A stretch of DNA of 64,000 nucleotides from Dolomitihabitans soli (GTDB lineage Bacteria; Actinomycetota; Actinomycetes; Streptosporangiales; Streptosporangiaceae). The stretch is taken from positions 1 to 64,000 of the forward strand of contig NZ_JAKNTW010000007.1 of the NCBI RefSeq assembly GCF_022213955.1. The letters are read 5' to 3'. Under the pieces are notes generated by a model. That model searched no databases. It was not told the origin of the DNA and saw only the letters and a list, made by a program, of their open reading frames with translations. Positions 1 to 64,000 of the stretch are shown piece after piece (within the stretch, counting starts at the first letter, position 1; every line of letters starts with the position of its first letter). A program made the translations under genes and the position numbers.

Positions 1-705
1 GTTGGGCTGGGCGGAAAGGAGGGTCTGGGTCCAGCCTTCGGTGTCGATGGCGCCCTGGCCGCTGAGGTCGTCGCCTCGGCCGTCGTAGGGGTTGGCGTCG
101 AAGTAGCCGTGGAGGGATCCCTCGGGGCGGTGGCCGTAGTAGACGCCGGCGCCGGGAGACAGTAGGTGGTCGAAGACTTGCCAGGTGGTATCGCGCAGTT
201 GGTAGCGGTCCCAGGAGCCTGCGCCGTTGATGCGGTAGCTGATGAGGGCGCCGCCGGCGGTGGTGCCGAGGATCCACTTTTGGCTGGTGGCGGTGAGGGT
301 TTTCAGGGTGAAGCCGTCGCCGATGAGGGTGTTGTTGGTGATGCCGCCTGCGGTGAGGGTGTCGGTGGCGTTGAGGGTGTAGCGGCGCAGGGCGCCGTCG
401 GCGATGCCGTACAGGTAGGTGCTGTCAAAGGCCAGCAGGTCGTGCGTCCAACCGGTGCCGAGCAGGACCGGCGGATTGTGAACCAGAGTTTCCCCTCCGT
501 TGGAGATCACGTTGATGCGGTAGAGCTTGCCGGTGGTGTCGGTGATGAGGACGGTGTTGAAGTCGAGGGTGGCCAGAGCCTTGGGCGTGAAGGGCAGCGG
601 GGCACCATGGATCGCACCATGAGTGCGCTTGCCGGTCGCGGCATCCATGGCGGTATAGCTAAGGCTCCCATCCGACAGCACCCCGTAAATCGACACCCGG
701 CCGCT
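1..705. repeat. 705-bp exact direct repeat, copy 1 (tachylectin module)
   Basis: Bases 1-705 are identical to 1409-2113 wherever I compared them (offset 1408). The repeat may extend left beyond the window. It encodes the C-terminal propeller from PSGRVSIYG to near the stop, in frame in both host genes. The first difference is at base 706 against 2114. Confidence 0.95.
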
Positions 706-1392
706 TGGTTTCTGGTTCTGGCCCCACTGCCCGAAGTCGGTGGCGTGGGCCTCGTTGCGGTCACAGTCCGCGCCGTCGACCGTGATGCCGTTCTTCACCT
801 GGCGCAGGTGTGCCCGGGAATCCCACTTCTCGTCTGACCAGGCGTAGGTCTGCCAGGCCCAGTCGATCTTGCCTGCGTCCAGCAGCCGTTTGATCACGTA
901 GTAGCCGCCGTAGGCACCGGTGCGCGTGGGTCCGATGACCGAGGCCACCCCGTCGAAGTAGTCGTTGATAGCGCCTTGCTCGCTCGCGGAGGCGTCCCAG
1001 TCAACGCTGAAGTAGATCGGCCGCGTGGGGGGCATCCCGCAGGCGATCGCCAAGCGATCGGCCTCTTCGGCGTTGCGGGCGCCCTCGGAGTAACCGCGCT
1101 TGGCCTCGTTCGGCTGGTACTCCCAGTTGCTCACGATCTCGAGCCCGGCGGCGCGCAGGCCGTCCGCTTCCGCCCTGGTGAGGACCTTGCCGGTGTCGTT
1201 CCAGCTGAGGTAGCGGCAGACGAAGGAGTATCCGGCGGAGACGATCGCGCTGGGCCGGGGGCGGCCCCACGAGTAGTCGATGCCGAGCCGTACGGCGGCT
1301 GCGGCGGGCGAGCCGATCGTCAGGCCCGCGGCGGCCCCCAGGGCGGCCGTGCCTGTCGCTCGCAGGAGCGTGCGGCGGGAAAGGTGTCTCAT
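1..1392 (-). CDS. Secreted DUF1906 glycoside-hydrolase-like protein with C-terminal tachylectin-type propeller (3' end cut by window edge)
   Basis: The start is ATG at 1392-1390, one base after the stop of the upstream CHAP gene. The protein begins with a twin-arginine-type leader (MRHLSRRTLLRATG, then an Ala-rich stretch ending near residue 33). Residues about 35-225 match the Rv2525c-like DUF1906 glycosidase-like fold: it opens with LGIDYSWGRP and continues with IYFSVDWD, where the acidic residues are expected at the active site, and GAYGGYYVIKRLL. The rest is the tachylectin-like propeller module, identical to that of the neighbour. The frame is open at base 1; by comparison with the twin module only about four codons and a stop are missing. 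The family acts on cell-wall or other extracellular polysaccharide, with the substrate unknown here. Export by Tat and lectin-like targeting are inferred. Confidence 0.85.
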   Translation of the reverse strand, partial: MRHLSRRTLLRATGTAALGAAAGLTIGSPAAAAVRLGIDYSWGRPRPSAIVSAGYSFVCRYLSWNDTGKVLTRAEADGLRAAGLEIVSNWEYQPNEAKRGYSEGARNAEEADRLAIACGMPPTRPIYFSVDWDASASEQGAINDYFDGVASVIGPTRTGAYGGYYVIKRLLDAGKIDWAWQTYAWSDEKWDSRAHLRQVKNGITVDGADCDRNEAHATDFGQWGQNQKPSGRVSIYGVLSDGSLSYTAMDAATGKRTHGAIHGAPLPFTPKALATLDFNTVLITDTTGKLYRINVISNGGETLVHNPPVLLGTGWTHDLLAFDSTYLYGIADGALRRYTLNATDTLTAGGITNNTLIGDGFTLKTLTATSQKWILGTTAGGALISYRINGAGSWDRYQLRDTTWQVFDHLLSPGAGVYYGHRPEGSLHGYFDANPYDGRGDDLSGQGAIDTEGWTQTLLSAQPN

Positions 1393-1393
1393 C

Positions 1394-2725
1394 TCAGACG
1401 CTCGCGGAGTTGGGCTGGGCGGAAAGGAGGGTCTGGGTCCAGCCTTCGGTGTCGATGGCGCCCTGGCCGCTGAGGTCGTCGCCTCGGCCGTCGTAGGGGT
1501 TGGCGTCGAAGTAGCCGTGGAGGGATCCCTCGGGGCGGTGGCCGTAGTAGACGCCGGCGCCGGGAGACAGTAGGTGGTCGAAGACTTGCCAGGTGGTATC
1601 GCGCAGTTGGTAGCGGTCCCAGGAGCCTGCGCCGTTGATGCGGTAGCTGATGAGGGCGCCGCCGGCGGTGGTGCCGAGGATCCACTTTTGGCTGGTGGCG
1701 GTGAGGGTTTTCAGGGTGAAGCCGTCGCCGATGAGGGTGTTGTTGGTGATGCCGCCTGCGGTGAGGGTGTCGGTGGCGTTGAGGGTGTAGCGGCGCAGGG
1801 CGCCGTCGGCGATGCCGTACAGGTAGGTGCTGTCAAAGGCCAGCAGGTCGTGCGTCCAACCGGTGCCGAGCAGGACCGGCGGATTGTGAACCAGAGTTTC
1901 CCCTCCGTTGGAGATCACGTTGATGCGGTAGAGCTTGCCGGTGGTGTCGGTGATGAGGACGGTGTTGAAGTCGAGGGTGGCCAGAGCCTTGGGCGTGAAG
2001 GGCAGCGGGGCACCATGGATCGCACCATGAGTGCGCTTGCCGGTCGCGGCATCCATGGCGGTATAGCTAAGGCTCCCATCCGACAGCACCCCGTAAATCG
2101 ACACCCGGCCGCTCGGCCGATCCGTCGCGCCGACGGGCTCGCTGTAGCCGACGATGTCGGAACTGGAGCGGGAGCGGGAGTGGGTTCTGGTGTGGCCGCC
2201 GTCGGTGTTGCCCTCGATCGTATAGACCGTGTTGGAGTTCGCGGAGGTCACGAGGCCGACATGGTCGATGCCGCCGCCGTCCCAGTCGAACACGATCGCG
2301 TCGCCGGGCTGGGGCGTGTAGCCGCTGCCGCGGCTGTGCCAAGTGCCGTGCGCCTCGCCGTACTCCCTGAAGGATCGCGCCCAGCCGGTGAGGGTACCGT
2401 ACGGACCGCCCTCGGCCACGTCGGCGTAGGTGACGCCGGCCTTCTTCCAGACGTACTTGGCGAAGTCGGCGCACCATTCGCTCTTCGCCCACTTCACGCC
2501 GTCGGTGCTCGGGCACCCTGAGGTGTCCTTCCAGCCGCCCCGGAAGTACCCGGTGTAGAAGTTGCACTCCGACGAGGTCTGGTAGTTGCGGCTTGAATTG
2601 TTGAGTTCGTCCTGCGCCACGGAGACGATGGACGAACGCGCCACCGCCAATGCAGGCGCCGACGAGATGGCGACCACGCCTAGCGCGAGGACGAGCACCG
2701 CTAGCAGGCCCTTGAGAATCTTCAT
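1394..2725 (-). CDS. Secreted CHAP-domain peptidoglycan amidase/endopeptidase with tachylectin-type propeller
   Basis: The start is ATG at 2725, where a classical Sec signal peptide begins (MKILKGLLAVLVLALGVV, cleavage near SAPALA-VA); the frame is open further upstream but that extension has no signal sequence and overlaps the regulator gene. Residues about 45-190 form a CHAP (NlpC/P60-like) domain, with the nucleophile Cys in KSEWCADFAKYVWKKAG and His in GGGIDHVGLVTS, followed by YTIEGNTDGG. The remainder (about 220 residues) is the tachylectin-like propeller shared exactly with the next gene. The length is 443 aa. The product probably cleaves peptide cross-links or stems in cell walls outside the cell. 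It starts 35 bp after the SARP-type regulator stop, so co-transcription is plausible. It could act as a bacteriolysin against competitors or as an autolysin; the sequence does not decide. Confidence 0.88.
   Translation of the reverse strand: MKILKGLLAVLVLALGVVAISSAPALAVARSSIVSVAQDELNNSSRNYQTSSECNFYTGYFRGGWKDTSGCPSTDGVKWAKSEWCADFAKYVWKKAGVTYADVAEGGPYGTLTGWARSFREYGEAHGTWHSRGSGYTPQPGDAIVFDWDGGGIDHVGLVTSANSNTVYTIEGNTDGGHTRTHSRSRSSSDIVGYSEPVGATDRPSGRVSIYGVLSDGSLSYTAMDAATGKRTHGAIHGAPLPFTPKALATLDFNTVLITDTTGKLYRINVISNGGETLVHNPPVLLGTGWTHDLLAFDSTYLYGIADGALRRYTLNATDTLTAGGITNNTLIGDGFTLKTLTATSQKWILGTTAGGALISYRINGAGSWDRYQLRDTTWQVFDHLLSPGAGVYYGHRPEGSLHGYFDANPYDGRGDDLSGQGAIDTEGWTQTLLSAQPNSASV
1409..2113. repeat. 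705-bp exact direct repeat, copy 2 (tachylectin module)
   Basis: This is the second copy of the repeat at 1-705, lying in the 3' half of the CHAP gene. Identity includes third codon positions, so the copy is recent or is kept identical by gene conversion. Homologous recombination between the copies would delete 1408 bp and fuse the CHAP N-terminus to the tail of the DUF1906 gene. Confidence 0.95.
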
Positions 2726-2760
2726 GATCGGAGCATCGAAAGGCGCGCTGCAGGTTCGCT

Positions 2761-5700
2761 CTAAGCCCTTTCCAGCCCTGTGGTCTGAGGACGTCGAAGC
2801 GGTGGCAGGCACGCGGCGGCAGTGTGCGTGAGCTCGGCGAACTCTCGGGCCTCGTGCTCGAAGAAGATTTCCAGCGCGGTGGCGAGCATCGCCTCGGCGG
2901 CGCTGTCGCCGCGCGCTGCAAGGACGGCTGCCAGGTCGCGTCTGGCCCGAGCTGCCGGGAGCGCGGTGCCGAGCTCCTGTGAGATGGAGATGGACTCGAT
3001 CAGATGGGCTTCTGCCAGGTCCAGCTCGCCCTCGGCCAGGTGGAGCTCGCCGATGGTGCGCAGCATCAGAGCCTCGCCGTACCGGTCGAGATGGTTTCTG
3101 CACGCTTCGAGAGCATCGACCATCGAAGGCAGGCACGCGGCGCCGCGGCCCTGCCGGATCTCCACCTTGACCCACGACTGGACCGCGAACGCGATCATCA
3201 GCTGTTCGCCGGAGGCCCGCAGCATGGCGAGGGCCTCGGTGCTGTCCCGTCCGGCCTGAACGTAGTCGCTGAGAGCACGGTGGACCAGGCTTCTGGTCCG
3301 CACAGTCAGTGCCTCGCCGCGCCCGCTGTCCGCGCGCCGGTAGGCGGTGAGGGCCTGGTCGAGCAGCGGCCACGCGGCGTCGTACTCGCCGAGCTCGAGG
3401 TGGATGGCGGCGGACAGACGGCAGGTCGCGCCGATGCCGATGCCGTCACCCAGCAGGCGGAACAGCTCCGCCGACCTGGACAGCAGCCCCAAGCCCTCGC
3501 GCAGGCGGCACTGCTCCCGGCAGGCGCTACCCAGACCGGCCAGGGCGACGGCCTCGCCCCTGCGGTCTCCGGCTTCGATGAAGATGGTGAGCGCCCGCGA
3601 CAGGTGCTCACGCACCTGGTCGAAGTGATCGAGGCTGTAGTGGATCTGGCCCAGCCCGGCCAGCAGGGCCGCCTCGCCGAGCCGGTTGCCCGCGCGACGG
3701 GTCGCAGCCAGCGCCGCAGCGTGGCTGCTGTGCCATTCGGCCAGCCGGTTGGCGGAGAAGACGCGGGAGAAGGAGAGCGCCGTGGCCAGATCGCAGGCGG
3801 CCACGTCGCGGTCGAGAGAGGCGGCACGCTCGACCGCCACGATCAAGGCCGGCGTCTCAGCTTCCAGCCATGCCTCGGGGTCGGCCACGACTCGCCTGGC
3901 GACGTGGTCGTCCACGGGATGCGCGGAAGCGTAGTGACGGCGCAGCTCGACCTCGCCGGACGGCACCCGGGAGCCGACCTCGACGATCAACTGGAGCCAG
4001 CTGCCCAGCGTACGGGAGATGGCCGCATCTCGCTCGGCTGCGGTGTCGCAGGCTTCGGAGCATTCGGCGGCGAAGACCCGCAGCAGATCGTGCAGCCGGA
4101 AGCGGGGCTGACCGACCGCGTCGATCGTGACGTGATCGACGAGCTGGGCGTCGACGAGCCGTTCGACGACGTCATCGGCGTCATCGGCGGGAATATCCAG
4201 CAGCGGGGCGACGATCCACGAGGGGAAGTCGGGGGTGCCGAGCAGACCGAGCCGGCGGAACGCCGTCTGGGCCCGCTGGTCCAGTAATCGGTAGCTGAGC
4301 CCGACGCTGGCCCGGACGGCCACGTCCCCGGCGACGAGTTCGTCCAGCCTGCGGTGCTCTACGCCCAGGCGTCCGGCCATGGTGGCCAGCGTCCAGTGCC
4401 GCCGGGTAGCCAGCCGGGCTCCGGCAGTCCGTACGGCCAGCGGCAGCAGACCGCAAAGCCGGACGATCTCAGCGGCGGCGCCCGGCTCCGCGGCCAGGCG
4501 ATCCTCACCAAGGATGGAGCCGAGGAGCGCAAGCGCGCCTTCTGTGTCCAGAATATCCAGGTCGGTCAGGTGGGCGCAGGCCAGCCCGGCCAGGCGTCCC
4601 CGCGAGGTGATCAGGACCGCGCATCCGGTCCCGCCGGGCAGCAGCGGGCGGATCTGCTGCTCGCTGCGAGCGTCGTCGAGGACCAGCAGGACCCGGCGCC
4701 GCGCCAGCAGGCTGCGGTAGAGATCGGCCCGATCCTGCGCGGACTCGGGCTGAGAGGCGTAGGGGATACCGAGCGCGCGCAGGAATCTGCTGAGGACCTC
4801 CTCTGCCGTCGCCGGGCTGTCGGTGGTGCCCCGTAGGTCCGCGAAAAGCTGGCCGTCCGGATACCGATGGCCTGCCTGGCGCGCCAGATGCACCGCGACG
4901 GCGGTCTTGCCCACTCCGCCCTTCCCGGAGATGACAAGGACCGGCGGCGCGGTGTGGTTCATGTCAAGCAGGGGCGTGAGGTCGGCGATGAGAGCTGCCC
5001 TGCCTGCCAAGTCCGGCACGTCCGCCGGCAGCTGCGCGGGGATGACCAGCCCGTGCTCCTCCGAGGCCGGCTGGGCCAGCGGGACGAAGCCCAGCAAAGC
5101 GACATCCTCGCGGAGGATTGCCTGATGCAACGCGCGCAGATCGGGACCGGGGTCGATTCCGAGCTCCTCGGCCAGGGCCTTGCGGCCGTCCTCGTAGACC
5201 GCCAGCGCTTCGGAGGATCGGCCCAGCCGGTAGAGCGCCGTCATCAGGTGGCCGCGCATCCGCTCGCGGGCCGGGTGCGCGGCCACCAGCGAGGTGAGCT
5301 CCGCCACTACCTCGCTCTGCCGGCCCAGCTGCAGCTCGACGGCGATCCGCTCGTCAACGACGGTCAGCCGCACTTCGGTCAACCGGGCCGCATCGGCGCT
5401 GAGTGCCTCCCCGACCCCGTCCAGAGCGGGACCGCGCCACAGCCCTTCTGCGGCGCGCAACGACCGCGCCGCATCCTCGTGCCGCGCCTCCGCAACAGCG
5501 CGCCGGCCGTCGTCGGCCAGCCGCTCGAACGCCTGGACATCGAGTACCCCGTGGTGGAGTCTCACGAGGTATCCGGGAGACCGAGTCTCGATCAGATCGC
5601 CGCCCAACTTCCGACGCAGGGCAGACACGTAGGTCTGGACCAGTCCGCGAGCGCTGTCAGGAGCATGAGCGCCCCAGACCAGACGCACCAGCCGATCGAT

Positions 5701-5823
5701 CGAGACCACCTGTCCTGCCCGCAGCAGCAACGCGGCCAGTAGCGCGCGTGGTTTGGGACCGCCCAGCGCTACCCGATGATCACCGTTCCATACCTCGACC
5801 GGTCCGAGCAGGCGAAATTCCAC
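2761..5823 (-). CDS. AfsR/SARP-family transcriptional regulator with NB-ARC ATPase and TPR region
   Basis: The chosen start is GTG at 5823, preceded by GAGG at a suitable distance and giving the canonical SARP opening VEFRLLGPVEVW; an ATG at 5880 would add 19 residues. Domain order is an OmpR-like winged helix (about 1-95, GGPKPRALLAALLLRAG), the bacterial transcriptional activation domain (about 100-245), an NB-ARC/STAND ATPase (P-loop GKGGVGKTAVAV, Walker B VLLVLDDA) and a C-terminal TPR superhelix to residue 1020. It binds DNA repeats upstream of target promoters and is gated by nucleotide and ligand through the STAND module, as known for AfsR. It sits directly upstream of the CHAP and DUF1906 exoprotein genes and diverges from a VanX-like gene, so it probably controls that group (inference). 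Confidence 0.9.
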   Translation of the reverse strand: MEFRLLGPVEVWNGDHRVALGGPKPRALLAALLLRAGQVVSIDRLVRLVWGAHAPDSARGLVQTYVSALRRKLGGDLIETRSPGYLVRLHHGVLDVQAFERLADDGRRAVAEARHEDAARSLRAAEGLWRGPALDGVGEALSADAARLTEVRLTVVDERIAVELQLGRQSEVVAELTSLVAAHPARERMRGHLMTALYRLGRSSEALAVYEDGRKALAEELGIDPGPDLRALHQAILREDVALLGFVPLAQPASEEHGLVIPAQLPADVPDLAGRAALIADLTPLLDMNHTAPPVLVISGKGGVGKTAVAVHLARQAGHRYPDGQLFADLRGTTDSPATAEEVLSRFLRALGIPYASQPESAQDRADLYRSLLARRRVLLVLDDARSEQQIRPLLPGGTGCAVLITSRGRLAGLACAHLTDLDILDTEGALALLGSILGEDRLAAEPGAAAEIVRLCGLLPLAVRTAGARLATRRHWTLATMAGRLGVEHRRLDELVAGDVAVRASVGLSYRLLDQRAQTAFRRLGLLGTPDFPSWIVAPLLDIPADDADDVVERLVDAQLVDHVTIDAVGQPRFRLHDLLRVFAAECSEACDTAAERDAAISRTLGSWLQLIVEVGSRVPSGEVELRRHYASAHPVDDHVARRVVADPEAWLEAETPALIVAVERAASLDRDVAACDLATALSFSRVFSANRLAEWHSSHAAALAATRRAGNRLGEAALLAGLGQIHYSLDHFDQVREHLSRALTIFIEAGDRRGEAVALAGLGSACREQCRLREGLGLLSRSAELFRLLGDGIGIGATCRLSAAIHLELGEYDAAWPLLDQALTAYRRADSGRGEALTVRTRSLVHRALSDYVQAGRDSTEALAMLRASGEQLMIAFAVQSWVKVEIRQGRGAACLPSMVDALEACRNHLDRYGEALMLRTIGELHLAEGELDLAEAHLIESISISQELGTALPAARARRDLAAVLAARGDSAAEAMLATALEIFFEHEAREFAELTHTAAACLPPLRRPQTTGLERA

Positions 5824-5916
5824 TGCTACCTCGCAGGAGGGCACTTGCAGAGAACTTATAGCGAGCCGCCTCATGATCATACAAATGAAGACTCAGCGGA
5901 AGGGTCCCCCACGCGA

Positions 5917-6588
5917 ATGACAGATGAACCGATCGTGCTGATGTCTGATCGCCGGGTATCGGCCATCCCCGCGATGGAGTGCGGCGAACCGCTCTTTGAT
6001 CTGCGCAGGGTGCCGTCTGTGCTCGTGGACGATCGCCAGGCCGACCCGGCCGGAGCCTACACGCACCTGCGCGTAGGTCTGGTGGACCGATTGCTGATCG
6101 CGCAGGGCAGGCTTCCCGCCGGGATGCGGTTGCTAATCGTGGAGGGCTACCGGCCGCTCGCGCTGCAGGAGCACTACTTCTCCCGGTACGCCGCTCAACT
6201 GCGCCTGGCCAATCCCACGTGGACCGAGGAATTCGTGCACATCCAGGCCAGCCGCTCCCTGGCGCCGCCGGAGGTGGCCCCGCACGTGTGCGGAGCCGCC
6301 GTCGATCTCACGCTGGCCGCCGCCGACGGCACCGAGGTGAACATGGGTACGCCGGTCAACGCCGGGCCGGAGGAGAGCGGCGGCGCATGCTACACGCACC
6401 ATCCAGAGATCTCCCCGGAAGCCTGGGCCAACCGGCGTCTGCTCGGCGACGCCATGAGCGCGGCAGGGTTTGTGAACTACCCGACCGAGTGGTGGCACTG
6501 GTCCTATGGCGACCGGTACTGGGCCCTCATGACGGGTGCGCCTGCAGCTCGTTACGGACCCTCTCGGATGAGGTTCCCCCCGAGGTGA
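5917..6588 (+). CDS. VanX/M15D-type D-alanyl-D-alanine dipeptidase
   Basis: The start chosen is ATG 5917, with a GGAAGGG sequence about 13 nt upstream; ATG 5941 is possible. The 223-aa protein has the M15D zinc ligands: His and Asp in APHVCGAAVDLTL (matching the SxHxxGxAxD motif, with the Ser position replaced), and the catalytic Glu and final His in the TEWWHWSYGDR motif. The arginine-containing VEGYRP motif is also present. Length and order match VanX. No signal peptide is seen, so it is cytoplasmic like VanX and would hydrolyse free D-Ala-D-Ala. No vanH or vanA neighbour is present, so a glycopeptide-resistance role is unlikely; cell-wall dipeptide recycling or self-protection linked to the adjacent lytic genes is inferred. 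Confidence 0.85.
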   Translation: MTDEPIVLMSDRRVSAIPAMECGEPLFDLRRVPSVLVDDRQADPAGAYTHLRVGLVDRLLIAQGRLPAGMRLLIVEGYRPLALQEHYFSRYAAQLRLANPTWTEEFVHIQASRSLAPPEVAPHVCGAAVDLTLAAADGTEVNMGTPVNAGPEESGGACYTHHPEISPEAWANRRLLGDAMSAAGFVNYPTEWWHWSYGDRYWALMTGAPAARYGPSRMRFPPR

Positions 6589-6628
6589 GGACACCCCCGA
6601 CAATGGATCTTGTTCCATAGAGGGGAGT

Positions 6629-7287
6629 TCAACTGAATCGCTGTCGTCCAAGGGCCAGGAGCTCCAGGCAGCTCATGTCGCGACTCCGCAGGAGGCCAAG
6701 GGCTGGTCGTACCTGGTCGAACAGCGCCCGGAACCGGGCGATCTTGTTGCCGCGCAGGGCAGGTGGGGTGGAGAGCCGGTCGGGAGCGAACCGGTGTGGG
6801 CCGCGCAGGCTGATCGCAAGGCGTGCATGGCTTCGATCGCGGGATCCAACCACCGGTCGTCTTCGCCGAAGTCGTGGTGGTGCAGCCCGTAGATCTCGAG
6901 GTGGCTGGTGCCGAGATTGTCGAGGGTCTGGCCGAGCTGGCGGCGCATGTGGGCAGGGTCGAAGCCGTGGGCGGCGGTGCCTGCGAAGTATCCGACCTTG
7001 GAGGACAAGACGACTTGTTCACGCGGGACTTGGGCAATGAGGTGTCCCAGCCGCCGTTCGGACAGGCCGTGGCCATAGACGTCGGCAGTGTCATACAGCC
7101 GAGCGCCCAGTTCCCAAGCTGTCTCCAGCCCGGCGATGGCGGCCCTCTCATCAGCGCCGGTGGACCAGCCCATCGGCATGCCGAGGTTGTGATCGGGCCC
7201 GCCGATCGCCCAGCAGCCGACGCCGAGGGCCGGGACGGTGATGCCGGTCCGTCCAAGCGTCCGGTTCGCAAGCAGGTTCGAGGTCAT
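6629..7287 (-). pseudogene. Frameshifted, truncated aldo/keto reductase
   Basis: A convincing aldo/keto reductase N-terminus starts at ATG 7287, with GAGG upstream: RTLGRTGITVPALGVGCW, then ARLYDTADVYGHGLSERRLG containing the catalytic Asp and Tyr, and LSSKVGY with the Lys. After AIEAMHALR (near 6830) the homology moves to another frame (ISLRGPHRFAPDR, about 6805-6690) and then ends without the C-terminal NADP-binding part. A frameshift plus 3' truncation makes an active enzyme unlikely. The following fragments (integrase tail, ISL3 remnant) show this is a region of rearrangement. Confidence 0.75.
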
Positions 7288-7377
7288 CGGCGGGAGCCTC
7301 TCGTCGTGGATGCGGGATCCCATCATGAGCGCCGGCCGCCGCGCCGTAGGAACGTTTGGCCACGGTCGGCCGGTGGT

Positions 7378-7710
7378 TCAGGCGAGTCGGCTGTCGCGGA
7401 TGATGGCCTGCCACTCTTCGATGATGAAGTCGAATAGGTCACCTGGTCGTTCACACACAAAGACGGGGACGCTGGCGGCTCGGGTTCGGGCGTGACTGTA
7501 GAACCCGAGCACAGCGGTGTCGTCGAGCCGGTAGAAGGAGAACATGCGATCACCGGGCCGGTAGTAGATCTCGATCGTCGCGCCCGCCTGGCTGCGCAGC
7601 GCGGCGTAGTCGGCCCGGGTGTCGGTGATGCGCCGCTGGAGCTCGGCGACGGTGCGGTCGAAGCGGTCGGCCAGCTCGGCGACGGTGCGGTCGAAGCGGT
7701 CGGCCAGCAC
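7378..7710 (-). pseudogene. C-terminal remnant of a regulator-like protein
   Basis: This 110-codon segment ends in IEIYYRPGDRMFSFYRLDD followed by VPVFVCERPGDLFDFIIEEW. That pattern resembles C-terminal sensor domains of actinobacterial XRE-type regulators (DUF5919-like); the match is from memory and weak. No convincing N-terminal DNA-binding domain is in frame upstream, so I read it as the 3' part of a broken gene. Its start contains a 33-nt tandem duplication (7640-7705) that repeats the peptide ELADRFDRTVA. Confidence 0.4.
7640..7705. repeat. 33-bp tandem duplication, two copies
   Basis: The units at 7640-7672 and 7673-7705 are identical and in frame, duplicating eleven residues of a predicted coiled segment. 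It is a simple slippage or recombination duplication. Confidence 0.85.
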
Positions 7711-7892
7711 GGAGACGGTGCGCTCGTCTTCGGGGTCAGCCAGTACAACGCGGATGCGGGCGCCGGGTCGGGCTGCGGGGGCCCAGTGCGGTGGTGATCC
7801 GGTCGAAGCCGCGGTAGAAGCGTCGGAACGAGGCCAGTTCCTGTACCCAGCCTCGCCCGATGCTCCAGGTTGACCCGCGACAGCACTCCCGC

Positions 7893-8072
7893 CCGGGCGA
7901 GATCACCGAGAACCTCCGCGCCAGGATCACCGAAGCCGAACAACGCGGCTGGCTCGGTGAAGCCCAAGGCTTGCGCGTCAGTCTGGACGCCGCGCAGGCA
8001 AAACTGGCCTCTCTCGACAAGCGCAGCCGGACCGACCTCGGCATCCCGGCCGTCCGTCCGCGATCACATTGA
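7893..8072 (+). pseudogene. C-terminal tail of a site-specific recombinase/integrase
   Basis: The reading frame shows ENLRARITEAEQRGWLGEAQGLRVSLDAAQAKLASLDKR before a TGA at 8070. This is the coiled-coil C-terminal tail typical of actinobacterial phage/ICE-type recombinases. The catalytic part is absent upstream, where minus-strand remnants occur instead. It is a relic of an excised or deleted integrated element. Confidence 0.6.
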
Positions 8073-8181
8073 TCACGCACTGGGATCCAGTAAGACCGAG
8101 GTGAGCCAGGTCAACCGTCGCATCTGCTGGCCGTCGGCCCCCATTGGTTGTTTCGCCACTAAGGATCTTCAGGGAGCTGTG

Positions 8182-8577
8182 TCAGCAGCAGAAGCGCAGA
8201 TAGCTCTGCAGGTCGGCGAGGGCCTTGGCGGTCCGTTCCTTGTCGCCGCGATACAGCACGATCTTGCCGTTGCGGCGGGAGGTGACGATCCCGCCGCGGC
8301 GGAGCAGGGCCAGTTGCTGGGAGGCGGTGGATTGGCCGATGCCGGCCTGTTCGGCGATCTGTCCGACCGACAGTTCGGCGCCGCGCGCGAACAGCAGCAT
8401 GATGCGCTGTCTGTCCGGGTTGGCCAGCGCTTTGAGGAAATCGTGGGTGGCCTCGGCGAGCTGGGGCGGCGGCGCACAAGTGTCGCTGGTGCCGTGGTCC
8501 TGCTCTGTGCCGGACGGCGGGCAGGTGGGAGCGGTCTGCGGACCGGTTCCTGGGCGATCGGTTGCTGTATCGGTCAT
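8182..8577 (-). CDS. arsR: ArsR/SmtB-family metalloregulator
   Basis: The start is ATG 8577, eight bases after AGGAGGG. The 131-aa protein carries an ArsR winged helix: HDFLKALANPDRQRIMLLF, LSVGQIAEQAGIGQSTASQQLALLRRGGIVTS, then a wing with RRNGKIVLYRGD. Cysteines sit in the N-terminal extension (CPPSG, CAPPP) and as a C-terminal CC pair; these could form an As(III) or metal site, but the classical ELCVCDL motif in the recognition helix is absent (here ELSVGQI). It diverges from an ArsO-like flavoprotein gene, so it probably represses the shared 80-bp intergenic promoter and itself. The inducer is inferred to be arsenite or antimonite; the symbol is by family and context. Confidence 0.8.
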   Translation of the reverse strand: MTDTATDRPGTGPQTAPTCPPSGTEQDHGTSDTCAPPPQLAEATHDFLKALANPDRQRIMLLFARGAELSVGQIAEQAGIGQSTASQQLALLRRGGIVTSRRNGKIVLYRGDKERTAKALADLQSYLRFCC

Positions 8578-8612
8578 GTTCACGTCCCTCCTGCAGGGCA
8601 CTCTATCCACAC

Positions 8613-8640
8613 ATCATCATATTGACATATTATGAAATGA
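8613..8640. promoter_or_regulatory. AT-rich candidate operator/promoter between arsR and arsO-like gene
   Basis: In an otherwise about 70% GC region, 8613-8640 is strongly AT-rich and contains ATATTGACATATTATG, with CATATT and ATATTATG half-sites that are roughly inverted. The position between divergent starts fits an ArsR operator overlapping promoter elements. Confidence 0.5.
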
Positions 8641-8656
8641 GGATACGTTCCTGGTC

Positions 8657-9745
8657 ATGTCTTCTCTCACCGGACCCGTGGTCATCATCGGAGCTGGGCA
8701 ATCAGGCATGGCCGCGGCTCACCACGCCCTCCAGGCGGGGCTACGGCCCATCGTGCTGGAGGCCTCCGCCCAGGCGGCCGGGTCCTGGCCGCACTACTAC
8801 GACAGCCTGCGCCTGTTCTCGCCCGCCCGCTACAGCTCACTGCCAGGCATGGCCTTCGGCGGCGACGGCGAGCGTTACCCCCGCCGTGACGAGGTGGTCG
8901 CCTACCTGGAGCGCTACGCCCGCGACCTGTCACGCCTCGGCGCCGAGATCCGCACCGGGGCGCGCGTCAGCGAAGTCGCCGCAGCCGAAGGCGGCAGCTT
9001 CGCCGTCCAGGTGGCCGACGGCGAGGTCCTGGAGGCGCGGAGCGTGATCGCCGCGACCGGCTCCTTCGCCCGCCCTCACCGTCCCGCGCTGACCGGTCAG
9101 GAGAGGTTCACCGGCCAGATCCTGCACGCCGCCGAATACCGCACCCCCGAACCGCTCGCGGATCGGCGCGTGGTCGTGGTCGGCGCGGGCAACTCCGCCG
9201 TGCAGATCGCCTACGAACTGGCCGGGCACGCCCGGGTCACGCTGGCCAGCCGGGACGCGGTCCGCTTTGTCCCGCAGCGGCCGCTGGGCCGCGACGTGCA
9301 CTTCTGGTTCCGCGTGACCGGCTTCGACCGACTGCCGCTGCGCCGCGCCGGTAACCCGCCCACCCAGCCGGTACTCGATCCGGGCCGCTACCGCGAGGCC
9401 TTGCGCGAGGGCAGGCTGGAGCGCCGCCCGATGTTCACCGGCCTGGCCGGAGATCAGGTGGAGTGGGCGGACGGCCGCCGCGAGCGGGTCGACGCCGTAC
9501 TGCTGGCCACCGGCTACCGGCCCGACCTGGACTACCTCGCCCCGCTCGGCGCGCTGGACGCCGGCGGCCTCCCCCGCCACGCCGGCGGCCTGTCGAGCAC
9601 CCACCCCGGACTGGGATATCTCGGGCTGGAATGGCAGCGCACCCCCTCCTCCAACAGCCTGCGCGGCGTCGGAGCCGACGCCCGTCATCTGGTCCGCCGG
9701 CTCGCCGCCCACCTGCGCGCGAGCCGGGCGTCCACGCGCGCCTGA
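8657..9745 (+). CDS. ArsO-like FAD/NADPH-dependent monooxygenase
   Basis: The start is ATG 8657. The 362-aa protein has two Rossmann dinucleotide motifs: FAD-binding VVIIGAGQSGMAAAHHALQAG at residues about 8-28 and NADPH-binding VVVVGAGNSAVQIAYELAG at about 172-190. It also has the flavin-monooxygenase ATG motif (VIAATGSF) and a C-terminal ATGYRPDLDYL. Length and motifs match the CzcO/ArsO flavoproteins found in actinobacterial ars operons. The divergent ArsR-type regulator supports an arsenic-related role, but the substrate is not proven. No arsB, acr3 or arsC is present in the window. A general flavin monooxygenase is the alternative. Confidence 0.75.
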   Translation: MSSLTGPVVIIGAGQSGMAAAHHALQAGLRPIVLEASAQAAGSWPHYYDSLRLFSPARYSSLPGMAFGGDGERYPRRDEVVAYLERYARDLSRLGAEIRTGARVSEVAAAEGGSFAVQVADGEVLEARSVIAATGSFARPHRPALTGQERFTGQILHAAEYRTPEPLADRRVVVVGAGNSAVQIAYELAGHARVTLASRDAVRFVPQRPLGRDVHFWFRVTGFDRLPLRRAGNPPTQPVLDPGRYREALREGRLERRPMFTGLAGDQVEWADGRRERVDAVLLATGYRPDLDYLAPLGALDAGGLPRHAGGLSSTHPGLGYLGLEWQRTPSSNSLRGVGADARHLVRRLAAHLRASRASTRA

Positions 9746-9934
9746 GCGCACGGCCCCTCTGCTTAGCCGACAGCCTGATTTGACAGGTCTCTAATCAGAA
9801 GGGAATCCTACACAGGACTTACTTAGACAAGCTTCAAATCAAGCGTGCGGGCAGAGCCTGGCGACCGGCCTGGCGTAGGCCCGCGCCACCCGCCGGGAGG
9901 GACCCGGCGGTCCAGCCGTAGTGAGGAGGACGTC
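9746..9934. other. Intergenic region before broken flavoprotein gene
   Basis: No gene is seen. An AT-richer stretch at about 9778-9842 may carry a promoter for the following gene. A clear Shine-Dalgarno sequence (GAGGAGG, 9924-9929) precedes the ATG at 9935. Confidence 0.4.
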
Positions 9935-10540
9935 ATGAGTGGATGTTGTGGCCCCGACGCCGTCGAAGCCGACCTGAGCGTCCCGGCCGGACGACCTGCC
10001 GATCGTGGTGATCGGCGCCGGGCCGGTCGGTCTGGCCGCCGCCGCGCACCTGGCCGAGCGCGGCCTGGACTTCCTGGTACTTGAGGCCGGGCGGCAGGTC
10101 GGGGCCTCCGTGGCACGGTGGGGGCACGTGCGGGTGTTCAGCCCGTGGAAGTACAACATCGACGCCGCCGCCCGCCGCCTGCTCACCGCGGCGGGGTGGA
10201 CGGAGCCGGACCCGGAGTGGCTGCCGACCGGTGCCGAGCTGATCGGCGACTACCTCGCCCCGCTGGCGAAGACGTTCGGCGAGCGGGTACGGCTGGGCAC
10301 GCGGGTGACCGCGATCAGCCGCCTCGGCTACGACCGGGTCCGCACCACCGGCCGCGAGCAGGCCCCGTTCCTGATCCATCTGGCAGATGGCCAGGAGATC
10401 ACAGCGCGGGCGGTCGTCGACGCCTCCGGCACCTACACCACACCGAACGTGCTCGGCGCCAGCGGCCTGCCCGCCCAGGGAGAGCAGACGATCTCCATGG
10501 ATCGCAACAGATTCGGATCACCGGTCTCGATCTGCTGCGC
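9935..10540 (+). pseudogene. Frameshifted and truncated ars-type FAD/NAD(P) flavoprotein
   Basis: A strong ribosome site and ATG 9935 begin MSGCCGPDAVEADLS, but the flavoprotein proper continues in another frame: DDLPIVVIGAGPVGLAAAAHL from about 9990, then GASVARWGHVRVFSPWKYNID and DASGTYTTPNVLGASGLP. The homology stops at about 10490, before the second (NADPH) Rossmann motif, where unrelated sequence leading to an ISL3 fragment begins. It therefore has a frameshift near 9985 and a 3' truncation. The family is found with arsR and arsO, so this looks like a decayed second gene of an arsenic operon. Confidence 0.7.
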
Positions 10541-10696
10541 CGGCCACCGCTCAGGCGTCACACTGTTGTCTGCGGTCATCGCCGTTCTCCTTCTTGGAAT
10601 CGTTGCTACGAAGGATCACGCGATGGCCGTTCTCATTTCACGGCGCCACATCTGTTGACCAGGTCAAACCCGTACACCACTCCCGTGGACGCAACC

Positions 10697-10945
10697 CCCC
10701 ACATCCACCAGCGAGGGGACGAGGGCTGCACCAACGCCCGCCAGATCCACCGCGAGATCACCTCGCCAGGTTCCAGGGCAGCTACCATCGCGTCCGCGAC
10801 TACCTGCAGCAGCACCGCCCCGGCCCCGACCGAGCCGCCCCGGCCGACCGTCCGTCAGGTCACCGCCTGGCTGACCCGCCACCCCGACCGACTCACCCAG
10901 GACGACAAGCTCCGCGGACTGCGGCGAATCCTGGCCTGGTCGTGC
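10697..10945 (+). pseudogene. ISL3-family transposase fragment (internal region)
   Basis: Pieces in three frames align in order with the C-terminal half of ISL3 transposases: HIHQRGDEGCTNARQIHREI, then FQGSYHRVRDYL, then TVRQVTAWLTRHPDRLTQDD. The intact-length ISL3 transposase in this window has the matching DEGCSN, YTGSYSNLRDHL and TVREVTGWLTRHPDSLTEDE. At least two frameshifts and loss of both ends make it inactive. It ends just where the iron-transport operon ends. Confidence 0.75.
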
Positions 10946-10950
10946 TGTTG

Positions 10951-12702
10951 TCACTGAGCGGCCTCCCAGGCCGTCCACAACCCGGCGTACACACCACCGG
11001 CATCAACCAGCTCTCCGTGGGTGCCGGTCTCGATAATCCGGCCGTGCGCCATCACCATGATCCGGTCGCAGGTCGCTGCTTGGGAGAGACGGTGCGCGAC
11101 TACGACTGCGGTGCGCCCGGCGAGGACAGCATCGGCAGCGCGGTCGAGCTGTCCGGCGTAGGTGGAGCCGGCATCGGCGGTCGCTTCGTCGAGGATCACC
11201 AGATCAGCGTCGGTGAGCAGCAGGCGGGCGAGGGCGAGCTGCTGCGCCTGTGCGTCGGTGAGCGGGTGTCCGCCGACACCTAGCAGGGTGTCCAACCGGT
11301 CGGGGAGAACATCGAGGATCGATGCAGCGCCGGTGGCTTCCAGCGCTGCATGGAGGTCGCGGTCGGTGGCCCCGGGGGCGGCGAGGGTGAGGTTGTCGCG
11401 CAGGGTGCCCGCGAAGACGTGGACCTCCTGGGTGATCATCGCGGTACGGCTGGGGCGAGTCACCTTACCGGCCTCAGGCAGGTGGGTGCCGGTGACCACG
11501 CCGGCGAGCGTGGTCTTGCCCGCCCCGGACACGCCGACGACGGCCACGCGCTGACCGGACGGGATGTCGAGGGTGATGTCGTCGAGCACCCGTGGCCCCT
11601 CGCCGTAACGGAACGAGACCTCGTCGAGCTGTACGGCGGTGCTCGCGGCCTGTGACGGGACATCCGACGAGCTGAACGGAATCGTGACGACCCCGATCAT
11701 GCGGCTCAGCGATGCGAGGGCGGACTGGAGGGTGTCGATGACCAGCAGCAGCTGGTTGACGGGTCCGAGCAGGCGTAGCACGAGCAGCATGGCGGTGGTG
11801 GCGCCGCCGACGGTCGATGCGTTGTGGTCGATGAGGACGAAGCCGACGACGAGTACGGCGGCCAGGCTCAGGCACTCCCCGAGGTTGAGCCGGGCATTGA
11901 GCATGCTCAGCACGGTGCGTGCGCGTAGCGACTGCCCCGCGACGCGCCAGGAGTCCGTCATCACAGCCCGGTGTCGTTGCTCGGTGAGCCCGAAGCCGAG
12001 CACGGTGGCGTAGCCGCGCTGGGACTCGAGGATCTGCTGGGCACGCGCGCTCATCGCCGTGCGCTCGGCGCGGTAGACCCCTGGTCCGGTGCGCAGGTAC
12101 CAGCGCACGGCCAGCACGTAGACCGGCAGCACGACGGCGAAGGCGGCCGCGTAGGGCCATTCCAGTGCCGCGAGCCCGCCCAGCGACACGACGATGGTGA
12201 AGGCGGTGACGGTGAGCACCGGGATCACGGCGGGGGCGGCGTCGGCGACCGCGGTGACGTCGTCGCTGGACCGCGAGATCAGGTCTCCGGTGCCGGCGCG
12301 CTCGACGAGGTGCTGTGGGAGCGTCATCGCGTGGCCCACGAGCTGCTCGCGCAGCGCGGCGAGGATGGAGTGGTAGACGCGGGTGGCGAGCACGATCGTC
12401 AGCGCGGTGCCCGCGGCACCGAGGACTGCCGAGAGCGCCATGACGACCGTGACCGTCAGCACTGTGGCGAGGTCCGCGGTGCCGGCCTGCACGCGGTCGA
12501 CGAGGAATCCGATCGCCCCGGGAACGATCAGGTCGACGCCGGTGCTGACGATCCCCAGCGCCCCGGTCGCGGCGAGCCGGAGCCGGTACCCGTGGCTGAG
12601 CCGCCACACCTCCCTGACCGTCTCGCGGCCGCTCGCGACCGGCAGCCCGGGCAGCCCGGCATCGGAAGCCGCAGTCTCGGGCACGGCGGAGGTGCCGCTC
12701 AC
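10951..12702 (-). CDS. ABC half-transporter (type IV exporter fold), probable siderophore transport
   Basis: The GTG start overlaps the previous gene's stop in a GTGA. The 583-aa protein has an N-terminal transmembrane domain of about six helices (about 35-320) and a C-terminal ATPase with Walker A VGVSGAGKTTLAG, a substituted signature region (VGGHPLTDAQAQQLALARLLL instead of LSGGQ) and Walker B DADLVILDEATAD. The degenerate signature is typical of one half of a heterodimer. Its partner is the gene just upstream. Such pairs in siderophore loci resemble IrtAB or YbtPQ, exporter-fold proteins that import Fe-siderophores; that role is inferred from the operon. Confidence 0.85.
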   Translation of the reverse strand: MSGTSAVPETAASDAGLPGLPVASGRETVREVWRLSHGYRLRLAATGALGIVSTGVDLIVPGAIGFLVDRVQAGTADLATVLTVTVVMALSAVLGAAGTALTIVLATRVYHSILAALREQLVGHAMTLPQHLVERAGTGDLISRSSDDVTAVADAAPAVIPVLTVTAFTIVVSLGGLAALEWPYAAAFAVVLPVYVLAVRWYLRTGPGVYRAERTAMSARAQQILESQRGYATVLGFGLTEQRHRAVMTDSWRVAGQSLRARTVLSMLNARLNLGECLSLAAVLVVGFVLIDHNASTVGGATTAMLLVLRLLGPVNQLLLVIDTLQSALASLSRMIGVVTIPFSSSDVPSQAASTAVQLDEVSFRYGEGPRVLDDITLDIPSGQRVAVVGVSGAGKTTLAGVVTGTHLPEAGKVTRPSRTAMITQEVHVFAGTLRDNLTLAAPGATDRDLHAALEATGAASILDVLPDRLDTLLGVGGHPLTDAQAQQLALARLLLTDADLVILDEATADAGSTYAGQLDRAADAVLAGRTAVVVAHRLSQAATCDRIMVMAHGRIIETGTHGELVDAGGVYAGLWTAWEAAQ

Positions 12703-14459
12703 CGCGCCGTCCTTGAGGGCGCGGGTACGTCGTCAGGCAGCTCGACGACGCGGTCGCAGGCAGCGAGCAGCGCCGGGGTCGAGGCGATCAGCAGCGTCGA
12801 GCGGCCTGCCCGGACACCGCGAAGCCGGCTTGCGATCGTGTGCTCGGTGACCGAGTCGACTGCGGTGGTCGGGTCGTGCAGCACGAGCACCGGCGCGTCA
12901 CTCGCCAGGGCGCGGGCGAGCGCGACCCGCTGGCGCTGGCCGCCCGAGAGTCGGTTGCCGCCCTCGCCGACCGGGACGTCGAGGTCGGCCGCGAAGTCGT
13001 CGCAAGCGGCGGCTCGCACCGCGGCGTCCACCCGCTCGGGCGCGCCCGCGATCACGGCGACGTTGTCGCGGAGTGTGCCGCTGAACAGCGTGGCGCGGTG
13101 CGGCGCGACGGTGACCCGGGAGCGGTACTCGACCGGGGACAGCTCCCGCGCCGCGATCCCGTCGAGCCGCGCCTCGACCCCTCCCTCGGCCCGCGGGTCC
13201 AGCAGCGCCTCGACGACACGGGCGGCGGTCCGGTCGTCGGCGCGCACGCCCACGAGCTCGCCGGGCTCGACCCGGATTGTCACGCCGGGCCCGGAGATGC
13301 TCGGCACGACCACGTCCAGCTCCGGCAGCGCGGTGACCTCCCGCCGGGTCGCGTCATCGGGCTCGGCCGTCGACGTGGCGTTGTCCCGCAGCACGTCGAG
13401 GACACGCGCGGACGAGGCGCGGGCACCGGCGAGATTGGGGATGGACGTGCTCGCGATCGCTTGGATCTGCGGCAGCAGTGCCTGGGTGAGGCCGACGGCG
13501 GTGATCAGCTCGCCGATGCTGAGCTGTCCGTCCACGGCGAACCAGCCCGCCAGCCCCATCACCGCGGCGACGAACGTGCCGCTGACCACGCCCGAGCCCA
13601 CAAGGAACCTCCCCAGCAGGCCCGCGTTGCGCCTGGCGCCGACAAGGGTCTCCTGGCTTGCCTGCCGGTACCGGCTGGTCGCCTCGGCCTCGGCACGCAC
13701 CCCCTTGATCACCCGGTAGCCGGCGACCAGGTCCGTGGCCTGTCCGACCGTGGAGGCCAGCAGCTCCTGGTACTCGCGGGTGTCCCGGGAGAGCCGCTCG
13801 CTGAGCACGCCCATCGACCAGACCGCGACAGGCGCCCCGAACAGCACCACGAGTCCGAGCAGCCAGTGCGTCGCCAGCAGCGATGCCGCGATGAATCCGA
13901 TGGCCGTGATCCTCGAGACCGGGATAATCATCAGGATCACCGCGTTGGACAGGCGCGCGACGTCGTTCGTCATCACCGAGACCACGCTGCCGTCCGGCGC
14001 ACGGGCGGTGCCGCCGACCGAGTGCAGCACGCCCGTGGAGAGGGTGCCGCGGAGTCGGTGCTGCAGTACCTGCACCGCATAGGCGGTCAGCCGCAGCGAG
14101 AGCCTCGCCGTCGACGTCAGCGCGACGTAGAGGGCCACCAGCACGCCGAGCCACAGGACCAGCTGTCCCTCATCCCCGGTCGCCAGGGCCCGGTCGATCG
14201 CGAGTCCCATCACCACCGGGACCGCGGACTCGCCCACCTGCCACACGATCGCCAGCAGCATCGCGGGAACGCTGACCCGCCTCACCGAGAAGATCACGCG
14301 CAGCAGGAACCGGCCCGGGGTGATCCCCGGCCCGGACCCGAACGGCCGAGCATCGAGCGGCTCGGCGGGAGCAAGCAGGAGCACTGGCAGCCGGCGGGTC
14401 AGTGGTCCTCGCCCCAGCCCTGCGGTGTCGGCGCCCGAGAAACGCGAGGAGTTCCTCAC
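12699..14459 (-). CDS. ABC half-transporter (exporter fold), partner of the downstream half-transporter
   Basis: The start at GTG 14459 is supported by GGAG upstream and by overlap with the esterase stop (GTGA). The 586-aa protein has six predicted helices and an ATPase domain. Walker A is degenerate: the expected GxxGxGK loop is replaced by around LVGVRADDRTAARVVEALL, while the signature NRLSGGQRQRVALARAL and Walker B-like APVLVLHDPTTAVD remain, with His-Asp-Pro in place of Asp-Glu-Pro. So this half carries the good signature and a poor P-loop, complementing its partner, a classic asymmetric heterodimer. A role in ferri-siderophore import or siderophore export follows from context. Confidence 0.85.
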   Translation of the reverse strand: MRNSSRFSGADTAGLGRGPLTRRLPVLLLAPAEPLDARPFGSGPGITPGRFLLRVIFSVRRVSVPAMLLAIVWQVGESAVPVVMGLAIDRALATGDEGQLVLWLGVLVALYVALTSTARLSLRLTAYAVQVLQHRLRGTLSTGVLHSVGGTARAPDGSVVSVMTNDVARLSNAVILMIIPVSRITAIGFIAASLLATHWLLGLVVLFGAPVAVWSMGVLSERLSRDTREYQELLASTVGQATDLVAGYRVIKGVRAEAEATSRYRQASQETLVGARRNAGLLGRFLVGSGVVSGTFVAAVMGLAGWFAVDGQLSIGELITAVGLTQALLPQIQAIASTSIPNLAGARASSARVLDVLRDNATSTAEPDDATRREVTALPELDVVVPSISGPGVTIRVEPGELVGVRADDRTAARVVEALLDPRAEGGVEARLDGIAARELSPVEYRSRVTVAPHRATLFSGTLRDNVAVIAGAPERVDAAVRAAACDDFAADLDVPVGEGGNRLSGGQRQRVALARALASDAPVLVLHDPTTAVDSVTEHTIASRLRGVRAGRSTLLIASTPALLAACDRVVELPDDVPAPSRTAR

Positions 14460-15652
14460 GCTTGGCTCCGGTCCCTGCTCCTGAGCGGGAAGCACCAGAG
14501 CAAGGCATCGGCAAAGATTCCTCGCCACCATGCGTAGTCGTGTCCGCCGGCGAACTCTCTGTAGAGGGTGTCGTAGCCCTTCCCGGTGAGCACATGGTCC
14601 AACCAGCGACTGTGGGTGTTCGAGCTCTCCAGCTCACCAACGTCGTGGAAGATGCGGATCGGTGCCGTTTCTGCGGCCAGGTAGTCGGCGATCAGTGTCG
14701 GTACGGGGGTGCGGCGCAGCAGCTCACCTGACCCGGTGCCCCACGTGAGGTCAGGGTGGTACCCGCACGACGGGGACTGGAGGATGGCGTTGCCGAACGT
14801 CGTCGGGTGGTGGAGCGCTGTCCAGCCAGCGCACAGACCGCCGAAGCTCTCGCCGGCCAGCGCAACGTCACCGGGGTCCCGCGAGAGCGGATACCGGTGG
14901 TGGAGCCACGGCAGCAGTTCCTGGACCAGCATCTGGGAGAACGCCGAGTTGCAGAGCAGCTCTTTGTCGCGCTGCAGTGCGGGCTGACCGACGAGGACCA
15001 CCACGCAGGGTCGGACCAGTCCCGCCCGGACCAGGGCGTCACGAACGCTCGGCGCGCTGTGGTCCGGCGTCCCGTCCAGGTGGATCACGAAGGGCAGTGC
15101 GCTCTCGTCCGAGAACTCTCCCGCGGGCATCGAGACCCAGATGCGGCGTTCGTCTCCCAGGAGCTCGCTCGCCAGCACGGCAGTTTCCACTGCCGGGGCC
15201 GGCCGCGCTTCGGCCTGATCGAGCCAGGGCAACGGCGCTGCGTCGGGCAGCACTGCCACCGAGGCCCCGGAGAACCGCTCCACCGAGCACTCCGAGAACC
15301 TCGGTGGTGGGTTGAACGGGTCCGGAACCTGTTCGCCCTCACCCGTCGGCCCACGTCGTGCGAACACGTACGAGAAGCGCAGGTCGGAACGTATCCGCAG
15401 GGTGAGAACGCGGAACGGCGCCCCCGCCACCGAGGCGAACTCCGTGTCGATCGGGTTGAAGCCGATTTTGGGGCCGATCACCACCGAGAGGGTGACCGTC
15501 GTGTCGTCTCCGGGCTCGTCGACGAACGTCACCTCCACCTCGTCCGCAGAGACCCGCTCGACAAGCGGTGCACCCATCTCCTCGAGATGTCGTCTGAATC
15601 TTTCCGGGCTCCACTCACCGGTCGACAACTTCTCGACAAACGGATCAGCCAT
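14456..15652 (-). CDS. Enterochelin esterase-like ferric-siderophore hydrolase (Fes family)
   Basis: The 398-aa protein has the Fes N-terminal domain (about 1-170) and a D-family alpha/beta-hydrolase domain with nucleophile Ser in LAGESFGGLCAG and a late catalytic His in EFAGGHDYAWWRG. No signal peptide is seen, so it is cytoplasmic. It would cleave ester linkages of an imported tri-catecholate or similar ferric siderophore to free iron. The ATG at 15652 overlaps the 3' end of the ATPase gene, and its own stop overlaps the next start, so translation is coupled. It is strong evidence that the operon handles an ester-linked siderophore. Confidence 0.87.
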   Translation of the reverse strand: MADPFVEKLSTGEWSPERFRRHLEEMGAPLVERVSADEVEVTFVDEPGDDTTVTLSVVIGPKIGFNPIDTEFASVAGAPFRVLTLRIRSDLRFSYVFARRGPTGEGEQVPDPFNPPPRFSECSVERFSGASVAVLPDAAPLPWLDQAEARPAPAVETAVLASELLGDERRIWVSMPAGEFSDESALPFVIHLDGTPDHSAPSVRDALVRAGLVRPCVVVLVGQPALQRDKELLCNSAFSQMLVQELLPWLHHRYPLSRDPGDVALAGESFGGLCAGWTALHHPTTFGNAILQSPSCGYHPDLTWGTGSGELLRRTPVPTLIADYLAAETAPIRIFHDVGELESSNTHSRWLDHVLTGKGYDTLYREFAGGHDYAWWRGIFADALLWCFPLRSRDRSQA

Positions 15653-16499
15653 TTCTCGCGCTCTCTACGTCGGTATCATCAGCGGACCTCTGTCGGGTTC
15701 GTTCGCGGCCGAGCGGCACCACCTGAGGGCTGCCGGCCACCGGATCGGGCATCACCAGGCAGCGCAGACCGAACACCTCCTCGACCAGCTCGGCCGTGAC
15801 GACCTCGTCCGGAGTGCCCTCGGCGACCACGGCGCCGTCCTTCATGGCGATCAGGTGGGTGCCGTAGCGGGCAGCGTGGTTCAGGTCGTGCAGTACGGCG
15901 ACCAGGGTGTGGCCGACGTGGTGCAGGTCGGTGAACAGCTCCATCAGCTCGATCTGGTAGGTGATGTCGAGGAAGGTGGTCGGTTCATCGAGCAGCATGA
16001 TGTCGGTGTGCTGCGCGAGCGCCATCGCCACCCACACGCGCTGGCGCTGCCCGCCCGACAGCTCGTCCACCAGGCGCCCGGACAGGTCGGTGACCGAGGT
16101 CTGGTGCATCGCCCTGAGCACGGCCTGCTCGTCGTCCTCGGTCCACTGCCGGATGAACCCCTGGTGGGGGTACCGTCCCCGGGCCACCAGGTCGGCGACG
16201 GTGATCCCGTCCGGGGCGATCGAGGTCTGCGGCAGCAGTCCGACCCGCCGCGCCACCTCTTTGGTCTTGTAGGAGTTGATGTCGGCACCGTCGAGGACGA
16301 CCTGCCCGCCCGACGGCTTCAGCAGTCGGGACAGGCCGCGCAGCAGGGTGGACTTGCCGCACGCGTTCGGGCCGACGATGACCGTGAACGACTCGTCGGG
16401 GATCGCCACTGAGAGGCGCTCGGAGATGATCCGCTTGTCGTAGCCGATCGTCGCCGACTCCACACGAAGGCGCGCGGTGTCGGGCGGGGTCGCGCTCAT
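15645..16499 (-). CDS. FecE-type ferric-siderophore ABC transporter ATP-binding protein
   Basis: The start ATG 16499 overlaps the permease stop (ATGA). The 284-aa ATPase has Walker A VGPNACGKSTLLRG, Q-loop LLPQTS, signature DELSGGQRQRVWVAMALAQ, Walker B IMLLDEPTTFLD and switch His in AVLHDLNHA. This is the FepC/FhuC/FecE class that powers FecCD permeases. The two permease genes and a binding protein are immediately upstream in the same operon. Confidence 0.93.
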   Translation of the reverse strand: MSATPPDTARLRVESATIGYDKRIISERLSVAIPDESFTVIVGPNACGKSTLLRGLSRLLKPSGGQVVLDGADINSYKTKEVARRVGLLPQTSIAPDGITVADLVARGRYPHQGFIRQWTEDDEQAVLRAMHQTSVTDLSGRLVDELSGGQRQRVWVAMALAQHTDIMLLDEPTTFLDITYQIELMELFTDLHHVGHTLVAVLHDLNHAARYGTHLIAMKDGAVVAEGTPDEVVTAELVEEVFGLRCLVMPDPVAGSPQVVPLGRERTRQRSADDTDVESARNG

Positions 16500-17554
16500 A
16501 GGCGTCTCCTGGCTTCGGTGAACAGCAGGTATCCGAGGTAGCCGCCGCCGAGCACGACGGTGACAATGCCGACCGGCAGCGGGGTGGGGGCGACGTGCTG
16601 GGCGAGGTAGTCCGACGCCAGGCATAGCAGCGCGCCGACGAAGGCGGCGGGGGCGAGGGTGGTCCCGGCGGTGCGGGCGAGTCGGCGTCCGATCTGCGGG
16701 GCGACCAGGGAGATGAACGCGATCGGCCCCGACGCGGCCGTGACCGTCGCCGTCAGCGCCACTCCCACCAGGATCAGGGCGAGGCGTGCGGGCGAGACCC
16801 GTACCCCTTGCGAGGCGGCCGCGTCGTCACCCAGCTCCATCTGCCGCATCGGCCGGCTCAACATCCCGGCCAGCAGCAGGAGTACGGCGATGCAGGCGCC
16901 GCCGATGACGACCTGCTCCCAGGACACGCCGTTGAGCGACCCGGCACCCCAAGCGGCCGCGGACATCGCCTGGTCCAGGTCGGCCTTGAGGATCAGCCAG
17001 GTGTTGAGCGACCCGAGCATCGCCGAGACGCCGATGCCGACGATGATCAGCCGGAACCCCTGCACCCCTCGTCGGTGGGCGAGCACGTACACGGCCACGG
17101 CGGTGGCCATCCCGCCCAGCAACGCCCCGCCGACCAGCTGCACGTAGGTGCCGTTGACGACCAGGATCACGATCAGCGCGCCGGTGTAGGAGCCTTGGGA
17201 GAACCCGATGATGCCGGGGTCGGCGAGAGGGTTGCGCAACAGTGACTGGAAGACCGCCCCGCTCACCCCCAGAGCTGCGCCGAACACCAGCGCCGCGGCC
17301 ACCCGGGGCAGCCGCCACTCGACCACGATGTCGTGGACGATGCCGGTATCCCGGCCGGTCAGTGCGGAGAGCACCTGCCCGGGGCTCAGCGGGTACGAGC
17401 CGGTCATCAGCGCGAGCACCGCCGTACCGGCGACCGCGACCGCGAGCAGCGCGCAGACGACGACCGAGCGCCACTGGAGCCGTACCGCGATCCGCCGGCG
17501 CCGCAGTACCAGCACCCGCCGCCCGAAGTCCACCCGCGGAATGTGCGTGCTCAT
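16496..17554 (-). CDS. FecCD-family iron-siderophore permease subunit (second)
   Basis: The 352-aa integral membrane protein has about nine to ten hydrophobic segments and FecCD hallmarks: RLPRVAAALVFGAALGVSGAVFQSLLRNPLADPGIIG near residues 80-115 and GPIAFISLVAPQIGRRL toward the C-terminus. Its start overlaps the preceding permease gene. Together the two permeases form the heterodimeric channel receiving substrate from the lipoprotein. Confidence 0.93.
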   Translation of the reverse strand: MSTHIPRVDFGRRVLVLRRRRIAVRLQWRSVVVCALLAVAVAGTAVLALMTGSYPLSPGQVLSALTGRDTGIVHDIVVEWRLPRVAAALVFGAALGVSGAVFQSLLRNPLADPGIIGFSQGSYTGALIVILVVNGTYVQLVGGALLGGMATAVAVYVLAHRRGVQGFRLIIVGIGVSAMLGSLNTWLILKADLDQAMSAAAWGAGSLNGVSWEQVVIGGACIAVLLLLAGMLSRPMRQMELGDDAAASQGVRVSPARLALILVGVALTATVTAASGPIAFISLVAPQIGRRLARTAGTTLAPAAFVGALLCLASDYLAQHVAPTPLPVGIVTVVLGGGYLGYLLFTEARRRL

Positions 17555-18594
17555 AGTCCGCTCGCCTTCTTCCGCCGCACCAGCGCGACGAGAACGGGAG
17601 CGCCGACGAAGGCGGTGACGATACCCACGGGGATCTCGCTGGGTCTCATCACGATGCGGCCGAGGATGTCGGAGACCAGCAGCAGGCTCGGGGCGAGGAG
17701 GATGCTGTAGGCGAAGATCCAGCGTTGGTGCGGGCCGACGATCCAGCGGGCCACGTGCGGCACCATGAGTCCGACGAATGCGATGGGTCCGGCGATCGCG
17801 GTGGCGCCACCGGCCAGGAGGGTGAGTGCGATCACCGCAAGCACACGGGTGCGTACCAACCGGACCCCTTGGGCGACCGCCAGCTCGTCACCCAGAGCCA
17901 GAGCGTTGAGTGGGCCCGACACCGCGAAGGCCAGGATGAGTGCCACCGCGAAGAACGGCAGGATCGGCCACACGACCTCGAGCGGGCGACCCACGATCGA
18001 CCCGGCGTTCCAGTACCGCATCGCGTCGAAGGCGTCCGGGTTGGTCAACTGGAGCGCCTCTCTGGCGCCGCCGAGCACGGCGCCGACGCAGACCCCGGTG
18101 AGCACTATGACCACCGGCGAGGAGCCCTGCCGTGTCGACCCAAGGGCGAGCACCAGGAGCGTGACGATCAGTGCCCCCGCGAACGCGAACCACATGTAGC
18201 CCTGGGCGTCGCGGACGCCGAGCAAGCCCACGGCGACCGTCACCGCGAAGGACGCACCGGCATTGACGCCGAGGATACCCGGATCGGCCAAGGGATTGCG
18301 GGTGAGCGCCTGGATCAACGCGCCCGACAAACCGAGTGCGACGCCGACGACCAGACCCACGATCGTGCGCGGCAGCCGGAAGTCGCGGATCGCGAACTGG
18401 TCGATGCCGGCAGAGGAGCGGAACAGCGCGTCCCACACCACTGACGGCGCGATCGCCGTCGACCCGATCATGACACTCAGCACCAGCAGGACCACCAGCA
18501 CCACCAGCGCGACGACCAGGCCGAGCAGACGACGACGCGGTCCGGGCACCGTCTCGGTGCCCGGACCGTCCTGCCGCAGGGCGAGGGCTGTCAC
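17551..18594 (-). CDS. FecCD-family iron-siderophore permease subunit (first)
   Basis: GTG 18594 overlaps the TGA of the binding-protein gene (GTGA), indicating translational coupling. The 347-aa polytopic protein has the family motifs FRLPRTIVGLVVGVALGLSGALIQALTRNPLADPGILG and GPIAFVGLMVPHVARW. It pairs with the second permease gene downstream. Confidence 0.93.
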   Translation of the reverse strand: MTALALRQDGPGTETVPGPRRRLLGLVVALVVLVVLLVLSVMIGSTAIAPSVVWDALFRSSAGIDQFAIRDFRLPRTIVGLVVGVALGLSGALIQALTRNPLADPGILGVNAGASFAVTVAVGLLGVRDAQGYMWFAFAGALIVTLLVLALGSTRQGSSPVVIVLTGVCVGAVLGGAREALQLTNPDAFDAMRYWNAGSIVGRPLEVVWPILPFFAVALILAFAVSGPLNALALGDELAVAQGVRLVRTRVLAVIALTLLAGGATAIAGPIAFVGLMVPHVARWIVGPHQRWIFAYSILLAPSLLLVSDILGRIVMRPSEIPVGIVTAFVGAPVLVALVRRKKASGL

Positions 18595-19601
18595 TTCTTG
18601 GCTGGGAGGGTCGCCAGTGCGCTGTCGAGCGAGTCCAGGTACCGGATGACGGGCCCGTAGGAGTTGTTGCTGGGGCAGAAGACTCCCAGCGCACGACCGG
18701 AGCTCACGGCAGGCAGCGCCTTCCAGGTGTTGGTCTCGACCACCGGCACGAAGGGCTCTGTCGGCTGGCCCGCGGCGTCGACGGGGTAGGTGATCACGTC
18801 GTACTTGGACAGCTCACCGATCTGCTCGAACGGCAAGGACTCGTAGGCCAAGGGGTCCTTGCCCTCGGCCGCCTCAGGGAGGTCCAGGCCGACGTCGTCC
18901 CGGGCAATCTCGGAGCAACCGATGTCCGCGATGTAGAACGTTCCGGGATCGCTCCAGTCTCCGCGGGAGACGTCGACGAACGAGGTGCCGTCGATGACCT
19001 TGCCGTAGGTCTCCTGAATCTTGGCGACCTTTTCCTTGAACTCCGCCTTCTGCCGGCTGAGCGCATCCGCGACGTTGCCGGCCTCCGCGATGGCGTCGGC
19101 GAAGGCCTTCCACTCGGTGTCGAGCCCCCAGAGCACGGTCGGGGCGATCGCCTCGAGTCGCTTGCCGATCTTGTCCCAGTCATTCGAGTGGAACTGGACC
19201 AGGATGAGGTCCGGCTTGAGGCTGGCGAGCTTCTCGAGGTCTACCTCACCACCGCTGCTGCCGACGATCTCGGCTGCCTCGTACACAGTCCTCTGTTCCT
19301 TCGGCAGCACGTCGAGGTCGGAGTCGGACACCTCGGTGACGCCCACTGGCTTGCCACCCAGATCGATGAAGGGGAGGTTCGTGTTGCCGATCGTGACGAT
19401 CCGCTGGGGGGCGAAGGGAACCTCGATGGTGCCGTTCTCGGCCTTGACGCTGCGGGTCTCGGCGGCCTCGACGCTGGGGGTCTCCACGGCCTTGTCGCCG
19501 GTGTCGCCGCCGTCACTGCCGCAGGCGGTGAGGACGAGCGACGCGCTCATCAGTGCGGCAGCAAGGGCTGCGCCGCGCCTCATCAGGGAGGTGTTGCTCA
19601 T
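18591..19601 (-). CDS. Siderophore-binding lipoprotein of ABC transporter
   Basis: The 336-aa product starts with a lipoprotein signal: Arg-rich n-region, hydrophobic core and lipobox LTAC followed by GSDGGDTGD. The mature part is a class III periplasmic-binding (TroA/FhuD-like) fold: APQRIVTIGNTNLPFIDLGGKPVG, LASLKPDLILVQ and WDKIGKRLEAIAPTVLWG are typical. It would be anchored outside the membrane and deliver Fe(III)-siderophore to the FecCD permeases. It follows the SIP-fusion gene by 42 bp. Confidence 0.92.
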   Translation of the reverse strand: MSNTSLMRRGAALAAALMSASLVLTACGSDGGDTGDKAVETPSVEAAETRSVKAENGTIEVPFAPQRIVTIGNTNLPFIDLGGKPVGVTEVSDSDLDVLPKEQRTVYEAAEIVGSSGGEVDLEKLASLKPDLILVQFHSNDWDKIGKRLEAIAPTVLWGLDTEWKAFADAIAEAGNVADALSRQKAEFKEKVAKIQETYGKVIDGTSFVDVSRGDWSDPGTFYIADIGCSEIARDDVGLDLPEAAEGKDPLAYESLPFEQIGELSKYDVITYPVDAAGQPTEPFVPVVETNTWKALPAVSSGRALGVFCPSNNSYGPVIRYLDSLDSALATLPAKK

Positions 19602-19643
19602 GGGTGTTCGCTTCTTTCTCTGTCTTCCCGGGGGTGCAGGGGT

Positions 19644-21509
19644 TCAGTCGGCGGTGGAGCGGAGGAGCTCGTGGACGGTGGCGCCCAGGCCGACGGTGTG
19701 CGCCGACCTGCGCGTGAGGCCGGCCCGGGCGATGACGGCGTCCAGCTCCGCCGCAGTGCGAAGGCCGGAGCCGTGGCAGACCAGGCCGATCAGGTCTTCC
19801 TCGCCGTCGTGCTCGTCGAGGTCGTCGGTGTCGAAGACCTCCTCGATCAGCAGCACCCGTCCGCCGGGGACGAGGTTCTCGGCCGCCCGGCGTAGTGCGT
19901 GAGCAGCGTCGGCGTCGGGCAGGGTCTTGAAGGCGCGGCTGATGAGCACGGCGTCGGCTGCTGGGCTGGGCTCGAAGACGGACTGCTCCAGCACGCTGAC
20001 CCGCGTGCGTTGCCGCTCGTCGGGAATCGTGGCGGGCAGGTCGCGGCGCAGCCAGTCGGCCTGAGCGGGCAGGGCGCAGATCGTCACGCGCAGGCTCTCG
20101 TGGGCTGCGACGTACTCACGGGCGTGGGCGCCGGCACCACCGGAGTGGATCACCAGGTGCTGGACTCCGGCGAGCAGGCCGGACGTGGCGATCGGTTCGG
20201 CCAGTGCGGGCTGGAACTTCGCCAGGCGCTCCAGGTGACGGTCCTCGTAGTCCTGCTCGGCTCGCACGTCGGCAAAGGTCTGGCCGGTGACCGAGGCGTA
20301 GGCGGGCTGGCCGGTGCGGACCGACTCCGTGAGGCCGTGGATCCCGAGCATCTCGCGACCGACCACCCCAGCGGAGTGGAGCCGGTCGGCGATGAACTCG
20401 AGAGTGAGGACATCGCCGACCGGCGTCAGGGCGTAGTGACACGGTTCTGTCTCGGTCACCACGTCCAGGGTGTGCAGGTAACGCAGCAGCTTGCCCAGAG
20501 CGCGCTCGTCGGCGCCGGCCTTGGCGGCCAGCTCGGTCACGCTGGTCACGCCGCGGGAGACCAGATCGGGAACGCCCAGCTCGACGGCAGTGCGGATCGC
20601 GATCGGCGCGACAAGCTCGGTCAGGTCGTGGAGCTTCTGGAACGGGGTGACTGTCCTGTCCGGGTCGGGTACCGCCCCGTCGGTCTCCAGGGCGACGACC
20701 TCGGAGCGACGCCAGTAGCCGGCGAAGTCGATGTCCTCCTTGGGCACGCCACGGTCCTCGACCAGGTGCCGGCGGATGTCCCGGACGGCCGTGTGCTCGC
20801 CGGCCAGCCACGCGAACGCCTGGCCCGGCCACCACTCCGCACTGCGGACGGCCTCGGTGAGCAGCGACACGGTCCCGGCCGTTACGCCGGGGCGGACCAG
20901 CCACGTCACGTCCACCCCTAGCAGCTCGCGCAGCTCCTGGCGGTGGGCGTCCTCAGCGATCTCGATGAACACCTGCGCCCGGGCGTCGGGCGGGAGCTCG
21001 TCGAGCAGGCGGCCGATCGCGGGGAGTGCGGTGTCGTCGCCTGCCACGAGCAACCAGTCGGCGCCGGCCGGGAACGCCTTGGACGTGCTCGGGCCGCTGA
21101 GGTGGATCCGGTCACCCGGCTGGGTGCGATAGGCCCACGTCGTTCCCGCGCCCACCCCGTGCTTGACGAAGTCCACGTCCAGCTCGCCGGCCTCGGGGTC
21201 CCACCGGCGAACCGTGTAGGCCCTCGACAGCGGTCGAGGATCCTTGGGCACGATCAACTTGGCCTCGCCCTGGACCGGGAGCACCGGGTCGCGCTGACCT
21301 GGGTACGGGAAGTAGAACCCGAGGTCGTCGTCGAAGCCCGAGGACTCGAAGGCCGGCCGTACGAAGCCGTCCGCAGTGGTGAACGCACCCAACTGTTCGC
21401 CGCTCAGCGTGACCCGCCGCATCCCCGGGGTGATGTCGACAGTCCGGACCACCTCGACCTCACGCAGGGTCGGCGGGTGCACGGTCAGCCGGCGCGAGGT
21501 CTTGGGCAT
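19644..21509 (-). CDS. Fusion of siderophore-interacting flavin reductase (SIP) and O-methyltransferase-like domain
   Basis: The 621-aa product combines two units. Residues about 10-275 are a ViuB/YqjH-type siderophore-interacting protein: MRRVTLSGEQL, PLSRAYTVRRWDPEAGELDVDFVKHG for flavin binding, GPGS-like LSGPSTSKAFPAGADWLLVAGDDTALPAI for NAD(P)H, and the C-terminal YWRRS. Residues about 290-615 look like a dimerising O-methyltransferase (ELVAPIAIRTAVELGVPDLVS winged-helix part, then a Rossmann part with VLISRAFKTLPDADAAHALRRAAENLVPGGRVLLIEE). The SAM-binding motif I is degenerate (LVIHSGGAGAHA, lacking the usual acidic residue). SIP proteins release iron by reducing Fe(III)-siderophores. 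The fused domain's role is unknown; it may modify or just bind the siderophore. It is the first gene of the iron operon, 72 bp downstream of an iron box. Confidence 0.85.
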   Translation of the reverse strand: MPKTSRRLTVHPPTLREVEVVRTVDITPGMRRVTLSGEQLGAFTTADGFVRPAFESSGFDDDLGFYFPYPGQRDPVLPVQGEAKLIVPKDPRPLSRAYTVRRWDPEAGELDVDFVKHGVGAGTTWAYRTQPGDRIHLSGPSTSKAFPAGADWLLVAGDDTALPAIGRLLDELPPDARAQVFIEIAEDAHRQELRELLGVDVTWLVRPGVTAGTVSLLTEAVRSAEWWPGQAFAWLAGEHTAVRDIRRHLVEDRGVPKEDIDFAGYWRRSEVVALETDGAVPDPDRTVTPFQKLHDLTELVAPIAIRTAVELGVPDLVSRGVTSVTELAAKAGADERALGKLLRYLHTLDVVTETEPCHYALTPVGDVLTLEFIADRLHSAGVVGREMLGIHGLTESVRTGQPAYASVTGQTFADVRAEQDYEDRHLERLAKFQPALAEPIATSGLLAGVQHLVIHSGGAGAHAREYVAAHESLRVTICALPAQADWLRRDLPATIPDERQRTRVSVLEQSVFEPSPAADAVLISRAFKTLPDADAAHALRRAAENLVPGGRVLLIEEVFDTDDLDEHDGEEDLIGLVCHGSGLRTAAELDAVIARAGLTRRSAHTVGLGATVHELLRSTAD

Positions 21510-21580
21510 GCGGGGAACTCAACTTTCCGGTCGCTTCGAGGGCAGAGGCAGCGCGCCGGCATCAGGAGGGCGCGCATTGG

Positions 21581-21599
21581 TAAGGTTAGGCAAACCTCA
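21581..21599. promoter_or_regulatory. DmdR/IdeR/DtxR-type iron box
   Basis: The 19-mer TAAGGTTAGGCAAACCTCA matches the consensus TTAGGTTAGGCTAACCTAA at 16 of 19 positions, including both inner half-sites. It lies between the divergent SIP-fusion operon and AraC-type gene, 72 bp and 39 bp from their starts. Repression of both promoters by an iron-loaded DtxR-family protein is expected. Confidence 0.85.
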
Positions 21600-21637
21600 C
21601 CTGCAATAGTGTGCGCAGACTGCCGTATGGTTAGGAC

Positions 21638-23245
21638 GTGGTGGTGCCCTCGTCGTTCGCCGCGGGCGCCGGCGACCCGCCGCCGATTCCGGACGCGCGG
21701 TTGGGTTCGACAGATGCGCCCGTTCGACCGCTGCTGCTCTGGGTTCGCGCTGGCGAGGCGCACGTGCGCCTCGACGGCGGGCCGGTGCTCCACCTCAAGG
21801 CTGGCGAAGGCGCCTGGATTCCCGCAGATGGCTGGGCAGAGCGGGCGATCACCACTGAGCCAGGCACTGTCGCCTTCCCGCTGTGGCCCCACGCGAGTGT
21901 CGGCGCTTGGGGGTTGTCGGAACTGACGCGGTTCGACGTTCCCAGCGGCTGGCAGGACTGGTTGATCCAGCTCTTCAACCTGCAGGTCACTCCGTTCAGC
22001 GGCCGCGGGTACTCCCCCGAGGCGATCGAGGAGCTCCTTCGGCGTCCTGGCTCGCGCTCGCCGGTGCCCGTCGAGGTCGGGCGAAATCCGACCTCAGAGG
22101 GATTCGCCTCGCCGGCGATGCCGCAAGCCCGCGGCGCCAGAGCAGTCGCCGAGGAACTGATTCGCGACCCCGCGCTTGACCTCACGGTCGAGCAATGGGC
22201 GTCGCGGGTGCTCTCCAGCGCGCGCACCCTTCGCCGTGACTTCCTCGCCGACACCGCGCTCACGTTCGAGCAGTGGCGGCTGCTCTGCCGGCTCGGCGCC
22301 GCCGTGGAGTTCCTCGCTGCCGGTTACGACGTGGACCAGGTGGCCGCTCGAGTGGGCTTCGCCAGCCGCAACGGCCTCACGCGGGCCTTCAAGGGACGGT
22401 TCGGACTGACCCCCCACGAGTTCGGACGGGAGCTCTCCGCCCGACCCGGCGCCGGTGGGCTGACGCAACGGGCAGCGGCGGCACGGCAGACCGACGACCT
22501 GATCCGGATGATGCGCAAGATGGACACTCCCGCTGCGCCTGAGATGCTGCCCGCGGCCAGCACGCCGTCGCACACCAACGACATCCACGTCCTCAGCTGG
22601 ATGTATCGAGGCAGCGGGTACCTTGACATCGGCGACCGACGCTACGAGCGGGAGCGAGGGGTGGCGACCTGGATCCCTGCAGAAATGGAGCATGTCACCG
22701 GCCTCCGCGAGAACTCCGTCTCCCTGCCGCTGGGCAACGCGAGTACCGGCGACCTCCAACTGACAGTGCCGCTGCAGGTGCGGTTCTCGCCTGCGTGGGA
22801 CGACTACTTGATGTTCTGCTCGATCAGCGCCCGGTCCGGACTGCGTCCCGACGACCACAACCCCCGCCACATCCTCGACCTGTTCGCGGAACAGGTTGCC
22901 GCGCAGCGAGCGCTGTCGGTGCCGATGCCCACCAATCCGCGCGCGCGTGCTGTCGCGATGGAGTGCTTGCGTCGTATCGGCGAGCCTGGCGGGACGCATG
23001 ATGTTGATGTCCGCGCTGAGATCCACCGTGCCTTCCGCGACGAGACAGGTATGACACTGGGTCGCTGGCGCTATGCCGCCCGCATGCGCATCGCTCGCGA
23101 CCTGCTCGCCGGGGGCGCCCCGCCCAGCGCCGTCGCGCGCCGGATCGGGTACGCCCACCTACCCACGTTCAGCGCGGCCTTCTCCCGCTTCCACGGACTG
23201 TCTCCGCGCGACTACCAGCAGCGCGAGTCTGAGCGGAACCAGTAG
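21638..23245 (+). CDS. AraC-type regulator with two tandem sensor-HTH modules
   Basis: The protein is about 535 aa and contains two complete AraC modules in one chain. Each has a cupin-like sensor (RAGEAHVRLDGGPVLHLKAGEGAWIPADGW; and YRGSGYLDIGDRRYERERGVATWIPAEMEH) followed by an AraC double helix-turn-helix (first around FEQWRLLCRLGAAVEFLA..RNGLTRAFKGRFGLTPHEF; second around RWRYAARMRIARDLLAGG..YAHLPTFSAAFSRFHGLSPRDYQQ). Three in-frame GTG codons at 21638, 21641 and 21644 compete as starts; 21644 has the best spacing from AGGA. It diverges from the siderophore operon across an iron box, so it is probably its ligand-responsive activator (as for AraC regulators of siderophore loci, which sense the ferri-siderophore). 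Confidence 0.85.
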   Translation: MVVPSSFAAGAGDPPPIPDARLGSTDAPVRPLLLWVRAGEAHVRLDGGPVLHLKAGEGAWIPADGWAERAITTEPGTVAFPLWPHASVGAWGLSELTRFDVPSGWQDWLIQLFNLQVTPFSGRGYSPEAIEELLRRPGSRSPVPVEVGRNPTSEGFASPAMPQARGARAVAEELIRDPALDLTVEQWASRVLSSARTLRRDFLADTALTFEQWRLLCRLGAAVEFLAAGYDVDQVAARVGFASRNGLTRAFKGRFGLTPHEFGRELSARPGAGGLTQRAAAARQTDDLIRMMRKMDTPAAPEMLPAASTPSHTNDIHVLSWMYRGSGYLDIGDRRYERERGVATWIPAEMEHVTGLRENSVSLPLGNASTGDLQLTVPLQVRFSPAWDDYLMFCSISARSGLRPDDHNPRHILDLFAEQVAAQRALSVPMPTNPRARAVAMECLRRIGEPGGTHDVDVRAEIHRAFRDETGMTLGRWRYAARMRIARDLLAGGAPPSAVARRIGYAHLPTFSAAFSRFHGLSPRDYQQRESERNQ

Positions 23246-23428
23246 CACCGTTGCTGTCCTGCAAAGCGGCCCTATCCGCCGCGATCAGGAGGCCCTCCTG
23301 CATACCTGTCGGCTTCTCGGAACTGGTGTGCGCAAGGTCCGAGACTTTGCGACGGGCAGGGTGCGTGCGTTCGTGTTCACGATCGTCACGGTAGGCGGCC
23401 TTGCACTGAGTTGTTCGCTCAGCCGGAG
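23246..23428. other. Intergenic stretch left of the ISL3-end palindrome
   Basis: No convincing gene is seen. It ends with AGCCGGAG (23421-23428), which is repeated at 23468-23475 on the other side of the palindrome. Confidence 0.4.
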
Positions 23429-23468
23429 TGGGATCTGGCCCACTTTTCGAAAAGTGGGCCAGATCCCA
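23429..23468. mobile_element. 40-bp perfect palindrome built from two ISL3-type terminal repeats, with 8-bp flanking direct repeat
   Basis: Each arm reads TGGGATCTGGCCCACTTTTC and the two arms meet at TTCGAA with no spacer. The outer 13 bases GGGATCTGGCCCA are identical to the ends of the ISL3 element at 31860-34338. AGCCGGAG occurs at 23421-23428 and again at 23468-23475, an 8-bp direct repeat, the target-duplication size known for ISL3. The right copy shares one base with the palindrome. This looks like a minimal non-autonomous element, two ends with nothing between. It could also act as a hairpin downstream of the AraC-type gene, but no U-tract follows. Confidence 0.7.
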
Positions 23469-23544
23469 GCCGGAGCCGTCATAGCCACTCCGCCGCGAAC
23501 ATGGCCCGCACCCGCCCGGGCGCCGCTCCCTCCTGGCGCTCGGC

Positions 23545-23799
23545 ATGACCACGTCCGACGGGCAGGCGCCAGATCCCGGCACGTGGCTACTGGACAAGAT
23601 TGACAACCGCGAGCAGGCCGTGGCCCGCCAGATCGAGCAGACCCAGGCCGAGATCGACACCCTGACCGCGCGGCTGCGCGAGCTGCAAGAAGCGGCCGAG
23701 CATCTGCAGATCACCCGCAAGACCCTGCTCGCCCTCGTCGGCGAACCCGACGCCGGCAGCGCCGCGCCGGCTGCCGCGATCCCCGGCCACCCCGCCTAG
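23545..23799 (+). CDS. Small coiled-coil protein
   Basis: The 84-aa protein starts at ATG 23545. Residues 12-70 form a heptad-rich amphipathic helix (DKIDNREQAVARQIEQTQAEIDTLTARLRELQEAAEHLQITRKTLLAL), followed by an Ala/Pro-rich tail. No enzymatic motif is seen. It resembles small coiled-coil proteins near transposases in actinomycetes (recollection, not verified). Codon third-position GC fits a real gene; the function is unknown. Confidence 0.55.
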   Translation: MTTSDGQAPDPGTWLLDKIDNREQAVARQIEQTQAEIDTLTARLRELQEAAEHLQITRKTLLALVGEPDAGSAAPAAAIPGHPA

Positions 23800-23864
23800 A
23801 CCCGCGTCGTCACTATCGCGACCGACCCGCCGCCCATCACCGCCCCGACCGGCCGGTCCGGCCG

Positions 23865-24290
23865 GACCGGCCGGACCTCCACGGCCTGTTCGCCGAGCAC
23901 TGGCCGGCCCAATTCCCCCTGATCGACTTCGGCCTCAGCATCGCCTGCGTCAATTGCACCAAGGACGCGAAGGCCACCATCGCCGACCAGATGGTTGTCT
24001 GGCCGTGCCTGGTCGCCGAGAAGGCCATCGCGCACGGGATCGGCGCCGAGTTCATCGCCGACAAGGCCTCCGCGGCCCGCTGCGGCACCCAGCTCCACCC
24101 CTGGTCAGCGGCACGGCATGGACAGTGCGAAGCGCGGTTGCGCTATCGACAGTGCGCTACCGCTCCTCTCCGGAGAACGATCACCCCGGATTCTCCCGGC
24201 GCCAACAGGCGCGGCGACGCCCTTCGAAGAGACGTCGCCGCTCGCCTAGGGACGAAACGGGGCTACCTGCGGGACCGTCGCTTGGGATGA
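23865..24290 (+). other. Possible Cys-containing coding remnant without a clear start
   Basis: One frame reads DLHGLFAEHWPAQFPLIDFG, then CVNCTKDAKATIADQMVVWPC and AARCGTQLHPW before becoming Arg-rich. The CxxC plus two further Cys suggest a small metal-binding protein or transposon-borne fragment. No start codon with a ribosome site exists before ATG 23991, and the 3' part looks non-coding. I do not recognise the family. Confidence 0.25.
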
Positions 24291-24384
24291 CCCGTCGATC
24301 TATATGACACCAGCACGAGGACGGCTGTGAGGAGAATGCTGCCGGCCGTGAGGCCGGCGATCCACTCCGGGGGAAGGCGCCTCC

Positions 24385-24928
24385 AGCTCGGCGCGCATCT
24401 CGGCCTTCAACTCGGCGATGAAGTCCTTCGGGTCCAGCGGCTTGCGCAGCTCGGCGTAGTTCTCCACGCGGCGCGGGCGGCGAAGTCCTTGGGCAGATCC
24501 TCCTCCGGATCGCGAAAGGAATAAGCGCCGACCACCCAGATCTCCTTGCACCGCAGGGCCTCACACAGCGCCTGGAAGGTGACGATCTCATACACCATCC
24601 GCACCACCCGCCGACGCCCGAGCTTGTCGTTCTTGAACACCAGGTCCTCCCACTCCCCGGCCGTGCCGCGATGCTCGGGCACCACCTCGCCGCGCGGGTA
24701 GTAGGTGGTGTTGCCCGCCTTGGCGTAGCGGCGGATCAACTTCAGCGCCTCGATCACCGGCGGGAAGGCGGTGTTGTTGCTCTTGAACTCTAGGGTGTCC
24801 AGCAGCGCGATCAGGCCGCGCCGGTAGTGGTTGATGTAGGAGGCGCGCAGCGTGGTCTGCACCGTGGTTCGATAGGCCGGGCCCTTGGTCTTGAACTCGT
24901 TCCCGCAGACGGCTCTTGCCGCCCGCAC
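24385..24928 (-). pseudogene. Tn3-family transposase (TnpA) fragment, frameshifted
   Basis: The frame from 24928 reads YINHYRRGLIALLDTLEFKSNN, then VIEALKLIRRYAKAGNTTYYP and VYEIVTFQALCEALRCKEIWVVGAYSFRDPEEDLPKDF, a hallmark central segment of actinobacterial Tn3 transposases. It then shifts frame near 24480 to YAELRKPLDPKDFIAELKAEM. The N-terminal DNA-binding part and the C-terminal DDE domain are both missing. It lies just downstream of the AI-2E-type gene; another TnpA piece lies on its other side. Confidence 0.8.
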
Positions 24929-24973
24929 CGGCCCGTACCTTCACCCGCCCGTGAACCTCTCCTTGCCCCCTCT

Positions 24974-26095
24974 TCACCGTGCTGTTGACGGTGCCGGCTC
25001 CGGCCGGGTGGCCGCGTACGTGTCGACGAGCGAGAACAGCATGGCCGTGGCAGGGATAGACAGCAGGGCGCCCACCGGACCGAACAGCGCCGCGCCCAGG
25101 AGCACGGCGGTGAAGGAGACCGCGGGGTGGAGGTCGACCGACCGCGCGCTGATCCTCGGCTCCAGTGTTAGGTTCTCGACCTGCTGATACAGGATCGCCC
25201 AGGCCAGCGCCGCGATCCCCGTCCAGGGCTGGGGCGAGGCCAACCCCACCAGGGTGGGCAGAGCGATGGAGATGTAAGTGCCGATCGTGGGGACGAACTG
25301 GGCAACCACCCCCGTCCACACGCCGAGCGCGAGCCACGACGGCATGCCGATCAGCAGAAACACCACGGCCGACAGGCTTCCGTTGATGGTGGCCAGGATG
25401 AGCCGGGCGGAGACGTAGCCGCCGGTCTTCTCGATGGACAGTTCCCAGACCCGGCTGAAGACGTGCTGCGGCCGGTGCGGCAGCAGGCGCGCGATCCACC
25501 GGCGCAGGCGGGGACCGTCAGCTGAGAGGTAGAAGGCCAGCAGCAGGATGGTGACCAGGTTGAACACCGCTTTTGTCACCGTTCCCAGCAGGCTCAGCAC
25601 ACCGCCGAGCACGCCTTGCGCGTATTCGGCGGCCTGCGCGGGGGTGAGGTTGATGGAGGCGAGGATGTCGGCCACCTTGTACTGGGTACCGAGTCGGGTG
25701 TTGACCCAGGAGGTGACGGTCTCGGCGACGGCGGGCAGGTGGCGAAGGAGCTGCGCCGCCTGCTCCAGGAACAGATTGCCGAACAACGCGAGGAAGATGA
25801 CCGCCGCCAGGATGAGCCCTGCCATCATCACCAGGGTGGCCCTGGCCCTCGGCATCCACCTGGACAGCCTGCGCACCGCCGGCTCCATCGCCAGGGAGAC
25901 GAACCAGGCCAGTATCAGCAGGATGACCAGCCAGCCTGCGTCGGTCAGCACGAAGTGCGCGAAGAGCGCAGCTCCGACGACGGCCGCCAGCGCGAGCCCG
26001 GCCCGGGCCACGTTCGCGGGCGCCAGCAGCACCCGGACCGATCGCGGCAGCTCGGCGGCGCGCCGCCCTCCTCGCGCCGCACCCGGCTTGATCAT
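24974..26095 (-). CDS. AI-2E family transporter (TqsA/YdiK/PerM-like membrane protein)
   Basis: The start ATG 26095 follows AGGAGGAGG. The 373-aa protein has about eight hydrophobic segments in the family order: two N-terminal (VVGAALFAHFVLTDAGWLVILLILAWFV), a pair after ARATLVMMAGLILAAVIFLALFG, and a C-terminal block (VVFLLIGMPSWLALGVWTGVVAQFVPTIGTYISIALPTLVG and ILYQQVENLTLEPRI). Family members are putative exporters or antiporters; some are Na+/H+ antiporters and others were linked to autoinducer-2 export. The gene is intact although bracketed by Tn3 transposase remnants, so it may have been transposon cargo. Confidence 0.85.
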   Translation of the reverse strand: MIKPGAARGGRRAAELPRSVRVLLAPANVARAGLALAAVVGAALFAHFVLTDAGWLVILLILAWFVSLAMEPAVRRLSRWMPRARATLVMMAGLILAAVIFLALFGNLFLEQAAQLLRHLPAVAETVTSWVNTRLGTQYKVADILASINLTPAQAAEYAQGVLGGVLSLLGTVTKAVFNLVTILLLAFYLSADGPRLRRWIARLLPHRPQHVFSRVWELSIEKTGGYVSARLILATINGSLSAVVFLLIGMPSWLALGVWTGVVAQFVPTIGTYISIALPTLVGLASPQPWTGIAALAWAILYQQVENLTLEPRISARSVDLHPAVSFTAVLLGAALFGPVGALLSIPATAMLFSLVDTYAATRPEPAPSTAR

Positions 26096-26355
26096 GGCCT
26101 CCTCCTGGTCGGCTCGCCCCTGATATCGCCACCGGCGATCACGCCGCTGTCCAGCCTTTCAGGCAGCCTGGAACGGGCACCGCGGGAAGCGGATACGGTA
26201 CGTCAGCGGTCAGCAAGGACAGGTAAACCCTCACGAGGGAGCTCCCACCCGGCCAGCATGGATCGTGCTCCCTTGCGTGCTCTCGACCACAATCGGCACC
26301 CAGTCCGGAATCCGAATGCGGAGGGCGCTGAGATGCGAAGGGGTGGAGATGTAGG

Positions 26356-26448
26356 TCAGCGGCGGCGCGCTGCCGGGGCAAGGCCTTTCTGCCAGCGGGT
26401 CAGCGAGGCGACCGAGCTGTGCCCGGAGTAGGCGAGCAGGGTGGAGGT
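26356..26448 (-). pseudogene. C-terminal scrap of a tyrosine recombinase
   Basis: The last codons of this frame read NTSTLLAYSGHSSVASLTRWQ and end at a TGA at 26356. This resembles the final helix-strand region of tyrosine recombinases that carry the catalytic Tyr (GHSS then YA). Here the segment with Tyr appears deleted (VASL directly followed by TRWQ). It abuts a TnpA scrap in another frame. Confidence 0.5.
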
Positions 26449-26452
26449 GTTC

Positions 26453-26705
26453 TCCCCAGCAGCGGCCTCTTGCTCACTCGCCGCCGCGGCAGCTCCGGCA
26501 GTCGGCGGACCGCGGCCACCACGCGCCGCCCGCCCGGTGCCGCCGCCAGCGCCTTCGACTGGCCCAGCAGCCGCAGGAACGGGCGCACCGTGTTGTACTT
26601 CTCCACCAGCGCAGCCCGCATCGCCGCCTCGACCGCGCCGAGTGCCAGCGACCTGGTGCGGTCGCGTGAGAATGGCGATATGAAAGCGGGAACGTGCGCC
26701 GCCAT
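26453..26705 (-). pseudogene. Second Tn3-family TnpA fragment
   Basis: The frame contains VEAAMRAALVEKYNTVRPFLRLLGQSKALAAAPGG, then RRVVAAVRRLPELPRRRV, which matches the pre-catalytic region of actinobacterial Tn3-type transposases. Both ends are lost. It reads in the same direction as the fragment at 24385-24928, so the two may be remains of one or two related transposons. Confidence 0.7.
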
Positions 26706-26754
26706 TCTTCAACTACTCACCAAGAGGGCCTCGGGCGCGGGAGACTTCGTCATG

Positions 26755-26903
26755 CGCGCGCCGACTCCCGGCTGTCGCATGCGACCAGGTCCGCTCTGTA
26801 CGTGCGCCCGGCCAGGAGGCCCTGGCAGCGTGTTGGGTCGGAATCCGACCCGCTCGGTCACGGACATGACGCGTGTCCGCGTCTCCTCTCGTAGCTACCG
26901 ACA
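26755..26903 (-). pseudogene. Possible LacI-type HTH remnant
   Basis: One frame reads RRDADTRVMSVTERVGFRPNTLP, close to the helix 3/hinge consensus of LacI-family regulators (TRxRVxxxxxxLGYRPN), then continues out of frame with a segment resembling an RTYRADLVA-type hinge. It is short and degenerate, so the assignment is tentative. Confidence 0.3.
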
Positions 26904-27160
26904 GCATTTCCATGAGGCGTGCGCCGCTCTGAAATAACATCTCCGGCAAGGGGCAGCACACGATGACGGCGAACAGAAGCCTGCTAGGCAGCTCATCGCA
27001 AGGCGACCATAGTTGCCGTTGGCCTTCTCGCTACCCCTCCCATCATCCCTCCGAATAACCTCCCCATCTAATCAGGAAGCATCCGAGGACTGATAGCCGC
27101 AGGTCAGCGGGCTGGATAGCGCCCGCGACCTACCCCGACATAAATCATTCACCTGACGTT
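26904..27160. other. Intergenic, no gene seen
   Basis: This stretch is lower in GC than its neighbours and has no plausible reading frame, RNA gene or strong hairpin. It ends at the left member of the 37-bp inverted repeat. Confidence 0.4.
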
Positions 27161-27197
27161 GTAAGTTCCGGCAGTAAATGGCCGGGAATCTCCGGAG
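27161..27197. repeat. 37-bp inverted repeat, left copy (pairs with 28838-28874)
   Basis: The sequence begins GTAAGTTCCGGCAGTAAATG and ends CCGGGAATCTCCGGAG. It matches the reverse complement of 28838-28874 at 34 of 37 positions. The length and the TAAG/CTTAC end recall Tn3-family 38-bp terminal repeats, with the outer end (CTCCGGAG) facing the interval 27198-28837. Confidence 0.75.
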
Positions 27198-27291
27198 CTA
27201 CTCGGCCGGACATGATCTCTTGACGGCAGGAGTACAGCCCTCAGGACCAGTCCTGCCAGAGAATCCTGCCACCGGTGCTGGACCCGAAGCG

Positions 27292-27716
27292 TTAGCTGCC
27301 GGGCGGCAGCGGGATCAGCACGCACGGCTTGACCGGGCCCTCGATCAGCCCGCCCGAGAACGCCCAGCCCGGACCGCCCATCATGATGACGTCCACCAGC
27401 AGGGTCCGCCCAGGACCGAGGAGCCGCGGGTCGAGGTTGAACCCATTTCCTGCTGGGATTGAGGAGTTCACGTGGTTTGAGGTGAATCCGCTTTCCCCGC
27501 TCCGGGTCGCACGTCTGGCCGCGCGGGACAAAGCTGATGTCGGCGTTCACCCCGAGGTCCTTCAGATCCTGTTCAAGCCGCTCGGACTCTCTGAGCTCCT
27601 CGAACTCCGTCGCTGACGTTCCACGAAAGCGAGCTGGACATTGCCGGCTGTGCCAGGGCGAAACTCGATGCGATCGCGATGGCGCCGATGGCGGCGGTCT
27701 TGAGCAGCTTCTTCAT
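27292..27716 (-). pseudogene. Frameshifted gene for a small exported protein
   Basis: From ATG 27716 a signal peptide is read (MKKLLKTAAIGAIAIASSFALA). The coherent continuation then moves to a second frame (EFEELRESERLEQDLKDLGVNADISFVPRGQTCDPERG) and near 27470 to a third (GNGFNLDPRLLGPGRTLLVDVI, then EGPVKPCVLIP before TAA). Two frameshifts within 140 codons indicate decay. The family is unrecognised: small secreted or membrane-tethered proteins of actinomycetes with a single conserved Cys. Confidence 0.5.
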
Positions 27717-27975
27717 GATGCTCCTTCTGTCGGGGCGGGTTCTGGTGCTTGCCGAGAAGGAGCATGGGTCAAGGGTTGAGTCAGGCGACAGATCCCTTGG
27801 ACACAGTTCGGCCGGCAGCCGTGCGGACTTTGGTCGTCGGCTGCTTGGTCGTCGAAAACCTAGCGTCTGACTAGCGTCCCACTAGCGCGCTCCGAGTGGC
27901 CTGTTGGGACATACCTCCGCCATACCGCGTCTCCGTATGGTCTCACCTCGACGGGAAATCAACGGAGGGAACCAT

Positions 27976-28428
27976 ATGAAGATCATGCGTACCGCGGTCG
28001 TCGTCGGGGCCATGGGGGCCGTGGCCATGATGGGCGCGCCCGCGCCCGCGTCGGCGTCGGTGACCGCGTCCGCCTCGGCGTCCGCGCCGGCGGCGTCGGT
28101 GACCACGTCGGCAGCCAAGGCCCTCGTCGCGACCTGTTCGAAGGGGTCCTACAGGCTGAAGGTGACCGTCACCTACATCAACACGACGTATGGGCACCGC
28201 TTCAGCCGTGTCCACTGGACGGCCTCCGGAGGCCCCACCACGGTCAAGGTCAGCCTCGTCCAGGATCGGGGCGGCCTTCCGGACGCCGAGTTCCTGGCGA
28301 CCGTGATCACGGGCAACTCCGGCAGCAGGGCGATCTCGGCGACCCGGCCGATGGCGCATCGGGTCTTCGTGAAGCTGGCCGGTAGGAAGGGTGTCACGAG
28401 CTGCGTCGGGCAGAGCGGCGTCATCTGA
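27976..28428 (+). CDS. Secreted hypothetical protein
   Basis: ATG 27976 follows GGAGGG at 27964. The 150-aa product has a signal peptide (MKIMRTAVVVGAMGAVAMMG, cleavage after APASA), a low-complexity Ala/Ser/Val linker (about 27-50) and an approximately 95-residue domain with two Cys (VATCSKGSYRLKVTVTY near its start and GVTSCVGQSG near its end) that may form a disulfide. The alternation of Val/Thr/Ser suggests a beta sandwich. I do not recognise the family. A strong terminator follows at once, so it is a single-gene transcript. Confidence 0.7.
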   Translation: MKIMRTAVVVGAMGAVAMMGAPAPASASVTASASASAPAASVTTSAAKALVATCSKGSYRLKVTVTYINTTYGHRFSRVHWTASGGPTTVKVSLVQDRGGLPDAEFLATVITGNSGSRAISATRPMAHRVFVKLAGRKGVTSCVGQSGVI

Positions 28429-28440
28429 TCCGGACCGCTC

Positions 28441-28472
28441 GGCGCCCGCCGTCGCGAGAGACGGCGGGCGCC
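28441..28472 (+). terminator. Strong GC hairpin terminator after secreted protein gene
   Basis: A perfect 13-bp stem (GGCGCCCGCCGTC / GACGGCGGGCGCC) encloses a six-base loop (GCGAGA), starting 12 bases after the stop. No U-tract follows, as is common for actinomycete terminators. It would work in both directions. Confidence 0.8.
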
Positions 28473-28477
28473 GGAGG

Positions 28478-28586
28478 TCAGGGCGAGGGGTGGGGGAGTT
28501 CGAGGTCGGCCACGATGGGGAAGTGGTCGGAGGCCTCGGTGCCGATGACGGCCACCGAGGCCCCCACTCGGGTCGCCGCCATCAGA
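28478..28586 (-). pseudogene. 3' end of an endonuclease/exonuclease/phosphatase-family gene
   Basis: The frame ends TEASDHFPIVADLELP followed by PHPSP and TGA at 28478. The SDHFPI(V) motif contains the catalytic Asp-His of the EEP superfamily. The rest of the gene is missing beyond about 28586, where sequence resembling a transposon end (AAAAGTAGCTCTGCGTAA) begins, so a transposon probably truncated it. Confidence 0.6.
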
Positions 28587-28786
28587 GGAAAAGTAGCTCT
28601 GCGTAATCGTTGTTCGCGTGGCTCGCGGTATGGAAAGCCAGCTTGAGGCAGGGCAAGGTAACTGAGCGTTGCGTCTCAGGTCCGCTATGTCGTGATCACG
28701 GCTCGGGCATACCGGTCGGTAGCCGAGTGGTTACAAACCATGTTTCTCCTGACCCTCCATTGGAGATCGGGAGAAAGGGTGCGGGC

Positions 28787-28837
28787 ATGCGACGTGACTG
28801 GGAGTTAGAGGACCTGCTCGAGCATCCGGCCAAATAA
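28787..28837 (+). pseudogene. First codons of a DUF4158/Tn3-type transposase, cut off by the inverted repeat
   Basis: ATG 28787 begins MRRDWELEDLLEH, which is the usual N-terminus of DUF4158-containing Tn3 transposases (followed normally by WTLL). Homology stops at 28826 and the frame closes at TAA 28835, directly at the start of the 37-bp repeat at 28838. An insertion at this point is the simplest reading. Confidence 0.5.
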
Positions 28838-28874
28838 CTCCGGAGATTCCCGGCCATTTACCGGCGGACCTTAC
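28838..28874. repeat. 37-bp inverted repeat, right copy (pairs with 27161-27197)
   Basis: It begins CTCCGGAGATTCCCGGCC and ends GCGGACCTTAC. It also contains the stop codon of the STAND/TPR gene (TAA at 28873-28871), so the 3' end of that gene may have been defined by an insertion or inversion here. Confidence 0.75.
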
Positions 28875-31396
28875 GCCCTAGCCCGCCCGGTCCAGTTGGC
28901 GAGGTCGTGCCGTGTAACCAAGGTATCGGGGTGATCAGCGCCCAGGACTCGCTCGCGGATGGGCAGCAGCGCGGCCAGCTGGTCGCGGGCGGCGACCGGG
29001 TCCCCCGCCTGCCCCGTCCAGTTGGCGAGGTCGTGTCGGTTGGCCAAGGTGTGGGGGTGGTCGGTGCCCAGGACTCGCTCACAGATGGGCAGCAGCGCGG
29101 CCAGCTGGTCGCGGGCGGCCGCCGGGTCCCCCGCCTGCCCCGTCCAGCGGACGAGGGCGTGTCGAACGGTCAGGGTTTCGGGATGTTCAGGGCCTTCAAC
29201 GCGTTCGCAGATGGGGAGTAGGGCAGCGAGCTGATCGCGGGCAGCGGCCGCGTCCCCCGCCAGCCCGGTGAAGTAGGCGAGCTGGTGCCATGTGTCTAAC
29301 GTGCGCGGGTGCTCGGCGCCCTGGACGCGTTGGCGGATGGGGAGCAGGGCGGCGTACTGGTCGCGGGCAGCGGCCGCGTCCCCCGCCCACCCGGTGAAAT
29401 GGGCAAGATTGTGTCGGGTCCTGAGGGTGTCGGGGTGCTCGGCGCCCTGGACGCGTTGGCGGATGGGGAGCAGGGCGGCGAGCTGATCGCGGGCGGCGGC
29501 CGCGTCACCTGCATCCCCTATCCAGTCGGCGTAGTCGTGTTGGGTCCTTAGGGTGTCGGGGTATTCGGCGCCCTGGACGCGTTGGCGGATGGGGAGCAGG
29601 GCGGCGAGCTGATCGCGGGCGGCAGCCGCATCCCCCGCCAGCCCGGTGAAGATGGCGAGATGATGCGAGGTCTCCAAGGAGTGGGGGTGGTCGGCGCCCT
29701 GGACGCGTTGGCGGATGGGGAGCAGGGCGGCGAGCTGATCGCGGGCAGCGGCCGCATCCCCCGACTGCCCCGTCCACTCGGCGAGGTTGTGCCTGGTGGT
29801 CAGGCTGTCGGGGTGTTCAGCGCCAAGGTGCTCGGTGCGGTGGTCGCACAGCTGCCTGGCCAAAGCGCGAGCGGTCCGGGCGTCGCCAGCGGCGCCGAGA
29901 TACGTGGAGATTTCGAGAAGGGCATCAGACCCGGGAGCCAGGACGGTGAGGCCATGCGGCAGCAGGCGCCGGTAATCAGGCCAGGCGGCAGGTACGTAGG
30001 GTGTGCCGGGCAGGGCCTGCTCCAGGATGGTGTTGGCGACGGCAGACCAAGCGTTGCGCTGGCCGTCGGTGAGCCGATCGAGGGTGACGGCCTGGATCAG
30101 GCGGTGCATCGAGACCAGCCCGTCATGCGGTCGACTGATCAAGCAGTAGCGGCGCAGCGCGGCCATCGCAGTGTTGACCTGCAGGCGTCCAGCGGGGAGC
30201 AGACTTAGCTGCTTCTTGGCGCCCTTGCCGTCACCGAGTCCGACGAGCGAGTCAACAGTGAGGTCGTCAAGCAAACGGTGGTAAGGGATGTCCTCAGGCG
30301 CGTAACAGGCCAGCAGCCGTAGCAGGGCGATCGCCTGCGGGTGGGTGCCGGTGAGCTGGTCGAAGGCGGCCTGCCAGGTGGAGGTGACCTTCTCGGCATA
30401 ACCCCAGGGCTTGCCCTCGGCGAGCAGCGCCGGCCGGTGGCGGGTCAGCAGGTCGAGGTAGCTGCTGGGGTCGGTGCCGGTTTCGGCCATGTAGGCGCCA
30501 GCCTGCTCCAGCGCCAGTGGCAGGCCGCCGAGTTTGGCCGCCACGGCGGCCGCCGCCTGCGCATCCTCGCGACCGCTGCGCTCCAGCAGGAAGGCGCTGG
30601 CCGGACCGGAGTCCAGAACGGGCAACTCCAGGCCATGCAGGTCCGGCCAGCTTCCCGACCGGCTGGTGATCAGGACATGCCCGGAGCCGGTGGGCGGCAG
30701 GAGGCCATGGAGGGCGTCGGCGTCGGGCGCGTTGTCGAAGATCAGCAGCCATCGGCCAGGATGGGCGTCGAGTACAGCGTGCACCTGACGTACGGGATCG
30801 GCCCGGTGAGCCTCCTGCGCGCCGAGGTGGGCGGCTAACTCGGCGAACGCGGCCGACAACACGGTGGGATCCTCGGCGGGCAGATGCCATGCCAGTTGGT
30901 ATTCGTGCTGGTAGCGGTGGCTGTATTCGGTTACCAGGCTAGTCTTGCCGATGCCGCCCAGGCCATGGACCGCCACCCAGTAGGGCAATGTCGAGGCGTT
31001 GGTCAGGCGGTCGTGCAGGCTGGGCAGCGTCTCATCACGGCCGACCAGGTACAGCGGGCGCGGCATCAGATGGAACGGTCGAGCGGGCGTCCGTGGCGCT
31101 GTCATGTCCGCTGGCTCCAGGGCCTTGCTCGGTTCCGGCGGTAAGGACGCGGGAGCGGAAGGCGGACGTCGTTGCAGCCATACCCCTAGCCCACCGAGCA
31201 GCAGCCCAGCCACCATGCTGATCACGCTGGCACGCTTGTCGAGCACGTCCAGCAGATCTGTGGGGAGGTTCAGCGGGTCAGCAAGGAAGAACCCGGCCAT
31301 GCCGGCCAGCAGCGTCACCAGGGCCGTCATCCAGGCCAGCACCCACGGCCAGCGCCGAGGCCGTGGCTCACCCGGCTGAGGAGGGGAGGCCGTCAC
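28871..31396 (-). CDS. Membrane-anchored STAND (NB-ARC) ATPase with eight near-identical TPR-like repeats
   Basis: A GTG at 31396 (VTASPPQPGEPRPRRWPW) gives 841 aa; its GGAGG is very close, so the start is uncertain, and a longer frame upstream is low-complexity. Order: two transmembrane helices (WVLAWMTALVTLLAGMAGFFL; VISMVAGLLLGGLGVWL), an NB-ARC ATPase with P-loop VHGLGGIGKTSLVTEYSHRY, Walker B WLLIFDNA, a VLITSRSG sensor and GLPLALEQAGAY, then eight 42-residue repeats (consensus HPDTLRTRHNLAxWTGxAGDAAAARDQLAALLPIRQRVxG). The protein stops mid-repeat at TGRARA. STAND proteins are nucleotide-gated signalling switches. Some act in phage or conflict response; the effector here is not obvious, and the two membrane helices may be the output. 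Repeat homogeneity suggests ongoing repeat turnover. Confidence 0.78.
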   Translation of the reverse strand: MTASPPQPGEPRPRRWPWVLAWMTALVTLLAGMAGFFLADPLNLPTDLLDVLDKRASVISMVAGLLLGGLGVWLQRRPPSAPASLPPEPSKALEPADMTAPRTPARPFHLMPRPLYLVGRDETLPSLHDRLTNASTLPYWVAVHGLGGIGKTSLVTEYSHRYQHEYQLAWHLPAEDPTVLSAAFAELAAHLGAQEAHRADPVRQVHAVLDAHPGRWLLIFDNAPDADALHGLLPPTGSGHVLITSRSGSWPDLHGLELPVLDSGPASAFLLERSGREDAQAAAAVAAKLGGLPLALEQAGAYMAETGTDPSSYLDLLTRHRPALLAEGKPWGYAEKVTSTWQAAFDQLTGTHPQAIALLRLLACYAPEDIPYHRLLDDLTVDSLVGLGDGKGAKKQLSLLPAGRLQVNTAMAALRRYCLISRPHDGLVSMHRLIQAVTLDRLTDGQRNAWSAVANTILEQALPGTPYVPAAWPDYRRLLPHGLTVLAPGSDALLEISTYLGAAGDARTARALARQLCDHRTEHLGAEHPDSLTTRHNLAEWTGQSGDAAAARDQLAALLPIRQRVQGADHPHSLETSHHLAIFTGLAGDAAAARDQLAALLPIRQRVQGAEYPDTLRTQHDYADWIGDAGDAAAARDQLAALLPIRQRVQGAEHPDTLRTRHNLAHFTGWAGDAAAARDQYAALLPIRQRVQGAEHPRTLDTWHQLAYFTGLAGDAAAARDQLAALLPICERVEGPEHPETLTVRHALVRWTGQAGDPAAARDQLAALLPICERVLGTDHPHTLANRHDLANWTGQAGDPVAARDQLAALLPIRERVLGADHPDTLVTRHDLANWTGRARA
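28880..29860. repeat. 126-bp tandem repeats (about eight units) in STAND gene
   Basis: Nucleotide units of 126 bp encode the 42-residue repeats. Blocks such as GCGGATGGGGAGCAGGGCGG recur at near-constant spacing and are nearly identical, which invites copy-number change by recombination. Confidence 0.85.
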
Positions 31397-31723
31397 TCCT
31401 CCAGCGTGACGCTGCGACCACGTCCAGCGCGCATACGACGCAAACTCGTTATCGCCCGCCGAGCATGTCTCGCTGGGCGCCGACCCGGTTGCGGCACGTC
31501 GTGGATCAGGTGCCGGGCTTGGGCGGGAGCGTGGTGGTCGTGGCGGAGCGCACGGCTTACCACCTGGCGGTCCCGCCCAGGGGCAAGGGGCACTCGGAGC
31601 GGGGCCGCCACCTCGTGAACGTCTGGCCGGAGGAACACCCCCGTGGCCTCCGACCGGACCTGGCCCCCGACGGCGTCCCCCAAACGCCACCCCCGCTCGG
31701 GGGCTACCTCATCCCAAAGAAGA
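31397..31723. other. Region between STAND gene and terminator hairpin, no secure gene
   Basis: A plus-strand frame reads RHVVDQVPGLGGSVVVVAERTAYHLAVPP and then Pro/Arg-rich sequence up to the hairpin at 31724. It could be a decayed 3' end of a plus-strand gene, but I see neither a start nor a recognised domain. Confidence 0.3.
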
Positions 31724-31757
31724 GAGCAGGCCCGCCGGAGTCCCGGCGGGCCTGCTC
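31724..31757 (+). terminator. 15-bp stem hairpin terminator
   Basis: GAGCAGGCCCGCCGG pairs perfectly with CCGGCGGGCCTGCTC around the four-base loop AGTC. It is flanked by A-rich sequence on the left (CCCAAAGAAGA), so it could also terminate minus-strand transcription leaving the ISL3 element. Confidence 0.75.
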
Positions 31758-31912
31758 GCGTATAGAGGCTGTCTCGCTGCCAGCCCACCCGTGGCCGCAC
31801 TGCCCACGGTATTCATGCACACCACAGCCGGGCGGGCGGTGGTTCTACGGGTGACAAGTGGGATCTGGCCCAAATCTCGTGAAGGCGTCGGCTGATTGGG
31901 GCCCGGCTGTGA

Positions 31913-32668
31913 TCAGGTTCCGGTGAGTGCTTGGGTGATGGCAAGGGCTTGGTCGGGGGTGAAGGCACGGGGGTGCCATGGGCATCGGCGACTGTAGCGT
32001 TCGTCGCAGACCAGGGCGCCGTTGGCCAGTTTCGCCCAGTGGGCGGGTTGCCAGTAGGCCTGGTTCTTCCGGAGCAGGGTTTCGGCGACGTGCTGGGGTG
32101 CTGGGCTGGCGGTGGTGTGGGTCAGCGCCGCGATGAGGGCGGGTACTGCGCTGTCGGGTAGGTCCGCATCTCCCAGAGCGGGCAGCAGCAGGAGGAGCCG
32201 CCTGGCAGGGTCCCCGGTGCTGGTTGGGGCGGAGGTGGGTGGTTGGTGGGCGATGGTGATCAGTTCGTGCCAGGAGAGTCCTGGCCCGACGAAGGAGCCC
32301 TCAACGGCGGCCAACTGAAGATCGTGTGGCCAGTCCGGATGTGAGAGCAGGTAGTCCAGGCCCATGTCGTCGGCCAGGTTGCGGTAGATGACGTGGAGGG
32401 CGGCTCCGCTGTGAAGCGGGACCGTGAAGACGGGCCAGTGGTCGGGGTCGAACAACTGCTCGCAGAGTTCTTCGGCGTCCTCGGTGTCCACGCCGAAGTC
32501 GCGCTGGGGGTCATCGAGCCCGGTGGCCCCGACCATCATGGCGTGGAGCGCCCACAAGACCGGGTCGATGAGGAGTGCGGAGCCGTCGACCAGCGGATCG
32601 TTCTCATAGCCCGTGATCAGCACGCTGGGATGGTCCCAGTCCGACGCCGTTGCGGGCAATGAGTGCAT
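31913..32668 (-). CDS. ISL3 passenger gene of unknown function
   Basis: The 251-aa protein starts at ATG 32668, inside the 3' end of the transposase, and ends 53 bp from the left terminal repeat. It is acidic with many Leu/His/Trp (SWHELITIAHQPP, LLLLLPALGDADLPD, HWAKLANGALVCDERYSRRCPWHPR). The middle resembles helical-repeat surfaces; a Cys pair lies near the C-terminus. No transposase, regulator or enzyme signature is recognised. The coding pattern is good and the frame is intact while the transposase is broken, which suggests it is expressed or recently acquired. Length and place suggest cargo rather than an accessory transposition gene. Confidence 0.65.
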   Translation of the reverse strand: MHSLPATASDWDHPSVLITGYENDPLVDGSALLIDPVLWALHAMMVGATGLDDPQRDFGVDTEDAEELCEQLFDPDHWPVFTVPLHSGAALHVIYRNLADDMGLDYLLSHPDWPHDLQLAAVEGSFVGPGLSWHELITIAHQPPTSAPTSTGDPARRLLLLLPALGDADLPDSAVPALIAALTHTTASPAPQHVAETLLRKNQAYWQPAHWAKLANGALVCDERYSRRCPWHPRAFTPDQALAITQALTGT

Positions 32669-34278
32669 GGCCTGCCGCTGTGAGCAGGACCCGTTTGCGT
32701 AGCAGCGGAAGCCCGGCGCGGCCGAACATCTGCCGTTTGATCATCTTGATGTGGTTGACGCGGCCCTCGACGGGGCCGGAGTTCCAGCGGCTGGTCAGCC
32801 CAGCAGTGACGGCGTCGAGGTCCTGTTCCAAGCCCTTGGCGAAGGAGGAGATGCCGGACAGGCCGGCGGAGTGGGTGTCGCTGATCCATTGGGGGAGATC
32901 GTGGCCGGTCAGCTGGGTGAGCATGGCGGCAAAGACGCGAACGTGCTGGTCTGCGGCAGCCAGTTCGGGACAGCGTTCCAGCAAGGCTTTGAGCTGGGGG
33001 CCGTTCGTCCTCGGTGAGGGAGTCGGGATGGCGGGTGAGCCAGCCGGTGACCTCGCGGACGGTCGGTGGAGGCGCGGCCAGCGGCGCCTTGGCCGGACGG
33101 TGTCCGGCCAGGTGATCGCGGAGGTTGGAGTAGCTGCCGGTGTAACCCAGTGCGCGGATCTCCCGGAACAACTCGGCGAAGTTGCTGCAGCCTTCGTCCA
33201 GACGCTGGTGCCGGTGCGGTTTGAAGGGGTCCAGCATGCTGGCGCGCGGTGCCTGCCAGCGCCCGTCGACCAGTTCCTGCCAGGTCGCGGCGCGCGCATA
33301 GCGCTGCACGGTGTGCCGTCCCCAGCCCAGATGCCGCGCGATCGCCCGGATCGCGTACCCCTCGGCCAGCAGCGCGTGCACCTGGGCATGGTGCCGCCGG
33401 GCCCGCTCGGCGAACTTCCCGGTCGGCTCCGGCGGCACTGGATCAGGTGGCGTAACCGGTGAGAACTCCCGGACGCCGCCGGGCTCTTCCAGCACGGGCT
33501 CGGGCAAGCACGAGCGGTGCGCGGCCACGCACTTATCCACCGCTTTGACCAGATTGGCCCACAGATGCCAGCGATCGGCGACCTGGATGGCCTGTGGCGC
33601 CCCGGTGCGCGCCCCCTCGGCGTAGGCGCCTGAACGGTCCCGGCAGATCACCTCGACATCGGGATGCGCGGTCAGCCAGTCCGCGAGTACCGCGGCGTCC
33701 CGGCCCTCCAGCAACTCCAGCGGCGCGCCGGTCTCGCAATCGATGAGCACGGTGCCGTACCGGTGACCACGTTTGATCGCGAAATCGTCGACGCCCAGCA
33801 CCCGCGGGGCGTGGGCGGCCGGATCGGGGATCGCCATGACCAGCCGTAACAGCGTCGAGCGGCTAGCCGCCGCCCGCAACGCACCCGCCAGCCGTGCCCC
33901 CGCCCGCCCGGCCACCGCGACCGCGATGTTGCGCAGGAACTCCACTAGTAGCGGCGTCTTGCGGCCGTGCCGGACGGTCGGACCGGGCACCTGCTCGGCG
34001 AACGTCTTGCGATCACAGGGCATTTCATCGCAGAACAGGCGGCGGACCTGGAGCACGATCGTCGCCTCCCGGCCGCCCACCGCGGTGTCGGCGAGCCGAC
34101 GCCGATACCGGCTATGAGTCCTGGACGAGGAGGAACCGCACCCCGGGCAGGTCACCGCCACTGACCGTGTCCGCGCCCAGATCCACACCCCACCGGCTGT
34201 CTGCTCGACCCGCTCGACCTCGACTCCGGCCAGATGCGGCAGCAACATCCCAAGATCATGTTTTCCCACGTGGCACAT
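32604..34278 (-). pseudogene. ISL3-family transposase with single-base frameshift
   Basis: From 34278 the frame shows the N-terminal zinc-binding/HTH region (VTCPGCGSSSSRTHSRYRRRLADTAVGG, RRLFCDEMPCDRKTFAEQ) and the DDE domain with Asp in VLGVDDFAIKRGHRYGTVLID and VICRDRSGAYAEGA. After TEDER, at a run of five C near 33003, it leaves the frame. Removing one C restores DERPQLKALLERCPEL and a full C-terminus with the catalytic Glu in NSGPVEGRVNHIKMIKRQMFGRA, ending at 32604. With the shift the Glu is lost from the main frame, so the enzyme is likely inactive unless ribosomal slippage or a sequencing error is involved. Confidence 0.85.
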
Positions 34279-34338
34279 GTTCGTCCCAGGCCATCGGGCT
34301 ACGGCGCAGTATCCATCACGAGATGTGGGCCAGATCCC

Positions 34339-34797
34339 AATTCGTCATTGCGCTGACCTGGAGGTTCGTCACGTACTGACGGGCAATTCGCCACTTCCTG
34401 TCAGTGGCGCTGCCCTGATCTGACGTCTTCGGCCGCTTCGCCCAGGTCAGGGCACCAGTCGCTGACTGTGACCATAGCGCGACAAGGTCTCATGTTCCGG
34501 GCCGGAAGTAGACGCTCACTGTCATTAGCTGACGATTCCTACTGACGCGCTGATGACGAAGTAGCTGTCTTCCAGGTGTTTCGTCATCAGCTGACGCCGG
34601 CTTCGTCACCAGCGTGTCAGTAGAACTGTCCTGGCAATGTCCCGTTGATGTCAGTCGACCTGCCGATTCACGTCAGCAAAATTATTTGATCCTGGCCCGC
34701 GTGGAGACGATCTTCATGGTTTCCGGCCTGGAGGAACTCGACAGTGCCGCGTTGAACGAGCCAGAAGTGACATGAAAGTTGAGAACCTACAATCCGG
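34339..34797. repeat. Non-coding array of partly palindromic TTCGTCA...TGAC repeats
   Basis: At least six related motifs occur: 34341-34357 (TTCGTCATTGCGCTGAC), 34365-34380 (TTCGTCACGTACTGAC), 34521-34533 (GTCATTAGCTGAC), 34541-34560 in reverse (TTCGTCATCAGCGCGTCAGT), 34580-34596 (TTCGTCATCAGCTGACG) and 34602-34620 (TTCGTCACCAGCGTGTCAG). The fourth and sixth form an inverted pair with two mismatches around the fifth, whose core CGTCA-N5-TGACG is itself palindromic. A short frame starting at ATG 34717 (MVSGLEELDSAALNEPEVT) closes at 34774. This resembles a recombinase/resolvase target or iteron array belonging to the lost element whose integrase tail follows. Confidence 0.6.
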
Positions 34798-34961
34798 TCA
34801 CAGGCCGCCCTTGGTCATCGGGTTGTGTTCGCCGTACCGGGTGCCGCTGCGCACGTAGCCGTGCACGGTGGGCGAGGTGGCCTTCCATCGGCCCTGTTCG
34901 GCGATCTTCCCGGTCGGCACGCCGTTCTCGACCAGGGTGGTGGCGCCGCCGGCGCGCGGAT
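34798..34961 (-). pseudogene. C-terminal fragment of a tyrosine recombinase/integrase
   Basis: The frame reads RAGGATTLVENGVPTGKIAEQGRW, then KATSPTVHGYVRSGTRYGEHNPMTKGGL and TGA at 34798. It contains the HxxR-derived RAGG box (the His is replaced or lost at the junction) and the catalytic Tyr region (VHGYVR). The N-terminal 80% is missing; it is fused at 34961 to a truncated membrane-protein gene. Confidence 0.7.
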
Positions 34962-35198
34962 GACGCCGAGCGCGAGCCCCGGCCAGGTCGCCTGGCGCTT
35001 GCCCAGTTTGGACATGGCGAGGTAGAGCAGCGGCAGTAGCGACAGAACGTGGGCCAGCCCGACCGCTCCGCCGCCGGATCCGATGACGGCCGACGCCGCT
35101 AGGGCCAGCCCGGCCGGCCAGCGCCGCTTCAACCAGGCGATCCAGCTGGTGCGTACGAGGGTGGAGGTGGCTTCCGTGTACGGGGTAAGGGTATCCAT
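34962..35198 (-). pseudogene. 5' fragment of a membrane-protein gene
   Basis: ATG 35198 begins MDTLTPYTEATSTLVRTSWIAWLKRRWPAGLALAASAVIG, followed by a second helix (GLAHVLSLLPLLYLAMSKLG) and TWPGLALGVI. It then runs into the integrase fragment at 34961. The protein would normally continue as a multi-helix integral membrane protein of unknown function. Confidence 0.6.
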
Positions 35199-35361
35199 GG
35201 GGTCCAGCTTGAGGGCGGGCGGACAGGGCTATACAGCGCCGAAACCGCACCGACGGGCGTGGAGATGTCACTCGATCTCGTGACATCTGTCATCCGGCGG
35301 TAGCCTCGCCGTGCATGCGCGCGGATGTCCGGTCCATGTCCTTGCGCGCGGCTCGCGGGCG

Positions 35362-35840
35362 CTGCCAAGCTCTCTGGGAGAGAGGTGCGCGCACGATTCC
35401 CGGAGGGGATCTTTTGGGTAACGGTGGGAGGCGATCCACCCGGCCTGCTCTGGAAGCCCGATCCCGAGTTCGCGGTCCGGCAGCGGCTGGTGGTGCTCGA
35501 CGATGTCGGGCCGGAGGAGGCCGGGCTGATCGCGAAGTTCGCCGCGGACAATGTCGCGGTCCTCCTGACCGGCAGGAGCGCGCTGGGACTGTTGGCGCCC
35601 CCGACCGGAACATCCTTCCGATGCCCGACGCCGTACGCGATCATCTCCGCCAGGCCATGGGCCCCGCACTCACGCAGCGTGCGGATATCGCGCCGGCTCA
35701 GGTGTTCCGCCACGGTTCCTGGCTGACGACCAGGCTGGTGGAGGCCGGACCGGGCGCGGTCGTGCGGGATCTTGTCCGGACGTGCGCGGGCCGCGGTGAT
35801 TTTGCGGACGTGCTGAGTCTATTCCTTTTGATGAGCCGGA
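35362..35840 (+). pseudogene. NB-ARC/STAND ATPase fragment, frameshifted
   Basis: REVRARFPEGIFWVTVGGD and RLVVLDDVGPEEAGLIAKF, then VLLTGRSALGLLA correspond to the NB-ARC region from just after the P-loop through Walker B. Near 35605 the frame shifts to AVRDHLRQAMGPALTQRADIAPAQVF and continues to about 35840. The P-loop and C-terminal repeats are absent. It is a second STAND-type remnant near the intact membrane-anchored one. Confidence 0.55.
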
Positions 35841-35873
35841 CCTTTCCGGCTCCAACGGAGAGGAGATCCGATC

Positions 35874-36221
35874 GTGACAGTGGGGATCTTCGCGGGCATC
35901 CCTGTCCGCGACTGCAAGAGCGCCGTGGAGTGGTACATCAGGCTCCTCGGCAAGGAACCGGCGTTCTGGCCCAACGACGTCGAAGCGGTGTGGCAGCTGG
36001 CGGCGGACCGGTATGTGTACGTCATCGAGGACGCCGCTCGGGCCGGAGGCGGCGTGGGCATGATCTGGGTGGACGATCCGGTGTCCGAGGTGGACCGGAT
36101 CGCAGCCCGCGGGCTGCAGCCGGTGGACATGGAGCAGCACGGCAACGTCTGCAAATGGGTCTTCCATGACGCCGACGGCAACGAAACAGGTATAGGAGGC
36201 GAGATCGCGCCTGCGCCCTGA
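35874..36221 (+). CDS. VOC-superfamily (glyoxalase/bleomycin-resistance fold) protein
   Basis: The GTG start at 35874 follows GGAGAGGAG. The 115-aa protein has the single-unit betaalphabetabetabeta pattern duplicated across the chain: FAGIPVRDCKSAVEWYIRLLGKEPAFWPNDVEAVWQL and then VGMIWVDDPVSEVDRIAARGL..KWVFHDADGNETGIGG. A terminal Glu in NETGIGG fits the usual metal-site position. Function (isomerase, dioxygenase or drug binding) cannot be told. It is intact amid fragments. Confidence 0.75.
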   Translation: MTVGIFAGIPVRDCKSAVEWYIRLLGKEPAFWPNDVEAVWQLAADRYVYVIEDAARAGGGVGMIWVDDPVSEVDRIAARGLQPVDMEQHGNVCKWVFHDADGNETGIGGEIAPAP

Positions 36222-36635
36222 ATCGGAGGTCAGCCACTCAGGCTTCGATGGCATCGCTCAATGTTCGCTGGCACGGGAGACCCCCGCACCGGAGATGGGC
36301 GCGGTCACTTCTCAGGATCCGGCAAGCCTGACCAGCTGTCATGCCCGCCATCAGCCTCGACACCACCGACGCCATCGCCACCCTGGGTGACTCTAAGTAG
36401 TCGGTCATGTGTGGCAAGTGGCCTGGGCCACGAGGTGGACTGGTCGAGCCCGAGCTTGGCGCAGCTGAAGGGCGATGATGCACTGAGCTGGTGGACGAGC
36501 CGATGCCGGTCCGGAGGCCCGGCTCGCCGAGCCGGCGGCGGGGTCGACCAGGACAGCCTTCGAGTCGTGGACCGGAGCAGGAACACCCCGCAAGCGGACC
36601 GGCACCCAACATCCTCAGCGCACTTCTAGTCGCTT
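36222..36635. other. 414-bp stretch with no recognisable gene
   Basis: A short frame at 36341 (MPAISLDTTDAIATLGDSK) and several Arg/Pro-rich frames are open, but none shows a ribosome site with a plausible protein. It is probably decayed sequence. Confidence 0.4.
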
Positions 36636-36825
36636 CTAGTCGGTGGTGGGCTGGCCGGCGGAATCGCGGGCGAGGGCGACGATCCGCTCCAGGGCCGCCG
36701 CGTGCCGCTCGAAGGCCAGCCGTCCCTGGGGGTGAGCTGCACGTACGTCCGCCGCGCCCGCTTGTCCTGGTCCTTGCGGACGATGACGTATCCGGCGGCG
36801 GCCAGCGCGGAGACCTGCTTGGACA
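36636..36825 (-). pseudogene. 3' fragment of a MarR/winged-helix regulator
   Basis: MSKQVSALAAAGYVIVRKDQDKRARRTYVQLTP in one frame and GRLAFERHAAALERIVALARDSAG in the next form the recognition helix, wing and last helix of a MarR-like regulator. The frameshift is near 36727, and the N-terminal half is replaced at about 36826 by sequence of the XRE-type remnant. Confidence 0.6.
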
Positions 36826-37740
36826 TCGCCAACATCTTCACCACCTGGGACAACACCTACGGCGGCTGCTTGGTTCGGGAGGCGGTCGCCGCACAGCTGC
36901 GCTTCGCGGAGGGGATGCTGAAGAGGTCCAGGTGCTCGACCAAGCTGCACGATCCGCTGTACTCGGCAGTGGGGCGGCCGCGTTCATGGCGTTCGACGCC
37001 TACGCCCACGACGACGCCCGGAAGATGTTCGCGTTCGCGCTCGCCTGCGCCGAGGAGGCGAACGACTGGCACCTGCGGGCCAAGGTGCTCTCCAGCATGG
37101 CGCGGCAAGCCATCTGGGTGGGGGGATGCCGACAACGGGCTCACACTGGTGGAGTTCGCTCTCGTGCGGGCCGACCGGCTAACCGCCGGCGAGCGGGCCA
37201 TGCTGCGGTCTGCTCAGGCTCGGGCGTTCGCCAAGCTGGGCCGCGTGTCGGAAACCACCTGGAAGGCCATCAAGGACGCCGACATGGAGTTCCACCGCAT
37301 CCGCCCCATCGAGGAGAAGCCGTGGATGCGGTACTACGACGCTGCCCAGCACCAGGGGGACACCGGGCATGCGGTGTTCGACCTGGCGATCGACGAGCGG
37401 CTTGTCGGCAAGGTCATCGACGGGCAGGTCAGCGACGAGGCGGTCAGCGCCACGTACGTCGGCGAGGCGTCGACGCGGCTGGCCGGCGCGGTGGCCGGGC
37501 ACACCGCCGCCTACGTCCGGTCCCGCGCGATCAGCGGCATCAAACTCGCCTCCCTGACCATGGTGGCCGGTGACCCGGAGGAGGCCGCCGAGATCGGCGA
37601 ACGCGCGGTTGCCGACGCGGGCACGGTTCGCTCCCGCCGGGCCCAGGACGACATGCGCGAGCTCACCCGGTTCGCCCGCCCGCACGAGCGGCGGACATCT
37701 GCCCGACCGGTTCACCCCCACGGGCGTGGGGAGCAGTCAG
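36826..37740 (+). pseudogene. C-terminal sensor region of an XRE-type regulator, frameshifted
   Basis: The frame shows FTTWDNTYGGCLVREAVAAQLRFAEGML, then in another frame AAAFMAFDAYAHDDARKMFAFALACAEEANDWHLRAKVL, then back to DNGLTLVEFALVRADRLTAGERAML..LAIDERLVGKVIDGQVSDEAVS. These are TPR-like helices of actinobacterial XRE regulators. Compensating shifts occur near 36960 and 37125, and the HTH N-terminus is absent. The 3' end runs into a CRISPR repeat at 37709, which supplies the last codons and stop, so the natural end is lost. Confidence 0.65.
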
Positions 37741-37856
37741 CCCGGTCCGCGCGCTGAGCCTCGATCGCCGGTTCACCCCCACGTGGGGGTGAACCGACCA
37801 GGTCGAAGAACAATTCGACTGGGGTGACCCGCTCCCCACGCCTGTGGGGGTGAACG
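37709..37856. CRISPR. Rearranged mini CRISPR locus (type I-E-like repeats) with internal inversion
   Basis: A full 28-nt repeat lies at 37709-37736 (GGTTCACCCCCACGGG...GGGGAGCAG), followed by a 33-nt spacer (37737-37769). Next comes a half repeat joined to its own reverse half (37770-37795), forming the palindrome centred on CCCCCACGTGGGGG. A 33-nt spacer (37796-37828) and a degenerate repeat in the opposite orientation (37829-37856) follow. The repeat matches the type I-E class of actinomycetes. No cas gene is in the window. Confidence 0.85.
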
Positions 37857-37878
37857 GTCACGTCCACGGACGTGACCG

Positions 37879-37985
37879 CCTGCCCCACCGGTGAGAGCGC
37901 TCGAACTTCCGGGCAATGGCAACCCCCGTCGGAAGTCTCCCATCGGGCCCGCGATGGGATTCCGCCCGGAGCCGGCGTGGCCTGA
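37879..37985 (-). pseudogene. DUF2637 C-terminal remnant
   Basis: About 90 bp from 37879 match 40207-40296 (the 3' part of the DUF2637 gene) with roughly seven differences, reading ESHRGPDGRLPTGVAIARKFERSHRWGR. The rest of the gene is gone. The same C-terminus therefore flanks both CRISPR loci. Confidence 0.65.
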
Positions 37986-38086
37986 CCGGCCCATGCCACG
38001 CTCTTTACTGCACGTTGCCATACGATTACTGTAAGTAGAAAGCTCGGAGGGAAGCCCCGTTCCCCATCCACGACCGGAGGCAGTAA

Positions 38087-38644
38087 ATGTCCGTGCCGCT
38101 GACCGAATCCAACCTCGCCCTCGTATTCGCGGCGCTGGACACCACCGGAGACGGGCGCCTCAGCGCCGCTGACTTCACCATGCGAGCCGACCAGATGTGC
38201 GCCGCCATTGCGCCTGATCCCACCTCCGCCGCTCACCAGGATGTCCAGCGAGGTTTCGCCGCTTGGTGGGAACACCTGCGAGCCAGCGCCGATGCCAACC
38301 ACGACGGCTCAGTGAGCCCCAAGGAATACCTGGCCGCGGTCCGCACCCAGGCGGGAAACGCCGGCGACGACCTTGCCGAAGTGGTCATCGCCCTGGCCAT
38401 CCCGATGTTCAACGCGGTCGACAACGACGCCGACGGAACCATCTCCCTCCCGGAATACGTCCGGTTCTACACGGCCATCAACCTGGACAACCAGATCGGG
38501 GAAGATGCCTTCACCCGGCTCGACACCGATGGCGACGGCGGGATCTCCCAGCAGGAGTTCGTCACGGGTCTCCGCGCGATCTTCACCAGCAACGATCCCG
38601 GCGACCCAGGCACCTGGATGCTGGGCCAGGCGCCATCGTCCTAA
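38087..38644 (+). CDS. Calerythrin-like EF-hand calcium-binding protein
   Basis: ATG 38087 follows GGAGG. The 185-aa protein has four EF-hand loops: DTTGDGRLSAADF (about 17), DANHDGSVSPKEY (about 68), DNDADGTISLPEY (about 110) and DTDGDGGISQQEF (about 145), all with acidic residues at positions 1, 3, 5 and 12 well kept. This is the sarcoplasmic-calcium-binding/calerythrin architecture of actinomycetes, a cytosolic calcium buffer or sensor. It has its own promoter region in the lower-GC stretch at about 38000-38070. It is intact and undisturbed, unlike its surroundings. Confidence 0.88.
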   Translation: MSVPLTESNLALVFAALDTTGDGRLSAADFTMRADQMCAAIAPDPTSAAHQDVQRGFAAWWEHLRASADANHDGSVSPKEYLAAVRTQAGNAGDDLAEVVIALAIPMFNAVDNDADGTISLPEYVRFYTAINLDNQIGEDAFTRLDTDGDGGISQQEFVTGLRAIFTSNDPGDPGTWMLGQAPSS

Positions 38645-39120
38645 CCTGTTCCTGAGAGGACAGAAGGGGACGTTCTGTCGACCACGGTCTCGCTCGAGAG
38701 CACCGCTACACCCACCGGCGTCGCGTGGGCACGCGGGTGCTGCTGCGTCACCACGACCACACCGCCCCGCCGGCGGTCTGTTGCGGTCGATGGCGTTGCT
38801 GGTCGACGACAATGGCGCCCAGAAGGTGGGTCGTTCCTTGGTCGAGGCAGTCGCGGCGAGCCTGTCAGGCCGCCAGCCGCGCCTGACCCTCACCTCGTTG
38901 TCTCCTCACGTCATCCAGCGCGCTTCGACCTGAGTCGAGGCCGGCGCCGGCTCCAAATGCTGACGTGTACGTCGGCCTGCGGCATGATCCGTGCATCCGT
39001 GCCGGTCTTCGGCGTGTCTCCGAAGGTCGGCCCGCAGCCGCGGGCCATCGCCTCGTTGTCCCGATCGAGCACGCCACACTCGCCGCAGCGCCTGTCCGTT
39101 TACCGCAGAAGGGGTGCCCG
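38645..39120. other. 476-bp region without a convincing gene
   Basis: Open frames here are Arg/Thr/Pro-rich in every phase and lack ribosome sites. I see no hairpin terminator of note after the EF-hand gene. Confidence 0.4.
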
Positions 39121-39618
39121 TCACCCCGCGTTGACATGCGGGCAGAGCGGACGCTGCTGGTAGCCGCCGGGTATGCCGGTGCCGACGGCGGCCCAGAACG
39201 GCCGTGACTCGGCGAAGTGGCCGCCGAGGGTGTGCCAGCCGCCCAGGCCGGGGTTTTCAGCGCGCAGCGCAGCGAGCCCCGCAGTAGCCAGCCCGTACCG
39301 TTGATACCGCGGCAGGGTGTACGGGTGCTCGACCCAGCCGAGCCCGCAACGGCGGCAGATCTGGTAGTCGACGGCGAAGGCAAACTCGCCATCAAGGTTG
39401 GCCGCACGCCTGCGCCAGCCAGTCCGCTCAGCCGAGATGGTGTCCTGCCATGGGGTGTCCAATAGGGGGATGACCGGCCAGCCATTCCGCCTGCCGAGTC
39501 GCCCCCGGGTGAGCCACTGCAGCACCTCACGCCATGGCTCGCGACCGGACGCGCGCCCCACTTCGTGGGTCTGGCCGGCCAGACGCAGCGCCGCTCGCCT
39601 GTCGTCATCGATCGCCAT
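39121..39618 (-). CDS. GNAT-like acetyltransferase-related protein
   Basis: From ATG 39618 the protein is 165 aa: GEFAFAVDYQICRRCGLGWVEHPYTLPRYQRYGLATAGLAALRAENPGLGGWHTLGGHFAESRPFWAAVG. The YQRYGLATAGLAAL segment fits the acetyl-CoA-binding motif A (Q/RxxGxG/A) with the second Gly replaced, and ESRPFW the motif B region. A CRRCG pair could bind zinc. A GTG at 39639 is an alternative start. The substrate is unknown. The 5' end lies 107 bp from CRISPR repeat 1, with no link implied. Confidence 0.6.
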   Translation of the reverse strand: MAIDDDRRAALRLAGQTHEVGRASGREPWREVLQWLTRGRLGRRNGWPVIPLLDTPWQDTISAERTGWRRRAANLDGEFAFAVDYQICRRCGLGWVEHPYTLPRYQRYGLATAGLAALRAENPGLGGWHTLGGHFAESRPFWAAVGTGIPGGYQQRPLCPHVNAG

Positions 39619-39725
39619 GCGCTCATCGTGCCCGACGGATACGTGCGCGGCCACAGACACTGGCGGACCTTTAGCAGCGCGTCCTCCAGCGAGTTGGCAA
39701 TGGTCTTCCTCGATCTGATGGCCCC

Positions 39726-39936
39726 GGTTCTCCCCCACGGGCGTGGGGAGCAGGTGACCCGGCCCGCGTGTGGTCTCCCACGCAGGGGTTCACCCCCACG
39801 GGCGTGGGGAGCAGGCGCTCATCCCGCGGTTGCAGGTGACGACCAGCGGTTCACCCCCACGGGCGTGGGGAGCAGGCATCGAGTGGGTCACCCGCCGCGT
39901 CGTGGCTGGGTTCACCCCCACGGGCGTGGGGAGCAG
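39726..39936 (-). CRISPR. Four-repeat type I-E-like CRISPR array, no cas genes nearby
   Basis: Repeats of 28 nt lie at 39726-39753, 39787-39814, 39848-39875 and 39909-39936, with three 33-nt spacers and an exact 61-nt period. The last three repeats are identical (GGTTCACCCCCACGGG...GTGGGGAGCAG). The first has one change (GGTTCTCCCCC), as expected for the leader-distal end. By analogy with type I-E repeats the array is read on the minus strand, with the leader to the right at 39937 onward. Confidence 0.92.
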
Positions 39937-40167
39937 CTTCGTGACCTGCCAAGATACGAGTGACCTGCGGCGATGTGAATGTCGGGGTTTGTCGGTAATC
40001 CACAGGGGATGATCGAGGCACCAATCCAAGCCTCCTGCTATTTGCAATGATCCAGACCACCGCAGTGTGACATTCCAGCCAGGATGCGTCTCCGTGATCG
40101 CGGTTCGGCCGCCGAACCTCCGAGCGCACCCGACGGCCGCTTCTTCACACCGATACAGCAAAGCCCT
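39937..40167 (-). promoter_or_regulatory. Probable CRISPR leader/intergenic region
   Basis: This 231-bp interval adjoins the non-degenerate repeat and is AT-richer than its surroundings (TTTGCAATGATCC, GGTAATCCACAGGGGATGATC). Position and composition fit a leader, but no -10/-35 can be named with confidence. Confidence 0.45.
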
Positions 40168-40818
40168 CTAGCTTAACTCGCCACCGACTCCGGCTCGCTT
40201 GACGAGCCTGCCCCACCGGTGCGAGCGCTCGAACTGCCGGGCAATGGCATCCCCCGTCGGAAGTCCCCCATCGGGCCTGCGATTGGATTCCGCCCACTGC
40301 CATGCCAGACGCTGAAGCGACCTCTGCCCGTCACCCCGCCGAGTTCGGGGGTCGGACTGGCCAGGGTCAATATCAACGCTCGGCTCCTGGAGCGCTCCAA
40401 GCTCACGCCCGATCACACCCTCCTGTCCAGCAGCACGGCGGACCTGATTCATCAGCATTTCGTAGGCGCCGATCAGCGCGAAGCTGGGCCAGGCTGCGAT
40501 CACACGGCCGATCAACGACGGCTCGGCGACCGCCACGTTCGCACCGAGACTGGCCAGACTGCTGACCGCCAGCAGCGCCCAGGCCAAACGCCCACCAGTC
40601 TTACCGTTACGACTGGCCAAGAGCAGAGACATCGACGCGGCGATGATGGTGCCATCAACGGACAACGGAATGAGCGCCGCAGCCAGCCCATCCTCCCCAT
40701 GCCGCAGAGCGAGCTCATGCATATGACGGAACGACACCACAGCCGCCACCAACGCCACGATCAGCACGCTGCCCGTCGTCGTCCGCCGGATCCACCGCTC
40801 CCCCGACACACCCACCAT
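40168..40818 (-). CDS. DUF2637 membrane protein (actinomycete mobile-element transfer/spread type)
   Basis: The 216-aa protein begins near MVGVSGERWIRRTTTGSVLIVALVAAVVSFRHMHELALRHGE and has four hydrophobic segments: GSVLIVALVAAVVSF, ALIPLSVDGTIIAASMSLLL, LAWALLAVSSLASLGANVAVA and GRVIAAWPSFALIGAYEMLM. The (S)VDGTIIAAS and WP motifs are the DUF2637 signature. The C-terminal tail is charged (RPDGGLPTGDAIARQFERSHRWGRLVKR). DUF2637 genes are common on conjugative plasmids and integrative elements of actinomycetes, next to spd/tra genes; none are seen here. A diverged copy of its 3' end lies at 37879-37985. Confidence 0.75.
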   Translation of the reverse strand: MVGVSGERWIRRTTTGSVLIVALVAAVVSFRHMHELALRHGEDGLAAALIPLSVDGTIIAASMSLLLASRNGKTGGRLAWALLAVSSLASLGANVAVAEPSLIGRVIAAWPSFALIGAYEMLMNQVRRAAGQEGVIGRELGALQEPSVDIDPGQSDPRTRRGDGQRSLQRLAWQWAESNRRPDGGLPTGDAIARQFERSHRWGRLVKRAGVGGELS

Positions 40819-40876
40819 CCCCGCTCACCCCTGCCCCAGCAGGAACCGCGTGGTCAGCGTGAACGCGTGTGCAATT

Positions 40877-40894
40877 GGTTCGAGTCCCCCCACC
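40877..40894. other. tRNA 3'-end-like sequence, possible att scar
   Basis: GGTTCGAGTCCCCCCACC looks like a tRNA T-loop and 3' acceptor, but no 5' tRNA part folds with it. Such 3' tRNA pieces mark attachment sites of integrated elements. It separates the relic-rich DUF2637 side from the intact MFS/ROK region. Confidence 0.4.
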
Positions 40895-40971
40895 GTCATG
40901 ACCCCCCACCCGGACCCCTCGGTCGGCTGGCCGCGGGTCTCCTCCGACCCTCGGCACGTGGTCGAAGCGGC

Positions 40972-42198
40972 TCAGGCCACCCGGCTCGGCAGGGGCGGCT
41001 CGTCCTGCTTCGCAGGGATCATGGCGCGAATGCCGGGCACCCCGGCGAGAGCGACGATCGCGGCGAACACGGCGGGAATCACCAGGCCGACGGGCAGTGA
41101 GAAGGACTCCGCGACGAAGCCCAGGACGGCCGGGCCGGCCAGCAGCCCCGTGTAGCCGCAGGCGGTGACCAACGCCAGGGCGCGGCTGACGGAGCCGCCG
41201 GACGCGCCGACCGCGCTGAAGATCACCGGGACCACGGTGGCCAGTCCGACGCCGGCCAGTCCCCACCCCGTCCACGCGCAGACCACCCGGAGCACCTCGG
41301 GCGCCGCCTGGGAACCCAGCACGAGGAGGTATCCACCGGTCGCGAACATCCCCGCGAGGCGGATCGTGCGCACCGCGCCGAGCCGGGCCCGCAGCGGATC
41401 GCCGAGCAGTCGCACGACGGTCATCGCCACCGAGAAGATCGTGTACGCCAGCGGCGCCAGGGCCGGATCGGTGTCCAGCACCCAGCGCGCGTGCAGAGCG
41501 GCCCAGTCCATCGCCGCGCCTTCTGACAGGTGCCCGCCGAAGGCCGCCAGTCCCAGCAAAGCGACGATCCCCCATCTGGTCGAGTCGGCGAGCGACGCCC
41601 CTTGCACGTCTCCGGAGCGTGCGGGAGCGGGCAGCAGCAGCCGGGCGATCGGCAGATAGGCGAACGGGACCACGACCGCGGCGCCGACGAGCAGCACCTG
41701 CCCGTCGACCCCGGCCTTCAGTCCCGTGGCGGTCAGCGCTCCGCCGACCGCGCCGCCCAGGCTCCACACGCCGTGGAACGCCGAGATGATCGGCCGGCCG
41801 TACCGGTGCTCGACCTCGACCGAATGGGTGTTCATCCCCACCTCCAGGATGCCGATGCCCATTCCGAAGAACACCGCGAGCACGGCCAGCCAGAGATATG
41901 ACGGGGCCAGGGCGGGCCCGAGCAGCAGTACGGCCGAGGCGGGCCCGCTGAACCAGCACACGCTCCTGCTCGACCATCTCTCGACCAGCGGCCCGGCGAG
42001 CAACATGGCGGCCAGCGCTCCGGCCGAGACCAACAGCAGCGCCGTGCCCAGGCGCGCCGGTCCGAGGTCGAGGCGGTCGTTGAGCGCGGGCAGGCCCGCC
42101 GACCACATGCCCACGGTGAGTCCAAGGAGGCAGAAGTAGCCGAAGACGCCGACGCGGGCTCGGACAGCGACCCGATCAGGGGGAATTATTTTGTTCAC
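40972..42198 (-). CDS. Major facilitator superfamily transporter
   Basis: The likely start is GTG 42198 (VNKIIPPDRVAVRARVGVFGYFCLLG); the frame is open upstream but overlaps the divergent gene. The 408-aa product has twelve predicted helices in two halves, with motif-A-like LVERWSSRSV after helix 2 and a family feature GMGIGILEVGMNTHSVEVEHRYGRPIISAFHGVWSLGG, as in fucose-permease/YbjJ-type MFS proteins. It diverges from a ROK regulator across about 15 bp, so sugar or sugar-derivative transport controlled by that regulator is inferred. Confidence 0.85.
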   Translation of the reverse strand: MNKIIPPDRVAVRARVGVFGYFCLLGLTVGMWSAGLPALNDRLDLGPARLGTALLLVSAGALAAMLLAGPLVERWSSRSVCWFSGPASAVLLLGPALAPSYLWLAVLAVFFGMGIGILEVGMNTHSVEVEHRYGRPIISAFHGVWSLGGAVGGALTATGLKAGVDGQVLLVGAAVVVPFAYLPIARLLLPAPARSGDVQGASLADSTRWGIVALLGLAAFGGHLSEGAAMDWAALHARWVLDTDPALAPLAYTIFSVAMTVVRLLGDPLRARLGAVRTIRLAGMFATGGYLLVLGSQAAPEVLRVVCAWTGWGLAGVGLATVVPVIFSAVGASGGSVSRALALVTACGYTGLLAGPAVLGFVAESFSLPVGLVIPAVFAAIVALAGVPGIRAMIPAKQDEPPLPSRVA

Positions 42199-42213
42199 GG
42201 CGAAAGCATAATC

Positions 42214-43485
42214 ATGCACCGGGTGCTGCACAATGGACGCGTGGACGGTGCGAGGACGAGCGTCGAGTTGCGTGCGCACAACCGGGTTCGGCTGCTGCGG
42301 GCGGTGCACGAGTGCGGCGCCGGCCGTACCCGATCGGAGCTGACCCGCGACCTCGACCTGGCCAGGGGCACCGCGTCGGTGCTGGTGACCGGCTTGATCG
42401 ATGACGACCTGGTGTCCGAGTCGCCCACCCCAGGGCACGCCAGGGGCCGTCCCACCCAGGTCCCGGGGCCGCATCCGCACGGGCCCCTCGTGCTGGCGGC
42501 GGACCTGCGCGAGGACGCGTGGGACCTCGCCGTCTGCGAGATCGGCGGCCGGACCACGGTGGTGGACAGCAGATCGCACGACGGCTCCCCCACGGGCGCG
42601 CTACCACCTCTGGGCGACGCGATACGCGCACAGCTCGGGCCACGCGTCGTCGGAGTGGGAGTGGCGGTGGCCGGCCCGGTCCGCTCGGGCAGGATCGTGG
42701 ACATCGCCCACCTGAGCTGGCGCGACGTGGACGTCGCCGAACTGCTAGCCGTCGGCCACGCGCCACTCCACATCGGCAACGACGCCCGCCTCGCCGGGCT
42801 GGCCGAAGCCAGACGCGGCCGCCTTCGCGGCGTGGACCTCGGCCTGCACCTGCACGTCGACTTCGACCCCGGCGGCACCCTCCTGGTGAACGGCACGCCC
42901 CTCGCCGGCGGTTCCGGTACGGCGGGCGAGTTCGGCCACATGCCACTGGCGGACCCCTCCGGGATGCCTGCCGACCGGCGGAGGCACTGCGCGTGCGGGG
43001 CTCAGGGCTGCTGGAGCCTCCAGGTCGGCGGCAACGCGCTGCTTGACCACTTCGGCCTCACGACCGGCGGCGGGCGCGGCAGAAGCGTCTCCGAGCGGAT
43101 CCTGGCCGACGCCGCCCGGGGAGACCCCGCGGCTGTCGAGGCGGTGGCCGTCAACGCCCGCGCGCTGGGCATGGGGATCGGCGCCCTGGTCAACGCACTG
43201 GACCCACGGGTGGTGACGCTCTCGGGGATGGGCACGGACCTGCTCGCCCTGGCCCGCGACGAGATCGAGGCGGCCTACCTGGCCGGCCTGATGGCCTTCC
43301 GCAGGCCCCGGCCCGCCGAGATCGCTCCTTCGACCCTCGACCGGCGGGGGCCACTGATCGGCGCCATGGAGTCGGCCTTCGACGCCTTCCTCACCGTCCC
43401 CGGCCTGCAGGGCTGGCGCGCGAGCCATGCCCGGTCCGACGAGTTGTTCCCGCCGACCGACGTCGCTTCGAAGAGTGCTCGCTGA
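42214..43485 (+). CDS. ROK-family transcriptional regulator (NagC/XylR type)
   Basis: ATG 42214 or GTG 42241 can start it. The protein of up to 423 aa has an N-terminal winged HTH (RVRLLRAVHECGAGRTRSELTRDLDLARGTASVLVTGLIDDDLV) and a ROK ATPase-fold domain with VVGVGVAVAGPV, IGNDARLAGLAEARRG, the ROK zinc motif (GTAGEFGHMPL with CACGAQGCW: Cys residues and His), and GMGIGALVNALDPRVVTLSG. ROK repressors bind sugars or phosphosugars. It diverges from the MFS gene, and the AT-rich GGGAATTATTTTGTTCACGG segment between them is the expected operator region. Confidence 0.88.
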   Translation: MHRVLHNGRVDGARTSVELRAHNRVRLLRAVHECGAGRTRSELTRDLDLARGTASVLVTGLIDDDLVSESPTPGHARGRPTQVPGPHPHGPLVLAADLREDAWDLAVCEIGGRTTVVDSRSHDGSPTGALPPLGDAIRAQLGPRVVGVGVAVAGPVRSGRIVDIAHLSWRDVDVAELLAVGHAPLHIGNDARLAGLAEARRGRLRGVDLGLHLHVDFDPGGTLLVNGTPLAGGSGTAGEFGHMPLADPSGMPADRRRHCACGAQGCWSLQVGGNALLDHFGLTTGGGRGRSVSERILADAARGDPAAVEAVAVNARALGMGIGALVNALDPRVVTLSGMGTDLLALARDEIEAAYLAGLMAFRRPRPAEIAPSTLDRRGPLIGAMESAFDAFLTVPGLQGWRASHARSDELFPPTDVASKSAR

Positions 43486-43680
43486 CGTACCAAATGGGGA
43501 TCTACGCTCGCGAGCCGGCCGACACCCGCCGCGGTGCACAGCAGGCCCGCGATCGCCGCGTACTTCATGCCGATCGCCCCGATGATCCGGCTCACCTGGG
43601 TGATGGCGAGCAGGAGGGCGGCGCAGAAGGTCTACCGGCTGCGGGACTACGCTCGGCGGCGGAGTCCCGCAGGCGGCCGG

Positions 43681-46600
43681 TCACCTCAGGGCGAACGCCC
43701 GGGTGATCGTCTCCTCGACCTTGGCGCCGGCCGAGTCCCAGGCCGTGACCTTCAAGGACGCATGGCCGGTGCGGCCCCGGTGGTCGGCCCGCGCCCGGTA
43801 CGTGCCATCGTCCCGCCGGTCGACCCGGACCTCGGCCCACGTCGCGCCGTCGTCGTAGGAGATCCGCGCGGTCGCGCCCTTGACGGGGCGGGACTCGGCG
43901 CCGGTGGGAGCCCGGACCGTGAACGCGAACGTGTGGCGCCCGCGGGCGGGCACGGCGTTGCGCAGGTCGACGCCCAGCTCGTAGTCGATCTTGAGCAGCG
44001 GCAGTACCTCCCGCCTCGCCGTGTGAGCGGACGGGAACGTCCAGGTGGTGGCCGTCTTCGTGCCCGTCCCCCACCACTCGGCGGTACGCGTCGACGACTG
44101 CTCCAGCCGGTACACGGCCCGCTCGGCCGGGAGGGCGACCGTCGTGTTGTACAGCTGAGTGCCCTCGCCGATCAGCGTGTCCCCCCGGTACAACCGGACG
44201 GCGGCCTGGTCGGCGGAGCCGTACAGGAATCCGAAGTGGTCGGGGTCGGAGTCGCCGAACTCCGGCACCATGAACCGCGCGGTGTCCCCGGTGCGCTGCG
44301 CGGGCAGGCCGTACTCGGCGTACGCGCTCGACAGCCTCCTGGGTTGCCCGGGGCCGCCGGGTGCGAACCAGTGCTCGGTGAGCGACTGGCCCGCCCGGTA
44401 CGTCCGGTCGCCGGTGATCAGCTCCGCGCCGCCCTCGATGGAGCGCTGGAACCGGGCACGCACCGTCAGGTCACCGGGTGTCGTCCACTCCTCACGTTCC
44501 ATCGCACCGCTGATCGGCGACGGCTTGATCATCATGCCGCCCACCATGGGCCGGAAGCTCGCGCGCGTGCCGTACCCCTGTTCGTCGGACGTGCCGTGGT
44601 AGTACGCCCGGATGCGGGTCATGGTCTTCGGCGAGATCTCGTACCGCAGGTCGCCCGGCACCTTGTCGTGCCACCGCAGCACGTCGTACCAGTACGGGCT
44701 CACCGAGGTGCCGTCCAACCGGACCCGGCCCGCCTCGCGGAGCGCCGCCGCCTCCTCGTGCCCCGTGGTGAACGAGGGGACGGCCAGCCCGTTACCCCAG
44801 TACGCCAGGGCGCCAGGCGCCTCGTTCATGGCGAGCACGACGATCGGGGCGCCCGCCTCGATGGCGGACTCCACAGCCTCGAACGCGTCCCGGTCCGGCT
44901 GGAACGTCAGCAGCGCCAGTTTCCCCCGCAGGTCGACGCCGGTGAAGTCCGAGCGGGCGCCGGCGTCGTACACGGGCAGGTCGCGCCGCCCGTCGAACCT
45001 CGGCCCGTACTCCATGTGGATCAGCCGGACCTCCTTGCCGCCCGGCACCGTCCGCGCCCTGGCGATGGGCGCGTACAGATCCCAGTGGTGGTACATCTCG
45101 AAATGACCGAGTTCCGCCTTCGGGATCGGTGCGGCGTAGGCGCGCTCGGTGGCCGGGGTCATCATCCACGACGACGACAGGCTGGCCTCGGGGACCGCGC
45201 CACTCCTGATGTGCCCGATCGTGACCTGGGAGTGATCGACCCGTTCGGCCGTGTCCAGCCGGATCCGGCTCGCGCGGCGGGCGTCGATCGGCACGGTCGC
45301 GGGGCCGGTGACCGTCACGTCCGGGTCACCCGCGAAGACGATCTCGGAGGACTGCGCGCCCGCCTGCCTGCGCTCCAGCATCGTGGCCATCATCGAGTAA
45401 CGCCCGGCGGGAAGCTCGGCGACGAGCCTGCCGTCCTCCGGGATCGGCAGGTCGCGGAACTCGCCGGTGTCCAGGTCCAGGACGTCGAGGCTGGACTCGG
45501 CGCCCGGCGCGCCGCCGTCCCGGTAGCCGACCGGGATCTCGACGCGATGCTTCACCGGGCTGATGGTCTGGGCGATCGCCACCGATACCGACACGCCCTC
45601 GGCGGTGCCGCGCAGCCGCCCGGCGTACCGGCCTCGGGTGCCCTTGGCGGGGTCGGCGGTGACGATCACGGGAACCCGGCCGCTCGCGGGCACCTCGACG
45701 TGGTCCGCGGACAGCGTGAACATGCCGTCGGGCGCCGGCTCGCCGCCGGGTTCGCGCACGTCGAGGGCGAGGTCGAGGGTGATCGGGGTGGTGCCGGAGT
45801 TGACGATCTCGACGGTCGAGGCGGTCTTCGCGCCCTCGGGCGTGACCGTGGGCACACTCACCGTCGCCGGGACGGCGTGCACCGGCTGGGCGACCGCCCT
45901 GGCCACGTCCACGCGTCCGGAGCCGACCACGTCGATCGCGCCCTCCACCGGCTTGGCGGCGCTCACCAGCGCCGCCTTGAGCTGCGGGCCGGTCCACTCC
46001 GGGTGCCGCTGGGCGAGCAGCGCGGCCGCACCCGCGACGTGTGGGGTGGCCATCGACGTGCCGTTCAGCGAGGTGTAGTCGTCGTCCACGGGGCTGCCCA
46101 GCGAGGTGCCCTCGGCACGGGCGGCGACGATGCCGACCCCGGGCGCGCTGATCTCCGGCTTGAGGGCGTCGTCGCCGGCCCGCGGACCGCGCGAGGAGAA
46201 GTCCGCCGGGGCGTCAGCCTTGTCGACCGCCCCGACGGTGAGCGCCTCGTCGGCGGAACCCGGCGAGCTCACCGTGCCGGATTCGGGACCGGCGTTGCCC
46301 GCCGCGACCACGAACAGCGCGCCCGTCTCGGCGGTCAGCGTGTTCAGCGACCGGCTCAGCGGGTCCGTGCCGTCGGTGGGCCCGTTGGTGCCCAGGCTCA
46401 TGCTGATGACGTCGGCGTCCTTGCCCGCCGCCCACTCCATCCCGGCGATGATCCAGGACAGGCTGCCGGAGCCCTGGTCGTTGAGGACCTTCCCGACGTA
46501 GAGGGAGGCGCCGGGCGCGACGCCCTTGCGCTTGCCGCCGGCCGCCGTACCGCTGCCCGCGATGGTGGCCGCCACGTGCGTGCCGTGACCGTTGTGGTCG

Positions 46601-47379
46601 GCGGCGTCGGTCGTGTCGGAGAAGTTGACGCTTTCGGCGACCCGGCCGCCGAGATCGGGGTGCGTGGCGTCGACACCCGTGTCGAGCACCGCCACCTTCA
46701 CCCCCTTGCCGTCGTATCCCGCCTGCCACACGGCCGGCGCGCCGATCTGCGGCACGCTGGTCTCCAGCGTCGCCTTCACCGGACGGTCGAGCCACACCTT
46801 GGCGTACGGCGCGGCGGCGGAACGGTCACGCCCGGCGTCGCCGAGGGCCTGCCAGAAGTCCGCGGCCTGGGCCGGGGCGCGTTCGACGGCGGTGGCGCCC
46901 GCACTGGGCAGCGACCGGGTCCTGCGGGCGCCCGCGGGCACCGGCCGGTCGGCCAGGGCCTGCTTCACGTCCGTGCCGTAGGAGAGGATCAGCGGGAGCG
47001 ACGCGCGATGGGCGTCGTCGTAGCCCGCCTCGATGAGGTCGGTGACGTTGAACAGCTCCCGGTCCAGCCGATCGGCCGCCAGCATCGGCCGGGCCGTGTC
47101 CGGGATCACGTACAGGTCGCCGCGCTCGGTCACGGTCTTGAACGCCGGTTGCGGCCGCCCGGCGGTCCCCGGCCGCGCGGTGGCGGCCTGGCGGCCGTCC
47201 GGGTAGGTCTGGACGTCGATGACATCACCGGTGACCAGCGTCAGCGTACGTTTGGACACGGCTGAGGCGGGCGGCGTCACCGGTGGTTTCCCCGGTTCCG
47301 CACCGGCCGGTACGGCCGGCCCCGAGGCCAGCACGACCGCACCGGCCGTCACCGCGACGACGCGTGAAAGTAAACGCAT
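43681..47379 (-). CDS. Secreted S8 (subtilisin-like) serine peptidase, large
   Basis: ATG 47379 has GAGG upstream and starts a signal peptide (MRLLSRVVAVTAGAVVLASG). The 1232-aa protein has the full catalytic set: Asp in VKVAVLDTGVDATHPDL, His in NGHGTHVAATIAG, oxyanion Asn in FVVAAGNAGPESG and Ser in NGTSMATPHVAGAAAL. A region of about 200 residues after the signal is likely a propeptide. Past residue about 540 come beta-rich domains and a PA-like insertion (KLALLTFQPD, APIVVLAMNEAP). The length fits large actinomycete exoproteases. It would digest extracellular proteins. The gene stands alone, and the antisense strand is long and open only by codon bias. Confidence 0.93.
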   Translation of the reverse strand: MRLLSRVVAVTAGAVVLASGPAVPAGAEPGKPPVTPPASAVSKRTLTLVTGDVIDVQTYPDGRQAATARPGTAGRPQPAFKTVTERGDLYVIPDTARPMLAADRLDRELFNVTDLIEAGYDDAHRASLPLILSYGTDVKQALADRPVPAGARRTRSLPSAGATAVERAPAQAADFWQALGDAGRDRSAAAPYAKVWLDRPVKATLETSVPQIGAPAVWQAGYDGKGVKVAVLDTGVDATHPDLGGRVAESVNFSDTTDAADHNGHGTHVAATIAGSGTAAGGKRKGVAPGASLYVGKVLNDQGSGSLSWIIAGMEWAAGKDADVISMSLGTNGPTDGTDPLSRSLNTLTAETGALFVVAAGNAGPESGTVSSPGSADEALTVGAVDKADAPADFSSRGPRAGDDALKPEISAPGVGIVAARAEGTSLGSPVDDDYTSLNGTSMATPHVAGAAALLAQRHPEWTGPQLKAALVSAAKPVEGAIDVVGSGRVDVARAVAQPVHAVPATVSVPTVTPEGAKTASTVEIVNSGTTPITLDLALDVREPGGEPAPDGMFTLSADHVEVPASGRVPVIVTADPAKGTRGRYAGRLRGTAEGVSVSVAIAQTISPVKHRVEIPVGYRDGGAPGAESSLDVLDLDTGEFRDLPIPEDGRLVAELPAGRYSMMATMLERRQAGAQSSEIVFAGDPDVTVTGPATVPIDARRASRIRLDTAERVDHSQVTIGHIRSGAVPEASLSSSWMMTPATERAYAAPIPKAELGHFEMYHHWDLYAPIARARTVPGGKEVRLIHMEYGPRFDGRRDLPVYDAGARSDFTGVDLRGKLALLTFQPDRDAFEAVESAIEAGAPIVVLAMNEAPGALAYWGNGLAVPSFTTGHEEAAALREAGRVRLDGTSVSPYWYDVLRWHDKVPGDLRYEISPKTMTRIRAYYHGTSDEQGYGTRASFRPMVGGMMIKPSPISGAMEREEWTTPGDLTVRARFQRSIEGGAELITGDRTYRAGQSLTEHWFAPGGPGQPRRLSSAYAEYGLPAQRTGDTARFMVPEFGDSDPDHFGFLYGSADQAAVRLYRGDTLIGEGTQLYNTTVALPAERAVYRLEQSSTRTAEWWGTGTKTATTWTFPSAHTARREVLPLLKIDYELGVDLRNAVPARGRHTFAFTVRAPTGAESRPVKGATARISYDDGATWAEVRVDRRDDGTYRARADHRGRTGHASLKVTAWDSAGAKVEETITRAFALR

Positions 47380-47586
47380 CCCTGAGGTTCCTCCCTGTCC
47401 CGGGCGGCACATCGGTCACACCGCGCCAGAACAGATCTTCGGCAGCCGAGATATATCGCGCCAGCACTTCTCGATGGCGGTTGGCCGACAAGTCGTGATC
47501 CCGCCACCCCCGGCCGCACCCGCGCCTTCGCCTGCTCCCGGGCCTCAGCGTGCCGATCGGCTCACCGCGCACCCGCCGGGGACGTG

Positions 47587-48162
47587 TTAATCCGGCCGTC
47601 TCTCGTCGTCGGCCATGCGGTAGGTGCCCTGTTCCAGGCGGTGGATCAGCTGGTGGGTCCACTGCGCGCGGCTCTCGGCGGTGTGCAGCCACAGCCCGAT
47701 GACCTCGCCGGTCGGGCCCCATGAATCCAGGTCGGTGTCCGGTGGGAGTTGCGCGGCGATGCCGTCCCGCCATTCCTCCATCGCCTGGGTGCGCTGCCGC
47801 AGGAGGTCGATCGCCTGGGCGCGGGGGAGGTCGTCGATGAGGCCCACCGCGGCGGCGAGGAGGTCGAGGCGGGGATCGCGGCTGGTGAGCGCGCCGCGGA
47901 GGAGGGCGAAGTAGGCCGTCTCGCCCTCCTCGGTCAGCTCGTACTCCATGCGCGGCGGTCCGCCCGCCGCGCTCGGCGTGGTCTCATGGGCGAGCAGCAG
48001 GCCCTGTCCGGTCATCGCCTTGAGCGCGTGGTAGACCGAGCCCGAGGTCGCGCTGGACCACTGGTGGGCGCCCCACGACTCCAGGTCCGCGCGGACCTGG
48101 TAGCCGTGGGTACGGCCATGGCGGCGGATCGCGCCGAGCACGAGAAGGCGGACCGCCGACAT
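47587..48162 (-). CDS. PadR-family transcriptional regulator
   Basis: The 191-aa protein starts MSAVRLLVLGAIRRHGRTHGYQVRADLESWG and shows the PadR winged helix (SGSVYHALKAMTGQGLLLAHET, MEYELTEEGETAYFALL) and a C-terminal helical dimerisation domain. It is 21 bp downstream of a VOC-family gene in the same direction, so the pair is probably one transcript and the regulator may sense a substrate of that protein. Confidence 0.88.
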   Translation of the reverse strand: MSAVRLLVLGAIRRHGRTHGYQVRADLESWGAHQWSSATSGSVYHALKAMTGQGLLLAHETTPSAAGGPPRMEYELTEEGETAYFALLRGALTSRDPRLDLLAAAVGLIDDLPRAQAIDLLRQRTQAMEEWRDGIAAQLPPDTDLDSWGPTGEVIGLWLHTAESRAQWTHQLIHRLEQGTYRMADDERRPD

Positions 48163-48183
48163 GGTGTTCCTCCGGGTCGATTC

Positions 48184-48513
48184 TCAGGCGGGTGTGCGGA
48201 CCCACCACAGTGTGCCGAACGGATCGACGAAGCAGCCCATCCTGGTGCCGTCGTCCTGGGCGGTGACCTCCATGCCCGGATTGGCGCCGGCGGCGATCGC
48301 CCGGGTGCAGACGGCCTCGGCGTCGGGCACGGTGGTCCACATCCGCACCCGCACCGGACCGGTGGGCGGGGCCAGGCAGCGACCGCCGTCAGGACCGGAG
48401 TCGGCGAAGAACAGGTTACCGGTCCTGATCCGCGCCGCGGCGTGGATCACCCACCCCGGGTCGCCGGCCAGGGCGGTGGTGACGGCGTCGCTGGGTGGGT
48501 GCGCCGGGGGCAT
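48184..48513 (-). CDS. VOC-family (PhnB/glyoxalase-like) protein
   Basis: The 109-aa chain carries VRMWTTVPDAEAVCTRAIAAGANPGMEVTAQDDGTRMGCFVDPFGTLWWVRTP, the classic C-terminal half of PhnB/glyoxalase-like proteins (DPFGxxWxxxT). The N-terminal half is short and atypical, so the gene may be shortened. It precedes a PadR regulator gene by 21 bp. Confidence 0.7.
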   Translation of the reverse strand: MPPAHPPSDAVTTALAGDPGWVIHAAARIRTGNLFFADSGPDGGRCLAPPTGPVRVRMWTTVPDAEAVCTRAIAAGANPGMEVTAQDDGTRMGCFVDPFGTLWWVRTPA

Positions 48514-48551
48514 CGGTTTTTCCGATCACGTAGGCGCAGACGCGGGTGGGA

Positions 48552-49109
48552 TCAGCTCAGGTACCGGTAAATGGCGTGGCGGATCTGTCCGGGCGTCATC
48601 GGGTCGGTCGACAGGGCGCTGTGCAGCACGAGCCCTTCGATGAGCGCGTCGAGTTCCCGGGCGGTGGTGGCGTCGAAGTGGCGTTCCAACGCCTGGCGGC
48701 TGCGCGCCATCCAGGCCTGTGTGACGGCCCTCAGGGCCGGATTACGCGCTGCGGCCACGTACAGCTCCACGGAGAGGACGAGGTCGTGCTGTGAGCCGAG
48801 CAGGTCGTCCGACACCAGCGAGATGACGGCTTCGACCGCCGCGTCACGGTCCCGGGCGGCACTCAGACGCTCGTCGAAGACGCGGGCCACCAGGGCGGCG
48901 TGCCGGGTGAACGCCTCGGCGAGCACCTCGTCCAGGGACGCGAAGTGGTAGGTCATCGAGCCCAGCGGCACGTCCGCGGTGCGGGCTATCTCCCGGTGCG
49001 TCGTCCCGGCGACGCCGCGCTCGCGGATGACGGTGAGGGCGGCGTCGATCAGCCGGTCCCGTCGACCGGGGTCGTGTCGGCGCGGGCGGCGCGGGGTGGA
49101 GCCGCTCAT
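48552..49109 (-). CDS. TetR-family regulator
   Basis: ATG 49109 overlaps the stop of the acetyltransferase gene (ATGA). The 185-aa protein has the TetR HTH RDRLIDAALTVIRERGVAGTTHREIARTADVPLGSMTYHFASLDEVLAEAF and a helical ligand domain. As the second gene of the pair it is probably autoregulated through the palindrome upstream of the acetyltransferase gene. Confidence 0.88.
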   Translation of the reverse strand: MSGSTPRRPRRHDPGRRDRLIDAALTVIRERGVAGTTHREIARTADVPLGSMTYHFASLDEVLAEAFTRHAALVARVFDERLSAARDRDAAVEAVISLVSDDLLGSQHDLVLSVELYVAAARNPALRAVTQAWMARSRQALERHFDATTARELDALIEGLVLHSALSTDPMTPGQIRHAIYRYLS

Positions 49110-49690
49110 GCCGTACCCGGGTCGATCGTGCGGATCACGCGGGCGGGATTGCCCACCGCGACGACGTTCGCCGGGAGATCTCGGGTGACCACCGCTCCGG
49201 CGCCGACGACGGTGTTCTCCCCGATCGTGACGCCGGGCAGGACGATCGCCCCGCTGCCCAGCCACACGTTGTCGCCGATGGTGATCGGCTTCGCGGCCTC
49301 CCATTTCGCCCGGCGGGGCTCCGGATCGACCGGGTGTGTCGGCGTCATGAGCTGTACGTAGGACCCGATCTGCACGTCGTCGCCGATGGTGATCGGCGCG
49401 ACGTCCAGAGCGACGAGACCGAAGTTGGCGAACGAACGGGCGCCGATGCGAATGTGGCTGCCGTAGTCGACCCGCAGCGGCGGCCGGATCTCCGTGCCCT
49501 CACCGACCGCACCGAGCAGCTCGGTGAGCAGGCGGCGCCGCTCCTGCGGATCACGGGCCGACGTCGCGTTGAACGCGTCCATCAGATCCATGGCCCGAAG
49601 GTTGTGCTCGGCCAGGTCCGGGTCATCGGCGATGTACAGGTCACCGGCGAGCATCCGCTCACGCATCGAGCGGCCATCGAAGTCAGACAT
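49106..49690 (-). CDS. Maltose/galactoside O-acetyltransferase-like hexapeptide protein
   Basis: The start is ATG 49690 or the adjacent ATG 49693. The protein has the Mac domain (SMRERMLAGDLYIADDPDLAEHNLRAMDLMDAFN) and left-handed beta-helix hexapeptides (ITIGDDVQIGSYVQLMTPTHPVDPEPRRAKWEAAKPITIGDNVWLGSGAIVLPGVTIGENTVVGAGAVVTRDLP). The catalytic His in PTHP is present. It transfers acetyl from acetyl-CoA to a sugar hydroxyl. It is co-transcribed with a TetR regulator. Confidence 0.9.
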   Translation of the reverse strand: MSDFDGRSMRERMLAGDLYIADDPDLAEHNLRAMDLMDAFNATSARDPQERRRLLTELLGAVGEGTEIRPPLRVDYGSHIRIGARSFANFGLVALDVAPITIGDDVQIGSYVQLMTPTHPVDPEPRRAKWEAAKPITIGDNVWLGSGAIVLPGVTIGENTVVGAGAVVTRDLPANVVAVGNPARVIRTIDPGTA

Positions 49691-49692
49691 CA

Positions 49693-49731
49693 TACGTACA
49701 AGCGTACACATCAAATGTACTCATGTACGTA
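49693..49731. promoter_or_regulatory. 39-bp inverted-repeat operator upstream of acetyltransferase-TetR pair
   Basis: Half-sites TACGTACAAGCGTACA and, inverted, TACGTACATGAGTACA differ at two positions and are separated by seven bases. The site touches the start codon of the first gene and fits autoregulation by the TetR protein of the pair. Confidence 0.75.
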
Positions 49732-49843
49732 TCGGGAGGGACGCGGCAACCCCGAGTCCGACCTGCCGACTTCGAGGGCAACCGAAATGTCCGCTACCGG
49801 CAGCCGGCCAAACCGTGACCGGCTGCAGGTCCGACCACGCCGA

Positions 49844-51751
49844 TCAGGCTTGCCATGGGGTATGCCATCTCCGATCCTCGTCAATGCCGTTGCCGATGAC
49901 CCGCAGTGCGGAGTTCGAACCGTACGAGCTGAGGGAGCAGACCACGCGGACGGTCCTCACTTCACCGGTCGTGCCTACGGTGATGTCGGTCTGCGTGGCG
50001 AGCCGTGTTGCCGAGGGATGGTGAGCGTGCGTGGAAATCTCGTATGTGTGGAGGAGTTCGATGGGTTCGTCTTCTACGGTGCGGCCCTTTGACCGCCGGC
50101 CGCCACGGACGACGACTTCGGTGTTGTCCGTGTTCTCCTCGATGGTCACGGTCATCTGCTGATCGGCCATCCGGCGGTCTTCCATGGCGCGGGCAGCCAC
50201 AGGTAGTTCGAAGGAGACTGCCATCTCGTGGGGAGCGGGCACCGTCGGCAGATGGAGGATGCTGCTGTGCGCGGAGCCGAGGAGCACTTCATAGCCGGCG
50301 GCGGAGAGCTGAGGCCAGTACTCGGGGAAGTCTGCCGCGCTGAGCGTCAGCTGAAGGCGATGTCCGGACTTCAGCTGATAGCGGGTGGGGTCGAAGTCCA
50401 GCTCGATGTGATGGCTCGTATCGGCCACGTCTGGTGATTCGGGCATCCCGGTGTAGGGCGGCGGGTTGGACAGGCGCTGGAAGCCGCGTGTGATCAGCGT
50501 CGTGTGGCCGTTTGGCGCGATGTCGTTGAGCTTCGCGACGATGTCCACATCGAGGTGGGCGACGACCAAGGAGAGGCTGATGCGGGGTGCTCCGGCGATG
50601 TCGAGGGGTGAGTCGAGTACGTCGGAGGTGAACGCGGCGGATCGGGCCACATCGCGTGTCTGATCCCGCGGAGCTGCTGCCATACCTAGACCTGCGGCGA
50701 CTCCGGCCGTTGCGTCGAAGGCCACCGGAACACGGCCCGGCGGCACTGATGGTCCGGCGGTCAGTCCGCTGTCGGAGAGGTGGAGGGCACGATCGACGGA
50801 GGGCGCGGCAGGGAAGTGTTCGGCGAACTCCCACCGCTCAGCGCCCATGATGTAGGTGGACACGGTCGGCGCGGGAGGGCCTTGGGGTCGGATGTTGCGC
50901 ACATGTTCGTCGAACCAGTCGATGGTCAAGGCCACGGAGTCGACCGGCGCCTGCTCCTGCCCTTCCGGCATGCCATGCAGCCATGGCCCGCAGATGATGC
51001 GGCGAGGTGCGTTGATGGCCGCGAAGTCGCGCCACGCGCCGGAGAAATTGGTGTCTCGCCAGCCGGTGACGATGAGGGTGGGCACATCGATGGTGGCCGG
51101 GTCGGCCTCTCGCCCCTGCCAGTAATGGTCGCGGTGTGGATGTCTGGCCCACACGTCGTGCCAGGGTCTCACCGCCTGGAGACGTGCGGTGAACGCCGAA
51201 GGATCGAGCCATGGAGCCGTGGGGGGCAGGGCGGTCAGGGCGAGCATCATCGTTGACCACTCACCAATGATCATGGCCAGTCCGAGGGCGCCTCTGCGCG
51301 CCACTTCGCCGGAGTAGGGGTCTGTCGATCCCTCGATCGCCGCCACTGCTCGCAGTGACGGAGCCCCGCTGGTCGCTGCGCGTAGGGCCGTGATGCCACC
51401 GTATGACAGGCCCCACACGGCCACCTGTCCGGTGCACCACGACTGATCAGCGAGTTGCTCGATGATGTCGTAGATGTCGTCCTGCTCGATCCTTTCGAAC
51501 GCATCGGACTTGACGCCCTCCGAGGACCCGGTCCCGCGAAAGTCGACCACGGCGACGGCGTACCCGGCGGCGGTGAACCCTTCCAGCTGTGGCGTGGTTC
51601 GTGGCCCGAACCACGCGTCTTTGGAGTACGGGTTGGATGCCACGATGACCGGCCAGACGTCGGAGGAGTCCTCATCTGGGAGATAGATGTTGCTGTCGAG
51701 GCGCACACCATCACGCATGGTCAACGGCACGTGACGGACGATTCGCGACAT
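49844..51751 (-). CDS. CocE/NonD-family alpha/beta hydrolase (X-Pro dipeptidyl-peptidase S15 type)
   Basis: The start at ATG 51751 (MSRIVRHVPLTMRDGVRLDSNIYLP) lies five bases after the ligase stop; 51808 is an alternative that would overlap it. The 635-aa protein has oxyanion/nucleophile motifs VAVVDFRGTGSSEG and VAVWGLSYGGITALRAA (Ser nucleophile), catalytic Asp near VTGWRDTNFSG and His in GPWLHG, then the C-terminal jelly-roll of CocE. It hydrolyses esters or amides of small acyl compounds. As the last gene of the operon with a CoA ligase and amidohydrolase, it likely opens a catabolic route whose substrate is unknown. Confidence 0.87.
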   Translation of the reverse strand: MSRIVRHVPLTMRDGVRLDSNIYLPDEDSSDVWPVIVASNPYSKDAWFGPRTTPQLEGFTAAGYAVAVVDFRGTGSSEGVKSDAFERIEQDDIYDIIEQLADQSWCTGQVAVWGLSYGGITALRAATSGAPSLRAVAAIEGSTDPYSGEVARRGALGLAMIIGEWSTMMLALTALPPTAPWLDPSAFTARLQAVRPWHDVWARHPHRDHYWQGREADPATIDVPTLIVTGWRDTNFSGAWRDFAAINAPRRIICGPWLHGMPEGQEQAPVDSVALTIDWFDEHVRNIRPQGPPAPTVSTYIMGAERWEFAEHFPAAPSVDRALHLSDSGLTAGPSVPPGRVPVAFDATAGVAAGLGMAAAPRDQTRDVARSAAFTSDVLDSPLDIAGAPRISLSLVVAHLDVDIVAKLNDIAPNGHTTLITRGFQRLSNPPPYTGMPESPDVADTSHHIELDFDPTRYQLKSGHRLQLTLSAADFPEYWPQLSAAGYEVLLGSAHSSILHLPTVPAPHEMAVSFELPVAARAMEDRRMADQQMTVTIEENTDNTEVVVRGGRRSKGRTVEDEPIELLHTYEISTHAHHPSATRLATQTDITVGTTGEVRTVRVVCSLSSYGSNSALRVIGNGIDEDRRWHTPWQA

Positions 51752-51756
51752 GAGGC

Positions 51757-53346
51757 TCAACCACTCTGCTGATACGAGCGAGGGGTCTGCTGTGCCTGGC
51801 TGTCCCATGTCGCCGGGGTGATTCCGTCCTGCTTCAGGCGAAACTTCTCGATCTTCTGCGTCGGGGTCTTCGGCAGTGCCGGCACCAGATCGATGTAGCG
51901 GGGCACCATGAAGGCCGGTGCGGTGGCGAGGCAGAATTCATGCAGCTCTTCGGCGGTCACCCTGGCGCCGGGCCTGGCGACGACGACGACCTTGAGGTCC
52001 TCCTCGGTGAGCTCGCTGGGCACGCCGACAGCGGCCGCTTCCAGTACCTCCGGGTGCCTGATCAGTAGTTGTTCCACTTCGTAGGCGGAGATGTTCTCAC
52101 CTCGCCGGCGGATGGAGTCGCTGAGCCGGCCCTCGAAGGTCAGGTATCCCTCATCGTCGAGTGTGCCGAGGTCGCCGGTGTGCAGCCAGCCGTTCTTCAG
52201 AACCTGCGCGGTAGCCTCGGGCATGGCGTGGTAGCCGTTCATCAACAGCCCCGGCTCTCGGCCGCGCACGACGATCTCGCCAGGGTGTCCGCTGGGCAGC
52301 GGGTGTCCGGAGTCGTTCACGATCCGAACGTCGAACTCGGGGATCACCTTGCCGCACGTACCCGGCTTCTGAGGGCCTTCGAGGGGGTCGTAGACGGGCA
52401 CACCGCCATCGGTCAGGCCATAGACCTGCCTGAGCGGGATGCCGAAACGCTCTTCCCAGCCTTGTCGCCACTCGGGCACGGGCACTCCCCATGCCAGCCT
52501 GACACGGTGGGCGCGGTCCTTTTCGCTGGGCGGCTGTTTCCACAGGATCGTCAGCGTCGCACCCATGAAATTGAAGACGGAAGCATCCAGGGCATTGACG
52601 TCGTCCCAGAACCGTGAGCCGCTGAAGCGGCGGCCGAGCGCGGCGGTGCCCCCACAGGCCAGGGCAGCCACGACGGTCAGGGTGGCGGCGTCGATGTGGA
52701 AGAGCGGGAAGGGGCAGTAGAGGACGTCGTCGGTGCGCAGGCCCATGTGGGTGGCGTGCAACTGTCCCTGCCTGGCCAGGTACCGGTGGGACAACACGCA
52801 CGCCTTGGAGGCGCCGGTCGTGCCCGAAGTGAACAGCAGGGTGGCCGCGGCGAGATCGTCGATCTCGGCAGGCGGGTACGGGTCAGTGCGGCATTGATAG
52901 TCGGCCAGATCGTCGAACCGCTGTTCGCCTGCGAGGCCGTTGACGACGACCCGGCGCAGCTCAGGAAGCTGATCGAGCACGGGCATGACGACGGGAAGGA
53001 ACTCGGCGTCGGCGACCAGAACCGAAGCCTCGGCCACCCGTAGCGCGCGGATCAGATGATTCCCGAGCAGGGCGGTGTTGAGCGGAGTATGGAGGGCACC
53101 GAGGCGCGCTAGGGCGAACCAGACGAGAACCTGCTCGAGGCTGTTGTGCATCAGCAAGGCGACACCTCTGCCTGGGCCTATCCCGGCCGCGGCGAAGGCG
53201 GCGGCGAGGCCGGCTGACCGCTGTTCGACCTGGCGGTAGGTGAGGTCGCCTTCATGGGTGCGGAGGAAGACGGCGTCAGGGGTACGGGCCGCCGCGTGGG
53301 CGAGCATCGCGGTGATGCCGGATCCTCGCATCGCTGCGACCGTCAT
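51757..53346 (-). CDS. AMP-forming acyl-CoA synthetase/ligase
   Basis: The 529-aa enzyme has P-loop ATLLFTSGTTGASKACVLSHR, motif VYGLTDGGVPVYD (usually YGxTE), the hinge region GWLHTGDLGTLDDEGYLTFEGRLSDSIRRRGENISAYEVE and C-terminal Lys in PTQKIEKFRL. It activates a carboxylic acid as acyl-AMP and then CoA thioester. Sequence style resembles carnitine/crotonobetaine-CoA ligase CaiC and other medium-chain or aryl acid ligases; the substrate is unknown. Its ATG overlaps the amidohydrolase stop (ATGA). Confidence 0.88.
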   Translation of the reverse strand: MTVAAMRGSGITAMLAHAAARTPDAVFLRTHEGDLTYRQVEQRSAGLAAAFAAAGIGPGRGVALLMHNSLEQVLVWFALARLGALHTPLNTALLGNHLIRALRVAEASVLVADAEFLPVVMPVLDQLPELRRVVVNGLAGEQRFDDLADYQCRTDPYPPAEIDDLAAATLLFTSGTTGASKACVLSHRYLARQGQLHATHMGLRTDDVLYCPFPLFHIDAATLTVVAALACGGTAALGRRFSGSRFWDDVNALDASVFNFMGATLTILWKQPPSEKDRAHRVRLAWGVPVPEWRQGWEERFGIPLRQVYGLTDGGVPVYDPLEGPQKPGTCGKVIPEFDVRIVNDSGHPLPSGHPGEIVVRGREPGLLMNGYHAMPEATAQVLKNGWLHTGDLGTLDDEGYLTFEGRLSDSIRRRGENISAYEVEQLLIRHPEVLEAAAVGVPSELTEEDLKVVVVARPGARVTAEELHEFCLATAPAFMVPRYIDLVPALPKTPTQKIEKFRLKQDGITPATWDSQAQQTPRSYQQSG

Positions 53347-54200
53347 GCGAGCCCGAAGAGGCGGGAGGCGTTGTCATGGAAGAGTGCTTGCAGCGCCGCA
53401 TCCGGCAGTCCCGATGCGCGCCATTCGGCGATGGCACGAACTGGCGAGATCATGGGCCAGTCGCTGCCGTAGAGGACCTGATCCCTCAGCACGTTGGGCA
53501 TCATGCCGAACAGCGTGTCCCATCCGGTCCCGGCTTTGGCGACGTACTTCGGCGCCAGGGCGCCGAACTCCAGGTAGACCGTCGGGTGACGGCGTGCCAC
53601 CGCGCAGTACTCCGTCACCCAGGGCCAGCCGGCGTGGCAGGCGATCAGCGTCAGGTCGGGAAAGTCGCAGGCCACCTGATCCAGCAGCTCCGGTCGCTCG
53701 TGACGCAGAGGGTGCATGCGGCTGTAGGTGATGCCCGTGTGCACCGCGACGACCAGGCCGAGCTCCTCCGCCCGGGAGTACATCGGGTAAAGGCGGCGGT
53801 CGTCGATGTCGAGTCCGAAGAACGCCGGCTGGAGTGTGACCCCGCGCAACCCGAGGCCGGCGATCGAGGTTGCCTGCCGGGCGATCTGAGTCGGCCGGGC
53901 ATCGGCGATGTCGACACATCCGATTCCCGTGAACCGGCCGGGATGTTCGGCCAGAACCTGGCACAGCGCCTCGTTGAGCAGGTCAGCTGATTCGCCACCC
54001 TCAGACTCGGCGTGCATGACGGCTCGGTTGATGCCCTCGGTATCCATGACCTTGAGCAGGTCGGCCAAACGGCCGGCGTTGATCTTGTCGGTCAACTGCA
54101 GCACCTTGTCGTACTGCTCGACCTGCCGCCTGGGAGCGGCATAGGTGGGGCTGGGGCGTAGCTCCTGCGGGAGCCGTACCCGGGCATCGATGACGCTCAT
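53343..54200 (-). CDS. Amidohydrolase-2 family metal-dependent hydrolase/decarboxylase
   Basis: The 285-aa protein fits the amidohydrolase_2 family of TIM-barrel enzymes (ACMSD-like): CVDIADARPTQIARQATSIAGLGLRGVTLQPAF, HTGITYSRMHPLRHERPELLDQVACDFPDLTLIACHAGWPW with metal-site His residues, and late YGSDWPMISP with Asp. The N-terminal HxH motif is not evident (DARVRLPQ instead), so the metal site differs from canonical members. It is the second gene of the TetR-led operon, with overlaps on both sides. Confidence 0.83.
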   Translation of the reverse strand: MSVIDARVRLPQELRPSPTYAAPRRQVEQYDKVLQLTDKINAGRLADLLKVMDTEGINRAVMHAESEGGESADLLNEALCQVLAEHPGRFTGIGCVDIADARPTQIARQATSIAGLGLRGVTLQPAFFGLDIDDRRLYPMYSRAEELGLVVAVHTGITYSRMHPLRHERPELLDQVACDFPDLTLIACHAGWPWVTEYCAVARRHPTVYLEFGALAPKYVAKAGTGWDTLFGMMPNVLRDQVLYGSDWPMISPVRAIAEWRASGLPDAALQALFHDNASRLFGLA

Positions 54201-54859
54201 CCCGCGGCCCCCATGTTCTGCCCGCGCAGGTGAACGGGGACAGGCTCACAGGCCAACCGGATCGGAGGCAGATCCCCCGACTCCTCCCGGCTCACGACCG
54301 ATATCCCGACGAGACGGCAGGCGAACTCGACGAACCGATCCTGAACTTCGGTGACGTCCAGCCGCCCGTCAGGCCGATACCAGTTGGCGACTCCGTTACA
54401 CATCTCCAGAAGCGCCAGCCGGGCGATGCGCAGATCGGTGAGCTGAAAGACACCGGTACGAGCGCCGCGCTCGATGACCTTGGCGAAAACCGACTCATAG
54501 TCGTCACGCATGCCGATGAGCGCTTCCTGATCCCGCGACCCCAAGGCGCGTATCTCCTGATCGGTCACCTTTGCCGTGAGCGGGTTGAGCGCACACAGCC
54601 CCACATGTCCCCGCACCAGGCGCGCCAGCTGGATTCCTGGGTCGGCGGACGAGCTGGTCGCGTCGATCGCGGAGCGCAGCAACTGCTCAAGGCAGGTCCG
54701 CATGACGCCGGAGAGGATCTCCTCCTTGCCCCCGGCGTAGTGGTACAAGGTCGCGGAGTTGATGCCCGCGGCACGTCCGAGTTCCCGAATGCCGGTCGCG
54801 GCGTACCCCTTCTGCGCGAACAGGCCAACCGCCGCCTGCTGGATCTCCTCAAGTCTCAT
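54197..54859 (-). CDS. TetR-family regulator heading a catabolic operon
   Basis: ATG 54859 gives 220 aa with the HTH RLEEIQQAAVGLFAQKGYAATGIRELGRAAGINSATLYHYAGGKEEILSGVM, and a C-terminal domain of the TetR_C_33/AcrR type. It is the promoter-proximal gene, and its stop overlaps the amidohydrolase start. A CAATCGATCGATTG palindrome 11 bp upstream of its start is the expected operator. Confidence 0.88.
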   Translation of the reverse strand: MRLEEIQQAAVGLFAQKGYAATGIRELGRAAGINSATLYHYAGGKEEILSGVMRTCLEQLLRSAIDATSSSADPGIQLARLVRGHVGLCALNPLTAKVTDQEIRALGSRDQEALIGMRDDYESVFAKVIERGARTGVFQLTDLRIARLALLEMCNGVANWYRPDGRLDVTEVQDRFVEFACRLVGISVVSREESGDLPPIRLACEPVPVHLRGQNMGAAG

Positions 54860-54869
54860 AAATCGCTCC

Positions 54870-54883
54870 CAATCGATCGATTG
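54870..54883. promoter_or_regulatory. Candidate TetR operator 1 (CAATCGATCGATTG)
   Basis: A perfect 14-bp palindrome lies 11 bp upstream of the TetR start. A second, related palindrome lies 98 bp further upstream, so cooperative or looping control is possible. Confidence 0.7.
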
Positions 54884-54892
54884 ACAGACATT

Positions 54893-56930
<2,038 letters not shown>

Positions 56931-56962
56931 GTTCGCAGGTGTGGCTGGAAGGGGTAGGACAC

Positions 56963-56986
56963 GGCCGGTGCGGTACCGCACCGGCC
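56963..56986. terminator. Bidirectional terminator between rox and convergent MFS gene
   Basis: GGCCGGTGCGGTACCGCACC followed by GGCC forms a perfect 24-bp palindrome with a potential ten-base-pair stem and GTAC loop. It sits between two convergent stop codons (56930 and 57048). Confidence 0.8.
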
Positions 56987-57047
56987 CGGTCCCGGACCCG
57001 GCGGTGTCCGGTCACAGACCTCCCGCCCGTACATCGCCCCGGTCGCC

Positions 57048-58277
57048 TCACCCACGCGACGCGGTCAGTTGAACAACGGTCTGCTCCTGCTGGGGGCCGC
57101 GCGGATGCCGGTGGGCGGCGGCGGACACCGTGCCGACCGCGGCGAGGCCGACCAGGGCGGCGGTCACGGCCCCCTGGTCGAAGAGCTGCCCGACCACCAG
57201 GCCGCCCGCGAACGCCACCATCCCGGACATGAAGTGGACCAGGCCGTTGTAGGAGCCGACCCGGCCCTCCGGCGCGCAGCGGACCACCATCTGGAAGGAC
57301 GCCGGCTGCAGCAGCCCGGTGCCGAGCCCGTTCAGAACGGCCGCCGTCATCAGGGCGGCCATCCGCCAGTCGGCCGCGAACGGGAACGCCGCCAGGAGCA
57401 GATAGCTGAAGCCCGCGCAGAGCAACCCGACGCGTAGCACCCAGGAATGTCCTCCCCGCCCGTCCCTGGCGACGAACGGCTGGACTCCGGCGGCGGCGAC
57501 GGCCACCGCGCAGAAGAACAACGTGGCCTGGCCGGCGTCGGCGACGCTCAGCGGGACCACTGTCACGACCTGGCTGATAAGCAGGGTGCTGGGGGCGGTG
57601 ACGGCGGCGAAGCGCAGGAACGGCCGGTCGCGGGCCACGTCTGCGACGCCACTCAGGAGCATGCCGAGCCCGGCTCGTCCGGTGGGCCCGGCGACCTGGC
57701 GCAACAGGCCGAACAGCAGGGCCGCGACCGCCCACACCGCCGCGGAGGCGGCGGCCAGGAACGCGAAACCTCCTCCCAGCAGCGCCAGACCGACCGGCGG
57801 ACCCGCCACCGCGGCGATCTGGCCGGTCACCACGTAGGCCCCGAAGCCACGAGATCGGCTTTGTGACGGCAGCCCGGCGAGCATCGACTGCGCGGAGGGG
57901 TGGAACAACGCCCCGCCGATGGCGAGCAGCATGGCCGTGGCGAGGAGCGTCCCCGGGCCGTCGACGACTCCGAGCAGGCCGAAGGCGATCGCTCTCAGCG
58001 CGCAGGCCAGCATCCCGGCCCGCCGCGGCCCGATCTGGTCGATCAGTGGACCGAACGGCAGGAACAGCGCGTACTGCACCGCGATGCGCAGGCCGAGCGC
58101 CAGCGAGATCGTTCCGGCGAGGAGGCCCACGTCGTCCCGCAGATGCGCCACCAAGTGAGCCATCACCGCGTAGTAGCCGAGCGAGGCGGCCAGTTGCACG
58201 CACACCAGGACCGCGATCACGCGCCGCCCCGAGTCGGCCGTCGTACCGGCGGCCACGGATGTACGAAGCAAGATCAC
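57048..58277 (-). CDS. MFS transporter, MDR-type
   Basis: The start is uncertain: GTG 58277 (VILLRTSVAAG) or a later GTG near 58217; the frame is open further out but not protein-like. The 409-aa product has about twelve helices with QLAASLGYYAVMAHLVAHLRDDVG, motif-A-like PLIDQIGPRRAGMLA and GALFHPSAQSMLAGLPSQSRSRGFGAYVVTGQIAAVAGP. It resembles drug-efflux MFS proteins. Convergent arrangement with rox means separate transcription, but a role in drug export is plausible. Confidence 0.83.
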   Translation of the reverse strand: MILLRTSVAAGTTADSGRRVIAVLVCVQLAASLGYYAVMAHLVAHLRDDVGLLAGTISLALGLRIAVQYALFLPFGPLIDQIGPRRAGMLACALRAIAFGLLGVVDGPGTLLATAMLLAIGGALFHPSAQSMLAGLPSQSRSRGFGAYVVTGQIAAVAGPPVGLALLGGGFAFLAAASAAVWAVAALLFGLLRQVAGPTGRAGLGMLLSGVADVARDRPFLRFAAVTAPSTLLISQVVTVVPLSVADAGQATLFFCAVAVAAAGVQPFVARDGRGGHSWVLRVGLLCAGFSYLLLAAFPFAADWRMAALMTAAVLNGLGTGLLQPASFQMVVRCAPEGRVGSYNGLVHFMSGMVAFAGGLVVGQLFDQGAVTAALVGLAAVGTVSAAAHRHPRGPQQEQTVVQLTASRG

Positions 58278-58524
58278 CAACCGGGGAGAGGAGTCCCCAG
58301 ATGATAGCCATCGCTCGCCGGTGATCCCGCCATCCCGCAGCTCGGCGGGGGGCCTGCCTGGCGGGTCTCGCGTTCGCCTCCGATCGGCGGCGCTTCCGGT
58401 CGTCCCCTGGATTCGTCCGTGGGCACGACCCGGCCCCTTCCGCGGTGCCCGGGGGCGGCGCAGAAGGGGCCAGGCCATGACGCCGGGCCGGAACTTCGAA
58501 AAGCCCGGTGTCTCCCCGTGTGCC

Positions 58525-59031
58525 TCAGTCAGCCGGATCCGTGGCGCTCATTGAGTTGAGCGCCGTGACCAGCTTCTTCTCCTCGTAGACGAAGTGCGAC
58601 TCCAGCAGCGCGGTCAGGCCGTCCAGTTCCCCCGCCACCCGCCTCGCCTCGGCCGGATCAGCCTCGAGACCCTCGACCAGCTCCGTAACCCTGCGCAGGA
58701 TCCCGGTCACCACGTGGTGGTCGTGCGTCAGCTCCTCCAGCACGGGCCGCAACTCGGGGAACTGCTCCGCCAGGACGGGGAACGCCCCGTCGTCCTCACC
58801 CGTGTGGTGCCGGGTCAGCGCCGAGCAGAAGGCCAGGCAGTGCGCCCGCAATTCCCGTGGCCGCTCGCCACGGCCCTCGGCGTAGGAGTCGACGTCCGCG
58901 CGGACCCGTTCCAGCTCTTCACGGAGCCAGATGTGAACTTCGATCAACTGGTTGCCGAACGCCGTGAGGCGGTCGTCCGGCTCGGTGGATGTTTCCATGG
59001 TCGTCCCATGATTCGGCGCCTCCATGCCCAC
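58525..59031 (-). CDS. Hemerythrin/HHE-domain protein
   Basis: GTG 59031 has AAGGAG six bases upstream; ATG 59025 and 58998 are alternatives. The 168-aa protein has the HHE four-helix bundle with metal ligands in VHIWLREELERV (His), LTRHHTGEDDGAFPVL (HxxxE), LTHDHHVV (His) and ESHFVYEEKKLV (HxxxE). Such proteins bind a di-iron centre for O2, NO or iron handling. It diverges from the alkylation-repair genes. Confidence 0.85.
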   Translation of the reverse strand: MGMEAPNHGTTMETSTEPDDRLTAFGNQLIEVHIWLREELERVRADVDSYAEGRGERPRELRAHCLAFCSALTRHHTGEDDGAFPVLAEQFPELRPVLEELTHDHHVVTGILRRVTELVEGLEADPAEARRVAGELDGLTALLESHFVYEEKKLVTALNSMSATDPAD

Positions 59032-59193
59032 GACTGTCTCCTTGCCGGGTGCACTGCGACGCTGAGACGGGATTGCATCATCCTTCCGGTGGTCCGTCAA
59101 ACGGCGGTCCGTCGAACGGCCGGCGGCGCGCCCTCGGGGACCATGTCGGATTCCCGCTAGCCCGCCATGATGGCCACCGGCGATGCTGGGGAC

Positions 59194-60666
59194 ATGCATG
59201 ATGACGTGGAGCGGTGTCTACGAGCCGTGCGGTCCAGGGACGCCCGGTTCGACGGGTGGTTCTTCACAGCGGTGATCACGACCGGGATCTACTGCCGGCC
59301 GAGCTGCCCCGTGGTGCCGCCCAAGGACGAGAACATGCGCTTCCACCCCAGCGCCGCGTCGGCGCAGCTGGCCGGGTTCCGCGCCTGCAAGCGCTGCCGG
59401 CCCGACACCAGCCCCGGATCCCCGGAGTGGAACCAGCGGGCCGACATCGTGGCGCGGGCGATGCGCATGATCGCCGATGGCGTCGTCGACCGTGACGGGG
59501 TGCCCGGTCTCGCCGCGCAGCTCGGCTACAGCACCCGCCAGATCGAACGGCAACTGCTCGCCGAACTCGGGGCGGGCCCGCTCGCGCTGGCCCGGGCGCA
59601 GCGGGCGCAGACCGCCCGGCTGCTGATCGAGACGAGCACCCTGCCGATGGGCGACGTCGCGTTCGCCGCCGGATTCGGCAGCATCCGGACCTTCAACGAC
59701 ACCGTGCTGGAGGTCTTCGCCCTGACGCCGACCCAGCTGCGGGATCGCGTCGCCCGTGGCCGGCCGGCGGCGACCCCGGGCGTGTTGTCGCTCCGGCTCC
59801 CCTTCCGCGCCCCGCTCTCCCCCGGCAACCTGTTCGGGCACCTCGCGGCGACGGCCGTACCCGGAATCGAGGAGTGGCGCGATGGCGCGTACCGCCGCAC
59901 GCTGCGCCTCCCGCACGGTCACGGCATCGCCACCCTGCGACCGCTGGCCGGCCACGTCGGCTGTCGGCTGGCCCTCACCGACCTGCGTGACCTGTCCACC
60001 GCGATCAGCCGGTGCCGTCGGCTGCTCGACCTCGACGCCGATCCCGTCGCCGTCGACGACCTCCTCCGCGGCGACCCGGTGCTCGCCCCCCTGGTGGACA
60101 AGGAGCCCGGCCGCCGGGTGCCCCGGACCGTCGACGCGGCGGAGTTCGCGGTGCGCGCGGTGCTCGGGCAGCAGGTGTCCACGTCGGCGGCCCGCACACA
60201 CGCCGCCCGGCTGGTGACCGCGCACGGCGAACCGATCAAGGACTCCGCGGGGGGCCTCACCCATCTCTTCCCCGGCCCCGCGGCGCTGGCCTCGCTGGAC
60301 CCGGCGGCGCTCGCCCTCCCCCAGGCCCGCCGTACCACGCTGATCACGATGATCGACGCGCTGGCGGGCGGCGAGATCGACCTCAGCGTCGGAGGGGACT
60401 GGCGGCAGGCCCGCGCGCAGCTCTCCGCGTTGCCGGGAGTCGGACCGTGGACCGTCGAGACCATCGCCATGCGCGCGCTCGGTGACCCCGACGCCTTCGT
60501 CCCCACCGATCTCGGCATCCGCCTCGCCGCCCGTGACATCGGCCTGCCGGACACCCCGGCGGCGCTCACCCATCGCGCCGCCGCCTGGCGGCCCTGGCGC
60601 GCCTACGCCGTCCAGTACCTCTGGGCCACCAGCGACCACCCCGTCAACCGGCTCCCCGCCGCCTGA
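59194..60666 (+). CDS. alkA: Ada-like regulator fused to AlkA 3-methyladenine DNA glycosylase
   Basis: The chosen start is ATG 59194 (MHDDVERCLRAVRSRDARFDGWFFTAVITTGIYCRPSCP); 490 aa. Residues 1-75 form the Ada zinc domain with Cys in GIYCRPSC and RACKRCRP (four Cys, the methyl-phosphotriester acceptor site). An AraC-type HTH follows (ADIVARAMRMIADG; QLGYSTRQIERQLLAELG; FAAGFGSIRTFNDTVLEVF). Residues about 200-490 are an AlkA glycosylase with EFAVRAVLGQQVS, the HhH motif LSALPGVGPWTVETIAMRAL and catalytic Asp in FVPTDLGIR. It senses methylated DNA and excises alkylated bases. It is followed by ogt. Confidence 0.93.
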   Translation: MHDDVERCLRAVRSRDARFDGWFFTAVITTGIYCRPSCPVVPPKDENMRFHPSAASAQLAGFRACKRCRPDTSPGSPEWNQRADIVARAMRMIADGVVDRDGVPGLAAQLGYSTRQIERQLLAELGAGPLALARAQRAQTARLLIETSTLPMGDVAFAAGFGSIRTFNDTVLEVFALTPTQLRDRVARGRPAATPGVLSLRLPFRAPLSPGNLFGHLAATAVPGIEEWRDGAYRRTLRLPHGHGIATLRPLAGHVGCRLALTDLRDLSTAISRCRRLLDLDADPVAVDDLLRGDPVLAPLVDKEPGRRVPRTVDAAEFAVRAVLGQQVSTSAARTHAARLVTAHGEPIKDSAGGLTHLFPGPAALASLDPAALALPQARRTTLITMIDALAGGEIDLSVGGDWRQARAQLSALPGVGPWTVETIAMRALGDPDAFVPTDLGIRLAARDIGLPDTPAALTHRAAAWRPWRAYAVQYLWATSDHPVNRLPAA

Positions 60667-60684
60667 GCCCCGCGAAGGAACCCG

Positions 60685-61173
60685 ATGGAACACCGGACGC
60701 ACACCGTGGTCGACAGCCCCGTCGGCCCGCTCACCCTGGTGGCGGACAACGGCACCCTCACCGGTCTCTACATGCACCGGCAGCGACACCGGCCACCCCA
60801 GGAGATCTTCGGCGAACCCGACGCCGCACCTTTCACCGAGGTCGCGAGCCAGCTCCGCGACTACTTCGAGGGGCGGCGGGCCGTCTTCGACCTGCCCATG
60901 GTCTTCGCCGGCACGCCCTTCCAGCACACGGTCTGGACGGCCCTGCTGGAGATCCCGTACGGCGAGACCGTCACCTACGGCCAGCTCGCCGATCGGATCG
61001 GGAAGCCCACCGCGGCCAGGGCGGTGGGCCTGGCCAACGGCAAGAACCCGATCGGCATCATCGTCCCCTGCCATCGCGTCGTCGGCTCCACCGGCAATCT
61101 CACCGGCTACGGCGGCGGCCTGGCGACGAAGCACTACCTGCTCGCCTTCGAGCAGGGCTCCACGCTTTTGTGA
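60685..61173 (+). CDS. ogt: Methylated-DNA--protein-cysteine methyltransferase
   Basis: ATG 60685 follows GAAGGAA by a few bases, 16 bp after alkA-like stop, so both are one operon. The 162-aa protein has the active-site motif IIVPCHRVVGSTGNLTGYGGGL and the upstream GTPFQHTVWTALLEIPYGETVTYGQLA of Ogt. It repairs O6-alkylguanine by suicidal transfer to the Cys in PCHR. Confidence 0.95.
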   Translation: MEHRTHTVVDSPVGPLTLVADNGTLTGLYMHRQRHRPPQEIFGEPDAAPFTEVASQLRDYFEGRRAVFDLPMVFAGTPFQHTVWTALLEIPYGETVTYGQLADRIGKPTAARAVGLANGKNPIGIIVPCHRVVGSTGNLTGYGGGLATKHYLLAFEQGSTLL

Positions 61174-61335
61174 ACCGGAGGTGCCGGGGATGAGCGGGGT
61201 ACAGCGTGCAAGGCACGCGTTCATCGTGGTCTGCCCGGCAGCCGCGCGGGTCAGGTGTGCGAGACGGACCGCCGAGGACGACCCACGGCGGAATGCGGCT
61301 TCGTTGCGCCTCCGCCGACCCATGTGACGGGACTA

Positions 61336-61389
61336 ACGGCACTGTCAGACCTCAGGCATCTGACGGCACTGTCAGACCTCAGGCGCGGT
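61336..61389. repeat. 27-bp tandem repeat upstream of small gene
   Basis: ACGGCACTGTCAGACCTCAG occurs twice, 27 bp apart (61336 and 61363), each followed by GC. It lies 70-120 bp before ATG 61455, where a promoter or operator could be. Confidence 0.7.
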
Positions 61390-61454
61390 CAGGCAAGGAG
61401 GTTCGGCCCCTCCCGCTCCTGTACGGCATGCCCGGCCCGGCATACGTTATCGCC

Positions 61455-61682
61455 ATGTGCGACCTGAATTCCGAGGAAAGTCGTGACATCGTCGAGGCCC
61501 TGAGCGAGATCAGCGCTCTGGCCGGCCAACTGGCGGCCCACACCTCCGCCATCGAGGAGACCGCCTACATGGACCACGAGGGACTGGCCGCCCTGCTGGC
61601 CGGCCTTCGAGATCGAGCCGAGAAGGCCAGGGAGTGGGTGGCGGACAAACCCCAGCAGCACGCCATGCACTCGGGTCACTGA
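61455..61682 (+). CDS. Small acidic helical protein
   Basis: The 75-aa protein starts MCDLNSEESRDIVEALSEISALAGQLAAHTSAIEETAYMDHEG and continues LAALLAGLRDRAEKAREWVADKPQQHAMH. It is predicted entirely helical with no known domain. A longer frame upstream has no ribosome site. The C-terminal His-rich end is notable. Function unknown. Confidence 0.55.
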   Translation: MCDLNSEESRDIVEALSEISALAGQLAAHTSAIEETAYMDHEGLAALLAGLRDRAEKAREWVADKPQQHAMHSGH

Positions 61683-61888
61683 CCACGCCCTGATCCTGCC
61701 TGGTCGGTGAGAACTCCGGTGCGGCCAGGATGTGCGGGATCGTCGCTCTCCCTTCGTCGCGGGTGTGGACCGGCGAAGGATTCCGTGACACGCACGGTTG
61801 CCGATCAGCTCACACCCATCTCATACGGGAGCCGCGTCTTCTCGGGAGCCCGGGCCGCTCGGCGTGTCGCGAGCGGCCGGGGCGACCC
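61683..61888. other. Intergenic between convergent genes
   Basis: No gene and no strong hairpin are seen between the small helical protein and the PepSY gene. Confidence 0.4.
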
Positions 61889-62224
61889 TCAGTCGTCCTG
61901 GTCGTCGTCGTCGCTGTCGTCGTCACCGTCGGTGTCGTTCGCGGACAGGACCTTGCCGGTGGCGGCATCGACGGCCAGTTCCCGCTCCGCGCCATCGGCG
62001 GTGATCACGTCGATCTCCCAGACCTGCCGGTCGCCGTCGCGGTCGAAGTCGGCGGACTCCACCCAGCCGCCGGCAACGGTCCCGAGCGCCGTCTTCACCG
62101 CCTGGTCGAGAGAGACCTTCGGAGCGGAGACCGGGGAGGGAGTCTCGTCGGCGAGGGCGACGCCCCCGAAGGCGGCGAGCGCGGCGACCAGGGCGGCCGT
62201 GGTGATGATCAGTGGCTTGCGCAT
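61889..62224 (-). CDS. Secreted PepSY-domain protein
   Basis: ATG 62224 follows GGAGG at the right spacing. The 111-aa protein has a signal peptide (MRKPLIITTAALVAALAAFGG, cleavage after VALA), one PepSY domain (VSLDQAVKTALGTVAGGWVESADFDRDGDRQVWEIDVITADGAERELAVDAATGKVLS) and a poly-Asp tail (DTDGDDDSDDDDQDD) likely to bind cations. PepSY domains inhibit or modulate proteases or sense envelope conditions. Often such genes lie with two-component systems, not seen here. Confidence 0.85.
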   Translation of the reverse strand: MRKPLIITTAALVAALAAFGGVALADETPSPVSAPKVSLDQAVKTALGTVAGGWVESADFDRDGDRQVWEIDVITADGAERELAVDAATGKVLSANDTDGDDDSDDDDQDD

Positions 62225-62574
62225 GAATATCCTCCAGCACACTTGTTGTCGGTGATGACCCCAAGGTTGCCCGCCGCGGCGATAGCAGCACGCTGCGAGA
62301 GTCCTAACGCACCGTTAAAAGACGAGCCGTCCCTCGCGGTACTCCAGAGGCCCTCAGGGATGGCACCCCGCAGCACTTGCGATCTTCGCCCGAACCCGCA
62401 AGGCGGCCGGACAACGAAGATTCCCCGCAATGGACCTCGAAGAGTGGTAGAAGTTCGCACCCTTCGGCAGGCGTGGCAACACGGACGCACTAGCCCGGTG
62501 ACCTCGGACAGTGCTGCCATAGGGTGATTCCGGCCCCGAGAGGCGGTGGCCACCGATGATTGGCGCACGAATTC
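62225..62574. other. Intergenic between divergent PepSY and LuxR-type genes
   Basis: This 350-bp region has no supported gene and is expected to hold both promoters. No clear operator repeat was recognised. Confidence 0.45.
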
Positions 62575-64000
62575 ATGTTGTACGGCCGCCAGGCTCAGCA
62601 GGCGACGATCGATCAGCTGCTCGCCGACTTGATGCAGAGCCGGCCGGGCACGTTGGTCGTGCGCGGCGAGGCCGGGATCGGCAAGTCGGCGCTGTTGGAG
62701 TACGCGGGGGCCGCCACGCAGGCCCGCGTGCTGCGCGTCACCGGCGTCGAATCGGAGGCGGGGCTGCCCTTCGCCGCCCTCCACCTGCTGTTGCTGCCGG
62801 TCTTGAGCCATCTTGAGGCCCTGCCGGGGCAACAGGCCGACGCGATGTCGGCCGCGCTGGGCCTGGGGGCGGCGCCCCCCGCCGACCGGTTCCTCATCGG
62901 CCTCGCCACCTTGAGCCTGCTCATGGAGTTGTCGGCGGCCGGTCCGCTGCTCTGCCTGGTGGACGACGCCCAGTGGCTGGACCGGGAGTCGGCCGACGCG
63001 TTGCTGTTCGCGGTTCGCCGCCTGCACGCCGAGCCGATCGCGCTGATCTTCGCGGCCCGAGAGGACGGCGGGTTCCCTCATACGTCCGGGCTGGCGGAGC
63101 TGCGGCTGGCCGGGCTGGACGCGGTGGCGGCGGGAGAGTTGCTGGCCGAACGGTCCGGTGGGCTGGCACTGGCGGTAAGGGATCAGCTCGTCGCCGAGGC
63201 CAGAGGCAACCCGCTGGCTCTGCGCGAACTGCCCCGCACCCTCAGCGCCGAGCAGCGGATGGGGGCGCTGACCCCGTTCGCCTTCTCCGCCGGCGGCGCC
63301 GAACCGGTCTCGAACCGGGTACTGGCCGGTTTCCGTGACCAGATCGCCGTACTGCCCGCGGCCACCCGGGCCTGCCTGCTGGTCGCGGCGCTGGATGACC
63401 GCAGCGAGCTGGAGACCCTGACCCGCGCGCTCGCCCCGATGGGCGCGTCCCTGGCTGACTTCGCCCCCGCCGAACGGGCCGGGCTCATCCACCTCACCGA
63501 CACCGGCGTGGTCTTCCGCCACCCCCTGACCCGTACGGCGGCGCGCCAGACCAGCGACGTCGCCCAGCGGATGGCGGCACACCGCGTCCTGGCCGGGGCC
63601 GTGGACGACGACCGGCGAGCCTGGCATCTGGCGGCGGTGACCACCAGCCCGGACGAACGGGTGGCCCTGGAACTGGACGGCAACGCCGTGCGCGCCCGTC
63701 TGCGCGGCGGCCAGATGGCGGTGTCGGCGGCCTACGCGCGGGCGGCGGAGCTGTCGGAGCAGCCGGCGGCCAGAGCACGGCGGTGGGCGGCGGCCGCGAC
63801 CGCCTCGCTCGACGCCGGCTTGTGGGACCGCGCCGGCGACCTGGCCCGGCGGGCCGGGCAGCCGTCGGAGCCGGCCGTCGCGGCCGAGCTGGCCCGCACC
63901 CGGGCGGCACTGGCCTTCGAGGCGGGGACGCCCCTGGAAGCCGTTCGGCTGCTGCACGAAGGCGTGTCGGCGCTCGGTGAAAGCGATCCGGCCACGACCC
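62575..64000 (+). CDS. LuxR/MalT-type (LAL) ATP-binding transcriptional regulator, 5' part only
   Basis: From ATG 62575 (or TTG 62578) the frame runs to the window end: 475 codons. It starts LYGRQAQQATIDQLLADLMQSRPGTLVVRGEAGIGKSALLEYA with the Walker A GEAGIGKS and Walker B LLCLVDDAQWLDRESADALLFAVRRL, followed by the helical STAND arms. The LuxR HTH, expected near residue 850, is outside the window. LAL regulators are large activators whose ligand binding and ATP control DNA binding. Confidence 0.85.
   Translation, partial: MLYGRQAQQATIDQLLADLMQSRPGTLVVRGEAGIGKSALLEYAGAATQARVLRVTGVESEAGLPFAALHLLLLPVLSHLEALPGQQADAMSAALGLGAAPPADRFLIGLATLSLLMELSAAGPLLCLVDDAQWLDRESADALLFAVRRLHAEPIALIFAAREDGGFPHTSGLAELRLAGLDAVAAGELLAERSGGLALAVRDQLVAEARGNPLALRELPRTLSAEQRMGALTPFAFSAGGAEPVSNRVLAGFRDQIAVLPAATRACLLVAALDDRSELETLTRALAPMGASLADFAPAERAGLIHLTDTGVVFRHPLTRTAARQTSDVAQRMAAHRVLAGAVDDDRRAWHLAAVTTSPDERVALELDGNAVRARLRGGQMAVSAAYARAAELSEQPAARARRWAAAATASLDAGLWDRAGDLARRAGQPSEPAVAAELARTRAALAFEAGTPLEAVRLLHEGVSALGESDPATT

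What the first reader, a model, noticed from the sequence alone, without database searches (positions are those of the whole stretch)
19644..21509. Siderophore reductase fused to a methyltransferase-like domain with a degenerate SAM motif
The first approximately 275 residues are a standard SIP flavin reductase, the last approximately 330 an O-methyltransferase fold with its dimerisation helix domain but LVIHSGGAGAHA in place of a normal motif I with its acidic residue. A fused MT could methylate a catechol or hydroxamate to lower iron affinity after reduction, or could be a catalytically dead siderophore-binding module. I know of no described function for this pairing.
Basis: partly seen in the sequence, partly recalled or inferred. 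Interest (0 to 1): 0.65.

Follow-up and report, generated by a model that had tools for sequence, protein, structure and literature searches.

The report
Siderophore reductase fused to dead methyltransferase
This is an iron-uptake enzyme carrying a methyltransferase-shaped second half that, in almost every relative examined, has lost the residues expected to bind the methyl donor yet is still held under selection, which suggests the old enzyme was repurposed as a binding or pairing module rather than used for methylation.

Summary
Window 19644-21509 (minus strand) is one uninterrupted 621-aa gene. Residues 1-268 are a siderophore-interacting flavin reductase (SIP; nearest solved structure FscN). 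Residues 289-618 have the DnrK-type O-methyltransferase (OMT) fold, after a disordered 20-aa linker. It is not a missed stop: the fusion occurs in more than 30 actinobacterial loci and in 14 of 395 sampled genomes of the class.

The methyltransferase half is degenerate across the family. The motif-I acid is Asp/Glu in 25/25 free OMTs but Ile/Val/Leu in 22/22 fusions; the ribose acid is mostly Ala; the catalytic His-Asp-Trp is lost. Its dN/dS (about 0.25) equals that of the reductase half. One divergent fusion (L012) keeps the motif.

The gene heads a conserved iron-box operon: AraC-type regulator, FepB/D/G/C-like importer, usually an enterochelin-esterase-like protein, two ABC half-transporters. 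The window's genome shows no dihydroxybenzoate-activating enzyme, so it probably uses siderophores made by others.

Best reading: a ferric-catecholate reductase with a SAM-independent pseudo-methyltransferase for dimerisation and siderophore handling. Loss of the SAM site is well supported by sequence; the replacement function is inferred. New variant of a known kind; I found no description of it in the open-access papers searched.

The parts
19644..21509 (-). SIP-pseudo-OMT fusion gene, 621 aa
   Evidence: Single ORF; Pfam; conserved full-length in more than 30 loci
20706..21509 (-). Residues 1-268: siderophore-interacting flavin reductase half; FAD motif R96-x-Y98-T99-x-R101, NAD(P)H-side motif G157-D158...P163-A164; ends GYWRR
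   Evidence: Pfam; FscN 4yhb Z 30.1; motif residues invariant in A1 apart from R96, which is 20/23 in fusions
20646..20705 (-). Residues 269-288: variable linker, low model confidence
   Evidence: pLDDT under 50 at 267-286; highest median dN/dS of the protein, 0.41
20340..20645 (-). Residues 289-390: OMT dimerisation domain
   Evidence: Pfam PF08100 E 4.8e-11; helical in the model
19647..20339 (-). Residues 391-621: lid and Rossmann part of the degenerate OMT
   Evidence: Pfam PF00891 E 2.5e-15; DnrK Z 31.9
20121..20156 (-). Residues 452-463 LVIHSGGAGAHA: degenerate SAM motif I (Asp to Ile454, Gly to Ser456)
   Evidence: Alignment with DnrK, 25 free OMTs and 22 fusions
21581..21599 (.). Iron box (DmdR/IdeR/DtxR-type operator), 71 bp upstream of the fusion start, between it and the divergent AraC gene
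   Evidence: Only place in the window that matches the pattern; 3 overlapping matches versus 0.12 expected by chance; comparable sites, usually about 65-130 bp upstream of the start, in most relatives
21638..23245 (+). Divergent regulator with two AraC-type HTH regions, 535 aa
   Evidence: HTH_18 matched in two stretches; conserved beside the fusion
18591..19601 (-). FepB-like siderophore-binding lipoprotein
   Evidence: Peripla_BP_2; PRK10957 and PRK11411 matches below their cut-offs
17551..18594 (-). FepD-like permease
   Evidence: NF007760 E 7e-107
16496..17554 (-). FepG-like permease
   Evidence: NF007759 E 2.5e-109
15645..16499 (-). FepC-like ATPase (probable start at 16499, inside the longer ORF)
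   Evidence: NF007606 E 7.6e-110
14456..15652 (-). Enterochelin-esterase (Fes)-like protein
   Evidence: NF007758 E 6e-42, below its curated cut-off; PF00756 over cut-off
12699..14531 (-). ABC half-transporter (membrane plus nucleotide-binding domain)
   Evidence: PF00664 and partial PF00005; conserved in the operon
10951..12702 (-). ABC half-transporter partner
   Evidence: PF00664 and full-length PF00005; conserved in the operon

Best explanation
The gene encodes a cytoplasmic ferric-catecholate reductase whose C-terminal half is a pseudo-methyltransferase. Proposed steps: iron starvation lifts repression at the iron box; the FepBDGC-like importer brings in a ferric catecholate siderophore made by another organism; the flavin half reduces Fe(III) to Fe(II) with NAD(P)H; the Fes-like esterase, where present, cuts the ligand. 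The OMT half no longer binds SAM or methylates. It is retained as a dimerisation scaffold and probably as an aromatic-ligand pocket that holds the catecholate or its fragments near, or gates access to, the flavin site. Shown here by sequence: fusion, fold, loss of the expected SAM and catalytic residues, purifying selection, operon, iron box. Inferred: iron reduction, catecholate specificity, dimerisation, ligand binding.
For: Motif-I acid is D/E in 25/25 free OMTs versus I/V/L in 22/22 fusions; the ribose acid is D/E in 25/25 versus A in 15/22 (acid kept in 3); catalytic His is H in 21/25 versus 0/22; Trp is W in 24/25 versus 0/22. More divergent fusions are more degenerate still, some almost invisible to Pfam but matched by profile comparison at 99.7%. 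Median dN/dS is 0.244 for the MT core, 0.249 for the SAM region and 0.261 for the SIP half. FAD and NAD(P)H motifs of the SIP half are invariant or nearly so. Most near-family loci share the FepBDGC, Fes and ABC operon; most of the more distant fusions whose surroundings were read also lie beside Fep-type uptake genes. Iron box. G396 carries the fusion about 14 kb from a dihydroxybenzoate-AMP-ligase-like gene in an NRPS cluster, whereas G000 has only background matches to that ligase family (191 bits versus a cut-off of 723). YqjH, a SIP, acts on Fe(III)-triscatecholates (PMC8068687). OMTs of this family dimerise through the N-terminal helical domain (PMC4501126).
Against: No binding or activity data. 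Former SAM-pocket positions are not significantly more conserved than the rest of the domain (mean entropy 0.78 versus 0.91, permutation p 0.15), so a re-used pocket is not demonstrated. The motif-I glycines at 458 and 460 persist in the near family. L012 keeps the motif, so at least one fusion may still bind SAM. The interdomain arrangement is not resolved (pTM 0.53).
Confidence: 0.6

Rival explanations
1. The OMT half is only a dimerisation or stability scaffold and binds no ligand.
For: The OMT dimerisation domain is recognisable by Pfam in the near family. SAM-pocket positions are not singled out by conservation. Free SIPs of the same clade end at GYWRR and do without the module.
Against: The Rossmann part is as constrained as the SIP half (dN/dS 0.244) and holds strongly conserved, lineage-specific residues (W486, R488-R489, D565-E566-H567) that a bare scaffold would not obviously need.
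Confidence: 0.22
2. The OMT half is a SAM-independent enzyme acting on the siderophore or its fragments, as other OMT-fold proteins have become pericyclases.
For: SAM-independent pericyclases with a SAM-binding fold are known (PMC10491745). New residues are well conserved at the former active site, such as K528 in the near family. The closest structures include RdmB and TamK, which do not methylate.
Against: K528 is not kept across the fusion family (G, A, E, S elsewhere). The Arg that starts decarboxylation in DnrK and RdmB is Ile574. No substrate is suggested by context beyond the siderophore.
Confidence: 0.12
3. An active methyltransferase that methylates the catechol after reduction to lower its iron affinity.
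For: OMT fold with high confidence. Motif-I glycines at 458 and 460 are kept in the near family. L012, a divergent fusion beside Fep-type genes, keeps DVGGGTG, the ribose Glu and HDW.
Against: Motif-I acid, ribose acid and catalytic His are lost in the window protein and nearly all relatives.
Confidence: 0.05
4. Two independent genes or a pseudogene read as one, without function.
For: Some relatives are decayed: L070 keeps only the first 140 residues, L066 lacks the N-terminus and an internal stretch.
Against: Full-length open frame in more than 30 loci; dN/dS about 0.25.
Confidence: 0.01

Closest known systems
FscN of the fuscachelin cluster, Thermobifida fusca (PDB 4yhb), SIP subgroup II
   Same: SIP half: 38-40% identity, Z 30.1
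   Different: FscN is about 270 aa and has no C-terminal module; here about 340 more residues follow
YqjH, ferric-triscatecholate reductase of E. coli
   Same: Same SIP family; acts on catecholates (PMC8068687), the substrate class inferred here
   Different: No OMT module (own knowledge); no activity shown for the window protein
DnrK / NcsB1 / CalO6 O-methyltransferases
   Same: Same fold and same dimerisation, lid and Rossmann order; DnrK and NcsB1 28-31% identity, Z 30-32
   Different: Motif-I acid, ribose acid and catalytic His-Asp-Trp lost; fused to a reductase
RdmB 10-hydroxylase and TamK 10-decarboxylase
   Same: Methyltransferase relatives that no longer methylate (PMC9976750, PMC10491745)
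   Different: Both still bind SAM, and use an Arg (DnrK R303) that is Ile574 here
Corynebacterium variabile sii/siu gene clusters
   Same: SIP genes with AraC-type regulators and DtxR sites (PMC3219685); C. variabile has an interrupted homologue of this fusion (L069)
   Different: The word methyltransferase does not occur in that paper's main text

Membership tests
SIP flavin reductases (PF08021 + PF04954) | Both Pfam domains over cut-off | tested here: met
   93.7 and 134.1 bits versus 23 and 26.3
SIP flavin reductases (PF08021 + PF04954) | FAD RxYTxR and NAD(P)H-side GD..ALPA motifs | tested here: met
   Y98, T99, R101, G157, D158, P163, A164 invariant in A1; also conserved in free SIPs
SIP flavin reductases (PF08021 + PF04954) | NAD(P)H-dependent reduction of a ferric siderophore | not testable with these tools
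   Needs biochemistry
SIP subgroup I versus II | Extra C-terminal helix (I) or none (II) | tested here: inconclusive
   SIP half ends GYWRR then a disordered linker and the OMT module; closest to FscN, named subgroup II in PMC11965169, but the module could play the helix's part
Methyltransf_2 / DnrK O-methyltransferases | Fold with dimerisation domain | tested here: met
   PF00891 and PF08100 over cut-off; DnrK Z 31.9 over 332 residues
Methyltransf_2 / DnrK O-methyltransferases | SAM motif I with acid, and ribose-binding acid after strand 2 | tested here: not met
   Ile454 and Ala479, against D/E in 25/25 free OMTs
Methyltransf_2 / DnrK O-methyltransferases | Catalytic His in the His-Asp-Trp motif | tested here: not met
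   Lys528-Thr529-Leu530; the rule is not absolute, as DnrK itself has Leu here
RdmB / TamK non-methylating branch | SAM binding kept; Arg equivalent to DnrK R303 | tested here: not met
   SAM residues lost and Ile574 at the Arg position; SAM binding itself not measured
DmdR/IdeR/DtxR iron regulon | 19-bp iron box in the promoter | tested here: met
   21581-21599; at most one match in shuffled windows; similar site in most relatives. Regulator binding not tested
Enterobactin-type catecholate uptake | FepBDGC-like importer and Fes-like esterase together | tested here: met
   matches lie below NCBIfam equivalog cut-offs, so the exact siderophore is not fixed

The most novel reading that the evidence does not exclude
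The former methyltransferase has become a SAM-independent, siderophore-handling domain: it binds the catecholate or its fragments and presents it to, or takes the product from, the flavin site, making this an undescribed class of two-module siderophore reductases that arose by decay of an active fusion, of which L012 is a surviving motif-intact form.
Probability: 0.4. Interest if true: 0.65.

Novelty: new variant of a known kind. Interest (0 to 1): 0.5.

Why it matters
How iron is taken from tightly binding catecholate siderophores, and how the spent ligand is handled, is incompletely known. A selected, family-wide pseudo-enzyme attached to the reductase would be a new part in that step. It also gives an evolutionary series, from a motif-intact fusion (L012) to forms that Pfam barely sees (L083, L086, L088), for asking how an enzyme loses its cofactor and keeps a job. 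In the two plasmid records where most of the protein matched, the gene is annotated only as a SIP-domain or siderophore-interacting protein, so the module is easily overlooked.

Tried and rejected
Missed stop or two genes: rejected, one open frame conserved in more than 30 loci. Drift towards a pseudogene: rejected, dN/dS about 0.25 in all domains. Adenine-binding Asp to Ser510 as a sign of decay: dropped, because 12 of 25 free OMTs also have Ser there. Re-used SAM pocket inferred from conservation: not significant. Independent origin of L012: not settled; its SIP half falls in the 98* clade that holds all fusions plus five free SIPs, while its OMT half sits with free OMTs in a tree where the fusion group has only 62/83 support. 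One genome search failed and was repeated with a smaller sample; it found no second motif-intact fusion among the matches listed. Eight literature searches were run and I found no description of this pairing in the results I read; only open-access PMC papers are held. Interdomain geometry could not be judged, as no error matrix or multimer run was available.

Full report
What is there. Window 19644-21509 on the minus strand is a single 621-codon open frame without internal stops. Pfam places FAD_binding_9 at residues 19-142, SIP at 150-268, the OMT dimerisation domain at 296-369 and Methyltransf_2 at 392-598, all over their curated cut-offs. By sequence the nearest solved structures are FscN (4yhb) for the first half and DnrK (1tw2, 5eeg) for the second. 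The AlphaFold2 model has mean pLDDT 85.5, with residues 267-286 under 50. Structure comparison gives DnrK Z 31.9 for residues 282-619 and FscN Z 30.1 for residues 4-271.

It is not unique and not an artefact. A scan of named genomes found 36 loci encoding relatives. Most carry full-length fusions at 38-97% identity, in genera such as Streptomyces, Acrocarpospora, Actinomadura, Frigoribacterium, Parafrankia, Nocardioides, Kribbella, Solirubrobacter, Leucobacter and Corynebacterium. In an even sample of 395 genomes of the class, 14 carry a SIP half followed by an OMT-like half: 11 recognised by simple sequence comparison, and three (G187, G319, G464) whose second half is too divergent for that but matches the fusion OMT profile at 99.7% probability, better than it matches free OMTs. 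Five free SIP rows of the same SIP clade belong to one genus code (f26, g93); those translated (L087, L090, L091) end exactly at GYWRR, the domain boundary.

The SAM site. Aligned with DnrK, the motif-I Asp is Ile454, the first motif glycine is Ser456 and the ribose-binding acid is Ala479; the catalytic triplet His-Asp-Trp is Lys-Thr-Leu at 528-530. Over the family the contrast is sharp. The motif-I acid is D or E in 25 of 25 free OMTs and I, V or L in 22 of 22 fusions. The ribose acid is D or E in 25 of 25 versus A in 15, G in 2, a gap in 2 and an acid in 3 of 22. The His is present in 21 of 25 versus none of 22, the Trp in 24 of 25 versus none. The Asp-to-Ser change at 510 is not informative, since 12 of 25 free OMTs have Ser. 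One divergent fusion, L012, keeps DVGGGTG, the ribose Glu and HDW and lies next to FepB-, FepD- and FepC-like genes. Loss of SAM binding is therefore strongly indicated for the window protein but has not been measured.

Selection. Pairwise dN/dS over 16 orthologues has medians of 0.261 for the SIP half, 0.267 for the dimerisation domain, 0.244 for the OMT core, 0.249 for the former SAM region and 0.408 for the linker. The degenerate half is as constrained as the reductase. Former SAM-pocket positions are slightly but not significantly more conserved than the rest of the core (p 0.15), so a re-used pocket is a hypothesis, not a result.

Origin. The SIP halves of all 23 fusions tested fall in one starred clade (98) together with the five free SIPs. 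The OMT halves lie on one side of a weakly supported branch (62/83), with L012 joined to the free OMTs. One fusion followed by loss of SAM binding is the simplest account, but a separate fusion for L012 is not excluded.

Context. Downstream on the same strand lie genes for a FepB-like binding protein, FepD- and FepG-like permeases, a FepC-like ATPase, a Fes-like esterase and two ABC half-transporters; a regulator with two AraC-type HTH regions is divergent. This order recurs in most near-family loci, with the esterase missing from several. Most of the more distant fusions whose surroundings were read also sit beside Fep-type genes. An iron box lies at 21581-21599, and similar sites recur upstream of most relatives. 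In G396 the fusion is next to a FepB-like gene and an NRPS, with a dihydroxybenzoate-AMP-ligase-like gene about 14 kb away. The window's own genome has only background matches to that ligase family (191 bits against a cut-off of 723), so it probably uses siderophores made by others.

Function. The SIP half keeps its FAD and NAD(P)H motifs. The related YqjH releases iron from Fe(III)-triscatecholates (PMC8068687), so reduction of ferric catecholates is the likely activity. [quoted passage not shown] Relatives that no longer methylate are known: RdmB and TamK, which still bind SAM (PMC9976750, PMC10491745), and SAM-independent pericyclases with a SAM-binding fold. In one classification of SIPs an extra C-terminal helix marks subgroup I and may hinder access to the flavin (PMC11965169), so a module at that end could plausibly gate the site. 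I therefore favour a pseudo-methyltransferase used for dimerisation and ligand handling.

Novelty. I read the outputs of eight literature searches and found no account of a SIP-OMT fusion. One search returned no paper and the others returned between 1 and 19. The library holds only open-access PMC papers, so a description elsewhere is possible. The plasmid records with near-full matches annotate the gene only by its SIP part. I rate it a new variant of a known kind.

Noticed in passing
window 21638-23245: The divergent regulator has two AraC-type HTH regions in one 535-aa protein, a doubled architecture; its homologues lie near the fusion in most relatives.
   Followed up: partly
window 12699-14531: The first ABC half-transporter lacks the start of the nucleotide-binding domain profile (Pfam match begins at position 38 of 137) and reads GVRADDRTAARV where a Walker A would be expected, while its partner at 10951-12702 matches the whole profile. 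By eye it looks like a degenerate-site pair.
   Followed up: no
window 10951-23245: The operon is 87-98% identical in protein to copies in Acrocarpospora, Actinomadura and Streptomyces phaeochromogenes (L036, L042, L037), and the SIP half of the fusion has dS of only 0.06-0.09 to them; this suggests recent horizontal transfer, but no housekeeping gene was compared.
   Followed up: partly
window 8657-10658: Two neighbouring plus-strand ORFs both match pyridine-nucleotide/FAD oxidoreductase families; they could be halves of one flavin monooxygenase.
   Followed up: no
L070:8001-8423: In a Rhodococcus genome only the first 140 residues of the fusion remain before a stop, followed directly by sequence like the ABC partner: apparently a decayed copy of the operon.
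   Followed up: partly
L066:8001-9431: Tessaracoccus caeni has a second, shortened copy lacking the first 81 residues and about 60 residues of the former SAM region.
   Followed up: no
L069:8001-9879: In the Corynebacterium variabile assembly the homologous region is split over two frames; sequencing error or real decay was not distinguished.
   Followed up: no

Follow-up and report, generated by a model that had tools for sequence, protein, structure and literature searches.

Structure of the CRISPR locus

The window, which is the whole 64,000-nt stretch of Dolomitihabitans soli DNA analysed here, contains two CRISPR arrays of one repeat family, the first of which is interrupted by an inverted junction (Table 1). 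The repeat is type I-E-like, and the locus has direct repeats of approximately 29 nt, unique spacers of approximately 32 nt and a regular period, as in type I-E arrays. Six repeat matches with at most three mismatches were found in the window as compared with 0.00 in 100 shuffles. At the junction, a half repeat (L) is fused to the mirrored half of another repeat (L'), giving the perfect palindrome at 37769–37796 that was reported in the preliminary description; perfect palindromes of at least 28 nt are expected at a frequency of 0.0017 per window of equal composition. Each neighbouring repeat is in an exact 61-nt register with its matching half of the palindrome. A forward repeat followed by a spacer was also present as first described, with the spacer being 32 nt in length and not 33 nt.

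Table 1. Coordinates of repeats, spacers and associated features around the inverted junction (positions in the window)
Feature	Position	Strand	Remarks
Intact repeat of array P	37708–37736	+	29 nt, sequence CGGTTCACCCCCACGGGCGTGGGGAGCAG; tail GCAG
Spacer S1	37737–37768	+	32 nt
L, half repeat of array P	37769–37782	+	nt 1–14 of the 29-nt repeat
L', half repeat of array Q	37783–37796	-	mirrored nt 1–14 of the array Q repeat; with L, a perfect 28-nt palindrome
Spacer S2	37797–37828	-	32 nt
Degenerate repeat of array Q, reversed	37829–37857	-	trailer-end-like; 3 mismatches; tail GCGG
90-bp stretch	37878–37967		93 % identical to 40206–40295
Second, ordinary array	39725–39936	+	4 repeats of the same repeat family
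Start of the leader of the second array	39937–40005	+	right side of array

The leader of the second array resembles that of an array on another contig of the same genome (C36) and both leaders of the cas locus of a relative (G101), which places the leader to the right of forward repeats. Leader comparison identified leaders for the second window array and for the right-hand part of C36; next to the array with the L–L' junction, none was seen. A 90-bp direct repeat with 93 % identity between its copies adjoins both window arrays and also the C36 leader. The copy beside the L–L' array is matched on C36 over 68 bp. The window copy at 40206–40295 corresponds approximately to the 3' end of a gene for a DUF2637 protein, and the copies at the second window array and the C36 array lie on the leader side. 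This direct repeat may have been left behind by a mobile element carrying such a gene.

No cas genes were detected by Padloc and Pfam among the ORFs flanking the window array, and a search of the D. soli genome for Cas7e (PF09344) found none. A weak Cas11e match inside a TPR/NB-ARC protein was judged to be due to chance. An Rfam search of positions 37000–41000 of the window gave no match. The preliminary description had suggested matching the spacers to phages; no convincing match was obtained for the window spacers.

Several other features of the window were recorded. A perfect 40-nt palindrome, far above chance length, is located at 23429–23468. The TPR/NB-ARC protein (28871–31690, minus strand) is STAND-like and has many near-identical TPR repeats. 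A transposase gene of the ISL3 family (32617–34278, minus strand) is apparently frameshifted relative to an overlapping ORF at 32604–33389. Two ORFs of 1243 aa occupy opposite strands of 43534–47412; by eye, the minus-strand ORF reads like a subtilisin-type secreted protease and the plus-strand ORF is probably its antisense shadow.

A reciprocal junction on a second contig

The whole D. soli genome (10.8 Mb, 81 contigs) was searched with the repeat, giving 17 repeat places on contigs C33, C36 and C77. On C36, a reverse repeat and a spacer are followed by GCTCCCCACGCCC joined directly to GGGCGTGGGGAGC, a mirrored pair of the remaining 15-nt repeat half (R'–R); to the right of this junction there is a spacer and then nine forward repeats with a leader. 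The window L plus the C36 R reproduces the repeat consensus with 0 mismatches, while the reverse complement of R' plus L' differs from the consensus by one base, which is the GCGG tail common to the reverse repeats of both contigs. Whole repeats can therefore be rebuilt from the window and C36 halves with no base lost. Because repeat ends are polymorphic (GCAG versus GCGG tails), the four halves can be sorted into two ancestral arrays. Their letters assign the left part of the window array and the right part of C36 to one former array (tail GCAG) and the left part of C36 and the right part of the window array to another (tail GCGG), and on the same grounds the exchange between the two arrays is read as conservative.

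The junction had initially been described as an inversion inside one array arising from recombination between opposite-oriented repeats. The partner breakpoint lies instead in another array, and half-repeat palindromes would not be expected from recombination of that type, which regenerates complete repeats. An inversion by homologous recombination of entire repeats was rejected on similar grounds, since both of its junctions would carry complete repeats whereas the junctions are L–L' and R'–R.

Contig C36 carries a gene that we take to be dnaE, the name being recognised from the start of the protein, and hence both loci appear to be chromosomal. If C36 is chromosomal, the simplest topology for this genome would be a large chromosomal inversion between two same-orientation arrays. 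A less simple possibility is that a segment flanked by convergent arrays was excised and later reinserted. A free circle or plasmid was not supported, as no terminal overlap of C36 was found and the contig carries dnaE. No recognisable leader was seen for the left half of C36, and when the D. soli sequences (window, C36 and C33) were compared by blastn with ten scar loci and with ten stretches from cas loci, no array flank was matched. Among the spacers of the C36 array there was one good match to phages; a spacer at L038:10899–10931 is 97 % identical to DnaQ-like genes of Arthrobacter phages Hestia and Isolde. On contig C33, a lone repeat (L039:9720–9748) lies outside any array with partial copies on either side.

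Recurrence of the junction in related and distant bacteria

A pattern search of 341 genomes of the family detected 16 L–L' places in 15 genomes. Two of these genomes were doubtful (G049 and G342) and three places had no array context (in G227, in G242 and at G275:C3:10448); following their exclusion, L–L' junctions with clear array context were present in 11 of 341 genomes. The junction is recurrent and not confined to D. soli. Spacing between the halves was restricted to three values, with nine junctions having none (N0, 14+14), one having four (N4, 14+18) and one having eight (N8, 18+18), such that the same base was cut in 9 of the 11 scar genomes. The flanking spacers of 10 of the 11 junctions were unrelated (15 of 32 positions identical in the best pair), indicating that the junction events were independent.

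Junctions of the R'–R type with array context were recognised in the family only in D. soli (C36) and G275. Two pattern searches for R'–R found array context for C36 alone, and the G275 pair was recognised separately; in this genome, R'–R and L–L' are 61 nt apart and share the same cut.

A scan of genome contigs for L..L' gave 18 stretches, with array context being seen in, among others, Acrocarpospora, Nonomuraea, Halomonas, Castellaniella and a Chloroflexi bin. In Castellaniella, L..L' and R'..R alternate several times within one array. The reverse repeats of Castellaniella caeni (L080) and Halomonas (L073) keep the loop letters of the forward repeat on the plus strand, so that, from these letters, the arms of the repeat look inverted and the core does not.

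Position of the break within the repeat

The predicted fold of the repeat has a 6-bp stem (nt 9–14 paired with 19–24) and a 4-nt loop (nt 15–18), with 14/15 and 18/19 as the two loop edges. The window cut was assigned to 14/15, although positions 13–15 are indistinguishable because of a CG dinucleotide. Breakpoints were at the predicted hairpin loop in both partners. The earlier placement of the break in the hairpin region of the repeat was correct, except that the predicted fold puts it at the loop edge and not in the stem. Energetically, the hairpin was predicted to be no more stable than those of shuffled repeats (z about -0.8), and hence extrusion of the hairpin is assumed.

A palindrome-independent test was applied to 80 genomes, in which facing intact repeats 6–108 nt apart were sought and the middle was left free. 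Matches were assessed by visual inspection of up to 80 letters each, with G206 and G275 being sequence-checked, and most were classed as not CRISPR. All seven of the recognised clear array junctions were at a loop edge, with N0 in six cases and N8 in one, and no junction was recognised within a spacer. Under a uniform distribution of breaks along the 61-nt period, this outcome would have a probability near 1e-21. The matches in G206 and G356 were same-orientation arrays, and G275 entered through another, slightly mutated junction (C3:115241). The scars of G101, G103, G251 and G355 escape this test, as one of their flanking repeats carries mutations or is absent.

Probable association of the junction with loss of cas operons

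Several of the examined cas loci sit between two convergent arrays and, where checked (G101), both array leaders point inward. Flanks of scars matched the surroundings of cas loci in three relatives. The right flank of the G005 scar is collinear over approximately 18 kb with the outside of the plus-strand array at the G356 cas locus, and 127 bp of the left flank match the outside of the minus-strand array of G356. One-sided matches were found between G103 and G101 (about 19 kb) and between G255 and G257 (about 370 bp). For the right-hand flank of G103, and for the left flank of G005 over most of its length, the compared cas locus gave no match. Cas7e was absent from 10 of the 11 scar genomes as compared with 186 of the 330 other genomes (one-sided P=0.019, kinship being ignored); the scar genome with Cas7e, G101, has it elsewhere.

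In the relatives, L–L' is best read as the scar of a cas-operon deletion between convergent arrays, with flank matches on both sides in one genome and on one side in two. Several related bacteria appear to have lost their CRISPR machinery through this junction. Deletion, the account given for most relatives, does not alone explain why the reciprocal junction was kept in the D. soli genome.

Proposed mechanism of junction formation

Given the observed junctions, with their reciprocity, recurrence and loop-edge position, it is probable that repeats of two arrays were cut at the loop edge and rejoined crosswise, with deletion of the cas genes in relatives, and a hairpin nuclease and Ku are the proposed agents. 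One repeat in each of two arrays would have been broken at the 5' edge of the 4-nt loop (14/15 of 29 nt), and crosswise rejoining would have created the window L–L' and the C36 R'–R while preserving every base. In relatives, an equal break in two convergent arrays flanking a cas operon would most likely have deleted the operon together with both leaders and left L–L' as a scar. The repeat hairpins would be extruded in vivo, the loop may be cut by SbcCD or a similar hairpin nuclease, or by another branched-DNA nuclease, and the ends may be sealed by Ku-dependent end joining. Cleavage at the hairpin loops of two repeats followed by end joining would explain the fixed N values. Ku was present in all 11 scar genomes, although nearly all actinobacteria of this kind are known to carry Ku and its occurrence tracks phylogeny. 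In three genomes outside the family that have N4 junctions (Halomonas, Castellaniella and Chloroflexi), no Ku was found. For these core-keeping junctions, exchange across the core is the simpler reading. A wider proposal, which we put forward tentatively, is that the hairpin of the I-E repeat may be a base-specific, conservative recombination site in the Streptosporangiaceae; exchange of any pair of repeats at the loop edge would then remove cas operons between convergent arrays and invert chromosome segments between arrays.

Conservative site-specific recombination of I-E repeats, of the serine type, is an unlikely alternative, in which a putative recombinase would exchange strands at the CG (nt 14–15 or, in mirror image, 18–19) and the self-complementary overlap would let sites join either way, giving both deletions and inversions. 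A conservative 2-bp CG exchange fits the junctions as well as hairpin cutting does: the reciprocal pairs of D. soli and G275 share one cut, the D. soli pair is exactly conservative with a 2-bp overlap, one base was used in 9 of 11 scars, and the repeats seen have CG at the cut. However, the symmetry of the repeat is centred on the hairpin and not on the CG, which is unlike a recombinase site, N4 and N8 variants occur, and no candidate enzyme was identified.

Exchange through microhomology or homology within the palindromic core of 16 nt, which would need no hairpin-specific enzyme, is less likely still. Forward and reverse repeats share the core in direct orientation, and in Castellaniella and Halomonas the core is retained in full at the junctions (N4), with the same one-strand core letters on both sides. 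Yet for repeats with a GGGC loop, homology amounts to 7 nt for N4 and 2 nt for N0, and N0 accounts for 9 of the 11 junctions.

A chimera formed by fold-back at the hairpin during library preparation or assembly, the outcome by which the preliminary description was to be refuted, is highly improbable: the assembly has 81 contigs and palindromes are prone to artefacts, but sequences beyond the palindrome, spacers included, are not mirrored between the two sides, a reciprocal R'–R junction exists with an exactly complementary breakpoint, the same junction occurs in assemblies of one (G359) and three (G355) contigs, and flanks match in relatives.

Comparison with known systems

The D. soli loci resemble type I-E CRISPR arrays in having a 29-nt repeat, 32-nt spacers, a 61-nt period, a leader and a phage-matching spacer, and differ from them in that two half-arrays are fused at half repeats and no Cas7e was found in the genome. 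Among the titles and opening abstracts of the literature searched, no description was found of a half-repeat palindrome junction with its reciprocal, or of such a junction as a scar of cas loss. The junction provides a recognisable, base-exact scar for loss of a CRISPR-cas locus and for array-driven rearrangement of the chromosome. It allows the question of why orphan arrays are so common to be recast as a reaction open to testing, for which the site and products are defined and candidate enzymes can be named. Where repeats of both orientations occur in one array, the arrangement may be real and need not reflect a misassembly. If the repeat hairpin is indeed a recombination site, orphan arrays would be the products of built-in self-excision and not of random decay.

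Both CRISPR loci as endpoints of rearrangements and palindrome-driven rearrangement are already known. Large chromosomal inversions associated with CRISPR loci were reportedly found in Thermotogales by DeBoy et al. 2006. These share with D. soli the use of CRISPR arrays as endpoints of chromosomal rearrangement; the differences here are the half-repeat palindromes and the breakage of the repeat at a fixed base. SbcCD/RecA palindrome-mediated rearrangement in E. coli generates inverted duplications about one palindrome (PMC3315005). A hairpin-prone sequence drives the rearrangement there, as is proposed here, whereas in the present case two short repeats are joined crosswise with no duplication.
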